Below, one piece after another: positions 1 through 64,000 of a DNA stretch of 64,000 nucleotides (position 1 is its first letter; each line of letters starts with the position of its first letter). The stretch is taken from positions 1-64,000 of the forward strand of contig NZ_ASGZ01000070.1 in the NCBI RefSeq assembly GCF_000495475.1, written 5' to 3'. The notes under the pieces were generated by a model. That model did not search any database and was not told the origin of the DNA. It saw only the letters and a program-made list of their open reading frames with translations. Made by a program: the position numbers and the translations under genes. This stretch comes from Candidatus Halobonum tyrrellensis G22. GTDB taxonomy: Archaea > Halobacteriota > Halobacteria > Halobacteriales > Haloferacaceae.

Positions 1-37
1 GCGACCAGGACGCCGACGCCTACCCTGACCCCGACGG

Positions 38-398
38 GTTTCAGACGTACCCTCGTGGGGTTGAAGCATTGGATGCTCCCTGTGTTGTACAGGTTGGACA
101 CCTGTTTCAGACGTACCCTCGTGGGGTTGAAGCAGCTCAGCCGACGAGTCACTAACAGACACGTTGTAGTTTCAGACGTACCCTCGTGGGGTTGAAGCAT
201 CCAGCCGTCGACAACGGCCTGGACGGCGCCCGTGAGTTTCAGACGTACCCTCGTGGGGTTGAAACTCCCCGTTCGCCCGAGCGGAAGCGGCGTATGTAAC
301 CTGGTTTCAGACGTACCCTCGTGGGGTTGAAGCGGAGAGAGCAGCCGCCTGCTCGATCGGAGTCACGTGTTTCAGACGAACCCGTTATTCGGCCCCAG
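38..398. CRISPR. CRISPR array, distal end (type I-B-like repeat)
   Basis: Five full 30-bp repeats start at 38, 104, 169, 236 and 304, with a degenerate copy at 369. Each begins GTTTCAGACG and ends GGGGTTGAAGC; the copy at 236 ends GAAAC instead. Spacers are 35-38 bp (68-103, 134-168, 199-235, 266-303, 334-368), and a partial spacer fills 1-37. The repeat closely resembles those of haloarchaeal type I-B systems. The last copy keeps the first 14 bases with one change and then diverges, as expected for the leader-distal end. The leader and any cas genes should therefore lie left of the window. No cas gene is visible here. Confidence 0.97.
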
Positions 399-836
399 TC
401 GAGTTGCTCGGCGAATACAAACGATCACCAGTAGTGACTGCGAACACGGTTCTCACGCTGCTGAAGAAGCAGACTGGAATCGGATAGAACCCTCTCGGAG
501 GCTAATGAGGCCTGTCGACTAGGGGCGGCGCTGTCGTGACAGTGACGAACTGAGATGAGAGATGGAGATCTCGACACAGTTGCCTTAGAACCGTATTGAG
601 TCTAGTCGCCTCCCCCAATTCGGCCGCTATCACGCATCACGGCCTCTCTATACAAGCTGCAGTCTCATCTTCCACGGTTGCCCAGAAGTTGAGACTAGTG
701 CTCTCAATGCAAATGGCTACTGCCCTGGCTGTCCGTCGAGAGACAGCCTATCATGTCATCCGATCAATACCTTCACAAAAATCTGGGAACGATTGTGGAG
801 ATGGTCTCTCAGAGACCGTTTCAGGCCTGATTCAGG
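399..836. other. Gap between CRISPR array and ABC exporter
   Basis: No convincing gene. An open frame at 596-877 has no recognisable content and overlaps the exporter 3' end. The stretch holds one copy of the dispersed repeat described at 608-710. Confidence 0.5.
608..710 (+). repeat. Dispersed repeat copy A
   Basis: Shares ordered blocks with 3420-3507 and 4799-4858: CAATTCGG, then CGCATCA, then GGCCTCTCTATAC, then AGTCTCA. After these, copies A and B share GTTGAGACT followed by a variant of TCTCAATGCA. AGTCTCA (661-667) and TGAGACT (690-696) can pair as a stem. It may be an insertion-sequence end or a small non-autonomous element; the family is not identified. Confidence 0.5.
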
Positions 837-2756
837 CTACTCCCCGTGCGGTCGGAGCTGTTCCGGTAGTTCCGTAGTTTCTCCCGTATGGACCTCCCAG
901 AGGGACGCGTATAGTCCGTCACGTTCAACCAATTCTTCGTGGTAACCCGATTCCACGATCCGTCCGTCACGGAGCACCAGCAATCGGTCGGCCTCTCGAA
1001 CTGTCGAGAGTTGGTGGGCGATCACGAACGTCGTACGTGAAGCGCTCAGATCAGAAAGGCTCTCCTGGATCAGCAACTCGGTCTGATTGTCGACGTGGCT
1101 AGTCGCTTCGTCGAGAATCAGGATCGGGGGATCCTTGAGAAGTGCGCGGGCAATCGCAATCCGCTGGCGTTGCCCGCCTGAGAGTTTCACGCCCCGTTCG
1201 CCGACTGCAGTGTCATACCCGTCCGGAAGATCACGGATGAACTCGTGAGCGTTCGCCCGCTTGGCCGCTTCGACGACCCGCCGTTCGTCGGCGTTCGGAT
1301 CACTGTACGCGATATTCTCGCGGACAGTACCTCCGAACAGGAATGGGTCCTGACTCACGTAGCCGATCGCCCCGCGAAGGCTCCCCACGGTCGTCATCGA
1401 CACGTCGGTGCCGTCGATCGTGATCGTCCCCTCGTCGGTATCGTACAGCCGAAGTAAGAGCTTCAGCACCGTCGATTTTCCGGCTCCCGTCGGCCCCACG
1501 AGTCCGACGAACTCACCGGGTTCGGCTTCAAAGGTAACGCATTCAAGGGTCGGGCTGTCGGCGCCCGGATACGTGAACGAAACGTCGCGGTATTCCACGC
1601 GTCCGTCGACGTGTTCCAACTGCTCCGCCTCATCTGACCCCGATATTCTGCTCGGGTAGTGAAGGAGGCCGAACACCCGCTTGGTCGACGCTCTCGCATC
1701 GGTATACGTATCGACGAGGTCTCCGATCTGAGAGGACTCCTGGACGAGTCGCCGTCCGTAGAAAAGGAATGTCACGAAAAGGCCTGCGGAGAGCGGGGAG
1801 GAAAACACGAGCGGGGGCCCGAACAGCGCCCACCAGCCGCCGACGACGACGATGGTGAGGGACATCACTTCGGTGAGCAGCCGGCGAGTCGAGTAGAACA
1901 GTCCCGAGAGTTTGGCCGCACGCCAGTCGGCTTCCCAGAACGCTCGTGAGTGCGATCGATGCTGCGCGCTCTCTCGTCGTTCCGTGCTGAACGTTTTGAT
2001 AGTCTCGATGCCGCCGATAGCGTTCTGCACGTGTGTGTTCAATTCCCCAACTGCCGATCGTCGTTCGTCGTAGCGGGGCTCGATCGCCCGTTGATAGACA
2101 TACACCAGCCCGAGCATCACGGGGAGAAACGACATTGAGAACAGGGTTAGTTGCCAGTGAAGTCCGATCATGAAGGCGAGAAGTCCGACCAACAACGTAG
2201 TCGACTCGATGGACTGTCTGAGTCCGCCTAAGAGAAACTCTTGTAATTGGTTGACATCGTTGTTGAGGACGCTCATGACGTTTCCCGTCGCTTCGGTCTC
2301 GAAAAACGCCATATCGAGCCGCTGGGTTGCATCGTAGGCGTCTGTCCGGAGGTCGTGCAGGATTGATTGCTGGAACCAGCGGAACGTCACGACCTGTACG
2401 GCCTGGGTAAGTGCTGTCGCGAGGGCGGTCGCAACGAATAGACCTGCAATCAATCCGAACTGCCCACGTGTGCCCGAGGGAATCCAAGCGTGTGGCACGA
2501 GTACGAGGGATAGTGTGGTCCGCTGTCCGGTGAAGAAGGCGTCGAGTGTAACGCCGAGAAGGTACGGTGGGACGAGCGTGAGTAGTTGATGGAGAATCGT
2601 GGTACAGACGGCAATAGCAAACACCCCCGTGTTCCCCGGTACATATCGCCTCATCAGGGCTATGATCGGATCGGAGTCTCCGCTGTCCGCCTCGTACACC
2701 GCCGAAATGTCCGGGTGCCGTTCGTCCCCAGTCATACGTCGGAGGACTGTCTCCAT
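837..2756 (-). CDS. ABC exporter, fused permease-ATPase
   Basis: A 639-residue half-transporter that probably works as a homodimer to move a substrate out of the cell; the substrate is unknown. The N-terminal half (about residues 40-340) is a six-helix exporter-type membrane domain. The C-terminal half (about 390-620) is the nucleotide-binding domain, with Walker A GPTGAGKST, signature LSGGQRQR, Walker B ILILDEATS and a downstream H-loop His (VIAHQLST). Length is normal for the family. The ATG at 2756 is the first possible start, and a second Met lies seven codons in. It stands alone beside the CRISPR array and transposase debris, so context does not reveal its cargo. The family is well supported; the role is not. 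Confidence 0.93.
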   Translation of the reverse strand: METVLRRMTGDERHPDISAVYEADSGDSDPIIALMRRYVPGNTGVFAIAVCTTILHQLLTLVPPYLLGVTLDAFFTGQRTTLSLVLVPHAWIPSGTRGQFGLIAGLFVATALATALTQAVQVVTFRWFQQSILHDLRTDAYDATQRLDMAFFETEATGNVMSVLNNDVNQLQEFLLGGLRQSIESTTLLVGLLAFMIGLHWQLTLFSMSFLPVMLGLVYVYQRAIEPRYDERRSAVGELNTHVQNAIGGIETIKTFSTERRESAQHRSHSRAFWEADWRAAKLSGLFYSTRRLLTEVMSLTIVVVGGWWALFGPPLVFSSPLSAGLFVTFLFYGRRLVQESSQIGDLVDTYTDARASTKRVFGLLHYPSRISGSDEAEQLEHVDGRVEYRDVSFTYPGADSPTLECVTFEAEPGEFVGLVGPTGAGKSTVLKLLLRLYDTDEGTITIDGTDVSMTTVGSLRGAIGYVSQDPFLFGGTVRENIAYSDPNADERRVVEAAKRANAHEFIRDLPDGYDTAVGERGVKLSGGQRQRIAIARALLKDPPILILDEATSHVDNQTELLIQESLSDLSASRTTFVIAHQLSTVREADRLLVLRDGRIVESGYHEELVERDGLYASLWEVHTGETTELPEQLRPHGE

Positions 2757-3019
2757 TCGATGGCCAACCCGGGTGAGTTTCTATTCCGGCTGTGACTGAA
2801 GAACGTGGCAGATACTCGTGTTCTTCGTAGTGGTCGCAGCTGCAATCGTCCGGTCCACAGTCGCGCTTGCGCTCGTGTACAACCGTCGTTTGTAGATCGG
2901 TGCTTCAGTAGTGTTCGCAGTGAGCGACGGTCCCGTATCATCTGTGTGAGCCGCTGACGGGCGGCGGCCGGCCATAGCACAGCCTCGAGCCACGGCTATG
3001 GCCGTGAGAAGACGCCCGA

Positions 3020-3286
3020 GTGTTCCGCCAGGTAGAAGATAAGTGCTTTGGGGACCAGGAGACGGTACTCATCGAATACCTGGCTCGCCGTCCCGAGATC
3101 TGCGAGAAACTGGGCTTGGAGTCGATTCCCGCTCAGTCGACGCTATGGCGAAGCTGCCATACACGCTTCACGAAAGATCTCCGTGAGACTATCGGGACGT
3201 TTGCTTGAACGATCCTTATCACCGCTCAGAACGCGGGTATCATGGTTCCGTGTAAGCCGGATCGAACGAGGAATCGGGTAGTGAGG
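3020..3286 (+). pseudogene. Transposase N-terminal relic
   Basis: The frame from 3020 reads like the N-terminal part of haloarchaeal DDE transposases (EYLARRPEICEKLG, then PAQSTLWRSCHTRFTKDLRET). It stops at TGA 3206-3208. The same frame then continues with TILITAQNAGIMVPC, which is the expected next block of such proteins, so the TGA is a nonsense mutation inside a former gene. Homology fades after about 3286 and the catalytic core is absent. Copy B of the dispersed repeat follows 130 bp later and could be an end of the same element. The exact IS family is not certain. Confidence 0.7.
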
Positions 3287-3419
3287 TGCTCTATTCGGGT
3301 TAGCGCGCCGTCTCAGTGGCTACACTGCTGGAAATATCGATCATTCGCCCATATGGTTGGGAGTATAATAAGAATGGCCGCTTGGAGAGTGATCTGAGGT
3401 AGTTTGCGTAGACTGCATC

Positions 3420-3507
3420 ACCCAAATTCGCGCATCAGAGCCCGCTATACCCGTTGTAGTTTCAACTTCTCGGGTCAACAGTAGTTGAGACTGGCGTTCT
3501 CGATGCA
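3420..3507 (+). repeat. Dispersed repeat copy B
   Basis: Carries CGCATCAGAG, GCTATAC, GTAGTTTCAAC and then AGTTGAGACTGGCGTTCTC. The AGTTTCAACT block and the AGTTGAGACT block form an imperfect inverted repeat. It lies just downstream of the transposase relic. Confidence 0.5.
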
Positions 3508-3592
3508 TACGGCGTGATCGGCTCTGATAGCGTTCAAGATGAACCTCCTTGGACAGGATAGTAGAACTGCCTCCTCCCCACCGAGACGTAAA

Positions 3593-4033
3593 TTAGAGTT
3601 CTGCCGTATAGTCGGGGATTACGGTCTCGAAGAGATTACCACAGCACTCCCAGAGGAGTTTCGGAGGAGACTCTGCTTCGAACACGGCCCCTTCGTAGTG
3701 TGGCGTCTCCATTGAGGCCGTCTGGTACTGAAAGTGCGCTACACCGAGATCGTCGTGATCTTCATCTTGGTGCCAGCCGCAATGGAACTCCAAGTTTGGA
3801 TCGGCGTAGTCGATTCTGAATTCGTCATGGGGCGGCGTCAGTTTCCAGTGGACCTCGAGCTGTGGTGACTCAGACCCGGTCGGTGGAACGACTCGCTGTG
3901 GGTCGATCTCAGCGGCGAGGTACCGTTTCTGGATCGCGTCTGGCTCGAACCGGACGGAGATGACTTCGACTTGTCGTTCCAGTACGTCCTTGAGCGTCCG
4001 ATAGAGAGCCGGGTTTTCCGCTCCAGGCTTCAT
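3593..4033 (-). CDS. TumE-like protein, putative toxin partner
   Basis: A 146-residue acidic protein with no signal peptide or membrane segment. The middle (about residues 60-115) has the alternating beta pattern and the Trp/His-rich stretch FHCGWHQDEDH seen in small haloarchaeal TumE/DUF6516-type proteins. That link is inferred from pattern and context only. The gene overlaps the upstream wHTH gene by four bases (ATGA), so the two are translationally coupled, the usual order of a DNA-binding antitoxin followed by its toxin. If correct, it would act in the cytoplasm under control of the partner. An alternative is a non-toxic regulator accessory. Confidence 0.6.
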   Translation of the reverse strand: MKPGAENPALYRTLKDVLERQVEVISVRFEPDAIQKRYLAAEIDPQRVVPPTGSESPQLEVHWKLTPPHDEFRIDYADPNLEFHCGWHQDEDHDDLGVAHFQYQTASMETPHYEGAVFEAESPPKLLWECCGNLFETVIPDYTAEL

Positions 4034-4548
4034 GCGGAGGCGGAGCGCCGCTCACCGGGGAAACGGTCGTAGAGCCGGAGCGCGTCTTCAACGAGACGAC
4101 GGCGCGTTTTGAGGTGGTCCCACTCACGGGCCGCCTGACGACGTTCACGCTCGTCCGTAGCGTCTTCTGTCCTCCCGAGGCTCGCGCGTAGTTCGTTGGG
4201 GGTTTCGACGTCGTATTTGGCCTTCCACGCTCGAATCTGTTCGTTCATCTCTTCGAGACTCGCGGCGAGGTCGTCAGGCGAGTGTTCTTCGTAGAGCTCG
4301 CGCATCTCGATGAGGTACTGACCGACGGGGTCAGGCTCATACGTGGTCTGCTGGCCGCGTGTATCCGCGTTCAGCTTGCCGTCGTCTGTGAGACGTTTGA
4401 GGTACTTGGTCGCCGTTTCGTGGGCTACCTCGGCCTCTGCGGCGATCCAGTTGGCCGTTCGGGGTTCACTGACGGTGAGTGCGATTGCTTCGACGCGCTC
4501 GGCCGCCGATAGACCGTCAGTCCAGCTTCGGTCCGGTTCGTCGTTCAT
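4030..4548 (-). CDS. Winged-helix DNA-binding protein (DUF7342-like)
   Basis: A 172-residue protein. Residues about 15-75 form a winged HTH (ERVEAIALTVSEPRTANWIA, then HETATKYLKRLTDDGKL and a wing around RGQQTTYEP). The rest is a charged helical tail likely to be a coiled-coil dimerisation region. It resembles the DUF7342 family common on haloarchaeal plasmids. It is the first gene of a two-gene unit with the TumE-like gene, so it is plausibly the antitoxin and autorepressor. The ATG at 4548 sits near an AT-rich upstream region (4566-4605). Confidence 0.75.
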   Translation of the reverse strand: MNDEPDRSWTDGLSAAERVEAIALTVSEPRTANWIAAEAEVAHETATKYLKRLTDDGKLNADTRGQQTTYEPDPVGQYLIEMRELYEEHSPDDLAASLEEMNEQIRAWKAKYDVETPNELRASLGRTEDATDERERRQAAREWDHLKTRRRLVEDALRLYDRFPGERRSASA

Positions 4549-5032
4549 GACTCCGTCTACGTCCTCAATGCAGAAATAATTTGATGTGGTTCAGATTATA
4601 TCGAATACGGTGTCTCCTGGGTAGACTGGTCGACATTCCCGAGGAGAGCTGGGTGGGTGGTGGGATGGCTGAGAAGAGCCGAATCGTTCCGTGGGGCATC
4701 TGATGGTGAGCAGGTTTCTCCTGACACTCGGAGTTTACCAAGGCTAGTTAGATTCAGAGAATAAACGGCTATCAGAGCGGGAATTGGAGCATTCTGCCTT
4801 CCTCAATTCGGCTCAATCCACGCATCAGAGGCCCTCTATACGGCGGGTAGTCTCAACACCCCACCCGAGAGATTTTATATCGCCATATAGAGTTTATAAG
4901 CTCCGATTTAGGCCATACACATCTCGAAACGCGTGTTATTAGCGGTTTTAGTGATTTTGCCACCCACTGTGGATTAGAGTTGCTGTACACAGTAGAATTA
5001 TCGAGGTCCACGCTGTCCGGTGAGCACGGACC
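4549..5032. other. Intergenic region with repeat C
   Basis: No gene found. It contains dispersed repeat copy C. About 50 bp before 5033, a stretch with TACACAGT followed by GGTGAGCAC matches the region just upstream of the intact integrase at 17924, so the integrase duplication included its promoter. Confidence 0.5.
4799..4858 (+). repeat. Dispersed repeat copy C
   Basis: Contains CAATTCGG, CGCATCAGAGGCC, CTCTATAC and GTAGTCTCAAC in the same order as copies A and B. It lacks the 3' GTTGAGACT half, so this copy is truncated. Confidence 0.5.
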
Positions 5033-5450
5033 ATGGGGACCACTCAGGACGACGCTACACCCGAGATTTTGATCGAGCGCGCTATCGAACAGTACCTCGA
5101 TAGCGTCGAGGCCGGTAGCTCACGGAAGAACTTCCAGTCAGCGCTCGCCCGGTGGCGCACTTGGCTCGAGGATGAACGCGGTGTGACCACACTTGACGAC
5201 CTCGACGTTTTGGACTGCCACCAATACGCTCGTCACCTCAAGCAGCGCGGTCGCGACGGCGAGCTCAAAGCCGGCACCGCGATACCACCTATACGCGTAC
5301 GTCCGCGCGTTCCTCTCGTTCTGCGTCGCAGACGAGTTCCTCGACACGAACCCCACGAAGGCGAATCGACCGACGAACTTCCCGAACACCTCGGTAACGC
5401 CGACCGTCAGTTCTGGCAGAAAAACGAGCGACGGGCGCAGTCCCTCGGGA
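5033..5450 (+). pseudogene. Tyrosine recombinase N-terminal fragment
   Basis: Residues 1-83 closely match the intact integrase at 17924 (IERAIEQYLDSVEAG, SRKNFQSAL, DLDVLDC). The reading frame then shifts near 5280: AYVRAFLSFCVADEFLDTN continues in frame +2, and RQFW.KNERRA in the first frame again. The catalytic domain is missing. It is an N-terminal SAM-like/core-binding remnant and cannot be an active recombinase. Its 3' end (about 5360-5440) repeats as a diverged copy at 6988-7090, so relatives of the same gene flank the intervening DUF1593 gene. Confidence 0.88.
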
Positions 5451-5498
5451 TGATCCCGTCGGAAACCTTACCACATCAACCGGTAATGCCTCGATCGT

Positions 5499-6839
5499 AT
5501 GAGTTCGGCTACTGACGACTCCCGTCCGAGGATCGTCGCCACGACGGATGGGGAGATCGACGACCGGTGTTCCATGATCCGCTTCCTGATGTACGCCAAC
5601 GAGTGGGACATCGAGGGGTTGATCTACTGCAGTTCCCGTTTCCACTGGGACGGCCACGACTGGGCGGGCACCGACTGGATCGAAGGCCAGATAGACACAT
5701 ATGCGCAGGTGTACGAGAACTTGGTCGAACACGACTCCGAGTACCCCTCCCCCGATGAACTGCGGGACCTGGTGTACGTCGGTAACATCGACGACGTCGG
5801 CGCGATGGACGAGGATACGCCCGGTTCGGACCGGATCGTCGACGTACTCCTCGACGATAAGCCGGGTCCCGTGTACCTCCAAGCGTGGGGGGGCACCAAC
5901 ACGATCGCGAGGGCGCTCTGGAAGATCGAGAATGAACACCCCGAGCGAATGGAAGAGGTAGCGGATAAAGCAGTCATCTACATCATACTCAATCAGGACC
6001 GGACGCTGCGGGAGTACATCCAGCCGAACTGGCCGGATCTACAGGTGCTGAACAGCTTCAAACAGTTCGGGGTCTTCGCCTACGACTGGAAGAACCTCAT
6101 CCCGGAGGAGGAGCATCGACGGTTCTTCGAGTCCGAGTGGCTGGAGGAACACATCCTGACCGGTCACGGCCCGCTCGCCTCGGAGTACCCGACGGTAGAT
6201 CTCGATCGTGAGGAGGACCTGTGGGACAGCGTCAGAGTCTACTGGGAGGAGGGACAGTACTTCCTCTCGGAGGGCGACACACCGTCGTACCTCCACCAGA
6301 TTCCCGTCGGACTCGGAAGTCTCGAGCATCCGAGCTACGGTGGGTGGGGCGGACGATTCGAACGAGAGCCAGGGAGTAAGAACGTCTGGATCGGCGCCGA
6401 GGACGACGGCGACCTCTACAAGCCGATCTGGCGTTGGATCTCCGACATGCAGCGAGACTGGGCCGCGCGCGCCGACTGGTGTGTCCAGTCGTACGAGGAA
6501 GCGAACCATCCCCCGGACGTCGTCGTGAACGGGGAATCCGGGCTGGACATCGTTAGAACCGACGCTCGACCCGGTGAGACCGTCGAGGTGGACGGGTCGG
6601 GGACCACCGACCCCGACGGCGACGGCCTCGAGTATCAGTGGTGGAACTATCGAGAAGCCGAACAGGTCCGCGGTGGCCCGCCCGCGATCGAGATACACGA
6701 CTCCCGGAGCGAGCGTGCTACAGTCGAAATCCCGGCGGACGCGGAGGAACGGGAGTACCACGTTGTCCTCACGGTAACCGACGACGGCGAGCCGAATCTC
6801 ACCCGCTACCGGCGGGTCATCCTCAACGTACAGTCGTAA
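5499..6839 (+). CDS. DUF1593 / Sde182-type nucleoside-hydrolase-like protein
   Basis: A 446-residue protein matching the cellulose-binding Sde182 / DUF1593 family. The N-terminal domain (about residues 8-330) has the nucleoside-hydrolase-like start RPRIVATTDGEIDD, where Asp residues normally bind calcium, followed by a Trp-rich centre (LQAWGGTNTIARAL). The C-terminal 110 residues form a beta-sandwich of the Sde182 C-terminal type (VNGESGLDIV, SGTTDPDGDGL, YHVVLTVTDDG). In bacteria these proteins occur in polysaccharide-utilisation loci; the exact reaction is not settled. No signal peptide is visible at the chosen ATG. It lies between integrase fragments, close to a sugar importer and two glycosidase genes, which suggests plant or algal glycan use. 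Confidence 0.88.
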   Translation: MSSATDDSRPRIVATTDGEIDDRCSMIRFLMYANEWDIEGLIYCSSRFHWDGHDWAGTDWIEGQIDTYAQVYENLVEHDSEYPSPDELRDLVYVGNIDDVGAMDEDTPGSDRIVDVLLDDKPGPVYLQAWGGTNTIARALWKIENEHPERMEEVADKAVIYIILNQDRTLREYIQPNWPDLQVLNSFKQFGVFAYDWKNLIPEEEHRRFFESEWLEEHILTGHGPLASEYPTVDLDREEDLWDSVRVYWEEGQYFLSEGDTPSYLHQIPVGLGSLEHPSYGGWGGRFEREPGSKNVWIGAEDDGDLYKPIWRWISDMQRDWAARADWCVQSYEEANHPPDVVVNGESGLDIVRTDARPGETVEVDGSGTTDPDGDGLEYQWWNYREAEQVRGGPPAIEIHDSRSERATVEIPADAEEREYHVVLTVTDDGEPNLTRYRRVILNVQS

Positions 6840-6987
6840 CGTCGCAGAAACCGGATCCGCTTGTATCGTATCGGAAGTAAATGTAGAGCGTTCGCGTACT
6901 GCTTGGAGAACCGACCAGGTACCGGGATCGGAAGTGTCACCGGATCCACGTTGACAACCATCTGACTAGACGCCCAGTCGGGACGGC

Positions 6988-7104
6988 GAACACACAGCCA
7001 AGCGGGCGACCGACGACCTTCCCCAAGACCTCGGCGACACCAACCGGCAGTTCTGGCGTGAAAACGAGCGGCGAGCGATCCTGCGGTTCGTCGATGGCGC
7101 GAAC
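6988..7104 (+). pseudogene. Integrase middle fragment
   Basis: The DNA translates as AKRATDDLPQDLGD, then RQFWRENERRAILRFVDG, matching residues about 108-145 of the intact integrase at 17924. There is no start, and homology ends abruptly at about 7104. It is a relic lying in the 360-bp gap between the DUF1593 gene and the importer ATPase. Confidence 0.85.
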
Positions 7105-7199
7105 TGTGGAATGAGAATCCGGTCTCACGCGAGTGCGAAAGAGTCCCCCACGGAGGTTTCAATTAAAAAGTGGAGGTGTCGCCGTGTCTCTCCGGTTAC

Positions 7200-8327
<1,128 letters not shown>

Positions 8328-8337
8328 TCGTAGTCAC

Positions 8338-9174
8338 CTACTGTTTGACCGACCCCGAGAGGATGCCCTTGATGAAGTACTGTTGCATCGTCAGGAAGAC
8401 GACGAAGATGGGCGTCACCGCCAACGACGTCGCCACCATGATCTGGTCGAAGTACACCCGCTGTTGGCCGACCAGTTCGGCCAGCGCGAGCGGGATGGTG
8501 TACATCTGCGGGTCCTGCAGGATCACCAGCGGGTAGAGGAACGCCTGCCACTGGTTCAAAAACAGGATGATCGACAGCGCCGCCAGCGACGGTAGCATCG
8601 TCGGTAGCGCGATCTTGTAGTACAGCTGGAACTCCGTCGCCCCGTCCATCCGCGCGGATTCGAGCAGCGAGTCGGGGATCGCCTTCATGTTCTGGCGCAT
8701 CAGGAAGATCCCCAGCGGGTTCGCCGCCCACGGCAAGATCACCGCGAGGTAGGAATTGGTCCACCCGATCTGCACCATCAGCAGGAACAGCGGGATGATC
8801 AACAGCTGGATCGGCAACACCAGCGTCGCGAGGATGAAGTAGAACAGCGGCTCCTTGAACCGGAACTCGTACTTCGCGAACGCGAACCCCGCCATCGAAC
8901 ACAGCACCAACGACAGCGCCGTGTACGACACCGAGATGATGATGCTGTTCCACATGCTGTTGAGGAAGTCGATGTTCTCCTGGAGCGCTTGGAAGTTGTC
9001 GAACCACTGAAGACCGGGAATTATCCGTGGTGGCCAACTGAAGAACTCCGACTGCGGGATGGTCGCAGCGACGATCATCCAGTACAGCGGGATCAATACG
9101 AGGACGACGATCACCATGAGGAAGATGTACGCGCCGAACTTCCAGAGCGCCTCGTTGCGTGTCTCGGTACGCAC
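8338..9174 (-). CDS. Sugar ABC importer permease (MalG type)
   Basis: A 278-residue inner permease with six predicted membrane helices, the first at about residues 12-35. The EAA coupling motif appears as ESARMDGATEFQLYYKIALP at about residues 170-189, which docks on the ATPase. It starts with GTG at 9174, overlapping the TAG stop of the upstream permease by one base, so the two permeases are translationally coupled and probably form a heterodimer. Length and topology match the MalG/ProW-like carbohydrate permease family. Confidence 0.95.
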   Translation of the reverse strand: MRTETRNEALWKFGAYIFLMVIVVLVLIPLYWMIVAATIPQSEFFSWPPRIIPGLQWFDNFQALQENIDFLNSMWNSIIISVSYTALSLVLCSMAGFAFAKYEFRFKEPLFYFILATLVLPIQLLIIPLFLLMVQIGWTNSYLAVILPWAANPLGIFLMRQNMKAIPDSLLESARMDGATEFQLYYKIALPTMLPSLAALSIILFLNQWQAFLYPLVILQDPQMYTIPLALAELVGQQRVYFDQIMVATSLAVTPIFVVFLTMQQYFIKGILSGSVKQ

Positions 9175-10193
9175 TACTCCTCACCCCCGTACTGAATTTG
9201 GACGATCGACATCGCACTCACGATGATCACCAGCAGGACGGAGACAGCACTGGCGTACCCCAGGTTGAGTTGGAGGAACGCCTGGTTGTAGATGTACTGC
9301 ACGACGGTGATGGTGGCGTTCGAGGGACCACCGCCCGTGATGATGTACGGTTCCGAGAATATCTGGAACGTGCCGATCGTCGACGAGACGACGACGAACA
9401 GCAACACCGGCTGGATCTGCGGCAGCGTGACGTAGCGGAACTTCTGCCAACGGCCCGCACCGTCGATCTCTGCGGCCTCGTACAACTGCTCGGGCACCGT
9501 CTGGAGGCCCGCGAGCAGGATGATCATGTTGTAGCCGAGCCAACGCCAGGTGACTGCGAGGACGATCGTCATCCGCGCACCCCACGCGCTGCCGAGCCAC
9601 GCGACCGGCGAGAGCCCGAGTTGGACGAGTACGTAGTTGATGAGGCCCGCTTGGTCGTTGAACAGCAGCAGGAAGATGGTCGAGTACGCGACCAGTCCCG
9701 TCGCCACGGGCAGGGCGATGAGCGTCCGGAACAGCCCCTTCGCGCGGATGAACTTCGAGTCTAATACGACTGCGGTCGCTAGTCCCACCGAGACCATCAG
9801 CGGCACCTGCACGAGAAAGATGAAGGCGGTGTTGAACAGCGACGTGTGGAACAGCCCGTCCCGAAATACGAGCCGTTCGTAGTGGGAGAGACCGACGAAC
9901 TCTAGGTTCGCGATCTGGGGGATCGATACGGTTACCGGTCCCATCGTCACCGACAACAGCACCTCGTTCGCGACGCCGAGGTAGTTGAAGAACGAGAGGT
10001 AGAGCGTATACGCTGTCGGGAAGAGCAGAAAAATCCCGAATAGGATGAAGAACGGCGAGATGTACGCGTACGGAAGCCACGGGATTTCGGGGATTCCCGC
10101 CGAAATGTCCTGTCGCGTATAGCGCACTCGGTCGGAGAGCTGCTGGTACGCCTCTAACGAGCGAACTCGCGATCGGATCGCGCTCAATGCCAT
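9174..10193 (-). CDS. Sugar ABC importer permease (MalF type)
   Basis: A permease of about 340 residues. The ATG at 10193 (MALSAIRSRVRS) was chosen; the frame is open further upstream to 10322 but that extension is basic, low quality and unlike the family. A first membrane helix follows ISPFFILFGIFLLFP. The EAA loop reads EAAEIDGAGRWQKFRYVTLP near the C-terminus. It pairs with the MalG-type permease next to it. A 264-bp gap separates it from the solute-binding protein gene, so it may also have its own promoter. Confidence 0.92.
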   Translation of the reverse strand: MALSAIRSRVRSLEAYQQLSDRVRYTRQDISAGIPEIPWLPYAYISPFFILFGIFLLFPTAYTLYLSFFNYLGVANEVLLSVTMGPVTVSIPQIANLEFVGLSHYERLVFRDGLFHTSLFNTAFIFLVQVPLMVSVGLATAVVLDSKFIRAKGLFRTLIALPVATGLVAYSTIFLLLFNDQAGLINYVLVQLGLSPVAWLGSAWGARMTIVLAVTWRWLGYNMIILLAGLQTVPEQLYEAAEIDGAGRWQKFRYVTLPQIQPVLLFVVVSSTIGTFQIFSEPYIITGGGPSNATITVVQYIYNQAFLQLNLGYASAVSVLLVIIVSAMSIVQIQYGGEE

Positions 10194-10457
10194 ACTGGTC
10201 GTGACTCCCGTACAGTGTGTCTCCACTCGGATGCGTATCCGGACCGAAGTTCGGTCGTACGCCGGGTTGTTGGGACGACGCGAGACGGGCCGATTCGAGA
10301 CCAGGGGGACCGGACGCTCCACCGGCGAGATGACTCGGTCGACGAGCGATAGCTACGGCTCGCTCCGAGCATCGCGTCCGGCCGAAACGTGGGCTCCCTG
10401 GTCGAGAACGCTGACGTGTTCATGACATTCGTGAATGAGACGTGGTCTCGACTGAGG

Positions 10458-11843
10458 TTATGCGAGTTCTCTATCCGTTCGCTCGGCGACGGTTTCTGCT
10501 GCGTCTTGGATCGCATCCTCCGGTGATTTGTTCCCGTTGAGCATGTTCCCCAGTTCGGTCACGAGCGTGTTGTCGATCGCGGAGGTCACAGGGCTGTACC
10601 GGTACGGCTTGATGTTCTCTGCAACCTCGGTGAACAGGCTGAAGATAGCCTGCCCGTCGTAGAACTCCTGCCCCTCGTCGTAGAAGTCGGCGTCGTACGC
10701 TGCTGTGAGCGAGGGGAAGATGCCGTACTCCTGAAGTATCTGGTTCTGGATCTCGGGATTTGTCATAGCCCACAGGGAGAAGTCGTACGCGCGTTCGAGG
10801 ACGGCGTCATCGCTCACCGTCGTCGGGATCGCAACGTTGGAGCCACCCCGGTTCGACGCTCGGCTGCCGCCCTCCTCGAACGCGGGAAGTTTATACACTC
10901 CCCAATTTCCGGCCGTATCGGGGAGTTCCGCCCGAAGCGTGCCGTCGAGCCACACGGCACTGGCGACGGACGCGACAGTTCCCTCCTGAAGCGCGGTGAA
11001 CCACCCAGCAGAGAAGAATTCGATCTGGGTCGTGATCCCCGCCTTGCTCATGTCGTTGAGTAGCTGGGCCACACGAACGCTCTTTTCGCTATTGATATTG
11101 ATCGCACCGCTCTCGGTTATAGGCTGTCCGCCGAGCTGTCGGAACAGCATCCGCCAGACGAGATTGATGTCCTGCGGAGGGAGGTTCGTCATCGAGACAC
11201 CATCGGGGAGTTTCTTTCCCTCCTCGATGAACTGATCCCACGTCGAGATCGAATTCGGATCGATGTCATGTTCCTCGTAGACGGAGCGATTGTAGAAGAC
11301 ACCGGTCGGACCGATGTCCCACGGGATCGCGTAGTAGGAGTCATCCAGAGAGATAGTCGAGAGCTTCCCATCGACCACTTTGTCTGCGATGTTTGCCTCC
11401 TCGAGTCGGTCCGTAAGGTCCATCAGGCCGCCTTTATCGGCGTACGGTGCGACGTCGAAGTTCTGGACGGAGGAGAAGTCCGGACCGCCACTCCCGCTCA
11501 GGACGGAGGTCTGAAACTGCTGTTCCCAGTTATCGAAGCCCATCTCCTGAACGGAAATATCCGTTCCGTTCTCCTCGTTGTACGTTTCAGCGGCGAGTTG
11601 AAGCGAGCGCGCAGCGATGTTCCACCCCCATCCGGAAGCGGACGAAGCCATTTCGGCTGAGCCGGAACCGGTCTCGGTCGGGCTAGTCGGGCTAGAACCG
11701 CTTCCGCCCGTCTCGGTGGTGCCGCCGTCTCCGTTCTCTCCGCCAGTGCTGACACTACAGCCAGCTATCGTTGTTGTACCTGCGATACCGAGCATCTGCA
11801 GTAGCTGTCGACGTCGTGGGGTTGACTCCGAGGATCGGGTCAT
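10458..11843 (-). CDS. Extracellular solute-binding lipoprotein, Tat-exported
   Basis: A 461-residue sugar-binding protein. The N-terminus carries a twin-arginine motif (RRRQLLQML) and a lipobox ending TIAGC, so it is predicted to be Tat-exported and lipid-anchored outside the membrane, as is usual in haloarchaea. A Gly/Ser/Thr-rich linker (about residues 33-65) leads into a type 1 extracellular solute-binding fold (YAIPWDIGPTGVFYN is the conserved central stretch). It is the first gene of the importer cluster and directly follows the GH42 beta-galactosidase in the same orientation. The ligand is probably an oligosaccharide released by the local glycosidases; that is inference. Confidence 0.95.
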   Translation of the reverse strand: MTRSSESTPRRRQLLQMLGIAGTTTIAGCSVSTGGENGDGGTTETGGSGSSPTSPTETGSGSAEMASSASGWGWNIAARSLQLAAETYNEENGTDISVQEMGFDNWEQQFQTSVLSGSGGPDFSSVQNFDVAPYADKGGLMDLTDRLEEANIADKVVDGKLSTISLDDSYYAIPWDIGPTGVFYNRSVYEEHDIDPNSISTWDQFIEEGKKLPDGVSMTNLPPQDINLVWRMLFRQLGGQPITESGAININSEKSVRVAQLLNDMSKAGITTQIEFFSAGWFTALQEGTVASVASAVWLDGTLRAELPDTAGNWGVYKLPAFEEGGSRASNRGGSNVAIPTTVSDDAVLERAYDFSLWAMTNPEIQNQILQEYGIFPSLTAAYDADFYDEGQEFYDGQAIFSLFTEVAENIKPYRYSPVTSAIDNTLVTELGNMLNGNKSPEDAIQDAAETVAERTDRELA

Positions 11844-12016
11844 GCGTTACCAAGAGAGGATGGTGTACCGCCACGTATAATCCTTACTCTTCTATCCCGA
11901 TATAGGCTATTCGAACATTACAAAAGAGATATCTCTAACATAAGTCATGGCTATCAGTAATGCCTGAATCAGGCATCGACGCTGACGCTCGGTGAGTTGT
12001 CGGACAACTCAGGAGG

Positions 12017-14038
12017 TTAGACGCTCTGATTCACCTCGATCTCGTGTGGAGCCGCCCTCACGACGGAGAGGTCTCGTCCCTCGACGATCGGACCGCCGAG
12101 TACGATATCGGCGTCCGAGCTGATCTCGATGGGTTTGGAGCCGAAGTTAGTGACCCACGTGTACCCGTCGCGTTCGGTGAGTCGGACCAGATCCGGAAGT
12201 CGGTCGCCGAACTGCACGTCCGCGCGTTCGAGGAGGTCCGTCGTGATGGCGTCGGCGAGTTCGGGTTCCGGCCACACGCCCACGTAACCCACGTGGCCGT
12301 CTTCGTGGTCGTTCAGAACGACCGCCGGTTCGCCGGTGGCGACACCGGAGCTATGTCGACCGACGACAGTTGCGTCCTCAGCGGTGAGCCACTCAGCCCA
12401 CGTCCGGTACTCGTACGTCTCCCCTCCGTACGTCGTTCGCATCTCGGAGCCCGGAGAGAGGCTCTCGTGTTGGACTATCCGGGCACCGAGCGCATCCGAG
12501 AGCGGACCCGGGGCGAGTTCGTCCCGGAGTTTGTGGTGTTCGTCTTTCATCGCCGAGCGGGCGGTTAACAACAACTCACCGCCGTCGGCTGCGTAGCCGG
12601 CCAGTCGCTCGGCGAGTTCCTCGTCAACGAGGTGGAGTGAAGGCGCGATGAGAGCCTCGTAGTCGGTCAGGTTCCTATCGGTCGGAACCAGGTCGACGGT
12701 CACACCGCGGGCCCGAAGCGCTCGGTAGTACGCCCGGAGGTGGCCCCAGTAGTCGTACTCGGGCGTGTGTAACTCGCTGTCGAACGCCCAGAGGCTCTCG
12801 TAGTCGACGAGCATTGCCACGTCCCCGGACGGTGCATCGAGGTCCGGGAGGTCGTCGAACTCCTCGGCGACCTGCCTCGCTTCGGGGAGCCCCCGGTCGG
12901 GAGATCCATCGTAGTTGTTCAGCGCACCCCAGTACTGCTCCTGGCCAAATCGGCAGCGCTGCCACCGGAAGTACGATACCGTGTCACACCCGTGTGCCGC
13001 CGCCTGGTGGCTCCAGAGTCGAACCATCCCGTCAGCGGGCTCCGGGGCGTACGGAAAGGCGCGAATGTCCCCGGACTGCGTCTCCATCGACCAGAAGGGA
13101 CCGTCGCTCACGCCCCGGTAGAGTGCGTGATTCATCCCAACGACGTCCGGGTCGCCGACGCGAGCGAGTTCGGCCCCCCGCTCGGAGGATGGGTCCGGCG
13201 TGTCGGGGGCCTGCTGTGTGACGAGTGCCGGATAGCAGTCCCATGCGGCGAAGTCGAGGTCCTCGGTCACGTCGAAGGCGTCGATGGACGGGAAATCACC
13301 CATGAAGTTGTGAGTGAGGAACCACTCCTCGTTGGCCTGACGGAGCAGTTCCGTGTGGAGGCGATTGTACTCGGCGACGCTGTCGGAGGCGAATCGGTCG
13401 TAATCCAGGAGCCGCGAGGGATGGTGTTGTTCTTGTGCCGGAGTCGGACCCGGGAGGTCGATTTCAGCGAAGGAGGCGTACTCCTGGCTCCAAAAGGCAT
13501 TACCCCACGACTCGTTGAGGTCGGCGATTGAGCCGTATTTCTCTTCGAGCCAGGACTGGAACGCCGACTGGCAGTCGTCACAGTAGCAGTGAGTCGTCTC
13601 GTGACAGCCGAACTCGTTGTCCGTCTGCCAGCCGACGACGTATTCGTTGTCGGCGAACCGCGACGCAACCGCCTCGATGATTCGGCGGCTCTCATCCCGG
13701 TAGGCGGGGGAGTTGAAGCAGTAGTGGCGACGGCTCCCGAACTCCTTCGGCGTGCCGTCGCGCGTCTCTTGGCGAATACTCGGATACTCGTCGACCAGCC
13801 ACTTCGGCGGCGTCGCCGTCGGCGTGCACAGGACGACCTGCATACCGCGTTCTCCGATGAGTTCGACTGCCTCTTCGAGCCACTCGAAGTCGTACGTTCC
13901 GGGCTCAGGTTCGATCCTGTTCCACGCGAACTCCGCCATACGGACGTATTCGATGCCGGTCTCGGCCATCCGGTCGGCGTGCGCTTCCCACTGGTCGCGT
14001 GGCCAGTGTTCGGGAAAGTAGCATACTCCGGTGTGCAT
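12017..14038 (-). CDS. GH42 beta-galactosidase
   Basis: A 673-residue glycoside hydrolase family 42 enzyme that hydrolyses terminal beta-galactosides (some members prefer alpha-L-arabinopyranosides). The TIM barrel begins at GVCYFPEHWP. The acid/base Glu lies in QTDNEFGCH (about residue 148) and the nucleophile Glu in FWSMETQSGD (about residue 312). A Cys cluster at HCYCDDCQ together with Cys107 is the usual metal site of the family. A glutamine-amidotransferase-like trimerisation domain follows (about 390-590), then a C-terminal beta domain. There is no signal peptide, so it acts inside the cell on imported sugar. It is the first gene of the leftward sugar cluster. Confidence 0.95.
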   Translation of the reverse strand: MHTGVCYFPEHWPRDQWEAHADRMAETGIEYVRMAEFAWNRIEPEPGTYDFEWLEEAVELIGERGMQVVLCTPTATPPKWLVDEYPSIRQETRDGTPKEFGSRRHYCFNSPAYRDESRRIIEAVASRFADNEYVVGWQTDNEFGCHETTHCYCDDCQSAFQSWLEEKYGSIADLNESWGNAFWSQEYASFAEIDLPGPTPAQEQHHPSRLLDYDRFASDSVAEYNRLHTELLRQANEEWFLTHNFMGDFPSIDAFDVTEDLDFAAWDCYPALVTQQAPDTPDPSSERGAELARVGDPDVVGMNHALYRGVSDGPFWSMETQSGDIRAFPYAPEPADGMVRLWSHQAAAHGCDTVSYFRWQRCRFGQEQYWGALNNYDGSPDRGLPEARQVAEEFDDLPDLDAPSGDVAMLVDYESLWAFDSELHTPEYDYWGHLRAYYRALRARGVTVDLVPTDRNLTDYEALIAPSLHLVDEELAERLAGYAADGGELLLTARSAMKDEHHKLRDELAPGPLSDALGARIVQHESLSPGSEMRTTYGGETYEYRTWAEWLTAEDATVVGRHSSGVATGEPAVVLNDHEDGHVGYVGVWPEPELADAITTDLLERADVQFGDRLPDLVRLTERDGYTWVTNFGSKPIEISSDADIVLGGPIVEGRDLSVVRAAPHEIEVNQSV

Positions 14039-14362
14039 CGTCGCTCTAGCGACCGAATCGAGGGGATAAAAGCATTAGGAATACGCTCGGGTCCACGAGC
14101 CACCGGTATCGACTGCTCACAACAGCGTTCGAATTCGATACCACCTGCCGACCGACCAATCCCGACGGAGAGTGGTCCCTGACGGTCCTTTCATTCTGAC
14201 GCCTCGTCGCAGCGGCTGAAAGCGAGATCGTGGAGTCCAACGGTCAGCCGTCTCACTCTTCGAGCGTGAGCGCTTCGACCAGTCGCTCGACGCTTCCGTC
14301 GGTTGCCGTCATCGACGTCATTCCCGGTCGAAAAACAACATAAAGCTGAGTTCCCCCGACGA

Positions 14363-14378
14363 GTATTACTAGTAATAC
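14363..14378. promoter_or_regulatory. Perfect 16-bp palindrome
   Basis: GTATTACTAGTAATAC, a perfect dyad centred on CTAG, a tetramer generally rare in haloarchaea. It lies 325 bp upstream of the GH42 start. It shares heptamers GTAATAC/GTATTAC with the second palindrome 250 bp away. A regulator operator is a reasonable guess. Confidence 0.5.
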
Positions 14379-14545
14379 CAGACGGCGCTGACCGGGTCAT
14401 CCCGAAATAACTCGCCGAGCGAGGGTCAACTGGAGCGTCTCCGAGCGCAGCGGGGTAGTGACAGCACGATTGGCCTCGCCTCACGAGGGAGAGATGGTGA
14501 CACACATCTTGTGTGGGCGTCTCCAGAGAGTCGGTGTACATCTAC

Positions 14546-14575
14546 ATTACAGACGTACCTCCGTAAAGTTCGAGC
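14546..14575 (+). repeat. Solitary CRISPR-repeat-like sequence
   Basis: Aligned without gaps to the 30-bp CRISPR repeat at the left of the window, about 21 of 30 positions match. These include the ten-base core CAGACGTACC and the 3' AGC. No second copy occurs at spacer distance on either side. It may be coincidence, a decayed repeat, or a crRNA-like regulatory RNA element. Confidence 0.3.
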
Positions 14576-14609
14576 TACACAGTGCTACGCGTTCGGACGA
14601 TAGCAATAT

Positions 14610-14629
14610 GAGTAATACTAGTATTACTC
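14610..14629. promoter_or_regulatory. Perfect 20-bp palindrome
   Basis: GAGTAATACTAGTATTACTC, a perfect dyad centred on CTAG, built from the same heptamers as the palindrome at 14363 but in the opposite arm order. It is probably an operator for a dimeric regulator. Confidence 0.5.
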
Positions 14630-15035
14630 CATCAATTCTCGGGTCGGGGACTCGGCGTGGACATTTGCGAACACCGTGTAGATCCGGATCTCACCCCGCT
14701 CGTGTCCGAATGCGGAGAGCCGAACAAGCCTATTTTTGTACGCAGTATTATCGACATATGACTAATTAATCCATCTGTTTTTCGATCCTTAGAAAATTAC
14801 TCCTGTCATTAGTGTCTTATTGCACGTTATTAATTGTCCTAACCCATCGAATGTCATAACCTCCGTCTAATACCCAGATTAGATATAATACGCATCTATT
14901 GTCTACAGAGGGGTACTTTTCCCATAAGGTAAATACGCTTGGCCGGCAAGCCCTAGCAGAACAAATGGTCCTATCTTGCTTGGGTCAACGAGTACGAGAC
15001 CAGCTCCCCCACCGACATTCGAACGGACGGGAGCC

Positions 15036-15398
15036 ATGAGCGAAACCCCCAGCGGAGAGGAGAATGATGAAGCCACGAACGACTCTTCCAACTCGGAGAC
15101 GGACGAGCCGCAGACGGCTGAGATCTGGGCGAACAAAGCACACAAGAGCAGTGACTTTCCGCCGGAGGTCGACGTCAAAGAGGAGTGGGACGGAATGACG
15201 GTATACCTCCCATCGTCCATTCGGAAGGAGCTCGATCTGACATACCAAGAGATGAGCCTCGATACTAAACGTAATCGTGAGATAGACATTACGAAACTTC
15301 GAGACTTCTATCCTCTCGTCATCATGCTGGGGCTGGAGCGAGTAGAAGAGGCGGACACCGATGAACTGCTCGCGTTGCTTATGGATCTCACCCGTTGA
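15036..15398 (+). CDS. Small acidic protein, paralogue of the ParA partner
   Basis: A 120-residue protein starting at ATG 15036, preceded by GGACGGGAG as a possible ribosome site; the frame is open upstream to 14976 but that part looks non-coding. The first 45 residues are a disordered acidic tail. The C-terminal half (MTVYLPSSIRKELDL, a Lys-Arg-rich turn, then YPLVIMLGLE) has the same plan as the protein encoded after parA at 24858 (HMYLPESRYRELM, then FDAVVATALE). This suggests a ribbon-helix-helix-like DNA-binding partition accessory (possibly the DUF8160 group). No parA lies beside it. Confidence 0.65.
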   Translation: MSETPSGEENDEATNDSSNSETDEPQTAEIWANKAHKSSDFPPEVDVKEEWDGMTVYLPSSIRKELDLTYQEMSLDTKRNREIDITKLRDFYPLVIMLGLERVEEADTDELLALLMDLTR

Positions 15399-15479
15399 TC
15401 ACGCGCGGCGTAGCGGAATTGCTGCGGCGAGCACCGAGCCGGTCCGTCTACGCCCGGTGGATTCCGCCGATGGAGGCAG

Positions 15480-17729
15480 TCAATCGTCGATGTGAAAGCG
15501 CTTCGAGAGCTCCCCGACCGTAACTTCGAACTCTCCGGGCTCAACCACCGAGGATCCGTCCGGTCGGACGACGCCAAGTCGATGGGTCTCGACTGCGAGT
15601 TCGACTCGCTTCGTCTCGCCAGGGTCGAGCGACACCCGGTCGAACGCTATGAGTTCTTTGACGGGCGTGAGCCGCGAGCTCACGAGGTCCCGAGCGTAGA
15701 CCTGCACTACCTCCTCGCCCCGGCGTTCGCTTCGGTTGGCGACGTCGACAGCCACATCAATGAGCCCCGACTCTTTCGCTCCGGAACTGTCGACCGAGAG
15801 CGACCGATACTCGAAGTCGCTGTAGCTCAGACCGTGGCCGAACTCGAACACTGGATCATACGACGAGGGGTGTTCGTCCGAACCGATCGGATACGGAGTG
15901 GGCAGCCTGTCGTGGGTCGAGGGGAGGTCGCCAACGGACTTCGGCATCGTAATCGGGAGCTTCCCCGATGGGTTCACCTCACCCGTGAGAATCTCAGCGA
16001 GCGCCCGCCCCCCAGCTAATCCCGGGAGATAACACATTATCACCCCGTCCGCTCGCTCAACCACGTCCGGGACCGCTACGGGCCGTCCAGAGACGAGCAC
16101 GAGAACCGTCGGAACGCCCGTGTCGGTGACGGTCCGTAGCAGGCGACGCTGGGCCTCCGGGAGTCGGAGCCGGCTCCGAGTCGGGAATTCTCCGGTCGCA
16201 CCTGTGATGTCGCGCGGTCCGAACTCGTGGACGTACCAGTTCTCGCCGAGTGCGACGACCGCAAGGTCGGCACGCTCGGCTCCGTGTCGAACTGGCCCGA
16301 GGTCCGTGACGTCCCGTATCGACGCCCCCTGTTCGAACCGGACGTCGACGCCGTCTGCCACCTCGGTGAGCCCGTCGACAAGTGTCGACCCGTACTCTTG
16401 GTCCAACTGTGCTACCGTCCACCCGCCACAGAGGTTGTCGACGGAGTTCGCGTTCGGGCCAGTGACGAACACTTCGTCGACGCTGTCGTCTATCGGCAGT
16501 ACGTCCTCGTTCTTCAGGAGCGTCATCGAGTGGCGTGCACACTCGAGTGCAGCGTGTCGATGCTCGTCACGCCCGAGGACACGGCGTGCCCTGTCCGCGT
16601 CGACGAACGGGTGTTCGAACAGTCCCAGTCGGAACTTCACTTCGAGAACCCGTCTGACGCTCTCGTCGATTCGATCCTCGCTTATCTCCCCGTTTTCGAC
16701 CGCTTCGAGCAAGTGCCCCGCATATGTGGGACCACCCACCGAGAAGACGTCGACCCCGGCATCGGCCGCCTGTCGGATAGCGTCCGATACCGTCGTCGCT
16801 GTCCGGTGGTCCTCGACGAGCATTCCGATTCCCAACCATGCCGAGTAGATCAGTCCCTGAAAGCCCAGATCGCCGCGAAGGAGCGTTGTCAGATACTGCT
16901 TCGAACTGTGACCCGGCTCCCCGTTGATCGCGCTGTTGGTGACCAACGCGGCCGAGACCCCCTCTTCGACAACGCGCCGGAACGGCGGGACAAACACCCG
17001 GTGTAACGTCGTCGGCGAGACATCCATGGGCGCAGCGTTCTCCCCCCGCACGGGAGAGCCATCGAGGAAGTGTTTCATCGTGGCGGCGACGGCCTCGGTC
17101 GGGTCGCCCGACCCGTCAGAGCCGTACTCCAGACCCGCTGCTTCGGCGGCTGCTAGCTCGCCGACCAGATGTGGCGACTCGCCGTACGTCTCGTACGTCC
17201 GTCCCCACCGAGGATCCCGAGCCACGTTGGTCATCGGCGCGTAGTTCTGTGTAGCCCCGGTCGCTCGCATCTCGGTCGCCGTGATACGAGCGGCCTGGTG
17301 TACGCGCTCGGGGTCCCACGTCGCCGCCATTCCGAGGTTGTGAGGGAATACGGTTCCTCCCTCGACGTTTGCGTGGCCGTGTAATGCGTCGATAGCGATG
17401 AGAAGGGGAATACCCAGCCGCGTCTCGTTGATAGCTGTCTTCTGTAGTCGATTGGCGATCCGAGCGACGACACCCACGTTGTTGTGCGACGAGATACCCG
17501 TCCCGAACGGGGTGGAGACGCCGATCTTGAATTCCCGAATGGCGTCTTGGATATCCTTGATGCTCTGTGTCCCACCTGGACTTGATGCGAGTCCCGAAAA
17601 GTTCCCCTCGTACATCCCGATCAACTGGCCGACCTTTTCGCCCAGTGTCATCCGCGAGAGGAGGTCATCGACCCGTTTGGCGAGGTCCACACTCGGATCC
17701 TTGTATGGTGGGTCGCCGTTCCGTGTCAC
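15480..17729 (-). CDS. GH3 glycosidase-family protein with altered nucleophile
   Basis: About 749 residues of glycoside hydrolase family 3 (beta-glucosidase/xylosidase). A (beta/alpha)8 domain carries MKHFLDG and NSINGEPGHSS, then a C-terminal alpha/beta domain and a fibronectin-like end (EEVVQVYARD). The position normally read as the catalytic Asp in SDW is Ala here (IYSAWLGIG; codon GCA at 16839-16841), so hydrolysis is in doubt. I chose the GTG at 17729: a TTTATG box ends 23 bases upstream, which fits a leaderless start. The frame extends to a TTG at 17774 but would swallow that promoter. No signal peptide. It is not in the importer operon but reads the same way. Confidence 0.88.
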   Translation of the reverse strand: MTRNGDPPYKDPSVDLAKRVDDLLSRMTLGEKVGQLIGMYEGNFSGLASSPGGTQSIKDIQDAIREFKIGVSTPFGTGISSHNNVGVVARIANRLQKTAINETRLGIPLLIAIDALHGHANVEGGTVFPHNLGMAATWDPERVHQAARITATEMRATGATQNYAPMTNVARDPRWGRTYETYGESPHLVGELAAAEAAGLEYGSDGSGDPTEAVAATMKHFLDGSPVRGENAAPMDVSPTTLHRVFVPPFRRVVEEGVSAALVTNSAINGEPGHSSKQYLTTLLRGDLGFQGLIYSAWLGIGMLVEDHRTATTVSDAIRQAADAGVDVFSVGGPTYAGHLLEAVENGEISEDRIDESVRRVLEVKFRLGLFEHPFVDADRARRVLGRDEHRHAALECARHSMTLLKNEDVLPIDDSVDEVFVTGPNANSVDNLCGGWTVAQLDQEYGSTLVDGLTEVADGVDVRFEQGASIRDVTDLGPVRHGAERADLAVVALGENWYVHEFGPRDITGATGEFPTRSRLRLPEAQRRLLRTVTDTGVPTVLVLVSGRPVAVPDVVERADGVIMCYLPGLAGGRALAEILTGEVNPSGKLPITMPKSVGDLPSTHDRLPTPYPIGSDEHPSSYDPVFEFGHGLSYSDFEYRSLSVDSSGAKESGLIDVAVDVANRSERRGEEVVQVYARDLVSSRLTPVKELIAFDRVSLDPGETKRVELAVETHRLGVVRPDGSSVVEPGEFEVTVGELSKRFHIDD

Positions 17730-17923
17730 GGCTGAGAATCCGAACGGGGCAACATAAACCCGTAGTGCTACCAAGCGACCGATCGCATTACTGTTATGAA
17801 GAGTTCACACCACAAGTACTCTCGAAAGATAGCGCTCCCGGTCTCATCAAGCGGTCGTAGGGGATTATCAACCATGTACACAGTGGATTTACGACGGCCA
17901 ATACTGACGGTGAAGCACAGACG

Positions 17924-19045
17924 ATGAATGAGACTGAAGACAACACTACACCGGAGATCTCAGTCGAGCGCGCCATCGAGCAGTATCTCGACAGCGTCGA
18001 GGCCGGCAATTCACGGAAGAACTTCCAGTCGGCGCTCGTACGATGGCGCAGTTGGCTCGAGGATGAGCACGGTGTGACCACACTCAACGACCTCGACGTT
18101 CTGGACTGTCGCCGATACGCTCGTCACCTCAAGCAACGCGCTCGCGACGGTGAGCTGAAAGCCGGCACTGCAACCACCTACTACGCGTACGTCCGTGCGT
18201 TTCTCTCCTTCTGTGTCGCAGACGAGTTCCTCGACACCAACCCCGCGAAGGCCAAGCGAGCGACCGACGAACTTCCCGAGGACCTCGGCGACGCCGACCG
18301 GCAGTTCTGGCGAGAAAATGAACGACGGGCGATCCTCCGGTTCGTCGACGATCGCGCCGACCGAGCGCTCGATGGAGAGGCCGACGTCGATCGCGAGCGC
18401 GCCTTCCGCGACCGCGCCGTCGTCTACCTCCTCGGCCTCTCCGGCGTTCGTGGGGCAGAAGTGTTCGCGGCGCCGGCCGACGACAAGCGGACCGGCATCA
18501 CCTGGAGTGACGTTCAACTCGACGACGGCGCCATCCGTGTCCTCGGGAAGTCTCGTGAGTACGAGTACGCCCAGCTCCCCGAGCGGGCTGCGACGGCGCT
18601 CGAACGCTACAGGCGTCTCCTCGACCCGCCGACCGACGAGTGGCCGGTCTTCCCGAGCGCTCACGCCCCGTCGAAATACCGCGCCGTTCGCGAGCAGTTA
18701 GCAGAGCAAGATATGCCGGACGACGAAGTCGAGACGATACTCGATGACCAGGAGATCAACACCGTGGTTCGCGAGTACGAGGTTGTCCCGCCGGCACTGT
18801 CGACGAACGGCGCTCGAAACCTGATGAAGCGGCTGTGCGACGAGGCCGACGTTGACGTCGACGGCGAATATCTGAAGCCGCACGGCGCCCGTCGTGGTCT
18901 TGGGCACGAACTCTACGCCAATAGCCACGCCGAACTCGCTCAGTCAGCACTTCGACACGCCAGCATCGAGACAACCCACAAGTCCTACTCAGATATTCAG
19001 GCTGCAGAAACCGCCCAACAGGTAGACGAGTTGCTCGAAGACTGA
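17924..19045 (+). CDS. Tyrosine recombinase/integrase, intact
   Basis: A 373-residue XerC/D-type recombinase. Residues about 10-105 form the SAM-like core-binding domain (RAIEQYLDSVEAG). The catalytic domain shows the first Arg in LSGVRGAEV, His-X-X-Arg in KPHGARRG, a second His in LRHASIETTH and the nucleophile Tyr in THKSYSDI near the C-terminus, so all key residues are present. Three broken relatives lie at 5033, 6988 and 20170. It is not next to a visible tRNA. It probably moves or resolves part of this replicon. Confidence 0.95.
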   Translation: MNETEDNTTPEISVERAIEQYLDSVEAGNSRKNFQSALVRWRSWLEDEHGVTTLNDLDVLDCRRYARHLKQRARDGELKAGTATTYYAYVRAFLSFCVADEFLDTNPAKAKRATDELPEDLGDADRQFWRENERRAILRFVDDRADRALDGEADVDRERAFRDRAVVYLLGLSGVRGAEVFAAPADDKRTGITWSDVQLDDGAIRVLGKSREYEYAQLPERAATALERYRRLLDPPTDEWPVFPSAHAPSKYRAVREQLAEQDMPDDEVETILDDQEINTVVREYEVVPPALSTNGARNLMKRLCDEADVDVDGEYLKPHGARRGLGHELYANSHAELAQSALRHASIETTHKSYSDIQAAETAQQVDELLED

Positions 19046-19102
19046 CTCGCCTCAGCGGAGTTTGGCGATTAGGCTTATCAGGAGCCGGCGGGTGGTTTTC
19101 GT

Positions 19103-20104
19103 ATGGACGTTGGGATCGGACTATTGAGCGCGCAGCGTCGACCAGACGACGATCGTTCAGCAGCCGCCATCTACAACGAACTCCTCGAACTCGGAACGGA
19201 AGCGGATCGGCTTGGATTCGACAGCGTCTGGACGTCGGAACACCACTTCACCGACGACGAGTACCTCTCGGGAACGATGCCCACGCTCGGTGCGCTCGCC
19301 GGCCGAACCGACGACGTCGAGATCGGGTCGGCAGTCGCGCTCACGCCGCTGTACGATTCGGTTCGGCTCGCCGAGGACGCGGCGACGATCGACGCACTCT
19401 CGGACGGGCGACTCACACTCGGCCTCTCGATCGGCTATCTCGATAGCGAGTTCGACGCCTTCGGTGTCCCAAAGGACGAACGTGTCGAGCGGACCGAAGA
19501 CGCGATCGAACTGCTCCAACACGCGTGGCAGCCCGGTCCGCTGAACTACGAGTCGGAGTTCCACCCGATCTCGCCGGAGACGACCGTCACGCCGACACCG
19601 GACACCCCGCCGCGGCTCATGATCGGCGGGCTCGCGAGACCAGCCGTTCGGCGTGCGGCTCGAATGGGTGACGGCTGGTGTGCGAACGAGACCCTCTCGA
19701 TCGACGACATCAAAACACGACAGGACGACATCGAACACGTCCGTGCGGACGAGGGAATCGACGGGGAGTTCACGACGTACGTTATCCAGCACGGGTTCGT
19801 CGGCGACTCCTACGAGGAAGCGTGGGAGACGATCCGAGAGAGCTACCTCTACCAGCAGCGCAAGTACGTCGAGTGGGACGAGAGCCGATCGGTCGAGGAT
19901 CTCCCAGACGACTGGGAACAGGAACTCGAAGACCGGGCGATCGTCGGCACCCCCGAAGACGTCCGCGAGGAACTTGCCGACTACCGTGACGCGCTTGGCG
20001 ACGACACCCACTTCATCTTCCGGATGTATCATCCGGGGATCGGAACCGACACGATGACCGAGTGTCTCGAACGGGTGAGCGACGAGGTACTCCCGTACAT
20101 CTGA
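19103..20104 (+). CDS. LLM-class flavin-dependent monooxygenase
   Basis: A 333-residue luciferase-like (bacterial luciferase superfamily) oxidoreductase with a single TIM barrel. Typical blocks are VWTSEHHF near residue 45, GSAVALTPLYDSVRLAEDAATID, GRLTLGLSIGY and PPRLMIGGLARPAVRRAARMGDGW. It would use FMNH2 or F420; the substrate is unknown. Start at ATG 19103 with a GGCTTATCAG box about 30 bases upstream. It is flanked on the left by the intact integrase and on the right by an integrase 3' fragment, so it may be mobile cargo. Confidence 0.93.
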   Translation: MDVGIGLLSAQRRPDDDRSAAAIYNELLELGTEADRLGFDSVWTSEHHFTDDEYLSGTMPTLGALAGRTDDVEIGSAVALTPLYDSVRLAEDAATIDALSDGRLTLGLSIGYLDSEFDAFGVPKDERVERTEDAIELLQHAWQPGPLNYESEFHPISPETTVTPTPDTPPRLMIGGLARPAVRRAARMGDGWCANETLSIDDIKTRQDDIEHVRADEGIDGEFTTYVIQHGFVGDSYEEAWETIRESYLYQQRKYVEWDESRSVEDLPDDWEQELEDRAIVGTPEDVREELADYRDALGDDTHFIFRMYHPGIGTDTMTECLERVSDEVLPYI

Positions 20105-20169
20105 GAACGAACACGGCGACTCGAGAGACCGGTCAAGCACCGTACGACCGCCGAGTGACGAGTCGCGAA

Positions 20170-20276
20170 GGCCACGCCGAACTCGCTCAGTCGGCACTCC
20201 GACACGCGAGTATCCTACTCGTACAGACAGACTGCAGAGACAGCTGAGTAAGTCGATGAGTTACGTGACGAGTGAG
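20170..20276 (+). pseudogene. Integrase C-terminal fragment
   Basis: GHAELAQSALRHASI is the C-terminal catalytic block of the integrase at 17924. The match then continues in pieces up to VDELRDE with a frame change and stops. The DNA from 20171 is nearly identical to 18929-18970. It makes an imperfect direct repeat either side of the monooxygenase gene. Confidence 0.85.
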
Positions 20277-20284
20277 GGAGGTCG

Positions 20285-20602
20285 CTAACTCTGGTTGACG
20301 GGCGATTTGTATTTCGAGGTCACGGTGCCGTCGTCAGCCCGCCACTGCCAGTACCAGTACTCGTTGTCGTTGATCGTCTTCTTCGTCAGCGTCGCTTTCG
20401 CCGGGACGCCCTCGGGAAGTGGATCCCCCTGGACATCGAGAGCTTGACTCTGCTCTCCTTCGGGTCCGTCCGTATCCTCTGTTCGCCACTCGTGTCGTCG
20501 TTTCTCTTCCGCGCGCCGTTGAAGGAGTCGAGCCACATCGTCGAGCTGAGCGGCTGTCAACCCGTCTAGCCACTCATCGACAGCGTCAGGTATCTTGGTC
20601 AT
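20285..20602 (-). CDS. Small acidic plasmid protein, unknown
   Basis: A 105-residue protein I do not recognise by name. The N-terminal 35 residues form an amphipathic helix pair (WLDGLTAAQLDDVARLLQRR). The C-terminal part is a beta-rich Trp/Tyr segment (NDNEYWYWQWRADDGTV) ending in a Lys-Tyr motif, reminiscent of small haloarchaeal proteins that carry a short beta domain for nucleic-acid binding. Its start lies directly downstream of a pair of GTTGGTTAAC motifs (20604-20632), which may control it. Confidence 0.7.
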   Translation of the reverse strand: MTKIPDAVDEWLDGLTAAQLDDVARLLQRRAEEKRRHEWRTEDTDGPEGEQSQALDVQGDPLPEGVPAKATLTKKTINDNEYWYWQWRADDGTVTSKYKSPVNQS

Positions 20603-20603
20603 C

Positions 20604-20632
20604 GTTGGTTAACTGTCCCGTTGTTGGTTAAC
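20604..20632 (+). promoter_or_regulatory. Paired GTTGGTTAAC motif, site 1
   Basis: GTTGGTTAAC at 20604-20613 and again at 20623-20632, direct copies 19 bp apart. They sit immediately upstream of the leftward 105-aa gene. The same motif is paired at three other loci in the window. Confidence 0.6.
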
Positions 20633-20651
20633 AGTAGCGGAGCTTACCCTA

Positions 20652-21221
20652 CTACGGCAGTTCACCACTCACAGTAACCAGATCCTCTTCCGTCCGCCAG
20701 CGATACAGCCGTCCTTCTCGGTCGAAGAGATCGAACACTCCGTCTTGCATCCACCCGAACGGGTGGTCCTCGTCGTCGTACTGCCGTTTGAGGACGTGGC
20801 TCTTCGAGAAGTACTCGACAGTCCCGACGAGTAGTCCCTGTTCGACGAGGAAATCACTAGGATCTTTCTCTGCGACTCCGACGACGTAGGTGACGAGGTC
20901 GGCAACCAAGCAGAACTTCTGGATGCTGTTGTCCCACTCGCCTCGGATATCTACCATTCTGAACGCGTACGCGTCCGTCCGTCGGTTGAGTCGGTCGACG
21001 ACGAGATTCAGCCGGCGGATCGGCTCTCGGTCGTAGTTGCCGAGCACGAAGTACGAGCGGTCGTTCTCGTAGATCGGCTCGAGTTCACTCAAGGCGTGGA
21101 GGATCTCCTCGTTGTCCGCAAGCGAGATCTCTTCCTGGTCGAGTTGCTCCTTCGCGCTCGTCAGGATCTCACCTGGAACGGGGGACTCCTCGTCAACCAT
21201 ATCCTCATCTCTCACCGGCAC
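20652..21221 (-). CDS. Conserved-looking hypothetical protein, divergent from PadR-like gene
   Basis: A 189-residue soluble acidic protein; family not recognised. The N-terminal half is helical, with the run NLVVDRLNRRTDAYAFRMVD about residues 71-90; the C-terminal half has hydrophobic beta stretches and an aromatic end (GWMQDGVFDLFDREGRLYRW). The start is GTG 21221; the ATG at 21200 is equally possible. It is transcribed divergently from an HTH gene across a 100-bp region full of GTAAATTAC-like sites, so it is probably regulated by that protein. Confidence 0.7.
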   Translation of the reverse strand: MPVRDEDMVDEESPVPGEILTSAKEQLDQEEISLADNEEILHALSELEPIYENDRSYFVLGNYDREPIRRLNLVVDRLNRRTDAYAFRMVDIRGEWDNSIQKFCLVADLVTYVVGVAEKDPSDFLVEQGLLVGTVEYFSKSHVLKRQYDDEDHPFGWMQDGVFDLFDREGRLYRWRTEEDLVTVSGELP

Positions 21222-21229
21222 GGCTTGTG

Positions 21230-21294
21230 GTTTACTATGTAAATTACTTCGTCGACTACCGTCGTTCTGAGTAATTTACTCTAGGGTAAACTAC
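21230..21294. promoter_or_regulatory. Divergent operator region
   Basis: GTAATTTAC (21271-21279) and GTAAACTAC (21286-21294) form an inverted repeat with one mismatch around TCTAGG. A related pair, GTTTAC (21230-21235) and GTAAATTAC (21239-21247), lies 40 bp away. Both sit between the divergent genes, so they are likely binding sites for the HTH protein encoded at 21322. Confidence 0.6.
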
Positions 21295-21321
21295 TTGGTG
21301 AGCGGTAACGTAGAGAGTCGT

Positions 21322-21735
21322 ATGAGTACCGGCTTGGAGGCATCCGATGGAGGGGACGCCCGCGAACTCGTCCACTTCGTCACACAACAGACGCGGTTCA
21401 CGCTCATCGCGAACATCCTCCAGCACCCCGACCAACTCCCGTCGATGTACGAGCTCGAACAGCTCAATCCTGCCGTCAGCGAGGCCACCGTCTACAAGCA
21501 CATCCAGAAGCTGATCGACGCTGGCATCGTGAGCGAGGTGACGCTTCCAGAGGGCGAGCGCCGCCAAGGCTACCCTTGGAAGTTCTATCGACTGACCGAC
21601 GAGGGACGTACGTTCTTAGAGGATCACAATCTCCTCGCGGCCGAAGAGACGCTCCAGCGGATCTACGAGACGATCGACGACAAGCCCGAAAAGATGCTCA
21701 AGTACGAAACTGCACCACGACCAGAGGACGTCTGA
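21322..21735 (+). CDS. PadR/MarR-like winged-helix regulator
   Basis: A 137-residue winged HTH protein starting at ATG 21322 (MSTGLEASDGG); the open frame from 21295 would overlap the operator. Recognition-helix region SEATVYKHIQKLIDAGIV and a wing (GERRQGYPWKFYRLTDEGR) are clear, and the C-terminal helix (AAEETLQRIYETI) should dimerise. It is divergent from the 189-aa gene at 21221 with operator-like repeats between them, so autoregulation and control of that neighbour are likely. Confidence 0.85.
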   Translation: MSTGLEASDGGDARELVHFVTQQTRFTLIANILQHPDQLPSMYELEQLNPAVSEATVYKHIQKLIDAGIVSEVTLPEGERRQGYPWKFYRLTDEGRTFLEDHNLLAAEETLQRIYETIDDKPEKMLKYETAPRPEDV

Positions 21736-21875
21736 GACTAGTCCATCCATCCTCTGGCCAATCTGCTGTCGTGTCTCTATGTATGTGGGATCACGTTATT
21801 CTCTTCCATTATCTCGCTTAGTAGCCGCCAATTCATCCATCCCAATTATTGATGGGGACGGGTATTCATCTTCTC

Positions 21876-21905
21876 GTTGGTTAATCACTCCCCTCGTTGG
21901 TTAAC
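21876..21905 (+). promoter_or_regulatory. Paired GTTGGTTAA motif, site 2
   Basis: GTTGGTTAAT at 21876-21885 and GTTGGTTAAC at 21896-21905, direct copies 20 bp apart. They lie about 95 bp before the first origin repeat. Confidence 0.6.
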
Positions 21906-21959
21906 GAGCTGGAGGACGAAAGATTCACTTGGGAACTCGTTCGTCGCTATTCCCCTTAG

Positions 21960-22538
21960 AGTGCCAGTAGCGGTCGACCTACTCGAGTGGAGCGAACAGA
22001 CACACCGAATTTCCTGAGAGTGGTGTGCTCTGCACTGGCCCTATCTGAGAGTTGTTGTACTCGCTGAGTGATCCAGCTTCCGACGGTGGCTTCCGAGCCA
22101 GGTTCACTGAAGAAAGGCACGTATCGGCCGATGGCTCCGGTGATCTCCCAGTTTCCCGGTTCCTGGGACACACCGAATTTCCCGAGAGTGGATGGCGAGA
22201 CTAGGTCAACACACACACCGAATTTCCTGAGAGTCATCGTGTGGAGCCGCCCCACCGCTACGCGCGACTAGTTCTGTTCTCACTATACATCCTAGCAATT
22301 AATATTACTCTCTGCGGTACGGGTACTGTTGTAGGAGCTAGGGTTTAGTCTTTTCTCCGGCTAGAAGGGTCACGTCCTCCCGACAGCCGGGTGTCTCACG
22401 TGGAACTCTCGGGAAATTCGGTGTGTGTGAGGGGGCGTGTTTTAACCGACACACCGAATTTCCTGAGAGACCGAGGAAGCCGAGGAAGCTCAGGAAGCGA
22501 GGGGATTTAAGATACTGCTCTCTAATGGTTTCGACAAC
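21960..22538. other. Replication origin with five 21-bp repeats
   Basis: Five copies of CACACCGAATTTCC(T/C)GAGAGT occur at 22001-22021, 22169-22189, 22214-22234, 22405-22425 (minus strand) and 22450-22470 (last base A). An AT-rich stretch around 22276-22312 between the third and fourth copies could be the unwinding element. CCGAGGAAG-type short repeats follow at 22470-22500. The array directly precedes orc1/cdc6, the usual arrangement of a haloarchaeal origin whose repeats bind the adjacent Orc protein. A TTTAAG box near 22506 may serve the orc gene. Confidence 0.9.
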
Positions 22539-23774
22539 ATGGGGCTGGAACCGTTCTCGGCTGACGACCCGATCTTCTCTCACGAGTCAGTCCTTCGTGA
22601 CACCTACACCCCTGACGACCTCGTCGAACGAGACCGCGAACTCCAAGAGTACCAGAACGCGCTCAAGCCCGTGATCAAGGGGGAGGACCCGAAGAACATC
22701 TTTCTCTACGGGCAGACTGGGGTCGGGAAGTCCATCGCGACCGAAATGATCCTTGACCGATTGGATCAGGATCAACAGCAGTACGACTATCTCGACATCA
22801 AGTCGTTGAATATTCTCTGTAAGGGCCTCAACTCCAGCTACCAGGTCTCAGTCAAACTCGTGAACGAGTTCCGCCCGCCGGGCGAGAAGATTCCGCCAAC
22901 GGGCTACAGTCCCGACGCAGTACTCGAGATGCTCTGGACTCATCTCACGGAACTCGATGCCACTCACGTTCTCATCGTCCTCGACGAAATCGACAGCATC
23001 GGCGGGAACGACGATATTCTCTACCAACTCCCACGCGCGAACAGCAACGGGAACGTCCCACCAGAGGAGACGAAGATTGGCGTCATCGGCATCAGCAACG
23101 ACTTCACCTTCCGAGACAATCTCGATGCTCGCGTCAAAGACAGCCTCGCAGAGGAGGAGATCCACTTTCCGCCGTACGATGCACCACAGCTCGAGAACAT
23201 CCTCCGACAACGTGCGAAGAAAGCATTCGAGGACGACGTACTCAGCAACGACGTCATTCCACTCACGGCCGCCTTCAGTGGCCAGGAGAGCGGCTCCGCT
23301 CGACAGGCGTTGAAACTGCTCTACAAGGCTGGTGATCTCGCACGTAGTCGAGATGAGACGACGGTGGTAGAAGACCACGTCAGGGAGGCCGAACCACTTG
23401 TCGAGGCCGGGAAGGTCGAGGATGAACTCGCTTCACTACCGACACAGTCGCACTTGACATTGCACGCCGTTCTTCGTCTCAGTGAGGAGGACGAACTCCC
23501 CGTCAAGTCGAACGTCATCTACCAACAATACCAACAGGCTGCCGAGGCGATCGACGCTGACGTGAAGACCGATCGCACGATTCGCGACCGGCTCTCACAG
23601 CTCTCGTTGAAGGGATTCCTCGACGTGGACGAGCGGAACAAGGGCTCACAGGGAGGTTCGTACTACCTCTACGACCTAGATATCCGGGAAGACGTGGTCC
23701 GCGATATCTTGGAGGACGACGACCGGATGGCCCCGCTCTATGGATCAGAGACCCGTACACTAGGCTCGTTTTGA
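22539..23774 (+). CDS. orc1/cdc6: Orc1/Cdc6 origin-recognition initiator
   Basis: A 411-residue AAA+ initiator that binds the repeats just upstream and loads the replicative helicase. Walker A is GQTGVGKS (residues 58-65), Walker B VLIVLDEIDS (about 143-152), sensor 1 GVIGISNDFTF, and an Arg-finger region near SGSARQALKLL. The C-terminal 90 residues form a winged HTH (VKSNVIYQQYQQAA, GGSYYLYDLDI). Length is typical. Its place next to its own origin repeats suggests that this replicon initiates from here. Confidence 0.96.
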   Translation: MGLEPFSADDPIFSHESVLRDTYTPDDLVERDRELQEYQNALKPVIKGEDPKNIFLYGQTGVGKSIATEMILDRLDQDQQQYDYLDIKSLNILCKGLNSSYQVSVKLVNEFRPPGEKIPPTGYSPDAVLEMLWTHLTELDATHVLIVLDEIDSIGGNDDILYQLPRANSNGNVPPEETKIGVIGISNDFTFRDNLDARVKDSLAEEEIHFPPYDAPQLENILRQRAKKAFEDDVLSNDVIPLTAAFSGQESGSARQALKLLYKAGDLARSRDETTVVEDHVREAEPLVEAGKVEDELASLPTQSHLTLHAVLRLSEEDELPVKSNVIYQQYQQAAEAIDADVKTDRTIRDRLSQLSLKGFLDVDERNKGSQGGSYYLYDLDIREDVVRDILEDDDRMAPLYGSETRTLGSF

Positions 23775-23824
23775 GGAGTAATCCTGCCAGTTGACGACTC
23801 TATCACTTACAGAGTGAGGTAATC

Positions 23825-24060
23825 TCCTACGTAGGATAATCGTCTGTATAGGAGGTATCGGAGATGGAGGAACTATAGGAGACGTAGGAAACAGAAAATA
23901 CACTTCGTTTTCTGCCTTTGGACTCTTTCCTCTGTTTCCGGCTGACGCACTCTACCGCTCTTATTCGAGATAGTAGCTAATCACGGGCTGTTTCCTTTAT
24001 ATCCTACGCTTCCTACGATTCCTACGTCGCCTATCTATATGTATCTCCTATATCTCCTAT
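23825..24060. repeat. 9-bp-period array upstream of parA (centromere/operator-like)
   Basis: TCCTACG starts at 24002, 24011 and 24020, with GCCTATC at 24029; TCCTAT follows at 24046 and 24055. The period is 9 bp with one degenerate unit. Further left, TCCTACGTAGGA is a perfect palindrome at 23825-23836, and inverted copies (ATAGGA, GTAGGA) run to about 23889. The right-hand array ends six bases before the parA start. This is the layout of an iterated partition site that is also the parA operator. The 23775-24066 gap contains nothing else. Confidence 0.75.
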
Positions 24061-24066
24061 GCGACG

Positions 24067-24858
24067 ATGACAGTTACCATCGCCGTCAGCTGCCAGATGG
24101 GGGGTAGTGGGAAGACAACGACCTCGATCAATCTCGCCGGGGCACTCGGGATCGAGAACCGGGGTCACGACGTACTACTCGTGGACATGGACCCACAAGG
24201 TGCGGCGACCGAAGGCACTGGATTCGAGGACCGATATCGAGCCGACGTTCCGTCACTCTACGAGGTTCTCACCGACATCGACCGAGAGGACGAGATCAAC
24301 GACCTCATCCAATCCCACCAAGAGATGGACGTAATCCCCGCTCACGAGCAGCTGTTCGGGCTCGAACAGGAGATCCAAAACCTACCGAAGACGGAGGAAC
24401 GACTAGAGGGGGCGCTGGACGCTATCACACACGACTACGACTACATCGTCATCGACACTCCACCCCATCTCGGCCCGATCGCGAACAACAGCCTGGTGGC
24501 TGCGGGGAACCTAGTCGTACCAGTGAATCCGGTTCGGCGGTCGATCAGAGCTCTCGAAACGCTATTCGAGCAGGTGCGAATCATCGAGAAGCACTACCGG
24601 GATATCGAGCGGCTTGGGCTGGTAGTGAACGATGTCCAGTACCCGACGGACAACGATACCGAGTACATGCTCGACTGGTTCGACGACTTCGCGGACAGGA
24701 TCCCGATCTACCACGTTCGTAATCGGGTAGCTCTGAAGCGCGCTTGGAACTCGGGTGTATCCATTTTCGCACACGAGGAGGAGTGCGATATGGAAGCCGT
24801 GTACGACGAACTCGCAGGTGACATTGAGACCAGAGTCCAAGAGGAGGTGAGTGCGTAA
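24067..24858 (+). CDS. parA: ParA-type partition ATPase
   Basis: A 263-residue deviant-Walker ATPase for plasmid partition. The P-loop reads QMGGSGKTTT (residues 10-19): the signature Lys that normally precedes GGxGKT is Met here (ATG codon at 24097-24099). The second motif is VDMDPQGAATEG and the third is YIVIDTPPHLGP. It is followed with a one-base ATGA-type overlap by a small acidic partner gene and preceded by the 9-bp-period array, making a complete par locus. The family call is firm; the missing signature Lys makes nucleotide-dependent dimerisation uncertain. Confidence 0.95.
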   Translation: MTVTIAVSCQMGGSGKTTTSINLAGALGIENRGHDVLLVDMDPQGAATEGTGFEDRYRADVPSLYEVLTDIDREDEINDLIQSHQEMDVIPAHEQLFGLEQEIQNLPKTEERLEGALDAITHDYDYIVIDTPPHLGPIANNSLVAAGNLVVPVNPVRRSIRALETLFEQVRIIEKHYRDIERLGLVVNDVQYPTDNDTEYMLDWFDDFADRIPIYHVRNRVALKRAWNSGVSIFAHEEECDMEAVYDELAGDIETRVQEEVSA

Positions 24859-25277
24859 TGAGCGATGGTGATGACGAACGAAAGTCGGCACTAGAAGGGC
24901 TGATCGGACCAGGCGAATCGGAGGAGCCGGAGGAATCAGCGGAGACAGAGGAACCATCTCCTACAGAGGAAACGCAAGACGGCGATGACAACGAAGATGT
25001 ATCGTCTACGAGCAACACGTCTCCTACAGAGGAGACAAAGGAGACACAAGAGACCAAGGAAACAGAGGAAACGCGGCTTGTAGAGGAGACGCATGACTTG
25101 CACATGTACCTCCCGGAGAGCAGGTATCGCGAGCTGATGTCGATGTACAAACGCCTCGACGGAGAGTACTACGCCGAGACCGGAGAAGAACTCGAAAAGA
25201 ACCGACAGTACTTCGACGCTGTCGTTGCGACTGCATTAGAACACGATGACGAGATACGAGAGCGACTCGGGCTGTAG
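24858..25277 (+). CDS. ParA partner, acidic tail plus DNA-binding-like end
   Basis: A 139-residue protein coupled to parA (its ATG overlaps the parA TAA). Residues 1-75 are a Glu/Thr repeat-rich disordered tail (EETKETQETKETEETR). The rest (THDLHMYLPESRYRELM, then ELEKNRQYFDAVVATALEH) is helical and may bind DNA as a ribbon-helix-helix-like dimer. In this position it should be the centromere-binding adaptor that links the upstream array to ParA. It shares its plan with the orphan gene at 15036. The DUF8160 group is a possible family name. Confidence 0.8.
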   Translation: MSDGDDERKSALEGLIGPGESEEPEESAETEEPSPTEETQDGDDNEDVSSTSNTSPTEETKETQETKETEETRLVEETHDLHMYLPESRYRELMSMYKRLDGEYYAETGEELEKNRQYFDAVVATALEHDDEIRERLGL

Positions 25278-25295
25278 TGATAGAAAGGGCCGCTC

Positions 25296-25760
25296 TTACT
25301 CTTCAGACATCCCCGAGAGATAGACTTCGACTGCTTCCACGAAGTCTACGTATCGGTCGAGACTCGTCTGGAGCGCATCGTATACGAGATCGTCGTTGAC
25401 GATCGGACCGTACGAGTGAGACAGCACGTCGCGGAATCCAGTCGCTTCTCGTAATCGCTCGGCCACATCCGCCGAGATGATTCCCTCGTTCTCCGGTTCT
25501 CTGATCTTCTCTTTCCGACGGTCGGGTGCAGCATCACGCTCCTGTTTGCAGATCTCTTCGACGATATCGAGTGTCGCTTCGGCCAGCTTCTCGAACTTCC
25601 GCTTGACTGCGTTCCGCAGGTCGTAGTTCTCGGCGGCGGTGTACTCGGAGCGACTTAGCTGTTGATCGTCACGAAGCCGCGCGACGTTCTGCTCGATATC
25701 CTCGACGGCATCCGCGATTCGATTCGCCCGATCGGGCGGTATCCCACTACCGGGAGCCAT
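25296..25760 (-). CDS. hepT: HepT-like HEPN toxin
   Basis: A 154-residue all-helical HEPN (DUF86/HepT) protein. The RNase motif R-X4-H-X-Y is intact: Arg110, His115 and Tyr117 in RDVLSHSYG. HepT proteins cleave RNA and are held in check by the cognate MntA nucleotidyltransferase, which adenylylates the motif Tyr. The MntA-like gene lies 38 bp upstream on the same strand, so this is a two-gene toxin-antitoxin unit placed next to parABS, typical of plasmid maintenance. Confidence 0.9.
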   Translation of the reverse strand: MAPGSGIPPDRANRIADAVEDIEQNVARLRDDQQLSRSEYTAAENYDLRNAVKRKFEKLAEATLDIVEEICKQERDAAPDRRKEKIREPENEGIISADVAERLREATGFRDVLSHSYGPIVNDDLVYDALQTSLDRYVDFVEAVEVYLSGMSEE

Positions 25761-25798
25761 TGCTACTCCAGAGACGACGGGAGGCCACCTGAGCCATC

Positions 25799-26236
25799 CT
25801 ACTGTCCCTCACGAAGCCGATTCGCGGCAGCCGCAACCCGTTCGTGTGCGTCAGCGACCGTCGACGCTTCGCCAGCCAGATCACGCTCCAGTCGCTCTCG
25901 CTGGGCGTCGGAGCCGACGAGTACTACCCCGTGGTCGAACGCCGCTCGCGCGAACGCAGGTGACATTGAGTGGATATCGACGACATCGACGGACCGAGAG
26001 ACTGCATCGTCGACGGCGGCCGTGAGTTCGAGGTACACCTGACTGTAGCCGTCGTCGGTGGGACGAAGCGACTCGAACTCGACGGCGAGGTCGAGGGCAC
26101 TCGTGTCGCTCAGCGTTTCGCGACCGGCCGACCCGAAGAGCATGGCGAACGAGACGGGATGCTCGGCGAGGACACGCTCCAACTGCTCACGAACGGCGTC
26201 ATCGAGGCGTGTTTCAGGTCGTTCGTCGCGGCTCAT
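25799..26236 (-). CDS. mntA: MntA-like nucleotidyltransferase antitoxin, altered active site
   Basis: A 145-residue minimal nucleotidyltransferase. The GS motif is present (FGSAGRE, residues 34-40), but the following D-X-D reads A-L-D (Ala47, Asp49; Ala codon at 26096-26098) where the family has Asp at both places. The third acidic position (VDVVDIHS) is present. It is the first gene of the HepT/MntA pair. Family members adenylylate HepT; with one metal ligand missing this one may neutralise only by binding, or be inactive. Confidence 0.88.
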   Translation of the reverse strand: MSRDERPETRLDDAVREQLERVLAEHPVSFAMLFGSAGRETLSDTSALDLAVEFESLRPTDDGYSQVYLELTAAVDDAVSRSVDVVDIHSMSPAFARAAFDHGVVLVGSDAQRERLERDLAGEASTVADAHERVAAAANRLREGQ

Positions 26237-26447
26237 ACTCGATAGTACATCGATGTGAGCAAAAATAGCTTTGTGAGTGTCGACCGACCGTCAGAACCTC
26301 ACTATGAATCATTCATAATTCAGAACTACGGTAGCGAAGTTTCTTTTCTCGATCGAGTCGGTCCCAGTTCAGTAACTCCAGACTGTCACCCACTTTCTCA
26401 CTACCCAACGACGACGTCTATTTTGGTGATATGGAGATACCATCCGC

Positions 26448-27272
26448 TCAGGAAAGAGTGATTTCCGAGGTCGACGACGACATTGTGAGTTCTGCCTGAC
26501 GCTTGTACGTCTCGAAAACACCGGTTGCCCACTCGTATACCTCACTCTGGGTAGTTTCGATGAGGGCTCGCGGTTGTTCGCCATCGGCAGCGATGATCTG
26601 CACGTAGTCGTCAAGGACTCCGACGGACAGCGGAAGTTCGGTGGATGCCTGGTAGACGTCGAACCGCCCTGTGGCGACCATCCCCTCGAAAAGCGTCGTG
26701 TACTCTTCGTTGGTCTGAATAGTCTCCATGACGCTTGGTGCAACGACGAGTTCACACGCTCCCTCACGATCGACGATCGATTCGTGTGCGACTTCCGTCG
26801 CGTGAAGGCCGGTATACGGCAGGAGGAAATGACCTTCGTCTAACTCTCGAATCCGTTCAACGTGATGGTTGATGACGGCGTAAGGGTTACCGGGTTCGGC
26901 AATAACGACTGTTGCGTCGTCGAGAAGTCCATAGTCGAAGTCCAGTGCATCCTCGTCCACCCACCGAAGGAACGGGTTGAGCCGGATCCACTGTTCGGCA
27001 GTACTCGTGAACTCCTCGAAGCTCTCCATGATACCCGCCCCGAGTGGGGTGAGTTGGTAGCCTCCGTCGCTGTGCTCAACGAGGTCGACCGCCTGTAACT
27101 CCCGAATACCACGATCGACCGTCGACCGGGAACACTCGAGTTCTGCAACGAGGGTTCGCTTGTCTCTCGACCCCTCTGAGAGAAAGGACAGGAACGACGT
27201 CCGCTGGACGACGATATTAATTAGTTCCTCAGTCGTGTCATCTAGTTGTATGGTTGGCCGATAGGAAACCAA
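26448..27272 (-). CDS. FilR1-type HTH regulator, left flank of tubulin island
   Basis: About 274 residues. An N-terminal winged HTH (KRTLVAELECSRSTVDRGIRELQAVDLVEH) is followed by a sensor domain of the methanogenesis-regulator FilR1 middle type (about residues 100-255; YAVINHHVERI, CELVVAPSVMETIQ). The start is TTG 27272; no better codon aligns with the paralogue, which begins at the equivalent of residue 9. The protein is clearly homologous to the one at 38440 over its full length. It is transcribed away from the tubulin/GTPase block, with that paralogue mirroring it on the other side. Confidence 0.88.
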   Translation of the reverse strand: MVSYRPTIQLDDTTEELINIVVQRTSFLSFLSEGSRDKRTLVAELECSRSTVDRGIRELQAVDLVEHSDGGYQLTPLGAGIMESFEEFTSTAEQWIRLNPFLRWVDEDALDFDYGLLDDATVVIAEPGNPYAVINHHVERIRELDEGHFLLPYTGLHATEVAHESIVDREGACELVVAPSVMETIQTNEEYTTLFEGMVATGRFDVYQASTELPLSVGVLDDYVQIIAADGEQPRALIETTQSEVYEWATGVFETYKRQAELTMSSSTSEITLS

Positions 27273-27473
27273 CGTAATAGTATTTTCGACGACAGTTAGA
27301 GATATCTCGGAGAAAATTCAAGCTGCAAAGAAAGAGAACCACTTCCCCAAATGATTTCTATCACGAATCGTCCGTTGAGCAACCAAGCGTCCCATGGGGT
27401 AATACTCCCCGAGAACACCAGTGATGTATGGAGTGGAAGCGCGGACAGATCCAGTTCGAGAGTTGGTGAACCG

Positions 27474-27629
27474 ATGGCGATCTGTCCATACTGTCACGAG
27501 GATATTCGACCAGTACGCGATCCTACTGCAGTACCGCGAGGAACCGGAAAGGCGATCTCGGGAAGCACGTGGGTCTGTCCCGAGTGTGAACGAATTCTCT
27601 CCATCAGTGAACTTGACTTCTGTGGGTGA
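27474..27629 (+). CDS. 51-residue zinc-ribbon microprotein
   Basis: ATG 27474 is preceded at a good distance by GGTGA. The product begins MAICPYCHED and has a second knuckle at VCPECERIL, so two CPxC pairs can bind one zinc. A last Cys lies near the C-terminus (ELDFCG). Such tiny zinc ribbons are frequent in haloarchaea and act as DNA- or protein-binding adaptors. The longer open frame from 27351 adds an unconvincing N-terminus. It sits between the left FilR1 regulator and the tubulin-like gene. Confidence 0.72.
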   Translation: MAICPYCHEDIRPVRDPTAVPRGTGKAISGSTWVCPECERILSISELDFCG

Positions 27630-27638
27630 GCCCCTCTT

Positions 27639-27681
27639 CAACTCTCTACGGCGTATATACAACATAATTCGTAGAGAGTTG
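27639..27681. terminator. 12-bp inverted repeat after the zinc-ribbon gene
   Basis: CAACTCTCTACG (27639-27650) and CGTAGAGAGTTG (27670-27681) are perfect arms around a 19-base AT-rich loop containing TATATAC. It begins 10 bases after the zinc-ribbon stop codon. It could be a transcript-end hairpin or, because of the TATA-like loop, an operator straddling a promoter. Confidence 0.5.
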
Positions 27682-27763
27682 CACAATCGTGTGGGATTAG
27701 ACACATTTTTATACTATAATTCATCGGCTGCCGACTTCGTCAACCAGTAACGTGAATGAAGAA

Positions 27764-27789
27764 ATTCCCATGCGCAAAAGCATGGGAAT
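27764..27789 (+). ncRNA. Strong hairpin resembling an IS200/IS605 end
   Basis: ATTCCCATGC (27764-27773), loop GCAAAA, GCATGGGAAT (27780-27789): a perfect 10-bp stem. It is preceded by CGTGAATGAAGA and followed by CAGACTGGCTG. It looks like the subterminal right-end hairpin of haloarchaeal IS200/IS605 elements, which is also the 3' part of their TnpB guide RNA. No tnpA or tnpB is nearby, so it would be a solo end. This identification is from memory of such ends and is tentative. Confidence 0.4.
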
Positions 27790-27911
27790 CAGACTGGCTG
27801 ATGGCGCCGAGATACTCTCGCCATCGAATAGTTCTCACGTTGAACCTACCGGTCTGCGGTTTCCTGTGGTGTCGGCAACCCGGAAGCGCTAACGGACGAT
27901 CAAACTAAATC

Positions 27912-30900
27912 ATGAATCTTCCAGATCAGATCTTCACCATTGGTGGCGCGGGCAAAGACATCGGTATCGAACTACTTGAGTCGGAGTGGCTTCTCAGAGA
28001 TATCCTCAAGCCTCGCCCAGAGCCCGAATCGATCACGGTCACGATCATCGACACGTCCTCGGAAGAGAAAAACTCTGACTTGGAACGGATTCGCCAGATC
28101 CGGAGCAAGCGGGACAAACTGAAAGCGGAGCTTCGCGATACCTCTCAGGGACGGGTCGGAGACGTCGACATTCGGTACAAACTGGTCACGGAAAACATCA
28201 TGCTCAACAGCCGGATCGACCTGACCGGTGACGATGTCGTTCCTCGCATCACTTCCGGAAACGGAATGCGGAGAGGGGACTGGTGGTTGGAAGACAGCCA
28301 CATCGAAGAGAACCTCAACTTCGCGAAAGGTGCTGTTAGAAAGCGAGGGTTGGGGAAAGCGATGTTCTACAAAGCGTACGCCGAAGACGACGAGTTGGCG
28401 ACGATGATCGACATCCCAAGCAAGGGAGAGGTTGCGGTCATTGCTGGCCTAGGTGGAGGGACCGGATCAGGAGTTTTCGGTGACGTAGCACATGAACTCG
28501 CGGAGAAAATGCCGACAGCGGATATTACTCTCTTCGGAGTGTTGCCGAATCACACAGAAGGACTCAGAGAGAATGCGAACGCGTTCGCAGCACTCTCAGA
28601 ACTAGAACGGCTCAGCCTCGAGGGCGAGGAAATCTTCAAAGACCGGATCGTGATGCCGATCGATCCAACCGGCTTCGATGGAAAGCGCGGTAATCGGGTC
28701 GAATCTGACCAGCTATTGGAGGAGTTTGACGAAGCAGCAGTCTATCTCATCGCTGCCTATTACAACAACCAAGGGATGGAGGACGTGTTCGAAGGGTCTC
28801 CTCAGTTTGCTCCGTTCACGATCGGGATCCCACAGGTACTCCGGTACAACGTTGAGGCGATCCAACAAGCCCGAGCCGACTTTCAGGAGATCCTCGATCA
28901 AAAGTCGAAGGCACTCGAAGCGGAGAGCGACATCTACGAAGAAGTAGAGTTGTTTCTTGAGCGGCACTACGACCTGAATGAGACTGGGCTTCGGGGTGAA
29001 GAGGAAACTGACGTCCAAGACCGATTAGCAGTCATAGAGTCGCTTCTCACATACGACCTCTTCGACGAACTAGACTACGAATCAGTTGAGATTTTTCGGG
29101 AAGTACTCAACGATGCCAAATCAGAAACCGAAGACGTCGAGGATCAAATTGAGATCATCAGTGGATCACTCCGAGCCGGTGTTGCTACCCCACGGGGAGA
29201 TACGAACTACGCCGACAACGTTGACGCCCACCTCGCAGAAATCCTGAAGCAGGACCTCGCGTCGCTCGCACGTCGAAAACAGCTTCTTGACTGGAAAAGC
29301 GCAATCGGGAATAACCGAATTCGGCGTACTGTGGAGCATCTCGTTGGTGCAGAGGAGGGAGGAACGAGTGCCGGTGGGACGATCCGACGGCTCGAAGCCG
29401 ATCTCGAAGACGCTGAGGAGAGACGCGAGAGAACGAGCGAGGAACTGCAATCGACGACGCATGAACTTGAGCAACTACGCGATGAGCAAGCCGAGCAGAT
29501 CGAGTCGGAGGTTACCCGGTGGCATCACGATATCGAAGCGGAGCTTGAACAACTCCAGGCAATCGATGTCGCACGGGTTGAACAGCAGCTCGCACAACTC
29601 GAAACTGCTCTTTCGGGGTTCATGGGCGAAGTCACCAACGCAGAATCGAAAGAGGAGGTCAGCAACATCAGCAGCAGTGAGATCACCGATCACCTCGACG
29701 AAATCGAGCGAATGGTCGAGCGGTTCGGTCTCCGTATCGACGAAGAAAAACAGGATATCAATCGCTCACTCTCCGAACTCAAGAACGCTCGTGAGGCGTT
29801 TCTCACTCTCAATCAAGAGGAGAGCACGATTGAGAGGATCACACCCTGGAAGTCGACGACCGAAGAAACACGACAGGATGCCAATAAGACATACCGGATG
29901 GCTTCGAACCGGCTCGACGACGCTGGCGTCTTTACCGTCGGTCCGCCAAGCGACACGTTCACCGCCGAACTTGAGTTCAGCGTCGCCCCAATCGTCAGAG
30001 ACGTCGACGAACAGCGTCAAGAGCTACAACAAGCGATCGTCGGCGGTCTCCGTGAGAAACTTGATGATTCCCCGTCCGAACAGAATCTCGATGACCTTCG
30101 GCGAGAGTTAACGAGTTCCGAGATCGATGTAGAAGCTTGCTCTGCAATTGTCCGCCAGATGTTCGAACGCGAACTCGAGGGCACCGACGATCTCGAAAGT
30201 CGACGAGTGACGCTTCAAGAACGTCTCGAGACAGTCGACGAAGAGATCGATCTCTATGAGGCGACAATCGATCTGTTCGAGGCGGTCAGCAATCGTCGTC
30301 GGACTCTAGAAGAGTATGAAACGTCGTTCCACAAACAGCTCGACGAATTTGGCGATGAAACAGGTGGGTCGGTCGCTTCGGGATCCGATGACTACGTGTT
30401 CGTCAAGAGCATCCAGCCAGAACAGGTATTTCAGGCGACTGGGAGCGAGACGCTCGCTGAAACGGGCTTGTTGACCGGAGCCGGAGAGCGACACCGTGTC
30501 CGCGATGCGCTTGAGGAGTTGGCGAACAACACGCTTGACCGGAAATACACGGGGTTGCAGCGCCGTAAATTGAGTCAGAATGGGCGGCGATACGAGGGGA
30601 TGCGAGTCCGCGTGGCGGTCATGAGCCAAGCGATTGATCAAATCAAGGGAGACGACATCAACCTCAAGTCGACGTACCGCGAGGCGTTCGATCTCGAAGG
30701 AAGCCCGACGCGGCAACGATACAGTGCGTGGAATCCGGAGCTGGGCAACGACTGGGATATCGGATTAGGGGTGTTCATCGATGGGGTCTTCCTCGATAAT
30801 ATCCGAAAGGTAGTTCAGGCAGATGGATACGCAGCTGGGTATGCAGAGTGGGCCAATGCGCAGGATGTTGATATCCGGATTCACCACAGTCTCTGGCTCG

Positions 30901-31130
30901 ATAAGGGTCGGTACGTCTACCGGAACGGAACGCTGAACGTCGAAGCGGCAGAGAACGTCGAATTCTTCCTCCAAGACGAAAGCAGCGTCGTCAACCAACT
31001 CCTTGAAGAGTACTCGGATACCGTCGTCTTCGGTGTCGATGCGGTCGACGAGAGTGCGGACCCTGCTGCCGATAAGAGAGGAGACCGCACAGCCGAGCCA
31101 GCGGCTGAAACAGAGGAGGAAGGCAAATGA
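27912..31130 (+). CDS. Large tubulin-like NTPase with coiled coil
   Basis: A 1072-residue protein. Residues 5-330 look like a tubulin-superfamily GTPase domain of the Tubulin_2 type: an N-terminal glycine loop IGGAGKDIGIE (10-20) and the signature GLGGGTGSG (179-187). Helices with many Glu/Gln heptads fill about 480-860 (LEADLEDAEERRERTSEEL; DEQRQELQQAI), a long coiled coil. A C-terminal globular part (about 900-1045; WNPELGNDWDIGLG) ends in an acidic tail. It has no membrane segment. The next gene starts inside its stop codon, so it is coupled to a membrane GTPase. It is much longer than FtsZ or CetZ. I infer a membrane-recruited, GTP-driven scaffold; whether it polymerises is unknown. Confidence 0.85.
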   Translation: MNLPDQIFTIGGAGKDIGIELLESEWLLRDILKPRPEPESITVTIIDTSSEEKNSDLERIRQIRSKRDKLKAELRDTSQGRVGDVDIRYKLVTENIMLNSRIDLTGDDVVPRITSGNGMRRGDWWLEDSHIEENLNFAKGAVRKRGLGKAMFYKAYAEDDELATMIDIPSKGEVAVIAGLGGGTGSGVFGDVAHELAEKMPTADITLFGVLPNHTEGLRENANAFAALSELERLSLEGEEIFKDRIVMPIDPTGFDGKRGNRVESDQLLEEFDEAAVYLIAAYYNNQGMEDVFEGSPQFAPFTIGIPQVLRYNVEAIQQARADFQEILDQKSKALEAESDIYEEVELFLERHYDLNETGLRGEEETDVQDRLAVIESLLTYDLFDELDYESVEIFREVLNDAKSETEDVEDQIEIISGSLRAGVATPRGDTNYADNVDAHLAEILKQDLASLARRKQLLDWKSAIGNNRIRRTVEHLVGAEEGGTSAGGTIRRLEADLEDAEERRERTSEELQSTTHELEQLRDEQAEQIESEVTRWHHDIEAELEQLQAIDVARVEQQLAQLETALSGFMGEVTNAESKEEVSNISSSEITDHLDEIERMVERFGLRIDEEKQDINRSLSELKNAREAFLTLNQEESTIERITPWKSTTEETRQDANKTYRMASNRLDDAGVFTVGPPSDTFTAELEFSVAPIVRDVDEQRQELQQAIVGGLREKLDDSPSEQNLDDLRRELTSSEIDVEACSAIVRQMFERELEGTDDLESRRVTLQERLETVDEEIDLYEATIDLFEAVSNRRRTLEEYETSFHKQLDEFGDETGGSVASGSDDYVFVKSIQPEQVFQATGSETLAETGLLTGAGERHRVRDALEELANNTLDRKYTGLQRRKLSQNGRRYEGMRVRVAVMSQAIDQIKGDDINLKSTYREAFDLEGSPTRQRYSAWNPELGNDWDIGLGVFIDGVFLDNIRKVVQADGYAAGYAEWANAQDVDIRIHHSLWLDKGRYVYRNGTLNVEAAENVEFFLQDESSVVNQLLEEYSDTVVFGVDAVDESADPAADKRGDRTAEPAAETEEEGK

Positions 31131-32572
31131 GCGGTCCGGTTAGGTTCGTGATGCGGAATCGAGAGAAGTTCCTGCTCGTCGGCTATGCGATTGCAATCCT
31201 CATTTTCGCGAGCCTACTTTCACCGATGCTTGGGCAAGCATGGCAGCGAGCCGAGCTAACTCGTGCGCTGTTTCAAACCCGTCTGTTGATCGGTCTCTCG
31301 CTGGAGATTATTGCGGTCGTCTTAGTGAGTCTGTTCTTCGGCCTGCTGGGTCTGATGATCCTCGATACGAAAAAGCGGTTTCAGGGTGTGTTGCTGTTTG
31401 TCGGTAGTATCGTCGGACTTCTTGCTCTGTCGTCGATGGGACTACTGCTTCCAAACATTGACCTCTTCGGGAACATACAGTGGGTCGCCGCTGGACTCGT
31501 GGTCGGTGGCGTAGTTGGCGGTGGTCGTTCAATTCTCGACGTCAATTCGAACGGTCCCCGTGAGTTTCGTTCCGCATCTCGAGCAGTCTATTTCTTGCTC
31601 AGTGCGCTAATGGTGGTCGGATTCCTCGAATACCACCTCGAGTATCCCTTCCCACTCGAGATCGCGCGTAATGAGGTCGTGATGGAGCCGGTTGCTTCCG
31701 AATTCGCCGTCGTCGGGGAGAGCAGTGAACTCCTGATGAACGCGGTACTCGTGGGCGCGTTCATCGTGACGACGAAGCGGTTCGTCCAGTACGACGCAGA
31801 GCGGGACTTCTTCGTGTTGGGGCCAACTGGATCGGGGAAGAGTCTCTTCTTGGTCGGGGCGTATCTAGAAGCACTCGAGCGCTTCACCCAAGATGACTCG
31901 GAGACGCCACTGAACCCGAGTCAGGATCTGATCAATCTCGTCGGTGCTTTAGATCGGCAAGGTGACGGCTGGTTCGTCGAGGCAACGCGTGCACAGGAAC
32001 TGGAGGACCTGCACTTTCAGTACGTCCACGGAAACGTCTTCCCGAAGAACGTCGAAGTGTCGAGTCTCGACTACGCTGGCGAGTGGCTTGAGGACATTCC
32101 GGATATCATCATGGGGACGGAAGATGCGGACGACCCGCCGAACACACTCAAACGCGTCGCTGACAACGTCCGTCAAGCGGATACACTGATCCTCCTGATC
32201 GACTCGAATCGCTGGCTCGACGATGAACCACTTGAGATCGAACCGTATTTCGATATCGTGCAGGCCACCGAAGAGAAGAACGTCATCCTCATCGCGACGA
32301 AAGCCGACGTGCTGGCCGAACAGTTCCGCTCCGAGCGTGGGCTCGATGCTCAGCAGTACTTCCCCGACTTCAAAGAGTACGTCAACGAACAGCTAGGGAC
32401 AAATCAGACCGTCCAGTCGCTCCTTGCACAGGCGGGAAGCGCATCAGAAATCCACCCTGTCTACTATCAGACAACGGTCGATGATAGTGGCGAGCGCGTA
32501 CCAATGCGTGCGAATGGCACTGTTACGACCGTCGGATTCGACGAACTACTCGACATGGTCGGGGAGAACTAA
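31127..32572 (+). CDS. Polytopic membrane GTPase
   Basis: A 481-residue protein. Five or six hydrophobic helices fill residues 15-220. A P-loop GTPase-like domain follows: G1 GPTGSGKS (about 233-240), G3 in SSLDYAGEW (DYAG, about 313), G4 TKAD (about 391). The domain faces the cytoplasm if the N-terminus is inside. It overlaps the tubulin-like gene by four bases with GAGGAGG just upstream and is followed one base later by another membrane protein gene, so the three form an operon. P-loop GTPases beside tubulin-like proteins have been noted in predicted prokaryotic conflict or signalling systems (the double-GTPase groups). Its precise family is not certain. Confidence 0.85.
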   Translation: MSGPVRFVMRNREKFLLVGYAIAILIFASLLSPMLGQAWQRAELTRALFQTRLLIGLSLEIIAVVLVSLFFGLLGLMILDTKKRFQGVLLFVGSIVGLLALSSMGLLLPNIDLFGNIQWVAAGLVVGGVVGGGRSILDVNSNGPREFRSASRAVYFLLSALMVVGFLEYHLEYPFPLEIARNEVVMEPVASEFAVVGESSELLMNAVLVGAFIVTTKRFVQYDAERDFFVLGPTGSGKSLFLVGAYLEALERFTQDDSETPLNPSQDLINLVGALDRQGDGWFVEATRAQELEDLHFQYVHGNVFPKNVEVSSLDYAGEWLEDIPDIIMGTEDADDPPNTLKRVADNVRQADTLILLIDSNRWLDDEPLEIEPYFDIVQATEEKNVILIATKADVLAEQFRSERGLDAQQYFPDFKEYVNEQLGTNQTVQSLLAQAGSASEIHPVYYQTTVDDSGERVPMRANGTVTTVGFDELLDMVGEN

Positions 32573-32573
32573 C

Positions 32574-33602
32574 ATGGCGACAATTACGATCTTCGACTCA
32601 CGGGGCCATCAGCTCGCCGACCCACATGGGGAACGTGACGAAGACATTCGGCGCATGAACCAGTACGGGGTCGTCTGTGAGCTCTACCACGGACAGGTGC
32701 CTAGGCTGACGACGTACTTCCGCGCTCGTGAGTCCGACTCCGGCCGGCTCGAACAGTATTATGCACGCTATCAACCTGACCGTAGCGATCGATCTCCGGC
32801 TGATTTCCCTAGTGGTCATACTAGAGATAGCGTCCCAACCAGCAACTCAGCTGACGATCTGTTCTTAGACCGGTTCCCATCCGGATTTGCGGCTCAGATA
32901 GTCCGGCATGCGGAATCAGAGCATGGCTTGTCGGTCGCTGATTCGACTACTAACGAGAACTTCTTGGGAACCTTACTGGAGATTGGCGGATCACCGAATC
33001 AAGGTAGTTCTGCTGACGAACGGCAACGAGCACGGGAGCTGCTCGCTGACGGAGAGCGGCTCCACTTCGCGACCGAGTCGTACGAGACAGCACTTGGCCT
33101 CATTTCGAGTCTCTTAACAGCGCAAGCGGATCTTACCGCCGCGATCACCGAGGACACCAGTACACTCGATGGCGGGATGTCGGCGTACGATTGCGTGGTT
33201 GAGCCGGGAGGGGAGGAAGGCTTAGAGTCACTCGGCGATACGAAGGGGAAAATGATACCTCCCGAGCCAACCAGGAACGAAGGAACCGGCTTGGGGAACG
33301 ATATATTATCGTCAGCTCAAGGTGAAACAAGTGACGGACATGCGGACATTGCGCGTATTGCTCCGTACCTCGCGGGCGCCTTGGTCGTCGGTGTCGCTAT
33401 TGGTATCTTGATCGGGATGGCGCTCGCAAGTGGCCTTGATAGTGGAAATTTGATCGCCCTCCCAGATATGCCCCATATTCTGGACATCAGTCAGTTGCCC
33501 TCTTTCATCTCAGAAAACGGAACAGAGGCTTCCGGAACGCCGGCTCCGACGTCTCACCCGAATACCACAGCAGGAACAACTACGAATAAATCAACACTCT
33601 AG
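32574..33602 (+). CDS. C-terminally anchored membrane protein, unknown
   Basis: 342 residues from ATG 32574; an open frame upstream overlaps the GTPase gene and is not used. A soluble N-terminal domain (about residues 1-255) starts MATITIFDSRGHQLADP, with mixed beta strands and helices. One membrane helix (about 262-288; LAGALVVGVAIGILIGMALA) follows, then a Thr/Ser-rich tail of about 50 residues that should lie outside the cell. I do not recognise the fold. Third gene of the tubulin/GTPase operon, so it is probably the link to the extracellular components encoded next. Confidence 0.75.
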   Translation: MATITIFDSRGHQLADPHGERDEDIRRMNQYGVVCELYHGQVPRLTTYFRARESDSGRLEQYYARYQPDRSDRSPADFPSGHTRDSVPTSNSADDLFLDRFPSGFAAQIVRHAESEHGLSVADSTTNENFLGTLLEIGGSPNQGSSADERQRARELLADGERLHFATESYETALGLISSLLTAQADLTAAITEDTSTLDGGMSAYDCVVEPGGEEGLESLGDTKGKMIPPEPTRNEGTGLGNDILSSAQGETSDGHADIARIAPYLAGALVVGVAIGILIGMALASGLDSGNLIALPDMPHILDISQLPSFISENGTEASGTPAPTSHPNTTAGTTTNKSTL

Positions 33603-33694
33603 CCTCGGACCCTAGATTCCGCTACTAGGTTAATGATGAATAATCGAACGGTAAGAGACGTTTGTACCGGGTTCTGATATCTGCGCGATAGTTA

Positions 33695-33700
33695 TTTATA
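33695..33700 (+). promoter_or_regulatory. TATA-like box for second half of the block
   Basis: TTTATA 69 bases before the 33769 start, inside a 166-bp AT-rich gap. It suggests the 930-aa gene and those after it have a separate transcript. Confidence 0.4.
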
Positions 33701-33768
33701 CGAGAGTGTAGCTGCTACCGACCTACCCAGACAGTAACGTAAACTCTGGATCTTCTGTTGATCGCATT

Positions 33769-36561
33769 ATGAAACACCGGTCTGACCATATTCGCCCGGA
33801 ACGATTAAATCATTCTTCGGCTACGATGGCTCAAGAGGTCTTAGAGCCGCCGTTCGTTGAAGAGTTCGAATCAAGCCCAAGCGGCTGGACGATCGGACTT
33901 CATTCGCGGGCTGACGAGAGAGTAACGAAAGGCGAGGGTGCATGGTCCTCCGAGTACAGTGGAAGCATAAAACTGCAGGTGGATGGAGGGCCGAACCATA
34001 TCGGGGTCTACCATCCGGTCGGTGATTTAACAGAAGGGACCGAAATCACAGTTAACTACAAATCTCCGAATCTTCAAGGTGAGCCAGGCGGTCCTCGGAT
34101 TACTCTTCACCCGCCAGACGACGATTCGTTTACGATCGATATGGATAGTGGAGGGGGAGGATCGGGAACGGCGGATACGGATGGGGTGCTTCGCGGAACG
34201 CTTCCGGAAAGCGTCCCTGCTGGGACAGAGGTCGAAGCACGTCTCGGAGTCTGGCCGGGAGAGATCACAGTCTACATCACGAGGGTGGTAGTGGGGAGTT
34301 CCGAGTCGTCTTCTACGACCGAGGAAGCTGACACGGCCACCGCGACGGCGCCACCGGCGTTCGAAGACAGATTCGAAGATGGAAACCTTGACGGCTGGAG
34401 TACCGTGTGGGGGTCACGAAGCCAGTACTGTGAAATCCTCAATGAGTGGGACACGACGACTACTAACGCAATCTCGGGTGAGCGATCGCTCTACCTGCAT
34501 TCGAACTGTGATAACAACGCCCTGGCGACGGAGGATCGAATAATAGATCTATCGAGTGAGTTCGAGATCTCATACAAGTATTATTTCGAGGAGGAAAACA
34601 GCCGGGGCGGGATCGCTATGCTTCTCGATTCGGATCGAAACGGAAGTAAACAAGGAGAGCGAGTTGAGGGAGAACACTGGTATCCGCTAGCTGGGCCCCA
34701 TCGGAGGCCAGATAAGGATAATCCTCACTTCAACATCTTGGGAGTGAGTCAGCCGTTCGAGATAAAACCAGAACCTGGAACCGTTCATATGGTCCGCGTA
34801 GAGAAGTCCGGCGAACGGATTCACGGGTACCACGATGGTGATCAGTACATCGACGCTTCACTCTCGGATGTCGAGGTACCGCTGGATCGGCAGTATCGGC
34901 TCCTCTTGCAATCGAGTGGGGCATATGGGGCCGAGTCAGAGATGTGGTTCGACGACATCCGGCTTGGACAACCTGGAGGGACGACAACTGAGTCTTCATC
35001 CCCGTCCGATACTGGACAAGGCCAATCGGCTCCAGTGGGGGAGCTACAGTTTGTAGCCGACATCAAGCGGGTAGTCTCCTGTGGGCCGACCTGTCGTGAC
35101 GTCACGCTCTCGTTGACGAACGCGGGGGACGTTGAGGCTACTGACGTCACCGTCGACGTGACCGTCCGCAGCGGTGGGACAGCTATCTGGGCTGGATCCG
35201 AATCAATCGGTAGCTTAGCAGTTGGAGAGTCATATGAGACACAGCAGCGGGTCGACTTCGGTTACGAAGACGTTGCCCGGATCGTCGGCGACGACCGAAC
35301 CGTTCTGGTGCAGGCCATTATTCGAACTAATCGTGGGAATCTCATCAGTGAGCAAGTGTATGACCTTAGCTCAGGTTCGGTTCGATCTCCCTCTCTTCCG
35401 CCACTTAGTGAAGGATCACACACCGAGGTTGAGGTCGCTGGAGAGACGTACTATCTCATCGCTGATCTTCCGAACCAGCCCGTCGATCGAGAAGTGGTAA
35501 CCACGACGGACTACGAACTAATCTCACCGGAGCGAGCGAAAGCAGTCATTGCGACCGACTTCTGGCCACAACAGCGGTTTGCCGACTATGACTGGGAGCA
35601 ACGAATTCAGAAAACGCGCGATCTCCGAGAGCGGTCACTTGACTTCTATCGGAGCGGTAGCTATCTAGATGTTGGATGGGATATTACTGAAGCACTCCTC
35701 TTTACGAGTGCTCATCTACCGGTCAAGGGGGCGATCTTAGATGCAATGAGTGACGTCGCAAATACGTACGTTGAACAGACCAACGAACCGTGGAAGGAGA
35801 GTTTCGTGAAGCTCACTGCTAGCTTACAGAATACAAAGACGTTGCATGGTCTGACTAATCAGGTTGCTTGGTACGAGGATATCGACACGAGCGGGCCGCT
35901 TCAGACACTCATTGACTTCGGGCTCTTGTGCAACGACGTGGTCCAGACGGGGACATCGTTGACACAGGCTTGGAGCCGCGCAATGACGGCAATCGGGACG
36001 GGTGGTGCACTCGGTCAATCGCTCCTCCAAACTAGTGTGAAGGATGCGTTGGGTGAGGCGAGGGACATCTTCGTTGGACTTGCTATTTCTATGGCCGTCG
36101 ACTCGTTTGACGGGCCAGTCAAATTGGCAACCGATGCACACGGGCTTGCACATGCGTGGACCACAGCCCGAATGCCTGTGCTCCGCCGGCTTCGAGATTT
36201 GGATGCCACTCTGGCCCAACGAGAGCATTCGATGGGGACCGGCCACGAATACTACTGGAACCTTCTCATGGACTTCCAAATGAAGGCGCTCGCGTTCGAA
36301 GGCTCTCGGAAATACTGGCAGGCGATATCCGACTCCAATCTCGGCTTCGTCTGGGACGTCGTCGGGAACGCCCAACCTCGTGCTGCCAAGTATGGTCAGT
36401 GGGCTGAGACGGCCAATGAGATGGCAAAAACGGTTGCTCAGATTTATGGAGCGACCGAGACGGCGATCGGTCAACGCGCATCAAACTCGCTCAACGCTGC
36501 AGTAACACAAGAGCGGCCAGCACAGTCATTTGCTCATTTGTCTAACGGAGGGACTCAGTAA
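33769..36561 (+). CDS. 930-residue multi-beta-domain protein
   Basis: Two lectin/jelly-roll-like modules occupy about residues 25-175 (FVEEFESSPSGWTIG) and 195-400 (FEDRFEDGNLDGWSTVWGS, ending YRLLLQSSG and MWFDDIRLG), separated by Ser/Thr linkers. A CARDB-like Ig domain (about 425-540; CRDVTLSLTNAGDVEATDV) follows, then a largely helical C-terminal domain (about 590-910). Such domains normally work outside the cell, yet no signal peptide is visible at ATG 33769 or at the in-frame ATG 33826. It ends in an overlap with the Tat-substrate gene. It could be exported with that partner or be cytoplasmic. Function unknown. Confidence 0.72.
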   Translation: MKHRSDHIRPERLNHSSATMAQEVLEPPFVEEFESSPSGWTIGLHSRADERVTKGEGAWSSEYSGSIKLQVDGGPNHIGVYHPVGDLTEGTEITVNYKSPNLQGEPGGPRITLHPPDDDSFTIDMDSGGGGSGTADTDGVLRGTLPESVPAGTEVEARLGVWPGEITVYITRVVVGSSESSSTTEEADTATATAPPAFEDRFEDGNLDGWSTVWGSRSQYCEILNEWDTTTTNAISGERSLYLHSNCDNNALATEDRIIDLSSEFEISYKYYFEEENSRGGIAMLLDSDRNGSKQGERVEGEHWYPLAGPHRRPDKDNPHFNILGVSQPFEIKPEPGTVHMVRVEKSGERIHGYHDGDQYIDASLSDVEVPLDRQYRLLLQSSGAYGAESEMWFDDIRLGQPGGTTTESSSPSDTGQGQSAPVGELQFVADIKRVVSCGPTCRDVTLSLTNAGDVEATDVTVDVTVRSGGTAIWAGSESIGSLAVGESYETQQRVDFGYEDVARIVGDDRTVLVQAIIRTNRGNLISEQVYDLSSGSVRSPSLPPLSEGSHTEVEVAGETYYLIADLPNQPVDREVVTTTDYELISPERAKAVIATDFWPQQRFADYDWEQRIQKTRDLRERSLDFYRSGSYLDVGWDITEALLFTSAHLPVKGAILDAMSDVANTYVEQTNEPWKESFVKLTASLQNTKTLHGLTNQVAWYEDIDTSGPLQTLIDFGLLCNDVVQTGTSLTQAWSRAMTAIGTGGALGQSLLQTSVKDALGEARDIFVGLAISMAVDSFDGPVKLATDAHGLAHAWTTARMPVLRRLRDLDATLAQREHSMGTGHEYYWNLLMDFQMKALAFEGSRKYWQAISDSNLGFVWDVVGNAQPRAAKYGQWAETANEMAKTVAQIYGATETAIGQRASNSLNAAVTQERPAQSFAHLSNGGTQ

Positions 36562-37136
36562 TGAAACGCCGGAGTCTCGCCAAGCTACTTGGCATTGGTC
36601 TCGTCGGGGGCGGGGGGGCCAGTGCGGCCGTCTACACGGACGCGATCAACGTTGATCCCAATGATGTATCGCAGCTTGACGGAGACGCTACTTCAGCGAC
36701 TATCACCATCGGGACAGTGGACACAACGCCTACTCCGTCCGACTTCGATACGAGTCGAGGGAAAATCGACCAGCCACCGGCGCCGTTTCGGTACGACTAC
36801 GACCCGCTTAACGAGACCGTCTCGGATGGGGAGTATATCCAAACGGTCCGTGCACAGCCAGCTACTGGGGTTACTGGTGATCGAATTCAACTTGAGGTTA
36901 CTGCTGAGACCAACTCAGAGACGTACGCTGCACAGCTCAGACTTGCACTTGCAGTTGGGACAGCGCTAACACGCGAAACGACAGTTGACGGTAAGGTAGT
37001 TGATTTTTCTGGAGGATCCGTCGGCAGACATGTAGCGTTGGTCGGTGAGCAACCAGAGCTCTCTGCTCAAATTTTCATAGCTCGAGCTACTTCACAGCAG
37101 GGAGTGGAATCCCTTGTCGACAATTGGTCGGAATAA
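36561..37136 (+). CDS. Small Tat-exported protein
   Basis: 191 residues with a textbook twin-arginine signal: KRRSLAKLLGIGLVGGGGAS in the first 22 residues. The mature part is acidic and beta-rich (TSATITIGTVDTTPTP, RIQLEVTAETNS), with a single domain of about 110 residues. There is no lipobox, so it is either secreted or held by the residual hydrophobic stretch. Its ATG overlaps the last base of the upstream 930-aa gene, so the two are coupled and probably form one extracellular complex. Confidence 0.82.
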   Translation: MKRRSLAKLLGIGLVGGGGASAAVYTDAINVDPNDVSQLDGDATSATITIGTVDTTPTPSDFDTSRGKIDQPPAPFRYDYDPLNETVSDGEYIQTVRAQPATGVTGDRIQLEVTAETNSETYAAQLRLALAVGTALTRETTVDGKVVDFSGGSVGRHVALVGEQPELSAQIFIARATSQQGVESLVDNWSE

Positions 37137-37375
37137 CCCTCTAGAGAGCTGGCGGCTACTGTAAATATGTAGTTGCGATATAGTGACTGTTCGGTACCGT
37201 GAGTACGATAATTCATATTGGTATAGTCACTCCCTCGGTGATTCCTCAGACGATAACGCAAATTTGGGTACAACTAGTAATTTGGCATGGCAATCCGACT
37301 CACGGAGAGGGTGGTCAATAGAAGAGTAGCTCAGGACTTAGGAACCCCAATCCAGTCTAAGGGTTCTTTACAACT

Positions 37376-37744
37376 ATGAGACTAACAAAAATACTCGGGG
37401 AGTTCAACGGAGTCGTAATTGGAACAGTCATCGGCCTCGGAGTATACATAAAGCTGGTATCTGGAGATTTTACCCTCGTTGGCTTGATTACAGCCATGAT
37501 AGATGTTGGCGGGTATGCGTTAGGAGCATCGACGTCTACATTAGTCACGTCAAGCGTTACCAAGTATCCACTAGGTCCAGTTTTGGCTGGCACCCTGGGT
37601 GGGGTGATTGGTGCAATCCTTTCACTGTATCTCCCTCTCGTAACTACTCTCCCCCTTTCATCAGATCTCCTTGAACAGGTAGTAACAGGACTGATTGCTG
37701 GTGGGGTAATCGGTATCCTCACACGGTTCCTCCCCGGATTGTAA
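37376..37744 (+). CDS. Glycine-rich membrane protein
   Basis: 122 residues with three or four hydrophobic helices (VVIGTVIGLGVYIKLV; LITAMIDVGGYALGA; GPVLAGTLGGVIGAILSLYLP; VTGLIAGGVIGILTRFLPGL). GxxxG-type spacing suggests helix packing or oligomerisation. It reads with the tubulin block but after a 240-bp AT-rich gap, so membership is likely rather than certain. Its stop codon lies 10 bases from the edge of the dead IS6 transposase, so the original C-terminus could have been changed by that insertion. Confidence 0.6.
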   Translation: MRLTKILGEFNGVVIGTVIGLGVYIKLVSGDFTLVGLITAMIDVGGYALGASTSTLVTSSVTKYPLGPVLAGTLGGVIGAILSLYLPLVTTLPLSSDLLEQVVTGLIAGGVIGILTRFLPGL

Positions 37745-37753
37745 AGTCTGGCA

Positions 37754-38045
37754 ACGATCTCGTTGACTGCGACCCGCGACGGCTGCGCTGTTGGCGGGTC
37801 AGGAGCGTTGTCAGCCAATCGATGTACCTACGAAAGATCGCCTAATGAGAGCGTTTCACGTCTAATTCAGCAAGAACCGAAGCTATTTCTCTAATTGAAC
37901 AATCGGTCGTGTGAAGGCGGACGGTGAACACCCTGACGGGCTCTGCCGTCCGCTCACGCTCCCAACATCCTTGGAAATCCGGCGCAAACGACTCATTGAG
38001 CAGGTCTGCGAGCATCCTAGTAAAATCCTCCCCAACCTGCTCACT
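37754..38045 (-). pseudogene. IS6-family transposase remnant
   Basis: Read on the minus strand from about 38045, the DNA encodes LADLLNESFAPDF, CWERERTAEPVRVFTVRLH and SIREIASVLAELDVKRSH, the N-terminal blocks of haloarchaeal IS6-type transposases. A TAG interrupts after KRSH. A frameshift then leads to RLADNAPDPPTAQPSRV and AVNE, the next expected block, and homology stops at about 37754, before the first catalytic Asp. It is an inactive 5' remnant lying at the right border of the tubulin/GTPase block. Confidence 0.82.
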
Positions 38046-38439
38046 TCTTAAACTGGCCTAACTAGCCAGTATCATATTGGTTGATAATAACTTTCTAGAG
38101 AATCTGCAGAAAATTTCAGTTCTATTTCTTTCGTGTCTGGAGTGATAGTGATTACGAACCTTCCCGAACAGCTATAATAACATGTTCTCACAGTATCGAC
38201 TCTTGAAGAGTATATCTATGTCTTCTATTGAGGCTAGCCCAATGCTCTGAGTTTCCAGATCTAAATTGTCATCGTCATCGATCGTGAGTCACCCATTATA
38301 TTAGATTAATTAATTTTAATGGCGGGGAAAGAACATATTCTCCTCTAGAGAATCTCCCGCGATTGATGGATTATTTTCTTCACTCGAATCTCAGAATAAT
38401 GTCAAAGAAGCTATCTATGCCGTTTCCTACTCGCCCTCT
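38046..38439. other. AT-rich promoter region before right-hand regulator
   Basis: No gene. Base composition is markedly AT-rich with runs such as TTAATTAATTTTAATGG near 38306. TCTAGAGAATCT occurs twice (about 38093 and 38344) and may be a regulator site. Confidence 0.4.
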
Positions 38440-39240
38440 ATGCAACTGAATGACAAGACGGAGAAACTGATTAAGTTGGTTATCAAACGAGACTCATTTC
38501 TCACATGTCTTAGAGAGAACCAAAAGGACAAGCGAACACTCGTTGCGGAACTAGATTACTCCCGATCGACTGTTGATCGTGGGATCCGCGATCTGGAAGC
38601 AGCCGGTCTCGTCCAGTATAAAAACGGTGGCTATCAGCTAACCTCACTTGGAGCTAGCATTATGGATGGCTTCGTTGAGTTTGTAGAGGCCTCGGAACAG
38701 CGGGTTCGGCTCGATCCATTCCTTCGGTGGATTGATGAAGACGCACTCGATCTAGACTATTCCTATCTTGCTGATGCAGAAATCATTGCTGCTGACCCGG
38801 GCGACCCGTACGCAGTAATCAACTATCACGTTAGTCGAATCGAATCAATGTACAATGGTCGATTCCTTCTCCCAATTATTGGCCTTCACGGAACCGAAGT
38901 CATATACGAGCGGATCATCAACCATGGAGCAACGTGTGAATTAGTTGTTGAGCCGGACGTCATGAATACGATCCAAAGCAAAGATGAGTACCTGGAGTAC
39001 TTCGAAGAGATGATCGCGACTGACCGTCTTACTATCTACCGGACGGAGACCAATCTATCACCGCCTGTGGGCATAATCAACGATTGCGTCCAACTCCTCG
39101 CCGTTGACGGCGACCTCCCCCGCACGCTGATTGAAACCTCACATAGTCAGGTCTACGAATGGGCGACGGATACCTTTGAGGCCTACAAGCAGCAGGCAGA
39201 GTTGGTGATGGCCTCAGATATGGGAATCACTACCTCCTAA
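38440..39240 (+). CDS. FilR1-type HTH regulator, right flank of tubulin island
   Basis: 266 residues, a full-length paralogue of the protein encoded at 26448 (shared KRTLVAEL, SRSTVDRGIR, GGYQLT, RLDPFLRWIDEDALD, CELVVEPDVMNTIQS, LIETSHSQVYEWAT). Winged HTH in the first 75 residues, then the FilR1 middle-type sensor. The ATG at 38440 gives the clean family N-terminus. It is transcribed away from the tubulin/GTPase block, mirroring its paralogue. Codon use is more AT-rich than in the conjugation genes. Ligand unknown; it probably represses or activates genes in this island. Confidence 0.9.
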   Translation: MQLNDKTEKLIKLVIKRDSFLTCLRENQKDKRTLVAELDYSRSTVDRGIRDLEAAGLVQYKNGGYQLTSLGASIMDGFVEFVEASEQRVRLDPFLRWIDEDALDLDYSYLADAEIIAADPGDPYAVINYHVSRIESMYNGRFLLPIIGLHGTEVIYERIINHGATCELVVEPDVMNTIQSKDEYLEYFEEMIATDRLTIYRTETNLSPPVGIINDCVQLLAVDGDLPRTLIETSHSQVYEWATDTFEAYKQQAELVMASDMGITTS

Positions 39241-39694
39241 GCAATATATTGGCTTGTAAAAAATTTAATCCCAATAAAACCCGAATTGAGAGAGCGAACT
39301 TTGCGCGTTTTTGAGTGTAAGGTAACCAGTTCACCTCTCTTGCTGCAGATAGTGGACTTTCATCTACTAGACGTTCCGCAGGCGAAGAACAATTTCAGCA
39401 ACCTGGTGTTCAAAAGATATAAATTAATTTATTTAATCCAATACGGGTAACCTACAATCCGACGCTGTGGCCCCGTCTTACGTCTCGATCGTCCGTGTGG
39501 TGTCCATGTCCACCATGGGTCGGGGGACCCTCCCCATTCTGGATTCGATATTCTGTGGGGACTCTATGATGCGTTCTTGATTGGTGGAGACAGCCTACCT
39601 CTCATTAACTAACAGTCGTTAGTCCCTTGTTGGTTAATATTCGTCTACGAAGCGAAATGTAAGGTGAGTCTGGCCAGCAGAGATGGTAGATAAC
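39241..39694. other. Intergenic region with GTTGGTTAA pair
   Basis: No gene seen. AT-rich to 39450, then GC-rich. It contains the inverted GTTGGTTAAT pair listed at 39604-39638. Confidence 0.45.
39604..39638. promoter_or_regulatory. Paired GTTGGTTAAT motif, site 3 (inverted)
   Basis: ATTAACTAAC (39604-39613, the complement of the motif with one mismatch) faces GTTGGTTAAT (39629-39638). Same motif as sites 1, 2 and 4, here in inverted orientation 25 bp apart. Confidence 0.55.
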
Positions 39695-39883
39695 CTATGA
39701 GTCGCCCGTATTGTAGTAGCCGTCAGCGGCTCCAATGACCACTAGTACGGCCAAGAGAAGACTCACGATCGGAGCTGCCCACATGTGAAACCCAGTCGAA
39801 TCGAAGAGGTAGAGGGAGAGAAGGAGGAGTCCTCCAGCGCCGAGGCATGCACCGCCGAGTCGTTTCCAGAATCGAGTGCTGTG
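39695..39883 (-). pseudogene. Small membrane protein lacking a start
   Basis: The minus-strand frame 39883-39695 encodes HSTRFWKRLGGACLG, then a membrane helix (AGGLLLLSLYLF), then a second one (MWAAPIVSLLLAVLVVIGA). A TGA directly precedes the frame and no start codon lies in the first 25 codons. One base upstream in another frame is ATGACACAG, so a one-base frameshift could have removed the start. It is probably a decayed two-helix protein. Confidence 0.4.
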
Positions 39884-40055
39884 TCATAAGCGCAGAGTCT
39901 GGTTTGATTGATCGCCTTTTCTGTAGCATCGGCTGCTCGTCTCCGTGAACGTAAGGACAGAGGAAGTAGATTGCGGCAGGAGTTCTCCAAGAGCAGTAAA
40001 CCGATTTATCCAGAATAGAGCGACCACTGGGACAGAGTGACGAACTGAGACGACG

Positions 40056-40223
40056 TTACAGGTCTTTCGGCTGGACGGTCTTTCGGTTATTGTCGGTCGC
40101 TCGCTGGGCGGCCTCGACGAGGAGTTCCTCGACTTCTTCATTGAGCGCGTCGTAGAAATCGCTCGCAACGTTCTGGTCGTCGAAGTACTCCTTGACCGCG
40201 GCCTTGACCACAAGATCAGCCAT
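40056..40223 (-). CDS. Histone-fold protein (DUF1931-like)
   Basis: 55 residues from ATG 40223 (MADLVVKAAVKEYFDD); the open frame to 40298 adds an unlikely Pro-rich start. Sequence blocks DLVVKAAVKE, SDFYDALNEEVEELLVEAAQRA and NRKTVQPKDL match the small archaeal histone-fold proteins, including the C-terminal KTVQPxDL typical of the fold. It would dimerise and bind DNA. It is followed upstream by a helix-hairpin-helix gene on the same strand, both DNA-binding. Confidence 0.85.
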   Translation of the reverse strand: MADLVVKAAVKEYFDDQNVASDFYDALNEEVEELLVEAAQRATDNNRKTVQPKDL

Positions 40224-40267
40224 ACCGACTGGCTCGTCGGATAAACACTTCAACGCTGTGCCCATAC

Positions 40268-40690
40268 CTAGGCTGATTCCGGGGGGCGGTATGCCCACCG
40301 AGTCAGCGCGTCTTCGGCGCTCTCGCGGGTCTTATAGTGCTTTCCTCGAAGAGGCTTTCCTGTTTTAGTCACCCACTCTGCCCGGTAACCGTCCGACTTC
40401 TCCCTGAGTTGGAGGACGAGCGCCTCCGGCTCACGGTCCCACCGATACTGGAGTGTCCGATCGGTCTCGGATTGGCGAGTGTACTGTGAGACGGTGGGTG
40501 CGCCGATCGTCGGGAGATCGAGAGCTGCGAGAACGACTGCTTGCGCGCTCGAATAGATGTGCCGAGCAGGGGGAGCAACTTCCTGAAGGACTGTCTGGAG
40601 TTCGGCCTTGGTGGTGATCCCGTCGGCGACGAGCTTGGCCACAGTCGGCTCCCCGATACCGCCTATTTGGAGGAGGTCCGCTTTCGTCAT
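40268..40690 (-). CDS. Helix-hairpin-helix protein
   Basis: 140 residues. The N-terminal 60 residues carry a helix-hairpin-helix DNA-binding element (LLQIGGIGEPTVAKLVADGI) like those in RadA N-termini and nucleases. Residues 75-140 are a basic, beta-rich domain (RAEWVTKTGKPLRGKHYKTR, then a Trp-containing helix) of unknown family that also looks DNA-binding. No catalytic motif is evident. The histone-fold gene is 44 bp downstream. Confidence 0.75.
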   Translation of the reverse strand: MTKADLLQIGGIGEPTVAKLVADGITTKAELQTVLQEVAPPARHIYSSAQAVVLAALDLPTIGAPTVSQYTRQSETDRTLQYRWDREPEALVLQLREKSDGYRAEWVTKTGKPLRGKHYKTRESAEDALTRWAYRPPESA

Positions 40691-40791
40691 GCCCGCTGGA
40701 CGGTGGCTTCTATACTCGTATAGCTTTCTCGCCTTCGATGGTGGTCACATCAACGTTTTCCACGGTTCGGCTCCCCCCTGATCCTACTTGA

Positions 40792-41070
40792 CTACGAGTC
40801 ATCCCAGTACTGGTCTTCCCACTCCCGTCGGGCCTCGATCTCGCGTGTTCCACGTTGAGTGATCGAATACACGTTCGTTCGGCGGTCCTTCTGACCTTTC
40901 TCAACAAGCCCTTTGTCAACAAGTGTGTCGAGGTTTGGGTAGAGACGGCCGTGATGAATCTCACCCTCGTAGTAGTCTTCGAGTTGCTCTTTGATCGCGA
41001 GTCCATGCGGGTCAGTGAGTCCAGCGATGACGTAGAGGAGATCTCGTTGGAACCCAGTGATATCATACAT
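40792..41070 (-). CDS. PadR-family regulator
   Basis: 92 residues, a minimal PadR winged HTH: FQRDLLYVIAGL, then HHGRLYPNLDTLVDKGLVEK and the wing RTNVYSITQRGTREI. It has the basic 85-95-residue form without the extra C-terminal domain. Start ATG 41070. No clear partner; the neighbouring NAD(P)-binding gene ends 157 bp upstream. Confidence 0.92.
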   Translation of the reverse strand: MYDITGFQRDLLYVIAGLTDPHGLAIKEQLEDYYEGEIHHGRLYPNLDTLVDKGLVEKGQKDRRTNVYSITQRGTREIEARREWEDQYWDDS

Positions 41071-41227
41071 CTATCTGTGGTGAGAAGTCAGCTGTGATTA
41101 AAACCCTGTTTTCGGTGGGTCACCTCGTATCGAAGGCTGTGACGAAACTCAGATACCTCGTAGAAGCACGACAGAAACACTGGGGCTGTACTGCTGAGAT
41201 TCTCTTGAGTAATCCTTGCTGGTTCGA

Positions 41228-41890
41228 TTATCGTCGGTACTCCGCAATCGCCTCGATATCCAGTAGTTGAGGTGTCTCCTGCTCCATGTCCGCAGCGGCG
41301 AGCGCGGCGCGTGCAACAGGTTCGACTGGGAGGGGACGAGCATCACCCATCTGCTCCGAAATTGAGTTGAGGTTGTCGAGCAGCCGGAACCCTTGGTTCA
41401 CGAACCACGGGAAGTGGGGCTGGCCCTTTCCGTAGAGCGGCCCCGCTCGAAGGATGCGCGTTCGGAGGTCTAGATCGGCAATCGCGCGTTCAGCCCGGCG
41501 CTTCGCTGTAATATACGCGTCTCGAACCGTCGGCGGTGCCGCACTCGCGGAGATGAAGACGTACGACTCGACATTGGCGCGTTCGGACTCGAGTGCGGTG
41601 ATGATCGCTGAGTCACCGTTGACTCGTTCGAACGGAGCGCCCTGCTTGGGTGCTTCGTGGAGCGTCCCCATCGAGTGGATGACGGCGTCACAGCCGTTGA
41701 GGTGGTCACGCCAAGTGTCGGGACTGAACACGTCGGCGGCGGTCCACTCAACCCGGTCCGTCCAGCTGGCAGACTCGTTCGGCTGGCCGCTTCGAGACAC
41801 GCTCCGCACCTCGCATCCCTCCCGTACTGCGAGCCGACAGATTTCGCGCCCGATGAATCCACTCCCACCGACGACAAGCAGTCGCTCCAT
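41228..41890 (-). CDS. NAD(P)-binding atypical SDR protein (NDUFA9-like)
   Basis: 220 residues from ATG 41890 (MERLLVVGGSGFIGREI), placing the Rossmann GGSGFIG loop at residues 8-14 where the family has it; the open frame to 41950 is ignored. FISASAA (about 112) and AYITAKRRAER (YxxxK, about 125) are the SDR-type catalytic segment, and RILRAGPLYGKGQ follows. Related to the NAD(P)H-binding / complex I NDUFA9-like group, which often binds a quinone- or flavin-linked partner. A housekeeping-type gene in an otherwise plasmid-like stretch. Confidence 0.9.
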   Translation of the reverse strand: MERLLVVGGSGFIGREICRLAVREGCEVRSVSRSGQPNESASWTDRVEWTAADVFSPDTWRDHLNGCDAVIHSMGTLHEAPKQGAPFERVNGDSAIITALESERANVESYVFISASAAPPTVRDAYITAKRRAERAIADLDLRTRILRAGPLYGKGQPHFPWFVNQGFRLLDNLNSISEQMGDARPLPVEPVARAALAAADMEQETPQLLDIEAIAEYRR

Positions 41891-42048
41891 GTGACCCGTA
41901 CCACGAGAGGGGCGTACTAATCCAGCCCGGTCCCGGTTGATACAATCCATCCGCTCGCTCTCCTTCTCAGGAATCTATTCTCGTTCTCCCATCAAGCCGT
42001 CCCGCGATACTGGCTAACCTTCCGACGAACGGACGGTGGTTCTATAAC

Positions 42049-43122
42049 GTGTCCGCCAAAGCGTGCCACGTAGTGGGGCACGAACAGGTCGCGTTCCTCG
42101 CCGAGTCGGTCAACCGACAGCGAGTCTTACAGCACCTCCGCGAGACTGGCGACGCGATCAGCATCAGCGAATTCGCGACCGAGGACTCCGTCTCACGCGC
42201 GACCGCCCATCGCGCGCTTACCAGCATGGCTGACCTAAACTGGCTCAGCCAAGGCGACGACGGGAGATATACGCTCACCGCGACCGGCCATCTCGTCGTC
42301 CGTGCCCACTCCGCGTTTCTTGAGACCGCTGACCAGGAACTCCTCTCGTTTCTCGGCGGCTCATCCTACCGAATGGACTTACTTGAGACGCTCACCGTCC
42401 GGGACGCCCAGGTCAAATTCCAAGAGATGCTCGTTGAGTCGGAGGCGTCGAAGGCGACTGTCTCCCGGTGTATGGACGACTTCCTCGAACGGGACTTGAT
42501 CGATCGCCCTGATCACGGCCGCTACCGCCTCACCGAGGAGGGAAAACAGGTGAGCAACGCGTTTCGAACCCTCCAAAACACTGTGGAGTGGGCGACCGAG
42601 AACGCTCCGGTGGTCAACGCACTCGGGTCGATCGGGGCCGACCTTCCGATTCAGGCCCTCGGCTCCAATACCATCACGACCATCACGGCGTCCCCTGCTG
42701 ATCCCGACCGGGCGATCCTCGGCTTTACAGACCGCATCAAAGCGGCCGACCCCAACGCACTCTATGGAGTCATGCCCGCGGCGAGTCACAGCCTCATCAC
42801 GCTCTACAAAGGGCTCGCGAAAGCGAACACACAGATCGAACTCGTCGTCGACGACGCTGTCGTCTCCGCGGCGGAATCATCGTATCCAGACACGCTCAGC
42901 CTTGTGGAGCGCTGTGACGAACTGGACTTGTACGAGTACCCTTCGCGGCTCGACTGTGGTGTCGCGTTCTACAACGACCAAGCGATCATCGGCGTGTATC
43001 ACGGGGATACCGGCCACCTGTGGGCGCACCTCGTGAGTCGTCACGACGAGTTTACCGCGTGGGTCTGGGACTACTTCGATAGCCACCGGAAGCAAGCGAC
43101 CAAGTTCACAGCTCGTTCGTAA
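42049..43122 (+). CDS. Double winged-helix FilR1-like regulator
   Basis: 357 residues starting at GTG 42049, with TTCTATAACGTG around the start. There are two winged HTH units (about residues 10-85 and 105-180; SRATAHRALTSM and SKATVSRCMDDF are the recognition helices), then a FilR1-type sensor domain (about 200-350; ELVVDDAVVSAAESS, HLWAHLVSRHDEFTAWVWD). Third of four related regulators in the window; the duplicated HTH is unusual for the group. Not in an operon. It may govern the conjugation genes that follow, but nothing proves it. Confidence 0.88.
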   Translation: MSAKACHVVGHEQVAFLAESVNRQRVLQHLRETGDAISISEFATEDSVSRATAHRALTSMADLNWLSQGDDGRYTLTATGHLVVRAHSAFLETADQELLSFLGGSSYRMDLLETLTVRDAQVKFQEMLVESEASKATVSRCMDDFLERDLIDRPDHGRYRLTEEGKQVSNAFRTLQNTVEWATENAPVVNALGSIGADLPIQALGSNTITTITASPADPDRAILGFTDRIKAADPNALYGVMPAASHSLITLYKGLAKANTQIELVVDDAVVSAAESSYPDTLSLVERCDELDLYEYPSRLDCGVAFYNDQAIIGVYHGDTGHLWAHLVSRHDEFTAWVWDYFDSHRKQATKFTARS

Positions 43123-43297
43123 CTTCGTAGTCGGCAATCCGGATGCTCCTCGGATAACTAGCCATGTACTGACGCGCTCACGGCCCCCTTACCGACGGAG
43201 CTTACGAACCTTCGACCAGACGAGAGCGAGAAAGACTAACGATTCCACTGACTTTTATATAATCACGAAGAGAAGAGTCATTCGGAGACTGAGAACC

Positions 43298-44074
43298 ATG
43301 GCTGAAGACCCGTTTGAGCATATCGCCTTCCTTACGTCCTCACAGAATCGAATCACGATCCTCCAACAGCTGGCCGACTCCCCTGCACGGCAGTCGGACC
43401 TCGCGAGATGGTGTGACATCTCGAAAACCACCGTCCATCGAGCGATTGACGCCATGGAGGAGCGGGGCTGGGTGGCCGAGGCGGACGGCGAGTACCAGCT
43501 CACGGCTCTCGGGACGGCGCTCATCACCCACTACGACGAGTTTGAGAAGTCGTTCGCGAGTGTGCTCCGCAAGCGAGCGTTCTTCGAACATTTCGACACC
43601 GACGTCGAGATTCCGACTGACGTAGTCACCGACTTCGAGCTCACGGCGCCCGTCTCGGGTGATCCCCACGCCACAATGGAGGTCTTCAGAAACAAAGCGC
43701 GTGAGGGCGATATCGACTGGTTCGCAGGTATCCTTCCGATCATGAGCCCCGGTTACATCGAGATCGCCGAGAATATGTTTGACGCCGGAGCGCAGATGGA
43801 GTTGGTCGTCGCTCAGGGTGCTGTGAATGCCATGCAGTCCAACTACGGAGACGACCTCGAGCGTGCCCTCGGTGCTGACAACTTCAACCTGTACATCTAC
43901 CCGGGGCAACTCCAGATGGCACTCGCGACGTTCGACCGCGACCGGGCGATGATCGCGTCTGTCGACGACAACGATCAGCTCCACGCTGGACTCGATGGAG
44001 GGAGTGATACGGTCCTCAATTGGACCACGAGAATGTTCGAGTCGATTCGAGCACAGAGCCAGCCGCTCATGTAG
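43298..44074 (+). CDS. FilR1-like winged-helix regulator
   Basis: 258 residues from ATG 43298, with a TTTTATAT box about 45 bases upstream. Winged HTH in the first 75 residues (QSDLARWCDISKTTVHRAIDAMEERGWV), then the FilR1-type sensor (MELVVAQGAVNAMQSN; LHAGLDGGSDTVLNWTTRMFESI). A clear paralogue of the sensor half of the preceding gene. It lies directly before the conjugation operon in the same orientation, separated by 195 bp. Confidence 0.9.
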   Translation: MAEDPFEHIAFLTSSQNRITILQQLADSPARQSDLARWCDISKTTVHRAIDAMEERGWVAEADGEYQLTALGTALITHYDEFEKSFASVLRKRAFFEHFDTDVEIPTDVVTDFELTAPVSGDPHATMEVFRNKAREGDIDWFAGILPIMSPGYIEIAENMFDAGAQMELVVAQGAVNAMQSNYGDDLERALGADNFNLYIYPGQLQMALATFDRDRAMIASVDDNDQLHAGLDGGSDTVLNWTTRMFESIRAQSQPLM

Positions 44075-44268
44075 TACTGTCGCCGCGCCACCCTCCTTTC
44101 TCCTATTTGTTCGTAGCCTGGCCCGTCAGCCACGGCTGTAGTCACGGTATTGAGCAACGGACCAGAGAGACGAGACTAGTTAGAATTCTCTCAGATCGTC
44201 CCGGACCCTGAAACTAGTTGCATGGGGTAAATATAATTCAGTTCCGGTCGCCCATTGATGCGGACGCT

Positions 44269-44721
44269 ATGTCCCGGATGAAACCAAGCGAAACGCGGTC
44301 AGACGACGACGCGGACGCTCAGCCCGTCCGCGAGAAAGCGCACGGCCTCTACGAAACCACCAAGACACACGCCCCAACCATCGGGTTCGCCGCGTTCGTA
44401 GCCCTTACTGGGATGACCGCTCCGGTCGCAGCGCAGGCTGGGTCGGGTATCTGTGGGACTCCCCTCGCGGATACGATCAATCAGGCCGCTCCGCTCATCG
44501 TGGGCCTACTGATGATCGGCGGGGCGATCCTCTCGTACATCCTCCACAACGCCTCGGCGTTCCCGAAGAACCCGCAGGCGGTCCAAGAGATCAAAGATTG
44601 GCGGAACCGTGCGGCGTTCGCGTCGATCACGACGCCGCTGTTCGCACTGGTGATGCAGTTGTTCATCGGGTTCACGGGCACCGACCTCGCGACCTGCGTC
44701 GACCTCGTCCCGTTCGTCTGA
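44269..44721 (+). CDS. VirB2/TrbC-like small membrane protein (pilin candidate)
   Basis: 150 residues from ATG 44269 (MSRMKPSE). An N-terminal charged segment precedes a hydrophobic signal-like stretch ending PVAAQAGSG. Two more membrane helices follow (LIVGLLMIGGAILSYIL; ASITTPLFALVMQLFIGF). Two Cys residues (GICGT and ATCVD) could be disulphide-bonded outside. Size, topology and position as first gene of the transfer operon fit a VirB2/TrbC-type pilin subunit, inferred from context rather than sequence identity. Confidence 0.65.
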   Translation: MSRMKPSETRSDDDADAQPVREKAHGLYETTKTHAPTIGFAAFVALTGMTAPVAAQAGSGICGTPLADTINQAAPLIVGLLMIGGAILSYILHNASAFPKNPQAVQEIKDWRNRAAFASITTPLFALVMQLFIGFTGTDLATCVDLVPFV

Positions 44722-44774
44722 ACTGTGTAGACGGGACAGCCGCCGACCACCCTCCCCCTCTCTCCCCCTGACTG

Positions 44775-46667
44775 ATGGACAACGCCATACGTCTATTCGG
44801 GCTCGCACTCCTCTTGGTCGTCGGCACCGCCGCCGCACCGATAGCCACAGCACTCCCGCCGACGCCCGTCCCCGGTGACGGACCACCGGAACCCACGCCG
44901 CCGTCGACACCCACCGCCACGCCGTCGGCACCGTCGACGCCGACAACTCCCGCGACTCCAGCCGCGCCCGCGAACGGCACCGGCACGAACGGCTCGACGG
45001 TCAACGGCAGCGGCGTATGTAGCGGCGTCAGCGGAATCGGTGGACAAGTCTGCAACGGACTCGTCCGGACCGTCGGCGCCGTCGTTGACGATGTGACCGA
45101 CTGGGTACTCACCCAATTTCAGAACGCGGCAGAGTCCGTCGTCGAGATGTTGGTGAGTCGTCCCGTTCCGCTTCGGAACGGAAACGTCGCGCTCGCGGGT
45201 GAACCGACCAATCCGCCGATGACCACGGTCCGTGCCGTGTGGCTCAACGTTGGCCTCCCGGCCGCCCTCGGCGTGTGGATTCTCGGAATGCTCCTGCTTC
45301 GACTCACCGCGTTCCTGCCATCCGGCCCGACGGTTGAGGCGAAGACGAAGCTCTCGGAGGGGTGGATCGCGCTGTTTCGGATTCTGGCGTCGTGGGTCTG
45401 GTGTTCGCTCGTGTTGCATCTCTCGTTGGGCATCGCGCAAACGTTCGCGCCTGCCGGCGAGGAGATCTTCGCGAGCCTCCAATCCGTGATCGGGACTGCC
45501 GGCGGTGCCGGCGTCGCCGCGCTCCTGATCTACCTGTCCTCAGGAGTCCTGCTCGCGCTGATCGCGATCGTGTTCGGGCTGTCGTACGTGGCGCCGTTCA
45601 TCCTGATGCCGGTGTACCCGGTGTTCATCGCGCTGTCGCTGCCGGACATCTGGATCTTCGAGTGGATCGCCGAGAAAGGCGAGTTCTTCCGCTCGCTGTT
45701 CGCGCCCGCGGCGCTCATGCCTGTGCCCACGGCGATTATCCTCGGTGTCGGCTACCCGGTCGTGAACGCACTTCGAGGACAACTCGGCTGGGCGGCGGGG
45801 CTGGTCATCGGCTCTGACGTGATCACAGTGATGGTGCTGACACTGTGGTTCACGGCGTTGACTGCCCCGTTGTTCTTATTCGTTGGCGGTCGAAAGATGC
45901 GCCCATTACAGATGTTCGCCACTGGCGCTCTCGGCGCGGCCGCTGGACGCAGCCTCTCACGGCCCAACCTGAACCTCGGTGGTTCGGGCGGGTCGGAATC
46001 CAGCGGTAGTGCCGCAGGAACCGGTAACGCCGGCGCCGGGCGGACGGTCGACCCGCTGAACGGGTCGCCGTTCTCACGCGAGAACGACGGCGCCTTCGGT
46101 GGACGGCTTGGGCCGGCAGATAGTCCCGAGGTTGCCGGTCAACTCGGCGATGGCAGTTCGACGGTTGAGGGTGTCAGCGGGCCGCCGGCACCCACGGCGT
46201 CGCCCTCGTTTGGAGCGAGCGGTAGTGCGAGTGGGGGCGCGTCAGCTGGGTCGTCGTCGTCGAGTAGTTCCACGACGAGCAGTAGCGCGAGTTCGAGCAA
46301 GTGGGATCGAATCACCAGCCGGCCGACGCAGGAGTACGCCGACAGCGTTCCTGACGGCGTCGGCTTCGAGAAAGCGGCGACGCGATCGGAACTCGACCGA
46401 GACCAGTACAATGCAGGCTACTTCGACGATGACGGTGAGTTCAAAACGGTCAGTGACGGGAATTCGAATTCTGGCTGGCTCCTCGATGAAGGAGGTCTAA
46501 AGCGCGTATCACGAGGGCACGAAGATGATCCCGTCGTTCTCTACGACGAGCCGAACGACGTTGCCCATGACGCCCGGAGCGTCGTTCAGGACGGAGAGTA
46601 CCAACAGGGACGGTACGAGCGGCAGCATCAAGACAGCGTTCGTGCCGTTCAGGAGACTCGGCTATGA
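44775..46667 (+). CDS. VirB6/TrbL-like polytopic conjugation protein
   Basis: 630 residues. A signal peptide (residues 1-26, ending APIATA) and a Pro/Thr-rich exposed linker (about 30-75; PPEPTPPSTPTATPS) lead to about seven membrane helices (about 155-395). A long Gly/Ser-rich cytoplasmic C-terminus follows (SSSSSSTTSSSASSSK near 495), ending in a small acidic domain. This plan matches VirB6/TrbL inner-membrane channel components. Its stop overlaps the next start by four bases. Second gene of the transfer operon. Confidence 0.8.
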   Translation: MDNAIRLFGLALLLVVGTAAAPIATALPPTPVPGDGPPEPTPPSTPTATPSAPSTPTTPATPAAPANGTGTNGSTVNGSGVCSGVSGIGGQVCNGLVRTVGAVVDDVTDWVLTQFQNAAESVVEMLVSRPVPLRNGNVALAGEPTNPPMTTVRAVWLNVGLPAALGVWILGMLLLRLTAFLPSGPTVEAKTKLSEGWIALFRILASWVWCSLVLHLSLGIAQTFAPAGEEIFASLQSVIGTAGGAGVAALLIYLSSGVLLALIAIVFGLSYVAPFILMPVYPVFIALSLPDIWIFEWIAEKGEFFRSLFAPAALMPVPTAIILGVGYPVVNALRGQLGWAAGLVIGSDVITVMVLTLWFTALTAPLFLFVGGRKMRPLQMFATGALGAAAGRSLSRPNLNLGGSGGSESSGSAAGTGNAGAGRTVDPLNGSPFSRENDGAFGGRLGPADSPEVAGQLGDGSSTVEGVSGPPAPTASPSFGASGSASGGASAGSSSSSSSTTSSSASSSKWDRITSRPTQEYADSVPDGVGFEKAATRSELDRDQYNAGYFDDDGEFKTVSDGNSNSGWLLDEGGLKRVSRGHEDDPVVLYDEPNDVAHDARSVVQDGEYQQGRYERQHQDSVRAVQETRL

Positions 46668-48190
46668 CTGACGACGTTGATTACAGCGAAGCAAGTGAAG
46701 CGGCTCTCAAACGGGATGGACATACCTGCCAGCTCTGTGGGACGGTCGGATACCCGAAGACGGAGCATGGTCTCGCAGCTGTCCCGGTTGATCCTGACGA
46801 TCACCAGAGAGAGAACCTCGTCACGGTATGCCACGAGTGTTTGAAAAAGGACGACCAGCGACTTCGAGAAGAGGTATCGACCGCCAAGGCGCGCCGCCAA
46901 CGTAGGACAGCTAAGGACACTTCGCGTACTCCTTCCGATAGCCGAGATTCTACCCCCTCAATCGGGACCCGGCTTCGGACAGCCATCGGGTCTGCTGGAC
47001 ATGGGTTACAGTCTCTGCTTCGCGAGTCGAGGACAGCTGATACAGAGAAGAGCGACGAACTGATCCATCGAGTTGCCCGTCGAGATAACTACAATTGTCA
47101 AGTTTGCGGGAATATTGTCACTCCTCGAGGTCGCGTAGGGTATCTAATCGACGCGGTGGAGCCACAGAAGAACACGGATGACCCAGTAGACAACAACATC
47201 ACAGTCTGCTGGGATTGTGGTGAATGGAAGGAGATCGAAGCCGTCGATCGAATAACGAGTCGGGCGATCGATCTCAAGACCGCAGAGAGGAAGCCGTCGC
47301 TGAGATACGCGAAGGCGTCTCTGCGTGAGTTCACCGAGAAACTCCGCGTCTTCGCTCACACGGGGCGAGCAGTACTTCTCCGACGAGCGCTCGTCGCAAC
47401 GATCGGGCTAGCGCTGCTACTCGCGATAGGTGTTGCAGCTGCCGGCGCTGTGGGTGCCTTATTCGTCTCACCGGATACCGGTATTCAGTGGGTCGAATCC
47501 ACGCTCGCTCAGTACCAGACACTCGGAGCGCTGCTCCTCGCTCAGCCCTGGATCGCTCTCGTCGGTATCGGCGTCGGATACGTGATTCACACCTATGAGC
47601 AAGAGCGTGCCTACGAGCGGGAACTGTTCCGGAAGGAACGACGACGCGGTGAGACACCGTCGGTTGGTCACGGCCGCCCGCGCTGGCAGTTCGTCGCCGG
47701 CCTCGCCGCCGTTGGCCTGTTCGGCGCGGTCGACTGGATACTCGTTCGCCACGGTGTCTTCCCCGACGGGATGTTGTTCGGTGCACTCGTCTTCTGGAGC
47801 GTCGGGTCGGCCGGCGTCGCGTTCTACCTCCGGAAGGTACTCCGGGAGGACCGCGATATCCATGGCCAACCGGTCAATCCCGCACCGTGGGTGTTCGCCG
47901 CTCGGTACGCGCTGTTCGTCGCACTCGCTGGTGCCGTCGCCTCCTACCTCACCACCGTCTCGCTCCTCCCGCCGGCTATCTTCGAGTCCGCGCTGATCGC
48001 CGTCCCACTCGTCGGCGTGCTGTACGTCGGTCGCCGGCTGGCCGAACAGCGGACAGTGTGGGGTGCTCGCACGATGTACAGCATTCGCTCGGTTATCGAC
48101 CGCGTGTGGTCGCTCGACGACGACTGGCCGCCGACCGAACAGAACCAGAAAACCGCGAATCCTGACGACACAGAGCCGCACAACGGCTAA
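46664..48190 (+). CDS. Membrane protein with two HNH-like zinc knuckles
   Basis: 508 residues. Two N-terminal HNH-like zinc units: CQLC with CHEC (residues about 18-60) and CQVC with CWDC (about 145-190). Both keep the flanking Arg-Asp and the NLVTVC / NITVC strand, but the catalytic H-H pair of active HNH nucleases is not in place. From about 225 to 460 there are six or seven membrane helices with a charged central loop. The protein looks like an inner-membrane transfer component with degenerate HNH domains for nucleic-acid or protein binding. It is coupled to the VirB6-like gene upstream by overlap. I know no close match. Confidence 0.72.
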   Translation: MTDDVDYSEASEAALKRDGHTCQLCGTVGYPKTEHGLAAVPVDPDDHQRENLVTVCHECLKKDDQRLREEVSTAKARRQRRTAKDTSRTPSDSRDSTPSIGTRLRTAIGSAGHGLQSLLRESRTADTEKSDELIHRVARRDNYNCQVCGNIVTPRGRVGYLIDAVEPQKNTDDPVDNNITVCWDCGEWKEIEAVDRITSRAIDLKTAERKPSLRYAKASLREFTEKLRVFAHTGRAVLLRRALVATIGLALLLAIGVAAAGAVGALFVSPDTGIQWVESTLAQYQTLGALLLAQPWIALVGIGVGYVIHTYEQERAYERELFRKERRRGETPSVGHGRPRWQFVAGLAAVGLFGAVDWILVRHGVFPDGMLFGALVFWSVGSAGVAFYLRKVLREDRDIHGQPVNPAPWVFAARYALFVALAGAVASYLTTVSLLPPAIFESALIAVPLVGVLYVGRRLAEQRTVWGARTMYSIRSVIDRVWSLDDDWPPTEQNQKTANPDDTEPHNG

Positions 48191-48204
48191 CTTCGATTCA
48201 ACCA

Positions 48205-49263
48205 ATGAGCAACAGAAGCCGCGATCCCCACCGACGGGTACTCGATGAGTTCGGCGCCGACGACGAGATCGTCGGCGTCGATATCGACTACAGTATCGAC
48301 GACCTCAAACTGTTCATCCCTGCGATGTTCAGTGCTCTCATCGTCGTCCTACTCAGTTCCCGCTTCGGCGGGCGCTGGGGGACGACCATCGGCCTCGTAG
48401 GAGCGGTCGCGATCTTCCTCGTGGCCGGCGCAGTCGTGTACATCGCGCCGAACCACATGACTCCGCATCGGTGGCTCACCCGCATCGCACGGTTCGCCAC
48501 CCGCGAGACCACCCGCTCCGCCGTGGACACAGCCCCCGACGACCGGCCCGATTCGTTGACGCAGGTCGCCCGGTTCGTCCCCGAGGCCGACGCAGTGGAG
48601 CGACAGGACGGCCAGCTCGTTGCCGCCATCCGTGTCGACCCGGCGAACATGGCGCTCGCGACCCACGACGAGTGGGACAGTGCCGCCAATGCACTCGGAA
48701 GTGCGTTGAACACGCTCGGCTTCCCGATTCAGATCCACGCCAGCGCCCGGTCGATTGACCCCGAGCGGATCACCGAGAGCTATCGCGACCGACGAGACGA
48801 CCCCGACGTCCAGGCGAACGACGCACTGCGCGAGATCGTCGAGACGTACGAGACACGCCTGCCGGCGGAGTTCCGAGCGCGTGGCACCAGCCTCCGCGAG
48901 TATCACATCCTCGTGCCGGTCAGCATCCGTGACGTACAGTTGGCCGAGCGAGGAGCCACGTCCCAACTCCAGTCGCTTCCCTACGTCGGTGGGTTGCTCG
49001 CGTTCATCGGTGCCGAGAGTAGCGGGCTCTCGGACGCCGAGATCGAACAGCAACAGCGCGAGACGCTCGAACAGCGCCTCGATGACGTACAGGCGGCCAT
49101 TCGCGGCCTCGATTCGTGCGACTGTGAACCCGTCTCCGCCGACCGGCTCGCCACGCTGATCGAGGAATTCTGGACGGGTCGCCGCACGCAGTACCGCTCA
49201 TCGACCGACCGCGTTCGGTCCATGCCCGTCGTCACGGTTGGCGACGCCGACAGGAGGGCCTAA
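48205..49263 (+). CDS. PrgI-like conjugation membrane protein
   Basis: 352 residues. Two membrane helices near the N-terminus (about 36-52 and 58-78; FIPAMFSALIVVLLSS and TTIGLVGAVAIFLVAG) as in PrgI/VirB3 proteins, then a soluble domain (about 110-350) resembling the N-terminal part of VirB4 proteins, with a Tyr-His-Ile-Leu-Val strand. It lies three bases before the VirB4 gene. In archaeal and Gram-positive transfer systems, PrgI anchors VirB4 at the membrane. Confidence 0.82.
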   Translation: MSNRSRDPHRRVLDEFGADDEIVGVDIDYSIDDLKLFIPAMFSALIVVLLSSRFGGRWGTTIGLVGAVAIFLVAGAVVYIAPNHMTPHRWLTRIARFATRETTRSAVDTAPDDRPDSLTQVARFVPEADAVERQDGQLVAAIRVDPANMALATHDEWDSAANALGSALNTLGFPIQIHASARSIDPERITESYRDRRDDPDVQANDALREIVETYETRLPAEFRARGTSLREYHILVPVSIRDVQLAERGATSQLQSLPYVGGLLAFIGAESSGLSDAEIEQQQRETLEQRLDDVQAAIRGLDSCDCEPVSADRLATLIEEFWTGRRTQYRSSTDRVRSMPVVTVGDADRRA

Positions 49264-49266
49264 CTC

Positions 49267-51222
49267 ATGCCACTCATCAAGACACTACTCGACCGCTTCA
49301 CCAGCATCGACGTCGACGACAATCAGCAGTTCGACGAGGCCGAAGCGCACGCGCAGAACGTCGGTCCCGCAAGCGTCCGGCTCGAATCCGACGCCACCCG
49401 GTCAGGTGACCAGTGGGTCAAGACGCTCATGATCACGGACTGGCCCGATACGGCGAACCCGGGTCATCTCGATGCGATCACCACCCATCCAAGCGCCGAC
49501 GTGGGCCTCTCGATTCACGCCGAACCCCGCGAGACGGAGCAGGCCATCACACAGGTCGAAAACGCGATCCGCGACCTCCAGGCCGTCCACCAGGGCAAAC
49601 AGGAGAACGGCGACCCGTCTATCGGCCTCACCGAACGCCGGATCAGTGACCACGAGGATGTACTGACCCAACTCACTGACGAGTCGCAGTCGATCTTCGA
49701 CGTGTCTGCCTACCTTCCCGTCCGAGGCGAATCGAAAGAGCAGGTCGAACAGCGGTGCCAGCGGATTCGCGCCGAACTCGAAAAGCAACAGCTCACCGTG
49801 CGGTCGGTCGACTACGACCAGTCGGATGGGCTGGTGAGCGCGAGCCCCATCGCGAAAGACACCATCAGCGAGTGGCTGCCGAGTGCGACCACGCCGATGC
49901 TCGGGAGCGCCCTCGGCGCACTCTTCCCGTTCTCGGCGTCGACGCTCATCGAGGAGTCGGGGGTGCTGTATGGCTACCACGCGACGACGGACGCGCCCGT
50001 CGTCGTGGATCGCTTCCAGCGGCCGAACGGCTACAACGTCCTCGCGGCCGCCCAGGTCGGGTCGGGGAAGTCGGTCACGGCGAAACTCCTGAACCTCCGT
50101 GAGATCGCGAACGACCCCGAGACGATCCTCATCATGGTCGACCCGCTGGAGGGCTTCCGCAGTCTCGCAGACGAACTCGACGCGGAACACATCGTCGTCG
50201 GCGGGCGCCAGCAGATCAACTCGCTCGAAATCGAGGCGACACCACAGCACGTCCTTGAACGCACCTCCGAACTCAACCCGTACGGTCAGCGCGTGTCGAG
50301 CGTGATGGGCTTCTTCACGACCTACTTCGGCCACATCGACAGCGCCGGCTCTGGACTCGATAAGGAGGAGCGTGCAATCCTCGGTGACGCCGTTCACGAG
50401 GCGTATCGCCGGCAGGGCATCACGACCGACCCCACAACCCACAGCAACGAGAGCCCCACCGTCATCGATGTGTTCGAGATTCTCGGCGAGATGGCCGAGG
50501 ACGTCAACGCGTTCGTGGAGGAAGCAGAGTCGGATTTGACCGAGGTGACCGCGACCGAGTCAGAGCAGTGGGGCGAACTCGCTGCCAATCTCCGCATCTC
50601 GATGCGGCCGTTCACGGGTGATGGCGAGTTCGCGAACCTCGCCGGGTCGTCCGACATCGACCTCGAGGGTGAGACAGTCTCGTATCTCGATCTCCAGCAG
50701 GGCGAGGCCGACCAGGAGATCGCGCTCATGTTGCAGGTGCTGTTCGATACGGTGTACGAACGCGCCAAGCAGACGGACAAGCGAGTGATCCTCGCGATCG
50801 ACGAGGCTCACTACCTGATGCAGAGCAAGGGGTCACTCGACTGGCTCGAACGCGCCTATCGCCACAGCCGGCACCACGACCTGAGCGTCCACCTGGTCAC
50901 GCAGGAGATGAGCGACTTCTTCGTCCACGAGAAGGCCGAGGTGCTGGCGAACGAGTCCTCTATCAAACTGCTTCAGAAACTCCCTGGTCTCTCGGAAGAG
51001 CATCGGAAGAAGCTCGGCTTGAGCGCGCGAGAGGCGCAGTTCCTCCGTGACGCGAAGCCCGGCACCCGCGAGCGTGGGTACAGTCACGCGCTCGTCTGCG
51101 TCCAAGACGAGGGCCGGTACCCGGTGAAGGTCACGGCGCTTCCCGAGGAGATGGAGATCGTCAACCCGCCCGAGGACGAGCCGGACGACGAGAGTGCCGT
51201 CGGCTCGGGGGTGACCGTATGA
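49267..51222 (+). CDS. virB4: VirB4/TraC-type conjugation ATPase
   Basis: 651 residues. Residues 1-200 form the VirB4 N-terminal domain. The RecA-like ATPase follows: Walker A AAQVGSGKSVTAK (about 261-273), Walker B VILAIDEAHYLM (about 504-515), and VTQEMSDFF carrying the Gln sensor. Length fits VirB4. It should energise pilus or channel assembly at the cytoplasmic face. The next gene starts inside its last codons (ATGA overlap), so it is coupled to the VirD4-like ATPase. Confidence 0.93.
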   Translation: MPLIKTLLDRFTSIDVDDNQQFDEAEAHAQNVGPASVRLESDATRSGDQWVKTLMITDWPDTANPGHLDAITTHPSADVGLSIHAEPRETEQAITQVENAIRDLQAVHQGKQENGDPSIGLTERRISDHEDVLTQLTDESQSIFDVSAYLPVRGESKEQVEQRCQRIRAELEKQQLTVRSVDYDQSDGLVSASPIAKDTISEWLPSATTPMLGSALGALFPFSASTLIEESGVLYGYHATTDAPVVVDRFQRPNGYNVLAAAQVGSGKSVTAKLLNLREIANDPETILIMVDPLEGFRSLADELDAEHIVVGGRQQINSLEIEATPQHVLERTSELNPYGQRVSSVMGFFTTYFGHIDSAGSGLDKEERAILGDAVHEAYRRQGITTDPTTHSNESPTVIDVFEILGEMAEDVNAFVEEAESDLTEVTATESEQWGELAANLRISMRPFTGDGEFANLAGSSDIDLEGETVSYLDLQQGEADQEIALMLQVLFDTVYERAKQTDKRVILAIDEAHYLMQSKGSLDWLERAYRHSRHHDLSVHLVTQEMSDFFVHEKAEVLANESSIKLLQKLPGLSEEHRKKLGLSAREAQFLRDAKPGTRERGYSHALVCVQDEGRYPVKVTALPEEMEIVNPPEDEPDDESAVGSGVTV

Positions 51223-54200
51223 GCGACGCTCGTGAGTACCTCCGCGTCCGGCCTTCCTCGCAGTCGCTTCACACCGAGGCGATTCCGCGGTTGATCGAGA
51301 GCCTCCACAAGGTGACGGTCGAGGAGTCCACGAGTGGCTTCATGCGGCTGTTGCCGGGCGACGGGTCGTACCCTCCACAGTTCGAGTTCCTCGCGTTGAG
51401 CGAGGGCGCAGACGAGCCTGTTGAGTTCTACGTTGGCGCCGACGGCGACCTCACAACGTTGGAGGATCGGCTGGAGTCAATGTATCCGACCACGTTCGAC
51501 ATCGACCGCGTCGAGATGGACATCGCCCACCGGCTTGTCCATCCTGTGGAGTACCAGCGGGAGGAGTTCGTGGATCGGTTGGACAGCGATTCCCTCTACT
51601 ACACGCCCAGTGCGGAGGACATGGTTGACGACGGCACCAGCGGGCTGAGCATCCTCGGTGACGGTGGCCTCGTGACGAAGGGGGGAACCGAGGAAGACAG
51701 GGACGACGCAGCTGACTCGGATGAGCAGGTGGACGACCCAGACGACGAGGAGGACACGCCCGATCCGACGGCGGTCGAGTACAGCAACGGGACGTTCCGC
51801 CTCGATGATGCACAGCGTGGCGTCGACCCAACTACGCTTACCCGGCCGACGTTGACCGACGACGGCACCGTGCTTGCCCGCCCGCCACTCGGTGATCTCG
51901 CACCGATGGGCGTTCGGTGGCACGCGCTCGCGGAGGAGCGCAAGCAAGACTGGATGATGACCATCGCGGATTTCCACGACCAGACGGCCTCACCCTCGGA
52001 TGACTCCGAGCGCCGGGTGCCGCTCGCGACGATCATCGACCATCTCGTCGAGGCGGAAGCGCCCATCGCTTTTCAGGTCGTGTTTCGCAAGAAGCCGGAC
52101 TGGTCGCCCGACGCATGGCAACGGAAACACGACATCAAGCACAACCTCGATACGTGGTACGGGAAGATCTGGGACTTCATCGAGCCGACGACGCCCGATG
52201 ACCACGAGTTGAGCGACCGCGACGAAATGCGGTTGGACCAACTCGACGACAAGCAACCCAAGCGGACGTTCACCGTCAACGCCCGCGCCGTCGCGATCCC
52301 GAGTAACGACGAGACGGAGGAAGAACTTGACACACGCCTTGATGCGCTCGCGTCGGGGTTCGACTCACTCGATGGTGAGTTCTACCAGTTCAGCGGCCAT
52401 CGTCTGCGCAGGAGTGGCTTCCGGCAGTCCAAGAAAGAGCAGTACGCCCGGAACGCGCTGGAGCGTCTACTGGACCGAGAGTTGGTTACTGGTGGGCGAA
52501 AGACCCGGTTCGATTTCACGCTTAACGCAAGCGAACTCGCGAACCTCATCACGGTGCCATCGGGCGAGAATCTCTCGATGGAAGGCCGCCGCGGGACCGA
52601 CGCGAAACAGGAGAGTCAGAACCCCCTCCAGCGGCCCGCGCCTGATCACGCCGACGAGTTCCACGACACGGGCGGGTTGGCGATCGGCCGGGCGCTAGAT
52701 GAGACGGGGACGCCGGAGGACGACCCGACGTACGTCCCGCCGTCGTTGCTTCCCACTCACTACGGCCGGTTCGGGACGACCGGATCGGGCAAGTCGAAGG
52801 CGCTGATCAACGACGCGCTCTCGCTGTACGAGCACACGGACGGGCCGATCGTCCTAGTTGACCCGAAAGGCGACGGCCTGCCCGAGAACTACATGCGGTC
52901 TCATGCCGCCCGCTTCGGCGTCGACGACATGGAGCAGAACGTCGTCCACTTCTCGATTCCCGACGTGCTTCCGGGCTTCTCGTTCTTCAATCTCCAGCCG
53001 GCGCTCGATAACGGACTGAGTCGGATCGACGCGATCCAGCGGACGGCGGACCATTACGAGGAGATCCTCAAACTCACGATGGGGAGCGCGAAATACGAGA
53101 GCGCAACCGTCGCGCCGACGCTCATTCGAGCACTTATCTCCGCGCTGTTCGACTCGGAGCACGGCCGGGACAACGGGCAGTACCGTGCCGACGAGGATTA
53201 CTTCGCCCACCGACAGCTCGAATACGCGCTCGACCAGTTGTGGCAAGCCGGCCCACCGGAACCACAGCCCGAACTCGCCCCACAGTCGTCGGACCCGGAT
53301 GATCGTCGGCGGATCGACCGACAACTCCAGTTGGACCAGACCGCATTCAGCCGTGTAATGGGCGGGGTCAGCAACCGCCTCGCGTACGTCTCCCAAGACG
53401 GCCGGCTGCGAGATATCTTCAACAACACCGACCAAGAGTTCGACTTCCGGGAGGTGCTTGACGAGAATACGGTCGTCATCTTCGACCTCGGCGATCTGCG
53501 GGCGGAGCCGACGAAACTCCTCAGCGGGCTCATCTTGAGCAACCTCGAGGACGCGCTTCGAGAACAGTCGGACAGTCTCTCAGAGAAACCCGAGGAGTAC
53601 GTGGTGAACCTGCTCGTCGACGAGGCGGCGTCGGTCGTCACCTCCGACATCATGAATCGACTGCTCGAACAGGGGCGTGGCTTCCGGCTGTCGGTCGGGT
53701 TGTCGATGCAGTTCCCCGAACAGATCGAGGAAGAAGGCGGTAGACGGCTCTACCTGAACGCGCTCAACAACATCGGGACGACGCTCGTCGGGAAGATCTC
53801 GGTCGACCGCGAGATCGCGGAGGCGATGGCCCACGAGGAGATGAGTCCGCGCGAGTTCAAGGACCGAATTGCGTCGTTGCCACGTGGCGAGTGGATCGCG
53901 CAGGTGCCGAGTCCGACGTTCGGTGAGACGGGTCCCAAGCCGTTCAGCGTTGACCCGCTGCCGATTCCCGAGGGGCACCCTGAGAGTGACGACCCGTTCA
54001 CCGGCGAGGAGTCGAAGCGTGTCGAGAACGCCATCGACCGCATACAGACGCAGACGGACGATGAGTTCGGTGTGCCCGAACCGGAGCCCGAGCCGCGCGA
54101 CTCCCCGGAGGACGTACAGGAGCGACTCAGCACGGCGAACGCCGACCTCGATCAGGCGCTCGCCAGAGTGGTTCGGACGATCCAGCTCCGACACGAGGTG

Positions 54201-55691
54201 CGTGAGGAGAACGGCGAGGTGCCGGTTGAGGAGGTGGACGAAGAACTCCGCGAACTGTTCACCGACGGTGAGGTGGAACCACCGAGTTACGACGAACTCG
54301 GCGCGGTCCGAGAGCGCTCACAGTTGCTCGCTGTTGGACTCGACACCGAAGAGGACCAGTTGGTCATCTCGCTCACCGAACGCGGTGAGGAGGCTGTCGC
54401 GCCCGACACGGGCGACGTGCAGGCCGCCGGGAGCGAGGATCACGACAACGGCGTGTACGAGGCAGAGCGAGCACTGACTACGGCGGGGTTCAACGCGACC
54501 GTCGTCCCGCAGGATGGAAGCGAACAGCCCGACGGCCGGGCGACCCATCCAGAGTTGGACGACGAGTTCGTGATCGAGGTCGAGACAACCACGCCCGCGA
54601 ATCCGGTGAAGGTGCTGACGAACCTCCGAAAGGCACAGGACGAGGAGGCGATCCCGCTGTTCGTCGTCCGGCCCGAGGAGAAGGATTCCTATTGGGCCGA
54701 TCGGATCGAGGGCATTCTGCATCCGCCGGTCAAAGAGATTGACAACCACGACGAGACGCGCCTCTACACGTTCGACGAACAGTTGGAGGTACGGCACGTC
54801 GAGACCGGCCAGCGGTTGACGGCCGTCCGCCCGGCGACCAGCGACGACGACACGCGAATGTCGATGTGGCGGCGCGACGAGGAAACCGGAGACGCGGTAC
54901 TGCCAGTTGAGGGTGAAAGCGACGATGCACGGATTCAGCGCGTGGACACGGCGATGGACCGCGACGTGCCCGCCGTCTACACGTACGACCCCGACATCAA
55001 CCAGTACATCGTCTTGGAGAACGAGGCGACCTATACCTACGACTCGAAAGAGACGTTCGAGACCGAGTGGGTGCCGATCAAGAAGCCCTTCATCCCCGAA
55101 CGGGAACTGCCCGTCCCTAACTACACCCGCGACGCATACGCGATTGTCATCCTCCCCGAGGGTGGCGACCCGGTCGTCTACCGGGAGGGCGAGACAGCAC
55201 CAATCGAGACGCTCGTTGACGACGGCCCGCAGTTGGCGACCCCGGCGGCTGACGACCAACTCAATCCGGCTGAACCCACGACTGACGAGTCGCTCCCCGA
55301 CGAACCTGATGAGTCCGCTGAGGAGATGCCGACCACGACCGAGCCCAACGAAACCGAAGTAGAGTCGGACACCGCGGTGACCGCCGAAGCCGCCGAGGAA
55401 TCTGAGTCGGCGAGTTCCATTGCTGACCTCGATAAGAAGGAAGCACTCGGCATCTTCGCGGACCAGCACCTCACCGAGACTGACGAGGACGTAGCTATTC
55501 AGAAGTCGAAGGTGTACTCGGCGTACGAGTCGTGGGCAGAGGACCTCGGTATCGAGACGGTCACTCACAGTTGGTTCACACGGCGTCTCAAGAACTACAT
55601 CACATTCGAGACAGATCGCCGGAGAGAGGACGGCGACATCGTCCGATACTATGTCGGATTCACCCTCGATGAAACGGAGGACGTGGAGTAA
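51219..55691 (+). CDS. Giant VirD4/TraD-like coupling ATPase with added domains
   Basis: 1490 residues. The N-terminal 480 residues are unrecognised, with an acidic linker near 165-185. The HerA/FtsK-like motor follows: Walker A GTTGSGKSKAL (about 518), Walker B NLLVDEAASVV (about 795), and SMQFPEQIEE. A PD-(D/E)XK-like fold lies at about 1085-1190 (LTTAGFNATVV, then EFVIEVET and NLRKAQDEEAIPLFVV). The last 90 residues (KVYSAYESWAEDLG, WFTRRLKNY) resemble the winged helix that ends D5-type plasmid primases. It is roughly double the size of normal VirD4 proteins. It likely delivers and perhaps processes DNA for transfer; the extra domains are my inference. Confidence 0.85.
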   Translation: MSDAREYLRVRPSSQSLHTEAIPRLIESLHKVTVEESTSGFMRLLPGDGSYPPQFEFLALSEGADEPVEFYVGADGDLTTLEDRLESMYPTTFDIDRVEMDIAHRLVHPVEYQREEFVDRLDSDSLYYTPSAEDMVDDGTSGLSILGDGGLVTKGGTEEDRDDAADSDEQVDDPDDEEDTPDPTAVEYSNGTFRLDDAQRGVDPTTLTRPTLTDDGTVLARPPLGDLAPMGVRWHALAEERKQDWMMTIADFHDQTASPSDDSERRVPLATIIDHLVEAEAPIAFQVVFRKKPDWSPDAWQRKHDIKHNLDTWYGKIWDFIEPTTPDDHELSDRDEMRLDQLDDKQPKRTFTVNARAVAIPSNDETEEELDTRLDALASGFDSLDGEFYQFSGHRLRRSGFRQSKKEQYARNALERLLDRELVTGGRKTRFDFTLNASELANLITVPSGENLSMEGRRGTDAKQESQNPLQRPAPDHADEFHDTGGLAIGRALDETGTPEDDPTYVPPSLLPTHYGRFGTTGSGKSKALINDALSLYEHTDGPIVLVDPKGDGLPENYMRSHAARFGVDDMEQNVVHFSIPDVLPGFSFFNLQPALDNGLSRIDAIQRTADHYEEILKLTMGSAKYESATVAPTLIRALISALFDSEHGRDNGQYRADEDYFAHRQLEYALDQLWQAGPPEPQPELAPQSSDPDDRRRIDRQLQLDQTAFSRVMGGVSNRLAYVSQDGRLRDIFNNTDQEFDFREVLDENTVVIFDLGDLRAEPTKLLSGLILSNLEDALREQSDSLSEKPEEYVVNLLVDEAASVVTSDIMNRLLEQGRGFRLSVGLSMQFPEQIEEEGGRRLYLNALNNIGTTLVGKISVDREIAEAMAHEEMSPREFKDRIASLPRGEWIAQVPSPTFGETGPKPFSVDPLPIPEGHPESDDPFTGEESKRVENAIDRIQTQTDDEFGVPEPEPEPRDSPEDVQERLSTANADLDQALARVVRTIQLRHEVREENGEVPVEEVDEELRELFTDGEVEPPSYDELGAVRERSQLLAVGLDTEEDQLVISLTERGEEAVAPDTGDVQAAGSEDHDNGVYEAERALTTAGFNATVVPQDGSEQPDGRATHPELDDEFVIEVETTTPANPVKVLTNLRKAQDEEAIPLFVVRPEEKDSYWADRIEGILHPPVKEIDNHDETRLYTFDEQLEVRHVETGQRLTAVRPATSDDDTRMSMWRRDEETGDAVLPVEGESDDARIQRVDTAMDRDVPAVYTYDPDINQYIVLENEATYTYDSKETFETEWVPIKKPFIPERELPVPNYTRDAYAIVILPEGGDPVVYREGETAPIETLVDDGPQLATPAADDQLNPAEPTTDESLPDEPDESAEEMPTTTEPNETEVESDTAVTAEAAEESESASSIADLDKKEALGIFADQHLTETDEDVAIQKSKVYSAYESWAEDLGIETVTHSWFTRRLKNYITFETDRRREDGDIVRYYVGFTLDETEDVE

Positions 55692-55744
55692 CCTATCACA
55701 ATGCTGTCTCTCAATCCACGATTTCGAAATCGCAAGAGGGCGCG

Positions 55745-55938
55745 GTGTGACACCCAAATCGAAGACTGCCATCACACAACCGCCAGTGTGTCACCCAAAA
55801 TCGCCCGACGGCGTGGTGTGACAACCAAATATTTCGCGGATAGTCGACCTTTCGTGTCAGATGAATGGGGGCACAGTTGGGTGTCACAGCGCGCTGTACT
55901 GCGATTATTGATTCAACCCGACGGGTGTGACACCCAAA
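55745..55938. repeat. Iterons before the primase-polymerase gene
   Basis: GTGTGACACCCAAA at 55745-55758 and 55925-55938, GTGTGTCACCCAAA at 55786-55799, GTGTGACAACCAAA at 55816-55829, and an inverted copy TTGGGTGTCAC at 55877-55887. They fill the 350-bp gap between the transfer operon and the primase-polymerase gene and are probably its initiator-binding sites or operators. Confidence 0.78.
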
Positions 55939-56043
55939 ATCCAACTAGTATAGTGGTGGGGGGTGGCCGTTGGAGATTGGTTTGTGCGGGGCCGCAGGCC
56001 GCAGGGGAGGTTTATCAGCAAGCTGAGAGGGAGCGGACTGCCG

Positions 56044-57465
56044 ATGACAGAGAGCGTGAGAGCAATGAGTGAAGGGAGTGTCGAGAATCCGGTAGGTGTA
56101 CCGAGCGCGTTCGTCGCAGTTGAGCAGTGGATCTGCTGGCGCGAAGAGGAACGCGACGGCAAGCCAACCAAGATTCCAGTGACGCCTGGGACGGGTGGGT
56201 TCGCCTCGTCGACCGACCCCGAGACATGGAGTGACTTCGAAACCGCACTCGAATACAGTCGAAGCGACGAGGCGGATGGACTCGGCTTCGTGTTCAGTGA
56301 GGTCGATCCGTTCGTCGGGATCGACCTCGACGACTGTCGCGACCCCGAGACGAAGAGTATCGATAACGATGCCCGCGACATCGTGAACCGACTCGATTCA
56401 TATACGGAAATCTCACCCTCGGGGACCGGGTTCCACGTCCTGATTGAGGGTGAACTGCCGGACGGTGGGAATCGCCACGGGAGCGTGGAGATGTACGACT
56501 CGGCGCGGTTCTTTACGATGACGGGTGACCGCGTCGACGTTAAGCCGCAGACCGTGAACGAGCGGCAGGAGGCACTTGAGGTGGTCCATCGTGAGTACAT
56601 CCAAGAGCCGTCGATGGGGAGCGGTGAGGATGCATCGGAGGAAACGACCCACTCGGTCGATACGGAAGCAGCCGGTCTTCCGGAGGAGTCCGTGACGGAG
56701 GTTGAGTTGTCTGACGAGGAACTGCTAGAGAAAGCGCGGAACGCTGGGAACGGCGAGAAGTTCGATCGGTTGTGGCGAGGCGGGACGAGCGGGTATCCGA
56801 GTCAGTCAGAGGCAGACATGGCGCTGTGTTGCCTGCTGGCGTTCTGGACGGGGGGAGACGCAATGCGGGTCGACAAACTGTTCCGCCGGTCGCGGCTCTA
56901 TCGGGACAAGTGGGACGACGTCCATTACTCGAACGGCGACACCTACGGCGAGCGGACGGTCAAGCGTGCCATCGACAACACCAGCGAGTTCTACGAGCCC
57001 GCCACGCGGGATGCGACAGCAGAGCAGGAGGACTCCACCGACTTCGCCGACGAGTTCACAGCAGCCTCGAGTGGCCCGTCGGCCGAGACGAGAGGGACAG
57101 GCACGGATGCGTCGGCGAAGACGACGCAGGCTGAAACAAGCGGGTCAGAGGAGACGGCACAGACAGCAGGCGAGTCAGTCGAGACAATGGGGGTAGATGA
57201 CCCGTCGGATAGGCGCGAGCGTTCCTACCTGAAGGAGCGAAACACGGTCCTCTCGGCGAAACTCGAACAGCGAGAGGCCACCATCAACGAGTTGCAGGAG
57301 CGTGTCGAGACACTCGAAGCGGAACTCACCGAACTCCGATCGCAGACAGCAGGACGCACTCAGGGCTCCTCGACTGAGACGACAAGCGATGACGCGTCGG
57401 ACGGATCCGCTGATCGGTCACTCTGGGACCGTGCAAAGGGCCTCATCGAGAGCGGACTCACCTAA
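56044..57465 (+). CDS. NrS-1-type primase-polymerase
   Basis: 473 residues from ATG 56044, 27 bases after a TTTATC box; ATG 56065 is an alternative. An archaeo-eukaryotic primase fold fills residues about 20-185: motif I PFVGIDLDDC (Asp94, Asp96, Asp97), motif II SGTGFHV (His131), motif III RFFTMTGD. A helix-bundle domain (about 230-325; FDRLWRGGTSGYPSQSEADM, LLAFWTGGD) is that of phage NrS-1 polymerase-type proteins. A disordered Ser/Thr/Glu stretch and a C-terminal coiled coil (LEQREATINELQERVETLEAEL) end it. No helicase domain is fused. With the iterons upstream, this looks like a second replication module. Confidence 0.86.
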   Translation: MTESVRAMSEGSVENPVGVPSAFVAVEQWICWREEERDGKPTKIPVTPGTGGFASSTDPETWSDFETALEYSRSDEADGLGFVFSEVDPFVGIDLDDCRDPETKSIDNDARDIVNRLDSYTEISPSGTGFHVLIEGELPDGGNRHGSVEMYDSARFFTMTGDRVDVKPQTVNERQEALEVVHREYIQEPSMGSGEDASEETTHSVDTEAAGLPEESVTEVELSDEELLEKARNAGNGEKFDRLWRGGTSGYPSQSEADMALCCLLAFWTGGDAMRVDKLFRRSRLYRDKWDDVHYSNGDTYGERTVKRAIDNTSEFYEPATRDATAEQEDSTDFADEFTAASSGPSAETRGTGTDASAKTTQAETSGSEETAQTAGESVETMGVDDPSDRRERSYLKERNTVLSAKLEQREATINELQERVETLEAELTELRSQTAGRTQGSSTETTSDDASDGSADRSLWDRAKGLIESGLT

Positions 57466-58133
57466 TCGGTCGACCCATCGACGGAGGAGAGATCCCCACG
57501 ACGTTCGCTCCGGAGCACGCCGGCGAGGAAGCGTTCGAGTTGTTCGTGGAGTTCTGATCGGGTTCCGTACTCTGAGAGTGCGACCTCGTACTCGTGGGGG
57601 ACAGCATCGAGCGTTGCACTCGAGACGCCGTGCTCACGGAACACGTGGAATCGTTGCGGCGATTTCTGGGGAGTGCCCTCACCGAGACCGAGATCGAATC
57701 CGGAGAGGACAGCACCAATCTCGATATCGACGCCGTCACGAACCCCTGCCTTTGGCAGGATGAACACAACTGCGTTGCTCGCTTCGGCGTACGCCTTCGA
57801 CTGGCTGATCACGTTCATCCGCTCGGCGTCCGTCTCGTCAGGAAACCCCTCGGTGGGGATATCAGGATCGACGGCGAGGAACGCGTTGACACCGACATCC
57901 GTACGTAGCCATTCGACGATATCACGGAGTTCGTCCTGGAGTTCAGTCTCGGCGTCGCCGAATGCGCCCATATCGAGGTCGGCGTCGTCGATCGTGAGAT
58001 CATCGCGCAGGTAGTAGTCGGGACGGAACGTCGTGTATGGGCCCATCACATAGACGAGAAACTCGGTGTGGGCCGTCGGCGGGAGCCGGTCGAGTAGTAC
58101 CTCCCGCATCGGCGTCCCGTCGTACGTTCGCAT
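57462..58133 (-). CDS. Deoxyribosyltransferase-like plasmid protein
   Basis: 223 residues from ATG 58133; a TTTATC box ends about 22 bases upstream, fitting a leaderless start, whereas the GTG at 58169 would lie across it. The centre (FLVYVMGPYTTFRP; SQSKAYAEASNAVVFILPKAGVRDGVDIEIGAVL) has the Rossmann-like plan and the AEASNAVVFILP...EIG pattern of nucleoside 2-deoxyribosyltransferase-like proteins. The catalytic Glu may be that of DIEIG. Similar haloarchaeal proteins are filed as DUF7509. It overlaps the primase-polymerase 3' end by four bases, convergently. Confidence 0.75.
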   Translation of the reverse strand: MRTYDGTPMREVLLDRLPPTAHTEFLVYVMGPYTTFRPDYYLRDDLTIDDADLDMGAFGDAETELQDELRDIVEWLRTDVGVNAFLAVDPDIPTEGFPDETDAERMNVISQSKAYAEASNAVVFILPKAGVRDGVDIEIGAVLSGFDLGLGEGTPQKSPQRFHVFREHGVSSATLDAVPHEYEVALSEYGTRSELHEQLERFLAGVLRSERRGDLSSVDGSTD

Positions 58134-58194
58134 TGGAATTTGGTGGTCCCGCTCGGAGGATAAAGCCACCTGATGTGCCCGAAATACCGATCGA

Positions 58195-58212
58195 GGTTAA
58201 TGACCGTTAACC
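58195..58212. promoter_or_regulatory. Operator-like dyad between divergent genes
   Basis: GGTTAATGACCGTTAACC: six-base arms GGTTAA/TTAACC around TGACCG. It sits between the leftward gene starting at 58133 and the HTH gene starting at 58242, and is probably bound by that HTH protein. Confidence 0.55.
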
Positions 58213-58241
58213 TGATTACACCAGGTCGTGTACTCTGGCCC

Positions 58242-58655
58242 ATGGCGGATAGTCCCTCGACGGCGTCGACGGAGACGGACGAGCCCGAAGCCGACGCGAT
58301 CGCGACGCTGACGGCGGATCTGTTCGACGAGGACCCGCTCCTCGATCTGGATACGTATCTCGATCTGTTCGAGGAGATCGCGGAGCGACCGCGCTTCGCA
58401 ATCCTGTATGCGCTCAAAACCGAGGGCAAACTGAGCGCGAACGAACTCGGCGAGGCACTCGGTCGACGCGAGAACAGCCTTCACTACCATCTGAACCGGC
58501 TAGTCGAGGCCGGTCTCGTGGAGAACCGCAAACAGGAGCGTCCGGATGTAAACGGGCTCTATTCGTACTACGAGCTCACCGGTCTCGGGGCCGACCTGAT
58601 CGACGCGGCGACCGAGTTCATCGGCCAGGAGAAGACGGCACTCGAACAGTACTGA
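58242..58655 (+). CDS. ArsR-like winged-helix regulator
   Basis: 137 residues from ATG 58242 (MADSPSTAS); the frame is open upstream to 58173 but that part overlaps the promoter region. Winged HTH at about residues 45-115 (RPRFAILYALKTEGKLSANELGEALGRRENSLHYHLNRLVEAGLV). It is divergent from the DUF7509-like gene with a dyad between them, and followed five bases later by a broken HTH gene, so the two once formed an operon. Confidence 0.88.
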   Translation: MADSPSTASTETDEPEADAIATLTADLFDEDPLLDLDTYLDLFEEIAERPRFAILYALKTEGKLSANELGEALGRRENSLHYHLNRLVEAGLVENRKQERPDVNGLYSYYELTGLGADLIDAATEFIGQEKTALEQY

Positions 58656-58660
58656 CGACT

Positions 58661-58923
58661 GTGGAGCCACAGACGCTTCGACTGCTCCAGCAGATCCGTG
58701 CGACCGAGTGGGACTCGTTGAGCGTACGTGAACTCGCCTACCGGAACTCGGAGATTACCAAGCGTACCGCTCATGATCACCTACGGGAGATGGCGACGCG
58801 GGCCGACTGCTCGTCGCGAAACTCGAAGCCGAAACGCGTGCACAGAACGTTCCGTGGACATACTATGCGGTGACCGAGTACGCATCCAAACTCCTGAAAT
58901 TTCACACCGCTGATCGACGGTAG
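58661..58923 (+). pseudogene. Frameshifted HTH gene
   Basis: From GTG 58661 the frame encodes MEPQTLRLLQQIRATEW and RELAYRNSEITKRTAHDHLREMAT. Near 58798 one base appears to be missing: frame +1 then continues GRLLVAKLEAE, NVPWTYYAVTEYASKLL to a TAG at 58921, completing a normal winged-HTH protein of about 87 residues. It is a frameshift mutation, or a sequencing error in GACGCGGG. Confidence 0.8.
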
Positions 58924-59160
58924 TCACTCGTACGGACGGGGCGGAATCCGTAGCTCCCCGTCAACTTCGTAGAGATAGCCTTTCAGGAGGAGCGCCTCGA
59001 TCCGGTCGCGAGCATCGGCCGCTTCGATATCGTGGGTCGCGAGGTGTTCGACTGCTGTCTCTCGTGGGAGGCCATCGACATCGTGGTCGTCGGCGTATGC
59101 TTCGAGATGCTCGAGAACAGCGCGTTGTCCCGGACTTACCGGCGTCCGAGCGTTGCCCAT
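58924..59160 (-). CDS. Small winged-helix-like protein
   Basis: 78 residues. SPGQRAVLEHLEAYADDH, ETAVEHLATHDIEAADARDRIEALLLKGYLYEV and a short beta hairpin (DGELRIPP) describe a compact winged helix with a beta wing, common among haloarchaeal small proteins. It is convergent with the broken HTH gene, whose TAG abuts its stop. Start ATG 59160. Confidence 0.72.
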   Translation of the reverse strand: MGNARTPVSPGQRAVLEHLEAYADDHDVDGLPRETAVEHLATHDIEAADARDRIEALLLKGYLYEVDGELRIPPRPYE

Positions 59161-59232
59161 TGACGGTCCCTACGAGATCATCATAGTAGGGCGTTGGGGT
59201 GTGTCAGACGCTCGTGCGACGACTCTGAGAGG

Positions 59233-59262
59233 TTTATCGGCGCCGAAGGGCCCGAGGCGCTT
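59233..59262 (+). promoter_or_regulatory. Shared promoter block, copy 1
   Basis: TTTATCGGCGCC, then GAAGGGCCCGAGGCGC, 40-50 bases before ATG 59284. The block recurs before 60358 and 60753. It combines a TATA-like box with a GC-rich motif. Confidence 0.6.
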
Positions 59263-59283
59263 TGAGGCGTCTCGTGACTCCAT

Positions 59284-59562
59284 ATGGATAGTCCGACCGC
59301 ATTTGACGATACAAGTACCGACCACGAGCGATTCGAGACCGAACAACTCGCTCAGGATCGAGACGCCGAGCAGTCGACGGCTGATCTCACCGACGGGACG
59401 GCACGGCGGCTCGTGACCGACCTCGTCGACGACGGCGTGGTAACCTCCGTTGCGGAACGACGAGTGTTGGTCCACGATCGGAGTGGCGAGGCGTTCGACT
59501 CAATTACGCAACTCGCTGCGTTCCATCGTGGGTGGACCGCCGGCTGTGACGAGGAGACATAA
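59284..59562 (+). CDS. Small acidic protein, unknown
   Basis: 92 residues. The first 35 are a disordered acidic tail. The rest reads ARRLVTDLVDDGVVTSVAERRVLVHDRSGEAF and FHRGWTAGC, a small helix-strand domain also seen in haloarchaeal plasmid clusters but without assigned function. It follows promoter block copy 1 and precedes the zinc-finger gene at 59568 by five bases, so the two are co-transcribed. Confidence 0.75.
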   Translation: MDSPTAFDDTSTDHERFETEQLAQDRDAEQSTADLTDGTARRLVTDLVDDGVVTSVAERRVLVHDRSGEAFDSITQLAAFHRGWTAGCDEET

Positions 59563-59567
59563 TTCCG

Positions 59568-59894
59568 ATGCAACGGACGCTCACCGGCTGTTGGTTCTGT
59601 GAGGCGCCACCGAGTACGAACCTCGGTACGGCGCGGTCGTGGGGCCATGATGACCTCGTTACGTACCCCATCTGCGCCGACTGTGCGCTTCAAGAAGTCG
59701 CTGATCCCGACGAACGCGGCCACCGAGCCTGCGACGGCTGTGGACTCGTCGTCAACACCGGCGTGGCACTCACAGGGTTCCGCGTCAAACTCGGTCACCT
59801 GGAGGGCACGCTTCGGTTCTGTGAACGGTGTAGTCCAGACGGGCGCGTGACGTACTGGACACGTGCTCTCAACGACCACGTCGCTGTCGACTAA
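59568..59894 (+). CDS. Zinc-finger protein (DUF7558-like)
   Basis: 108 residues with three Cys pairs: CWFC near residue 8, CADC near 36 and CDGC near 56, and CERC near 85, enough for two zinc sites. GHLEGTLRFCERC is a characteristic C-terminal block of small haloarchaeal DUF7558-type proteins. Role unknown; a DNA- or protein-binding adaptor is likely. Second gene of a two-gene unit. Confidence 0.8.
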   Translation: MQRTLTGCWFCEAPPSTNLGTARSWGHDDLVTYPICADCALQEVADPDERGHRACDGCGLVVNTGVALTGFRVKLGHLEGTLRFCERCSPDGRVTYWTRALNDHVAVD

Positions 59895-59967
59895 TCTATC
59901 TCCCTCAAGCTCTTGGCTCTGAGCTAACAGAAGATATATAACAAATTCTAACGGAGAATCACCGTAC

Positions 59968-60165
59968 ATGGTCTCAAATTCCCTCTCCTTCATCGGATTT
60001 CTACTGTTGATGATTGGATTACTTTACGTGGTTTACTGGGTCTACACCGATGCGAAAGCAAGAGGTAATGCACAACTGCCTTGGGCCATTTTTGTGCTCT
60101 TCACGACTGCATTTGGACTACTCATATATCTACTCTTCAGGAACTCTTCAACTCCACGCTACTAG
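59968..60165 (+). CDS. Two-helix membrane protein
   Basis: 65 residues with two membrane helices (SFIGFLLLMIGLLYVVYWVY and LPWAIFVLFTTAFGLLIYLLF) joined by a short charged turn (TDAKARGNAQ), an arrangement like the N-terminal domain of phospholipase-D/cardiolipin-synthase-type proteins. TATATAAC lies 31 bases upstream. It is more AT-rich than its neighbours. Confidence 0.75.
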   Translation: MVSNSLSFIGFLLLMIGLLYVVYWVYTDAKARGNAQLPWAIFVLFTTAFGLLIYLLFRNSSTPRY

Positions 60166-60248
60166 GATACCGGCTAGGGTTGCAGTCGGACGCTAGTGGC
60201 TATCGGTAAGCGACTTATCTTCCACAGCTTCACATGAGAGCGGTGAGA

Positions 60249-60294
60249 CTTAACCAACAGCTGCTGGCGTTCCCTCTCCGAAGTGTTGGTTAAG
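60249..60294. promoter_or_regulatory. Paired GTTGGTTAAG motif, site 4 (inverted)
   Basis: CTTAACCAAC (60249-60258) and GTTGGTTAAG (60285-60294) are perfect inverted copies 36 bp apart. They lie just upstream of promoter block copy 2. Confidence 0.6.
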
Positions 60295-60303
60295 AACAGT
60301 CAG

Positions 60304-60332
60304 TCTATCGGCGCCGGAACGGGCGAGGCGCG
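60304..60332 (+). promoter_or_regulatory. Shared promoter block, copy 2
   Basis: TCTATCGGCGCC, then GGAACGGGCGAGGCGC, about 50 bases before ATG 60358; homologous to copies 1 and 3. Confidence 0.6.
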
Positions 60333-60357
60333 ACTGCACTCGCGTCTTGTGGCACCA

Positions 60358-60438
60358 ATGAGAGTTCGATACGTATCCGATGAGCCGATGTACCGTCTCG
60401 ATCACCCCGAAGCACTCGCCAGTCGGGAGGCGTACTGA
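60358..60438 (+). CDS. 26-residue microprotein
   Basis: ATG 60358 to TGA 60436-60438; product MRVRYVSDEPMYRLD, then an Ala-rich acidic end. The stop overlaps the next start (TGATG), so it would be translationally coupled to the zinc-ribbon frame. It follows promoter block copy 2 at the same distance as the other two units. Coding is plausible but unproven. Confidence 0.4.
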   Translation: MRVRYVSDEPMYRLDHPEALASREAY

Positions 60439-60668
60439 TGCCAGCAGGTGATGGTGCGACGCGGGTCGTCTCTGAGCCGACCTGTGAGGATTGCGGCGTA
60501 TAGCTCACGGGCGAGCTCCGAATCCGGGTCGACCGTTGGGCGATGGTCACCTGTCGCGAGTGCGCACCGGAGGCTCGCGAGACCGCGTCGCCATCGTGTA
60601 CCGTCTTCTCGTTGCCGCGAATCGACGACGACACGGTGGACGGTGGAGCCGCCAAGGAGACGACGTGA
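60438..60668 (+). pseudogene. Zinc-ribbon gene with in-frame TAG
   Basis: ATG 60438 follows GGGAGG. The frame runs 77 codons to TGA 60666-60668 with one TAG at 60501-60503 (codon 22). The product around it is TCEDCGV-stop-LTGELRIRVDRWAMVTCRECAPEAR, a two-knuckle zinc ribbon whose halves are on either side of the stop. A single C-to-T change of a Gln codon explains it. Probably inactivated; readthrough cannot be excluded. Confidence 0.7.
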
Positions 60669-60696
60669 GAACCGACCCATAGCGACCGCAGAGGAG

Positions 60697-60725
60697 TTTT
60701 TCGGCGCCCGAGGGGGCGAGGCGCG
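60697..60725 (+). promoter_or_regulatory. Shared promoter block, copy 3
   Basis: TTTTTCGGCGCC, then CGAGGGGGCGAGGCGC, about 50 bases before ATG 60753; homologous to copies 1 and 2. Confidence 0.6.
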
Positions 60726-60752
60726 CGTTTCGAGCGTGCGTCGTGCACATTC

Positions 60753-60935
60753 ATGCCTGGATCAGAGACGGTCGAGAAGTCAGCGCAGTGTCCCGACGAA
60801 CACAATCCGGCGACCAGTGAGCAAAACCAGGACGAGGAGACGTGCCCGAACGGGGAGGCGTGGTGTGAGGGTACCGAGAGCGACGAACTGTCGTGTTTCC
60901 GCTGTTACCTCGATGGACAGGAGGAGAGCCGATGA
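60753..60935 (+). CDS. Small Cys-rich acidic protein
   Basis: 60 residues with five Cys (CPDE, CPNG, WCEG, and CFRC near the C-terminus), enough for one zinc site. Very acidic and Glu/Gln-rich in between. It follows promoter block copy 3 and overlaps the next gene by four bases (ATGA). Function unknown; operon position suggests a partner of the SWIM-like gene. Confidence 0.65.
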   Translation: MPGSETVEKSAQCPDEHNPATSEQNQDEETCPNGEAWCEGTESDELSCFRCYLDGQEESR

Positions 60936-61222
60936 GCGCCATCACCAATGCCGGTGGCGCGGAAGCGATCGAGGAGCCGCTGTCCGACCGCGAGATCCGA
61001 GCGCTCACCGAACGGTTGGTCGTCCTCGACCGGGGCGCGCCGGGACTGTTCACGGTCTTCTCCGAGGAGGGGACGGAGTATACAGTCGACATCCACGACG
61101 GGGGAGCGTGTACGTGCAATGCCGGCGGGGTCACGGCAACCGTATCTTTTGACCGTAGGCAGCATCGAATCCCAGCTGTCAGCGGGACGTGGCAGGGCAG
61201 GTCCCCAACAACTTCAAGATAG
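60932..61222 (+). CDS. Truncated SWIM-type protein
   Basis: 96 residues from ATG 60932. EEPLSDREIRALTERLVVL, FTVFSEEGTEYTVDI and ACTC match the start of haloarchaeal SWIM zinc-finger proteins, where the C-x-C should be followed by a C-x-H. Here the sequence after CTCN switches to an unrelated stretch (RRQHRIPAVSGTWQGR) with no second half. The 3' part was probably replaced by a rearrangement near 61115, so the gene is likely non-functional. Confidence 0.6.
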   Translation: MSAITNAGGAEAIEEPLSDREIRALTERLVVLDRGAPGLFTVFSEEGTEYTVDIHDGGACTCNAGGVTATVSFDRRQHRIPAVSGTWQGRSPTTSR

Positions 61223-61313
61223 TTGTGCACCTCGCTCTGGAAGTGCCATTTTTACCCCGTCACGTTCGTCCTGCGCCGCCCGTTTGATATCAAGGTAGAC
61301 TCAATACTGTTGT

Positions 61314-61715
61314 ATGTCCAACCGTGGACCACCGAGCGACGACCCGGACATCGGATCACTCATAACGAAACTGAACCGAATCGAAGATACAGTCAGGGAA
61401 GTCGAATTGAGTGTCGAGACGCTTGAATCAAGGCAGGATCAGATCATTTCCGTGATGAAGGATAACGACAACCTCAGGTTTGAGTTGACCCCTCCTAGTA
61501 CGAGTAATGACGAGGATGAGAACGGGGATGAAACGGATCCTGACGACGGCGATAGAAACGGTGAGAATAGCGGCGAAGACGAAGCAGATGAGAACGGGAC
61601 AGCGAATGAGAGCGAAGACGATGACGGTTCGGCTGACAATGCCGACTTGCAGGACGTCGTTGACGCAATCAACAACCTCAGCGATACACTAGACGATGTC
61701 AAGGACACACTGTAA
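61314..61715 (+). CDS. Acidic coiled-coil protein
   Basis: 133 residues. A helical N-terminus (SLITKLNRIEDTVREVELSV) is followed by an acidic low-complexity stretch (about 62-108, Asp/Glu/Asn) and a second helix (LQDVVDAINNLSDTLDDVKD). It may oligomerise by coiled coil. No family recognised. It faces the membrane protein gene at 62350 tail to tail, six bases apart. Confidence 0.65.
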   Translation: MSNRGPPSDDPDIGSLITKLNRIEDTVREVELSVETLESRQDQIISVMKDNDNLRFELTPPSTSNDEDENGDETDPDDGDRNGENSGEDEADENGTANESEDDDGSADNADLQDVVDAINNLSDTLDDVKDTL

Positions 61716-61720
61716 AGGCT

Positions 61721-62350
61721 TCAGTTGGAGTGATTCTCGTTATTGAGCTTGTCAAGCGCGTGTGCTTGATAGCAGCTGAGTTCACAAACCTTCTTCATAA
61801 TTTCTTCCCGGTTTTGATTTTTCTCTTCCTCGTCATCACTATGAGTTCGGTAGGAGTACGAAAGATCCTCAATATTCTGAGCGGTACCGTAATAATCCAC
61901 GATCGCTTCAACTTCACACTCGTTTAACATTCCCAGCTGATCACAGTTATTCTCGTACATTGCTGTTGGCACAATGCGACGCATCCGTGCGATTTCGTCA
62001 GCGGTGAACTTGTTTGATATGTTATCAAGATTCTCAACTCCGCTGATCTCTGCTTTAAATGTTGCTCGAATATTATTCACCTGCTGTTCATGTTCTTCTT
62101 GTTGTCGCTGCTGTTCCTCAATGCGGAGTTTTCGAGTTTCATAAACGTACCAACCGGTAAGACCGACCAGAAGGAGCGTCGCTCCGGCTGAGAGTAGTGA
62201 AGTGTAATTGTCGGCGATGCTCGGATTACCATTGCTGAGTGCGTTTATAGTCTGTCCTGATCCATATAATACAATAGCGAACCCAGACAATAACGATATA
62301 ATAGTGATTGCAATGGCGAGTTCTTCTTCCTTGCTTGTTATATTGCACAT
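61721..62350 (-). CDS. Two-helix membrane protein with cytoplasmic domain
   Basis: 209 residues. Membrane helices at about 12-34 (AITIISLLSGFAIVLYGSG) and 48-68 (LLSAGATLLLVGLTGWYVY), then a charged Gln/Glu helix (about 72-92) and a soluble domain with three Cys near residues 133, 142 and 188-192. AT-rich compared with its neighbours, suggesting recent arrival. No family recognised; the plan (short membrane anchor plus cytosolic domain) is also seen in some defence sensors, but no motif supports that here. Confidence 0.7.
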   Translation of the reverse strand: MCNITSKEEELAIAITIISLLSGFAIVLYGSGQTINALSNGNPSIADNYTSLLSAGATLLLVGLTGWYVYETRKLRIEEQQRQQEEHEQQVNNIRATFKAEISGVENLDNISNKFTADEIARMRRIVPTAMYENNCDQLGMLNECEVEAIVDYYGTAQNIEDLSYSYRTHSDDEEEKNQNREEIMKKVCELSCYQAHALDKLNNENHSN

Positions 62351-62580
62351 GGATTTTCCTTTAGTTGCGGGGATAGTCAGATCATTTCTCTACAGCTGGT
62401 AGTCATCTGTGGCCCGAAGAAGTTTACTACGAACTCTTGAATTTACCCCCCAGCTATCATAGCATTTCAAAAGGAACGACGATAGGGTGTAGTAAGCGAA
62501 AGGTGGAGACTGCGCCAACGTCTGGTGACTGATTGATGACGATATCTTGGTTAATATTCCATAGCAAGTCACATACGTTG

Positions 62581-62870
62581 ATGTATGAGGACACGGAGGT
62601 CGACTCGTACGTCGACCGACATCGGGTCGTCGACGACCACGTCATCAACGTCGTCATCCTCCGTGTCCCCGAATCAGAGAAGTACCCCGAGGGGTAGAAG
62701 TACCGGATGCACTTCGGCACCCGCGACGGTGAGACGATCGTTCGGTACGACAACTCTCAAGGGGTCCACGAGCGGCACAGTATCGGCGATGCGGACCCGG
62801 AACACATCGAGTTTCCTGGCCCGACAAACTACTCGCGCGCTTCGAACGCGACGTACGCGAGCATCTGTAG
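62581..62870 (+). pseudogene. Dead TumE-type toxin gene
   Basis: From ATG 62581 the frame encodes VDSYVDRHRVVDDHVINVVIL and RVPESEKYPEG, then a TAG at 62695-62697. After it comes KYRMHFGTRDGETIVRYDN, and near 62818 a frameshift gives DKLLARFERDVREHL and a TAG at 62868. Together this is a full haloarchaeal TumE/DUF6516-type toxin with one nonsense and one frameshift mutation. The intact antitoxin follows 56 bp later. Confidence 0.8.
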
Positions 62871-62926
62871 GCCGCGACGGCCATCCGGCAGCCCACACAG
62901 GGGCAACCCATGCCCAGAGGACCACA

Positions 62927-63340
62927 ATGACCGATGATCCACCCACCACGCTCGTCGTCCGCCTCGAGGAGACTGACGAGTTCTTCGACCAACTCCACGC
63001 AGACGTCGAGGCGATGGAGCAGGGTGAACAGCCCGAACACCCGCACAGTCTCAGCGTTCCAGACTTGGAAGCACTGGAAGACATCTTCACTGAGCGAAAT
63101 CTGGAGTTAGTCCGGGCGATTCGGCATCACGAACCCGAAAGTATGCGTGCGGCCGCTCGACTCGTCGACCGAGACATCAAGAACGTGAGTACGGCACTCA
63201 ATCGACTCGCCGAACTCGGACTCGTCGAGATCGAACAAGATGGCCGCTCGAAGCGTCCCGTCGTGACCTACGACGACATCCGTATCGAGATCAATCTCGA
63301 CGAGTCTGGTGCCGACTCAGAGAGCGCGATCTCGGCCTAG
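62927..63340 (+). CDS. TumA-type antitoxin (HVO_A0114-like DNA-binding protein)
   Basis: 137 residues from ATG 62927 (MTDDPPTTLVVRLEE). The N-terminal half is acidic. The winged HTH spans about 45-110 (LELVRAIRHHEPESMRAAARLVDRDIKNVSTALNRLAELGLV), then DGRSKRPVVTYDDIRIEI. It matches the HVO_A0114-type antitoxins that accompany TumE toxins in haloarchaea. Its toxin upstream is dead, so it survives as an orphan that could still protect against related toxins. Confidence 0.85.
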   Translation: MTDDPPTTLVVRLEETDEFFDQLHADVEAMEQGEQPEHPHSLSVPDLEALEDIFTERNLELVRAIRHHEPESMRAAARLVDRDIKNVSTALNRLAELGLVEIEQDGRSKRPVVTYDDIRIEINLDESGADSESAISA

Positions 63341-63559
63341 TACAGTGTGGACTGCGGAAAAACCGATTCGACGCGACTGCGTCGAATGCCCTTCGTAGCT
63401 ATTCCTTGTGACTAGAACTACTTAAACGAAGGACCACTCGCAAACGACGAGCACGAAGGTATCAAGGTTTCAGTATAGTAATCTCAATATTAGCTCGTTC
63501 CACTCTTTATGCCTCAGATAGAGTTGCCGTCTTTGATATTTTTACTAACGGTATTGTTC

Positions 63560-63769
63560 CTAGGAATCGTTTCTGAGCCGTTTTTCTGTACGCTTGAATG
63601 CTAATCGAAGTTCTTCCTCGTCGTCAAAATCTTCGTCGCTCTGCTTGAGATCGAGTTTCAGGAACGCTGCGACGAAAACTCTCCTCCTTTCGAACCAACA
63701 AAAATAGACGGTTACAAGTTCGCCTGACAACAGTGAACGGGGGTAGTTCTCATCCTTCTCCTGGTGCAT
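63560..63769 (-). CDS. Possible 69-residue protein overlapping helicase end
   Basis: ATG 63769 lies inside the last codons of the helicase-type gene (20-base overlap). The product has a hydrophobic centre (LVTVYFCWFERRRVFVAAFLKL) and an acidic then basic end (EDFDDEEELRLAFKRTEKR). No family recognised. Coupled translation with the gene upstream is possible; it may equally be chance. Confidence 0.45.
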   Translation of the reverse strand: MHQEKDENYPRSLLSGELVTVYFCWFERRRVFVAAFLKLDLKQSDEDFDDEEELRLAFKRTEKRLRNDS

Positions 63770-64000
63770 CTCTGGATATACGACGAAGGCGAAGTCCGTT
63801 CTCGACGAGTTCAAGCACATTATTGCGCTCGAACGACTGAGGGCGGTTCCGATGGGTACACCCGTACTGATACAGACAGCGTGGACACCCATCCGAACAG
63901 TCACACCTAAACTGCGTCGAGATGAGGTCCATTGCGGACTGGAAGTTCTCGAACGCCCCATCCTCTTCTTCGATCAGAAGACGAGAGACGGCCGCACCTC
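63750..64000 (-). CDS. Helicase-type protein C-terminus with zinc motif (partial)
   Basis: The last 83 residues of a gene that continues beyond the right edge. AAVSRLLIEEE, FENFQSAMDLI and CDCSDGCPRCLYQYGC are the four-Cys zinc end (DUF1998/MZB type) found at the C-terminus of MrfA-like DEAD/DEAH helicases and of DrmB-type defence proteins, followed by NRPQSFERNNVLELVENGLRL. Which of these it belongs to cannot be decided without the rest. Confidence 0.75.
   Translation of the reverse strand, partial: GAAVSRLLIEEEDGAFENFQSAMDLISTQFRCDCSDGCPRCLYQYGCTHRNRPQSFERNNVLELVENGLRLRRISRDAPGEG

Follow-up and report, generated by a model that had tools for sequence, protein, structure and literature searches.

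A haloarchaeal FtsZl1-type tubulin locus with a conserved three-gene core and a separable two-gene module

Six open reading frames on one strand, here called g1 to g6, occupy positions 27912–37744 of the 64,000-nucleotide stretch of Candidatus Halobonum tyrrellensis G22 DNA that was analysed (the window), and they raise the question of whether a tubulin-like protein, a membrane GTPase and several outside-type proteins form one system, and what such a system might do. An initial annotation had read the six genes as a single block in which several neighbors overlap by 1–4 bases. All six were found as open reading frames of the lengths given there; however, overlap is confined to two of the five junctions (4 bases at g1/g2 and 1 base at g4/g5), whereas the other three are gapped, by 1 base at g2/g3, 166 bases at g3/g4 and 239 bases at g5/g6. 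Rather than a single unit, the six genes make up a core (g1–g3), a separable pair (g4–g5) and an unplaced gene (g6).

The first gene, g1 (27912–31130, + strand), encodes a protein of 1072 amino acids that was assigned to the FtsZl1/Tubulin_2 type of tubulin-like NTPases by Pfam, alignment and profile. It matches the Pfam families Tubulin_2 (E 2.2e-13) and Tubulin PF00091 (E 5.9e-8), both beyond the curated cut-offs, and a profile built from g1 and 25 of its relatives retrieves FtsZ, TubZ and RepX from the PDB with a best E of 7e-6; the tubulin-like character proposed at the outset is upheld. Judged from its sequence, g1 is a genuine tubulin-superfamily NTPase of the type named FtsZl1 by Makarova and Koonin (2010). 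The N-terminal nucleotide-binding region carries LGGGTGSG at residues 180–187 and is followed by a long central coiled-coil-like region and by a conserved C-terminal block (residues ~950–1005); in an alignment of 26 relatives, the glycines of G181–G187 are invariant, as are D962, N963, H992 and R1004. Residues ~380–740 yield weak coiled-coil-type matches only (SMC, tape measure, IFT57), and both a PADLOC match to LmuB (E 2e-4) and the PHROG tape-measure matches of g1 were discarded as coiled-coil similarity. Of the 378 pattern matches that the tubulin alignment produced on viral contigs, none was a relative.

With the haloarchaeal CetZ/FtsZ proteins, g1 shares the tubulin superfamily and the host group; however, profile–profile comparison with haloarchaeal FtsZ (hhalign) aligns it over only ~70 residues, 160–231. 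CetZ/FtsZ proteins are ~400 amino acids long and have no long coiled coil, and we know of no membrane GTPase and adaptor linked to them. As the homology to FtsZ stops near residue 231 in the profile comparison, in which the polymerization-linked T7 loop was not located, filament formation by g1 is uncertain.

The second gene, g2 (31127–32572, + strand), encodes a polytopic membrane GTPase of 481 amino acids, as had been annotated, with roughly six hydrophobic stretches and the motifs GPTGSGKS (P-loop), DYAGE and TKAD. Its match to DO-GTPase2 falls below the cut-off (E 0.0059), and 3 of 26 g2 relatives match that family at E ≤ 0.01. The link to the tubulin was assessed in 171 genomes of the host's GTDB family: full or partial g1 relatives (E below 1e-20) occur in 41 of them, and a g2 relative is present in every one of the 41 (Fisher P 2.6e-35, relatedness ignored), always on the strand of the tubulin gene and downstream of it, at no more than 2.4 kb and in most cases at less than 300 bases. 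Four further genomes contain a g2 match without a g1 relative. Genes for g2-type membrane GTPases are seen at C2:65078–66337 of genome G017 and at C1:2824056–2825537 of genome G020, with no tubulin of the g1 family in either genome.

The third gene, g3 (32574–33602, + strand), encodes a protein of 342 amino acids that was characterized by profile recovery, alignment and Pfam matches of ectodomains as a single-pass adaptor, consistent with the membrane anchor annotated earlier. It comprises a conserved N-terminal domain of ~220 residues and one strong hydrophobic stretch, a clear transmembrane segment, at about residue 266. Among 38 neighborhoods of tubulin loci, g3 follows g2 in most, and an iterated profile of the g3 N-terminal domain recovers a relative at nearly all of the 38, some of the lower-ranked matches being outside-type repeats of other proteins. 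In these relatives, the ~220 residues that precede the transmembrane segment are conserved and everything after it is variable, with ectodomains matched by Pfam as CarboxypepD_reg, PEGA, Big_1 (Ig-like) and PQQ propeller; the outside tail of the block's own g3 is short. The genes g1–g2–g3 constitute a conserved core in fixed order, which recurs in order on plasmid pMETEV01 of Methanohalobium evestigatum (38, 37 and 32% identity, respectively), where the g3 counterpart is annotated as a PGF-pre-PGF domain protein. At other loci, the slot after g3 is filled by Tat-signal PQQ propellers or by kinase-like plus CarboxypepD_reg proteins, all of them transmembrane. Three accessory proteins (L047, 10588–12909; L033, 15862–18087; L036, 11325–13607) share an architecture of PQQ propeller, membrane stretch and helical cytoplasmic part; this last part matches HHH_5 in L033 and weakly resembles the MIT domain in L047 (E 7e-6), a match that is below the cut-off and was not relied on.

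Behind the core, g4 (33769–36561, + strand) encodes 930 amino acids, in which variable N-terminal modules of beta type precede g4C, a helical C-terminal domain that is conserved (residues ~540–912). A TATA-like sequence, TTATTTATA, was noted by sequence inspection at 33692–33700 (+ strand), ~69 bases upstream of g4, and suggests a putative promoter of its own. The adjoining g5 (36561–37136, + strand), a partner of g4C, encodes a small protein of 191 amino acids with a Tat-like RR signal, and the RR motif is found in all five g5 sequences. For g4, a signal peptide is absent in every upstream frame checked, frameshifted ones included; therefore, Tat export, which had been claimed for the exported partners together, is supported for g5 only.

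A search with g4 through 394 genomes of the order shows the protein to be modular. Residues 15–173 match a Tat-signal protein of locus L093, residues 180–400 match a protein of locus L092 with a Tat lipoprotein-like signal, and residues 400–530 match a common haloarchaeal domain, while g4C (residues 540–912) belongs to a rare family present in 6 of the 394 genomes. The N-terminal partners of g4C all differ, comprising a PQQ propeller, GLUG-like and propeller-like repeats and LamG-like domains (named by eye, not by Pfam). Of the other five genomes, four (G161, G458, G350 and G388) have a g5 relative directly after g4C. One of these, G388, holds at locus L091 the order tubulin–GTPase–g3–g4–g5, the same as in the block, with tubulins that are only 26% identical; G350 and G458 have a tubulin gene distant from the g4 relative, and G161 and G452 have no tubulin at all. 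Thus, with the tubulin missing or far away in other g4C genomes, the pair occurs on its own, and since two of the six g4C genomes are devoid of any tubulin, it can work without the core. The g4–g5 pair, in which g4 carries exchangeable modules of binding type, is rare and separately mobile, and in two unrelated systems it sits immediately after the core. The initial annotation had named homologues that never co-occur in other genomes as the finding that would count against it; the ordered g1–g2–g3 set recurs in many genomes, and the g1–g5 order recurs in L091.

BLAST found no relatives of g4, g5 or g6 among the 38 tubulin loci, and phage and plasmid searches with g4 returned no relatives. Searches of solved structures with the g3 and g4C profiles gave chance-level matches only, and AlphaFold models, built for g4C from a single sequence and for g1 residues 1–430 from two, had mean pLDDT values of 40 and 33, respectively, were meaningless and are not interpreted. 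The last gene, g6 (37376–37744, + strand), encodes a Gly-rich polytopic membrane protein of 122 amino acids with four hydrophobic stretches; with the 239-base gap before it and no relative at any of the 38 tubulin loci, its membership of the system is unsupported. Of the six-gene block first proposed, the g1–g3 core and, as a separable pair, g4–g5 are retained, whereas g6 is not.

The closest described class is FtsZl1, a protein of ~1050 amino acids that has a long central coiled coil and a mostly helical C-terminal region and is accompanied by archaeal membrane-associated GTPases, by vWA proteins in most but not all cases, and by protein kinases frequently but not universally, and for which a role in membrane remodeling has been predicted (Makarova and Koonin 2010, PMC2875224). 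FtsZl1 has no recognizable T6-H7, and its alignment with FtsZ is lost past the T4-H5 region (PMC2875224). Similarly, g1 has a Tubulin_2 domain with the GGGTG(S/T)G loop, a comparable length and a linked membrane GTPase of archaeal form, and its T6-H7-T7 region cannot be aligned to FtsZ either. In contrast, the block has no linked vWA, protein kinase or OmpA-type protein and adds the g4–g5 module; the two vWA matches of the genome sit on other contigs, and no Pkinase match was obtained anywhere in the genome at E 0.001. The adaptor g3 may be one of the unnamed FtsZl1-associated families (A1–A2) of the same authors. The class itself has been known since 2010 and is uncharacterized, with no experimental report on any FtsZl1 protein found in the literature searched; the novelty lies in defining a three-gene core that includes an adaptor and in the g4C–g5 module, which recurs. 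FtsZl1 proteins rank among the most diverged tubulins, and since a minimal core of fixed order with a conserved adaptor is now defined in a group with genetically tractable haloarchaea among its members, filament formation and a role at the membrane become directly testable; the exchangeable outside modules suggest a possible attachment of a cytoskeletal protein to the archaeal cell surface.

The reading favored here over defense, tentatively and at somewhat short of an even chance, is that the block is a haloarchaeal FtsZl1 machine in which a cytoplasmic polymer is coupled across the membrane to exchangeable surface modules. In such a machine, g1 would assemble under the membrane in a nucleotide-dependent manner, g2 would set the place or time of its attachment, and g3 would carry the state of g1 through the membrane, either to the g3 ectodomain or to exported partners; these would bind surface or S-layer/glycan ligands, and the outcome would be a locally organized or remodeled patch of cell surface. 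Co-export by Tat is a known behavior of some two-protein complexes, and it is suggested for g4 because this signal-less protein adjoins g5, on which it might ride out of the cell. The fuller version, in which a dedicated GTPase and adaptor would join a tubulin-family cytoskeleton, mechanically or allosterically, to extracellular modules that can be exchanged, one of them g5, exported by Tat with g4 as its passenger, is improbable in its entirety. Against the favored model stand the loss of FtsZ homology near residue 231, the weak match of g2 to known GTPase families, the missing signal peptide of g4, the two g4C genomes devoid of any tubulin and the short outside tail of g3. The earlier idea of nucleotide switches inside that control a complex outside keeps its structural part, namely the pairing of a Tubulin_2-type NTPase with a membrane GTPase and their connection through the membrane to domains of outside type.

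Alternatively, the block could be an antiviral conflict system of the DO-GTPase/tubulin type, with a constant NTPase switch and polymer and with variable parts that sense or attack invaders. Gene sets that join tubulins to DO-GTPases, transmembrane proteins, vWA and variable components are read as conflict systems (Kaur et al. 2020, PMC7159879), so that the association named in the initial annotation is a published one, and the GAP1-N2 tubulin theme of that study, whose tubulin has a C-terminal coiled coil, is described in firmicutes and actinobacteria. The block resembles this theme in its tubulin with a coiled-coil-like region beside a transmembrane GTPase, in the DYAGE motif of g2, which is akin to a Walker B glutamate, and in its variable outside-type components; the weak DO-GTPase2 match, a HEPN-MNT toxin-antitoxin pair close by, and a patchy distribution in which the core is constant and the modules vary point the same way. 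However, the DO-GTPase2 match is below the cut-off, no GAP1, EAD, vWA or effector domain was recognized in the block, no GAP1 match was found in g3, g4 or their families, and the variable parts are binding domains of outside type, not nucleases or pores. With no credible PADLOC model match (apart from coiled-coil similarity), no viral relatives in the searches with the tubulin alignment and with g4, and no known effector domain, the defensive role first envisaged is not borne out, and the conflict reading is considered unlikely.

A transmembrane sensing or signaling complex, in which ligands would be sensed by the variable ectodomains and the signal handed on by the GTPase and tubulin with no surface remodeling, would agree with the kinase-like plus ectodomain proteins in the post-g3 slot of relatives and with the FilR1/HVO_A0261-type regulators that flank the block. 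Yet this genome has no kinase match, a large coiled-coil tubulin would be an unusual signal relay, and the conservation of the core does not extend to the flanking regulators; such a complex is judged quite unlikely.

The contig of 132,857 bases has a GC content of ~60% in the stretches read, as against ~70–71% elsewhere in the genome, and the block itself is at 53–55%. Because of this contrast, and because genes for an integrase (17924), Orc1/Cdc6 (22539) and ParA (24067) lie on the contig, it is likely a low-GC plasmid-like replicon. Plasmid segregation of the TubZ kind, to which the upstream Orc1/Cdc6 and ParA genes, the GC content and the presence of relatives on plasmids could be credited, is very improbable, for the core also lies on contigs of ~3 Mb, its partners are membrane proteins that bear domains of outside type and a ParA is already there. 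Of the hallmarks of TubZ segregation (a centromere, a DNA-binding adaptor and filament treadmilling), no adaptor was recognized.

Further observations concern the surroundings of the block and of related loci. Adjoining HepT-like and nucleotidyltransferase genes at 25296–26236 form the HEPN-MNT pair, beside ParA and Orc1/Cdc6. Three HVO_A0261/FilR1-type regulators are encoded at 26448–27272 (− strand), 38440–39240 (+ strand) and 42049–43122 (+ strand), of which the two flanking the block are transcribed away from it; at locus L048, a relative is encoded downstream of the tubulin genes, at a distance of ~5 kb. On the Halorubrum plasmid p117 (L074), Hsp70-family and vWA genes neighbor a tubulin-like gene; they lie on the other strand and are separated from it by a transposase. 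An Rfam search gave no match. About 120 bases upstream of the tubulin gene, at 27764–27789, there is a perfect 10-base hairpin, ATTCCCATGC-GCAAAA-GCATGGGAAT, a possible transposon terminus or regulatory element.
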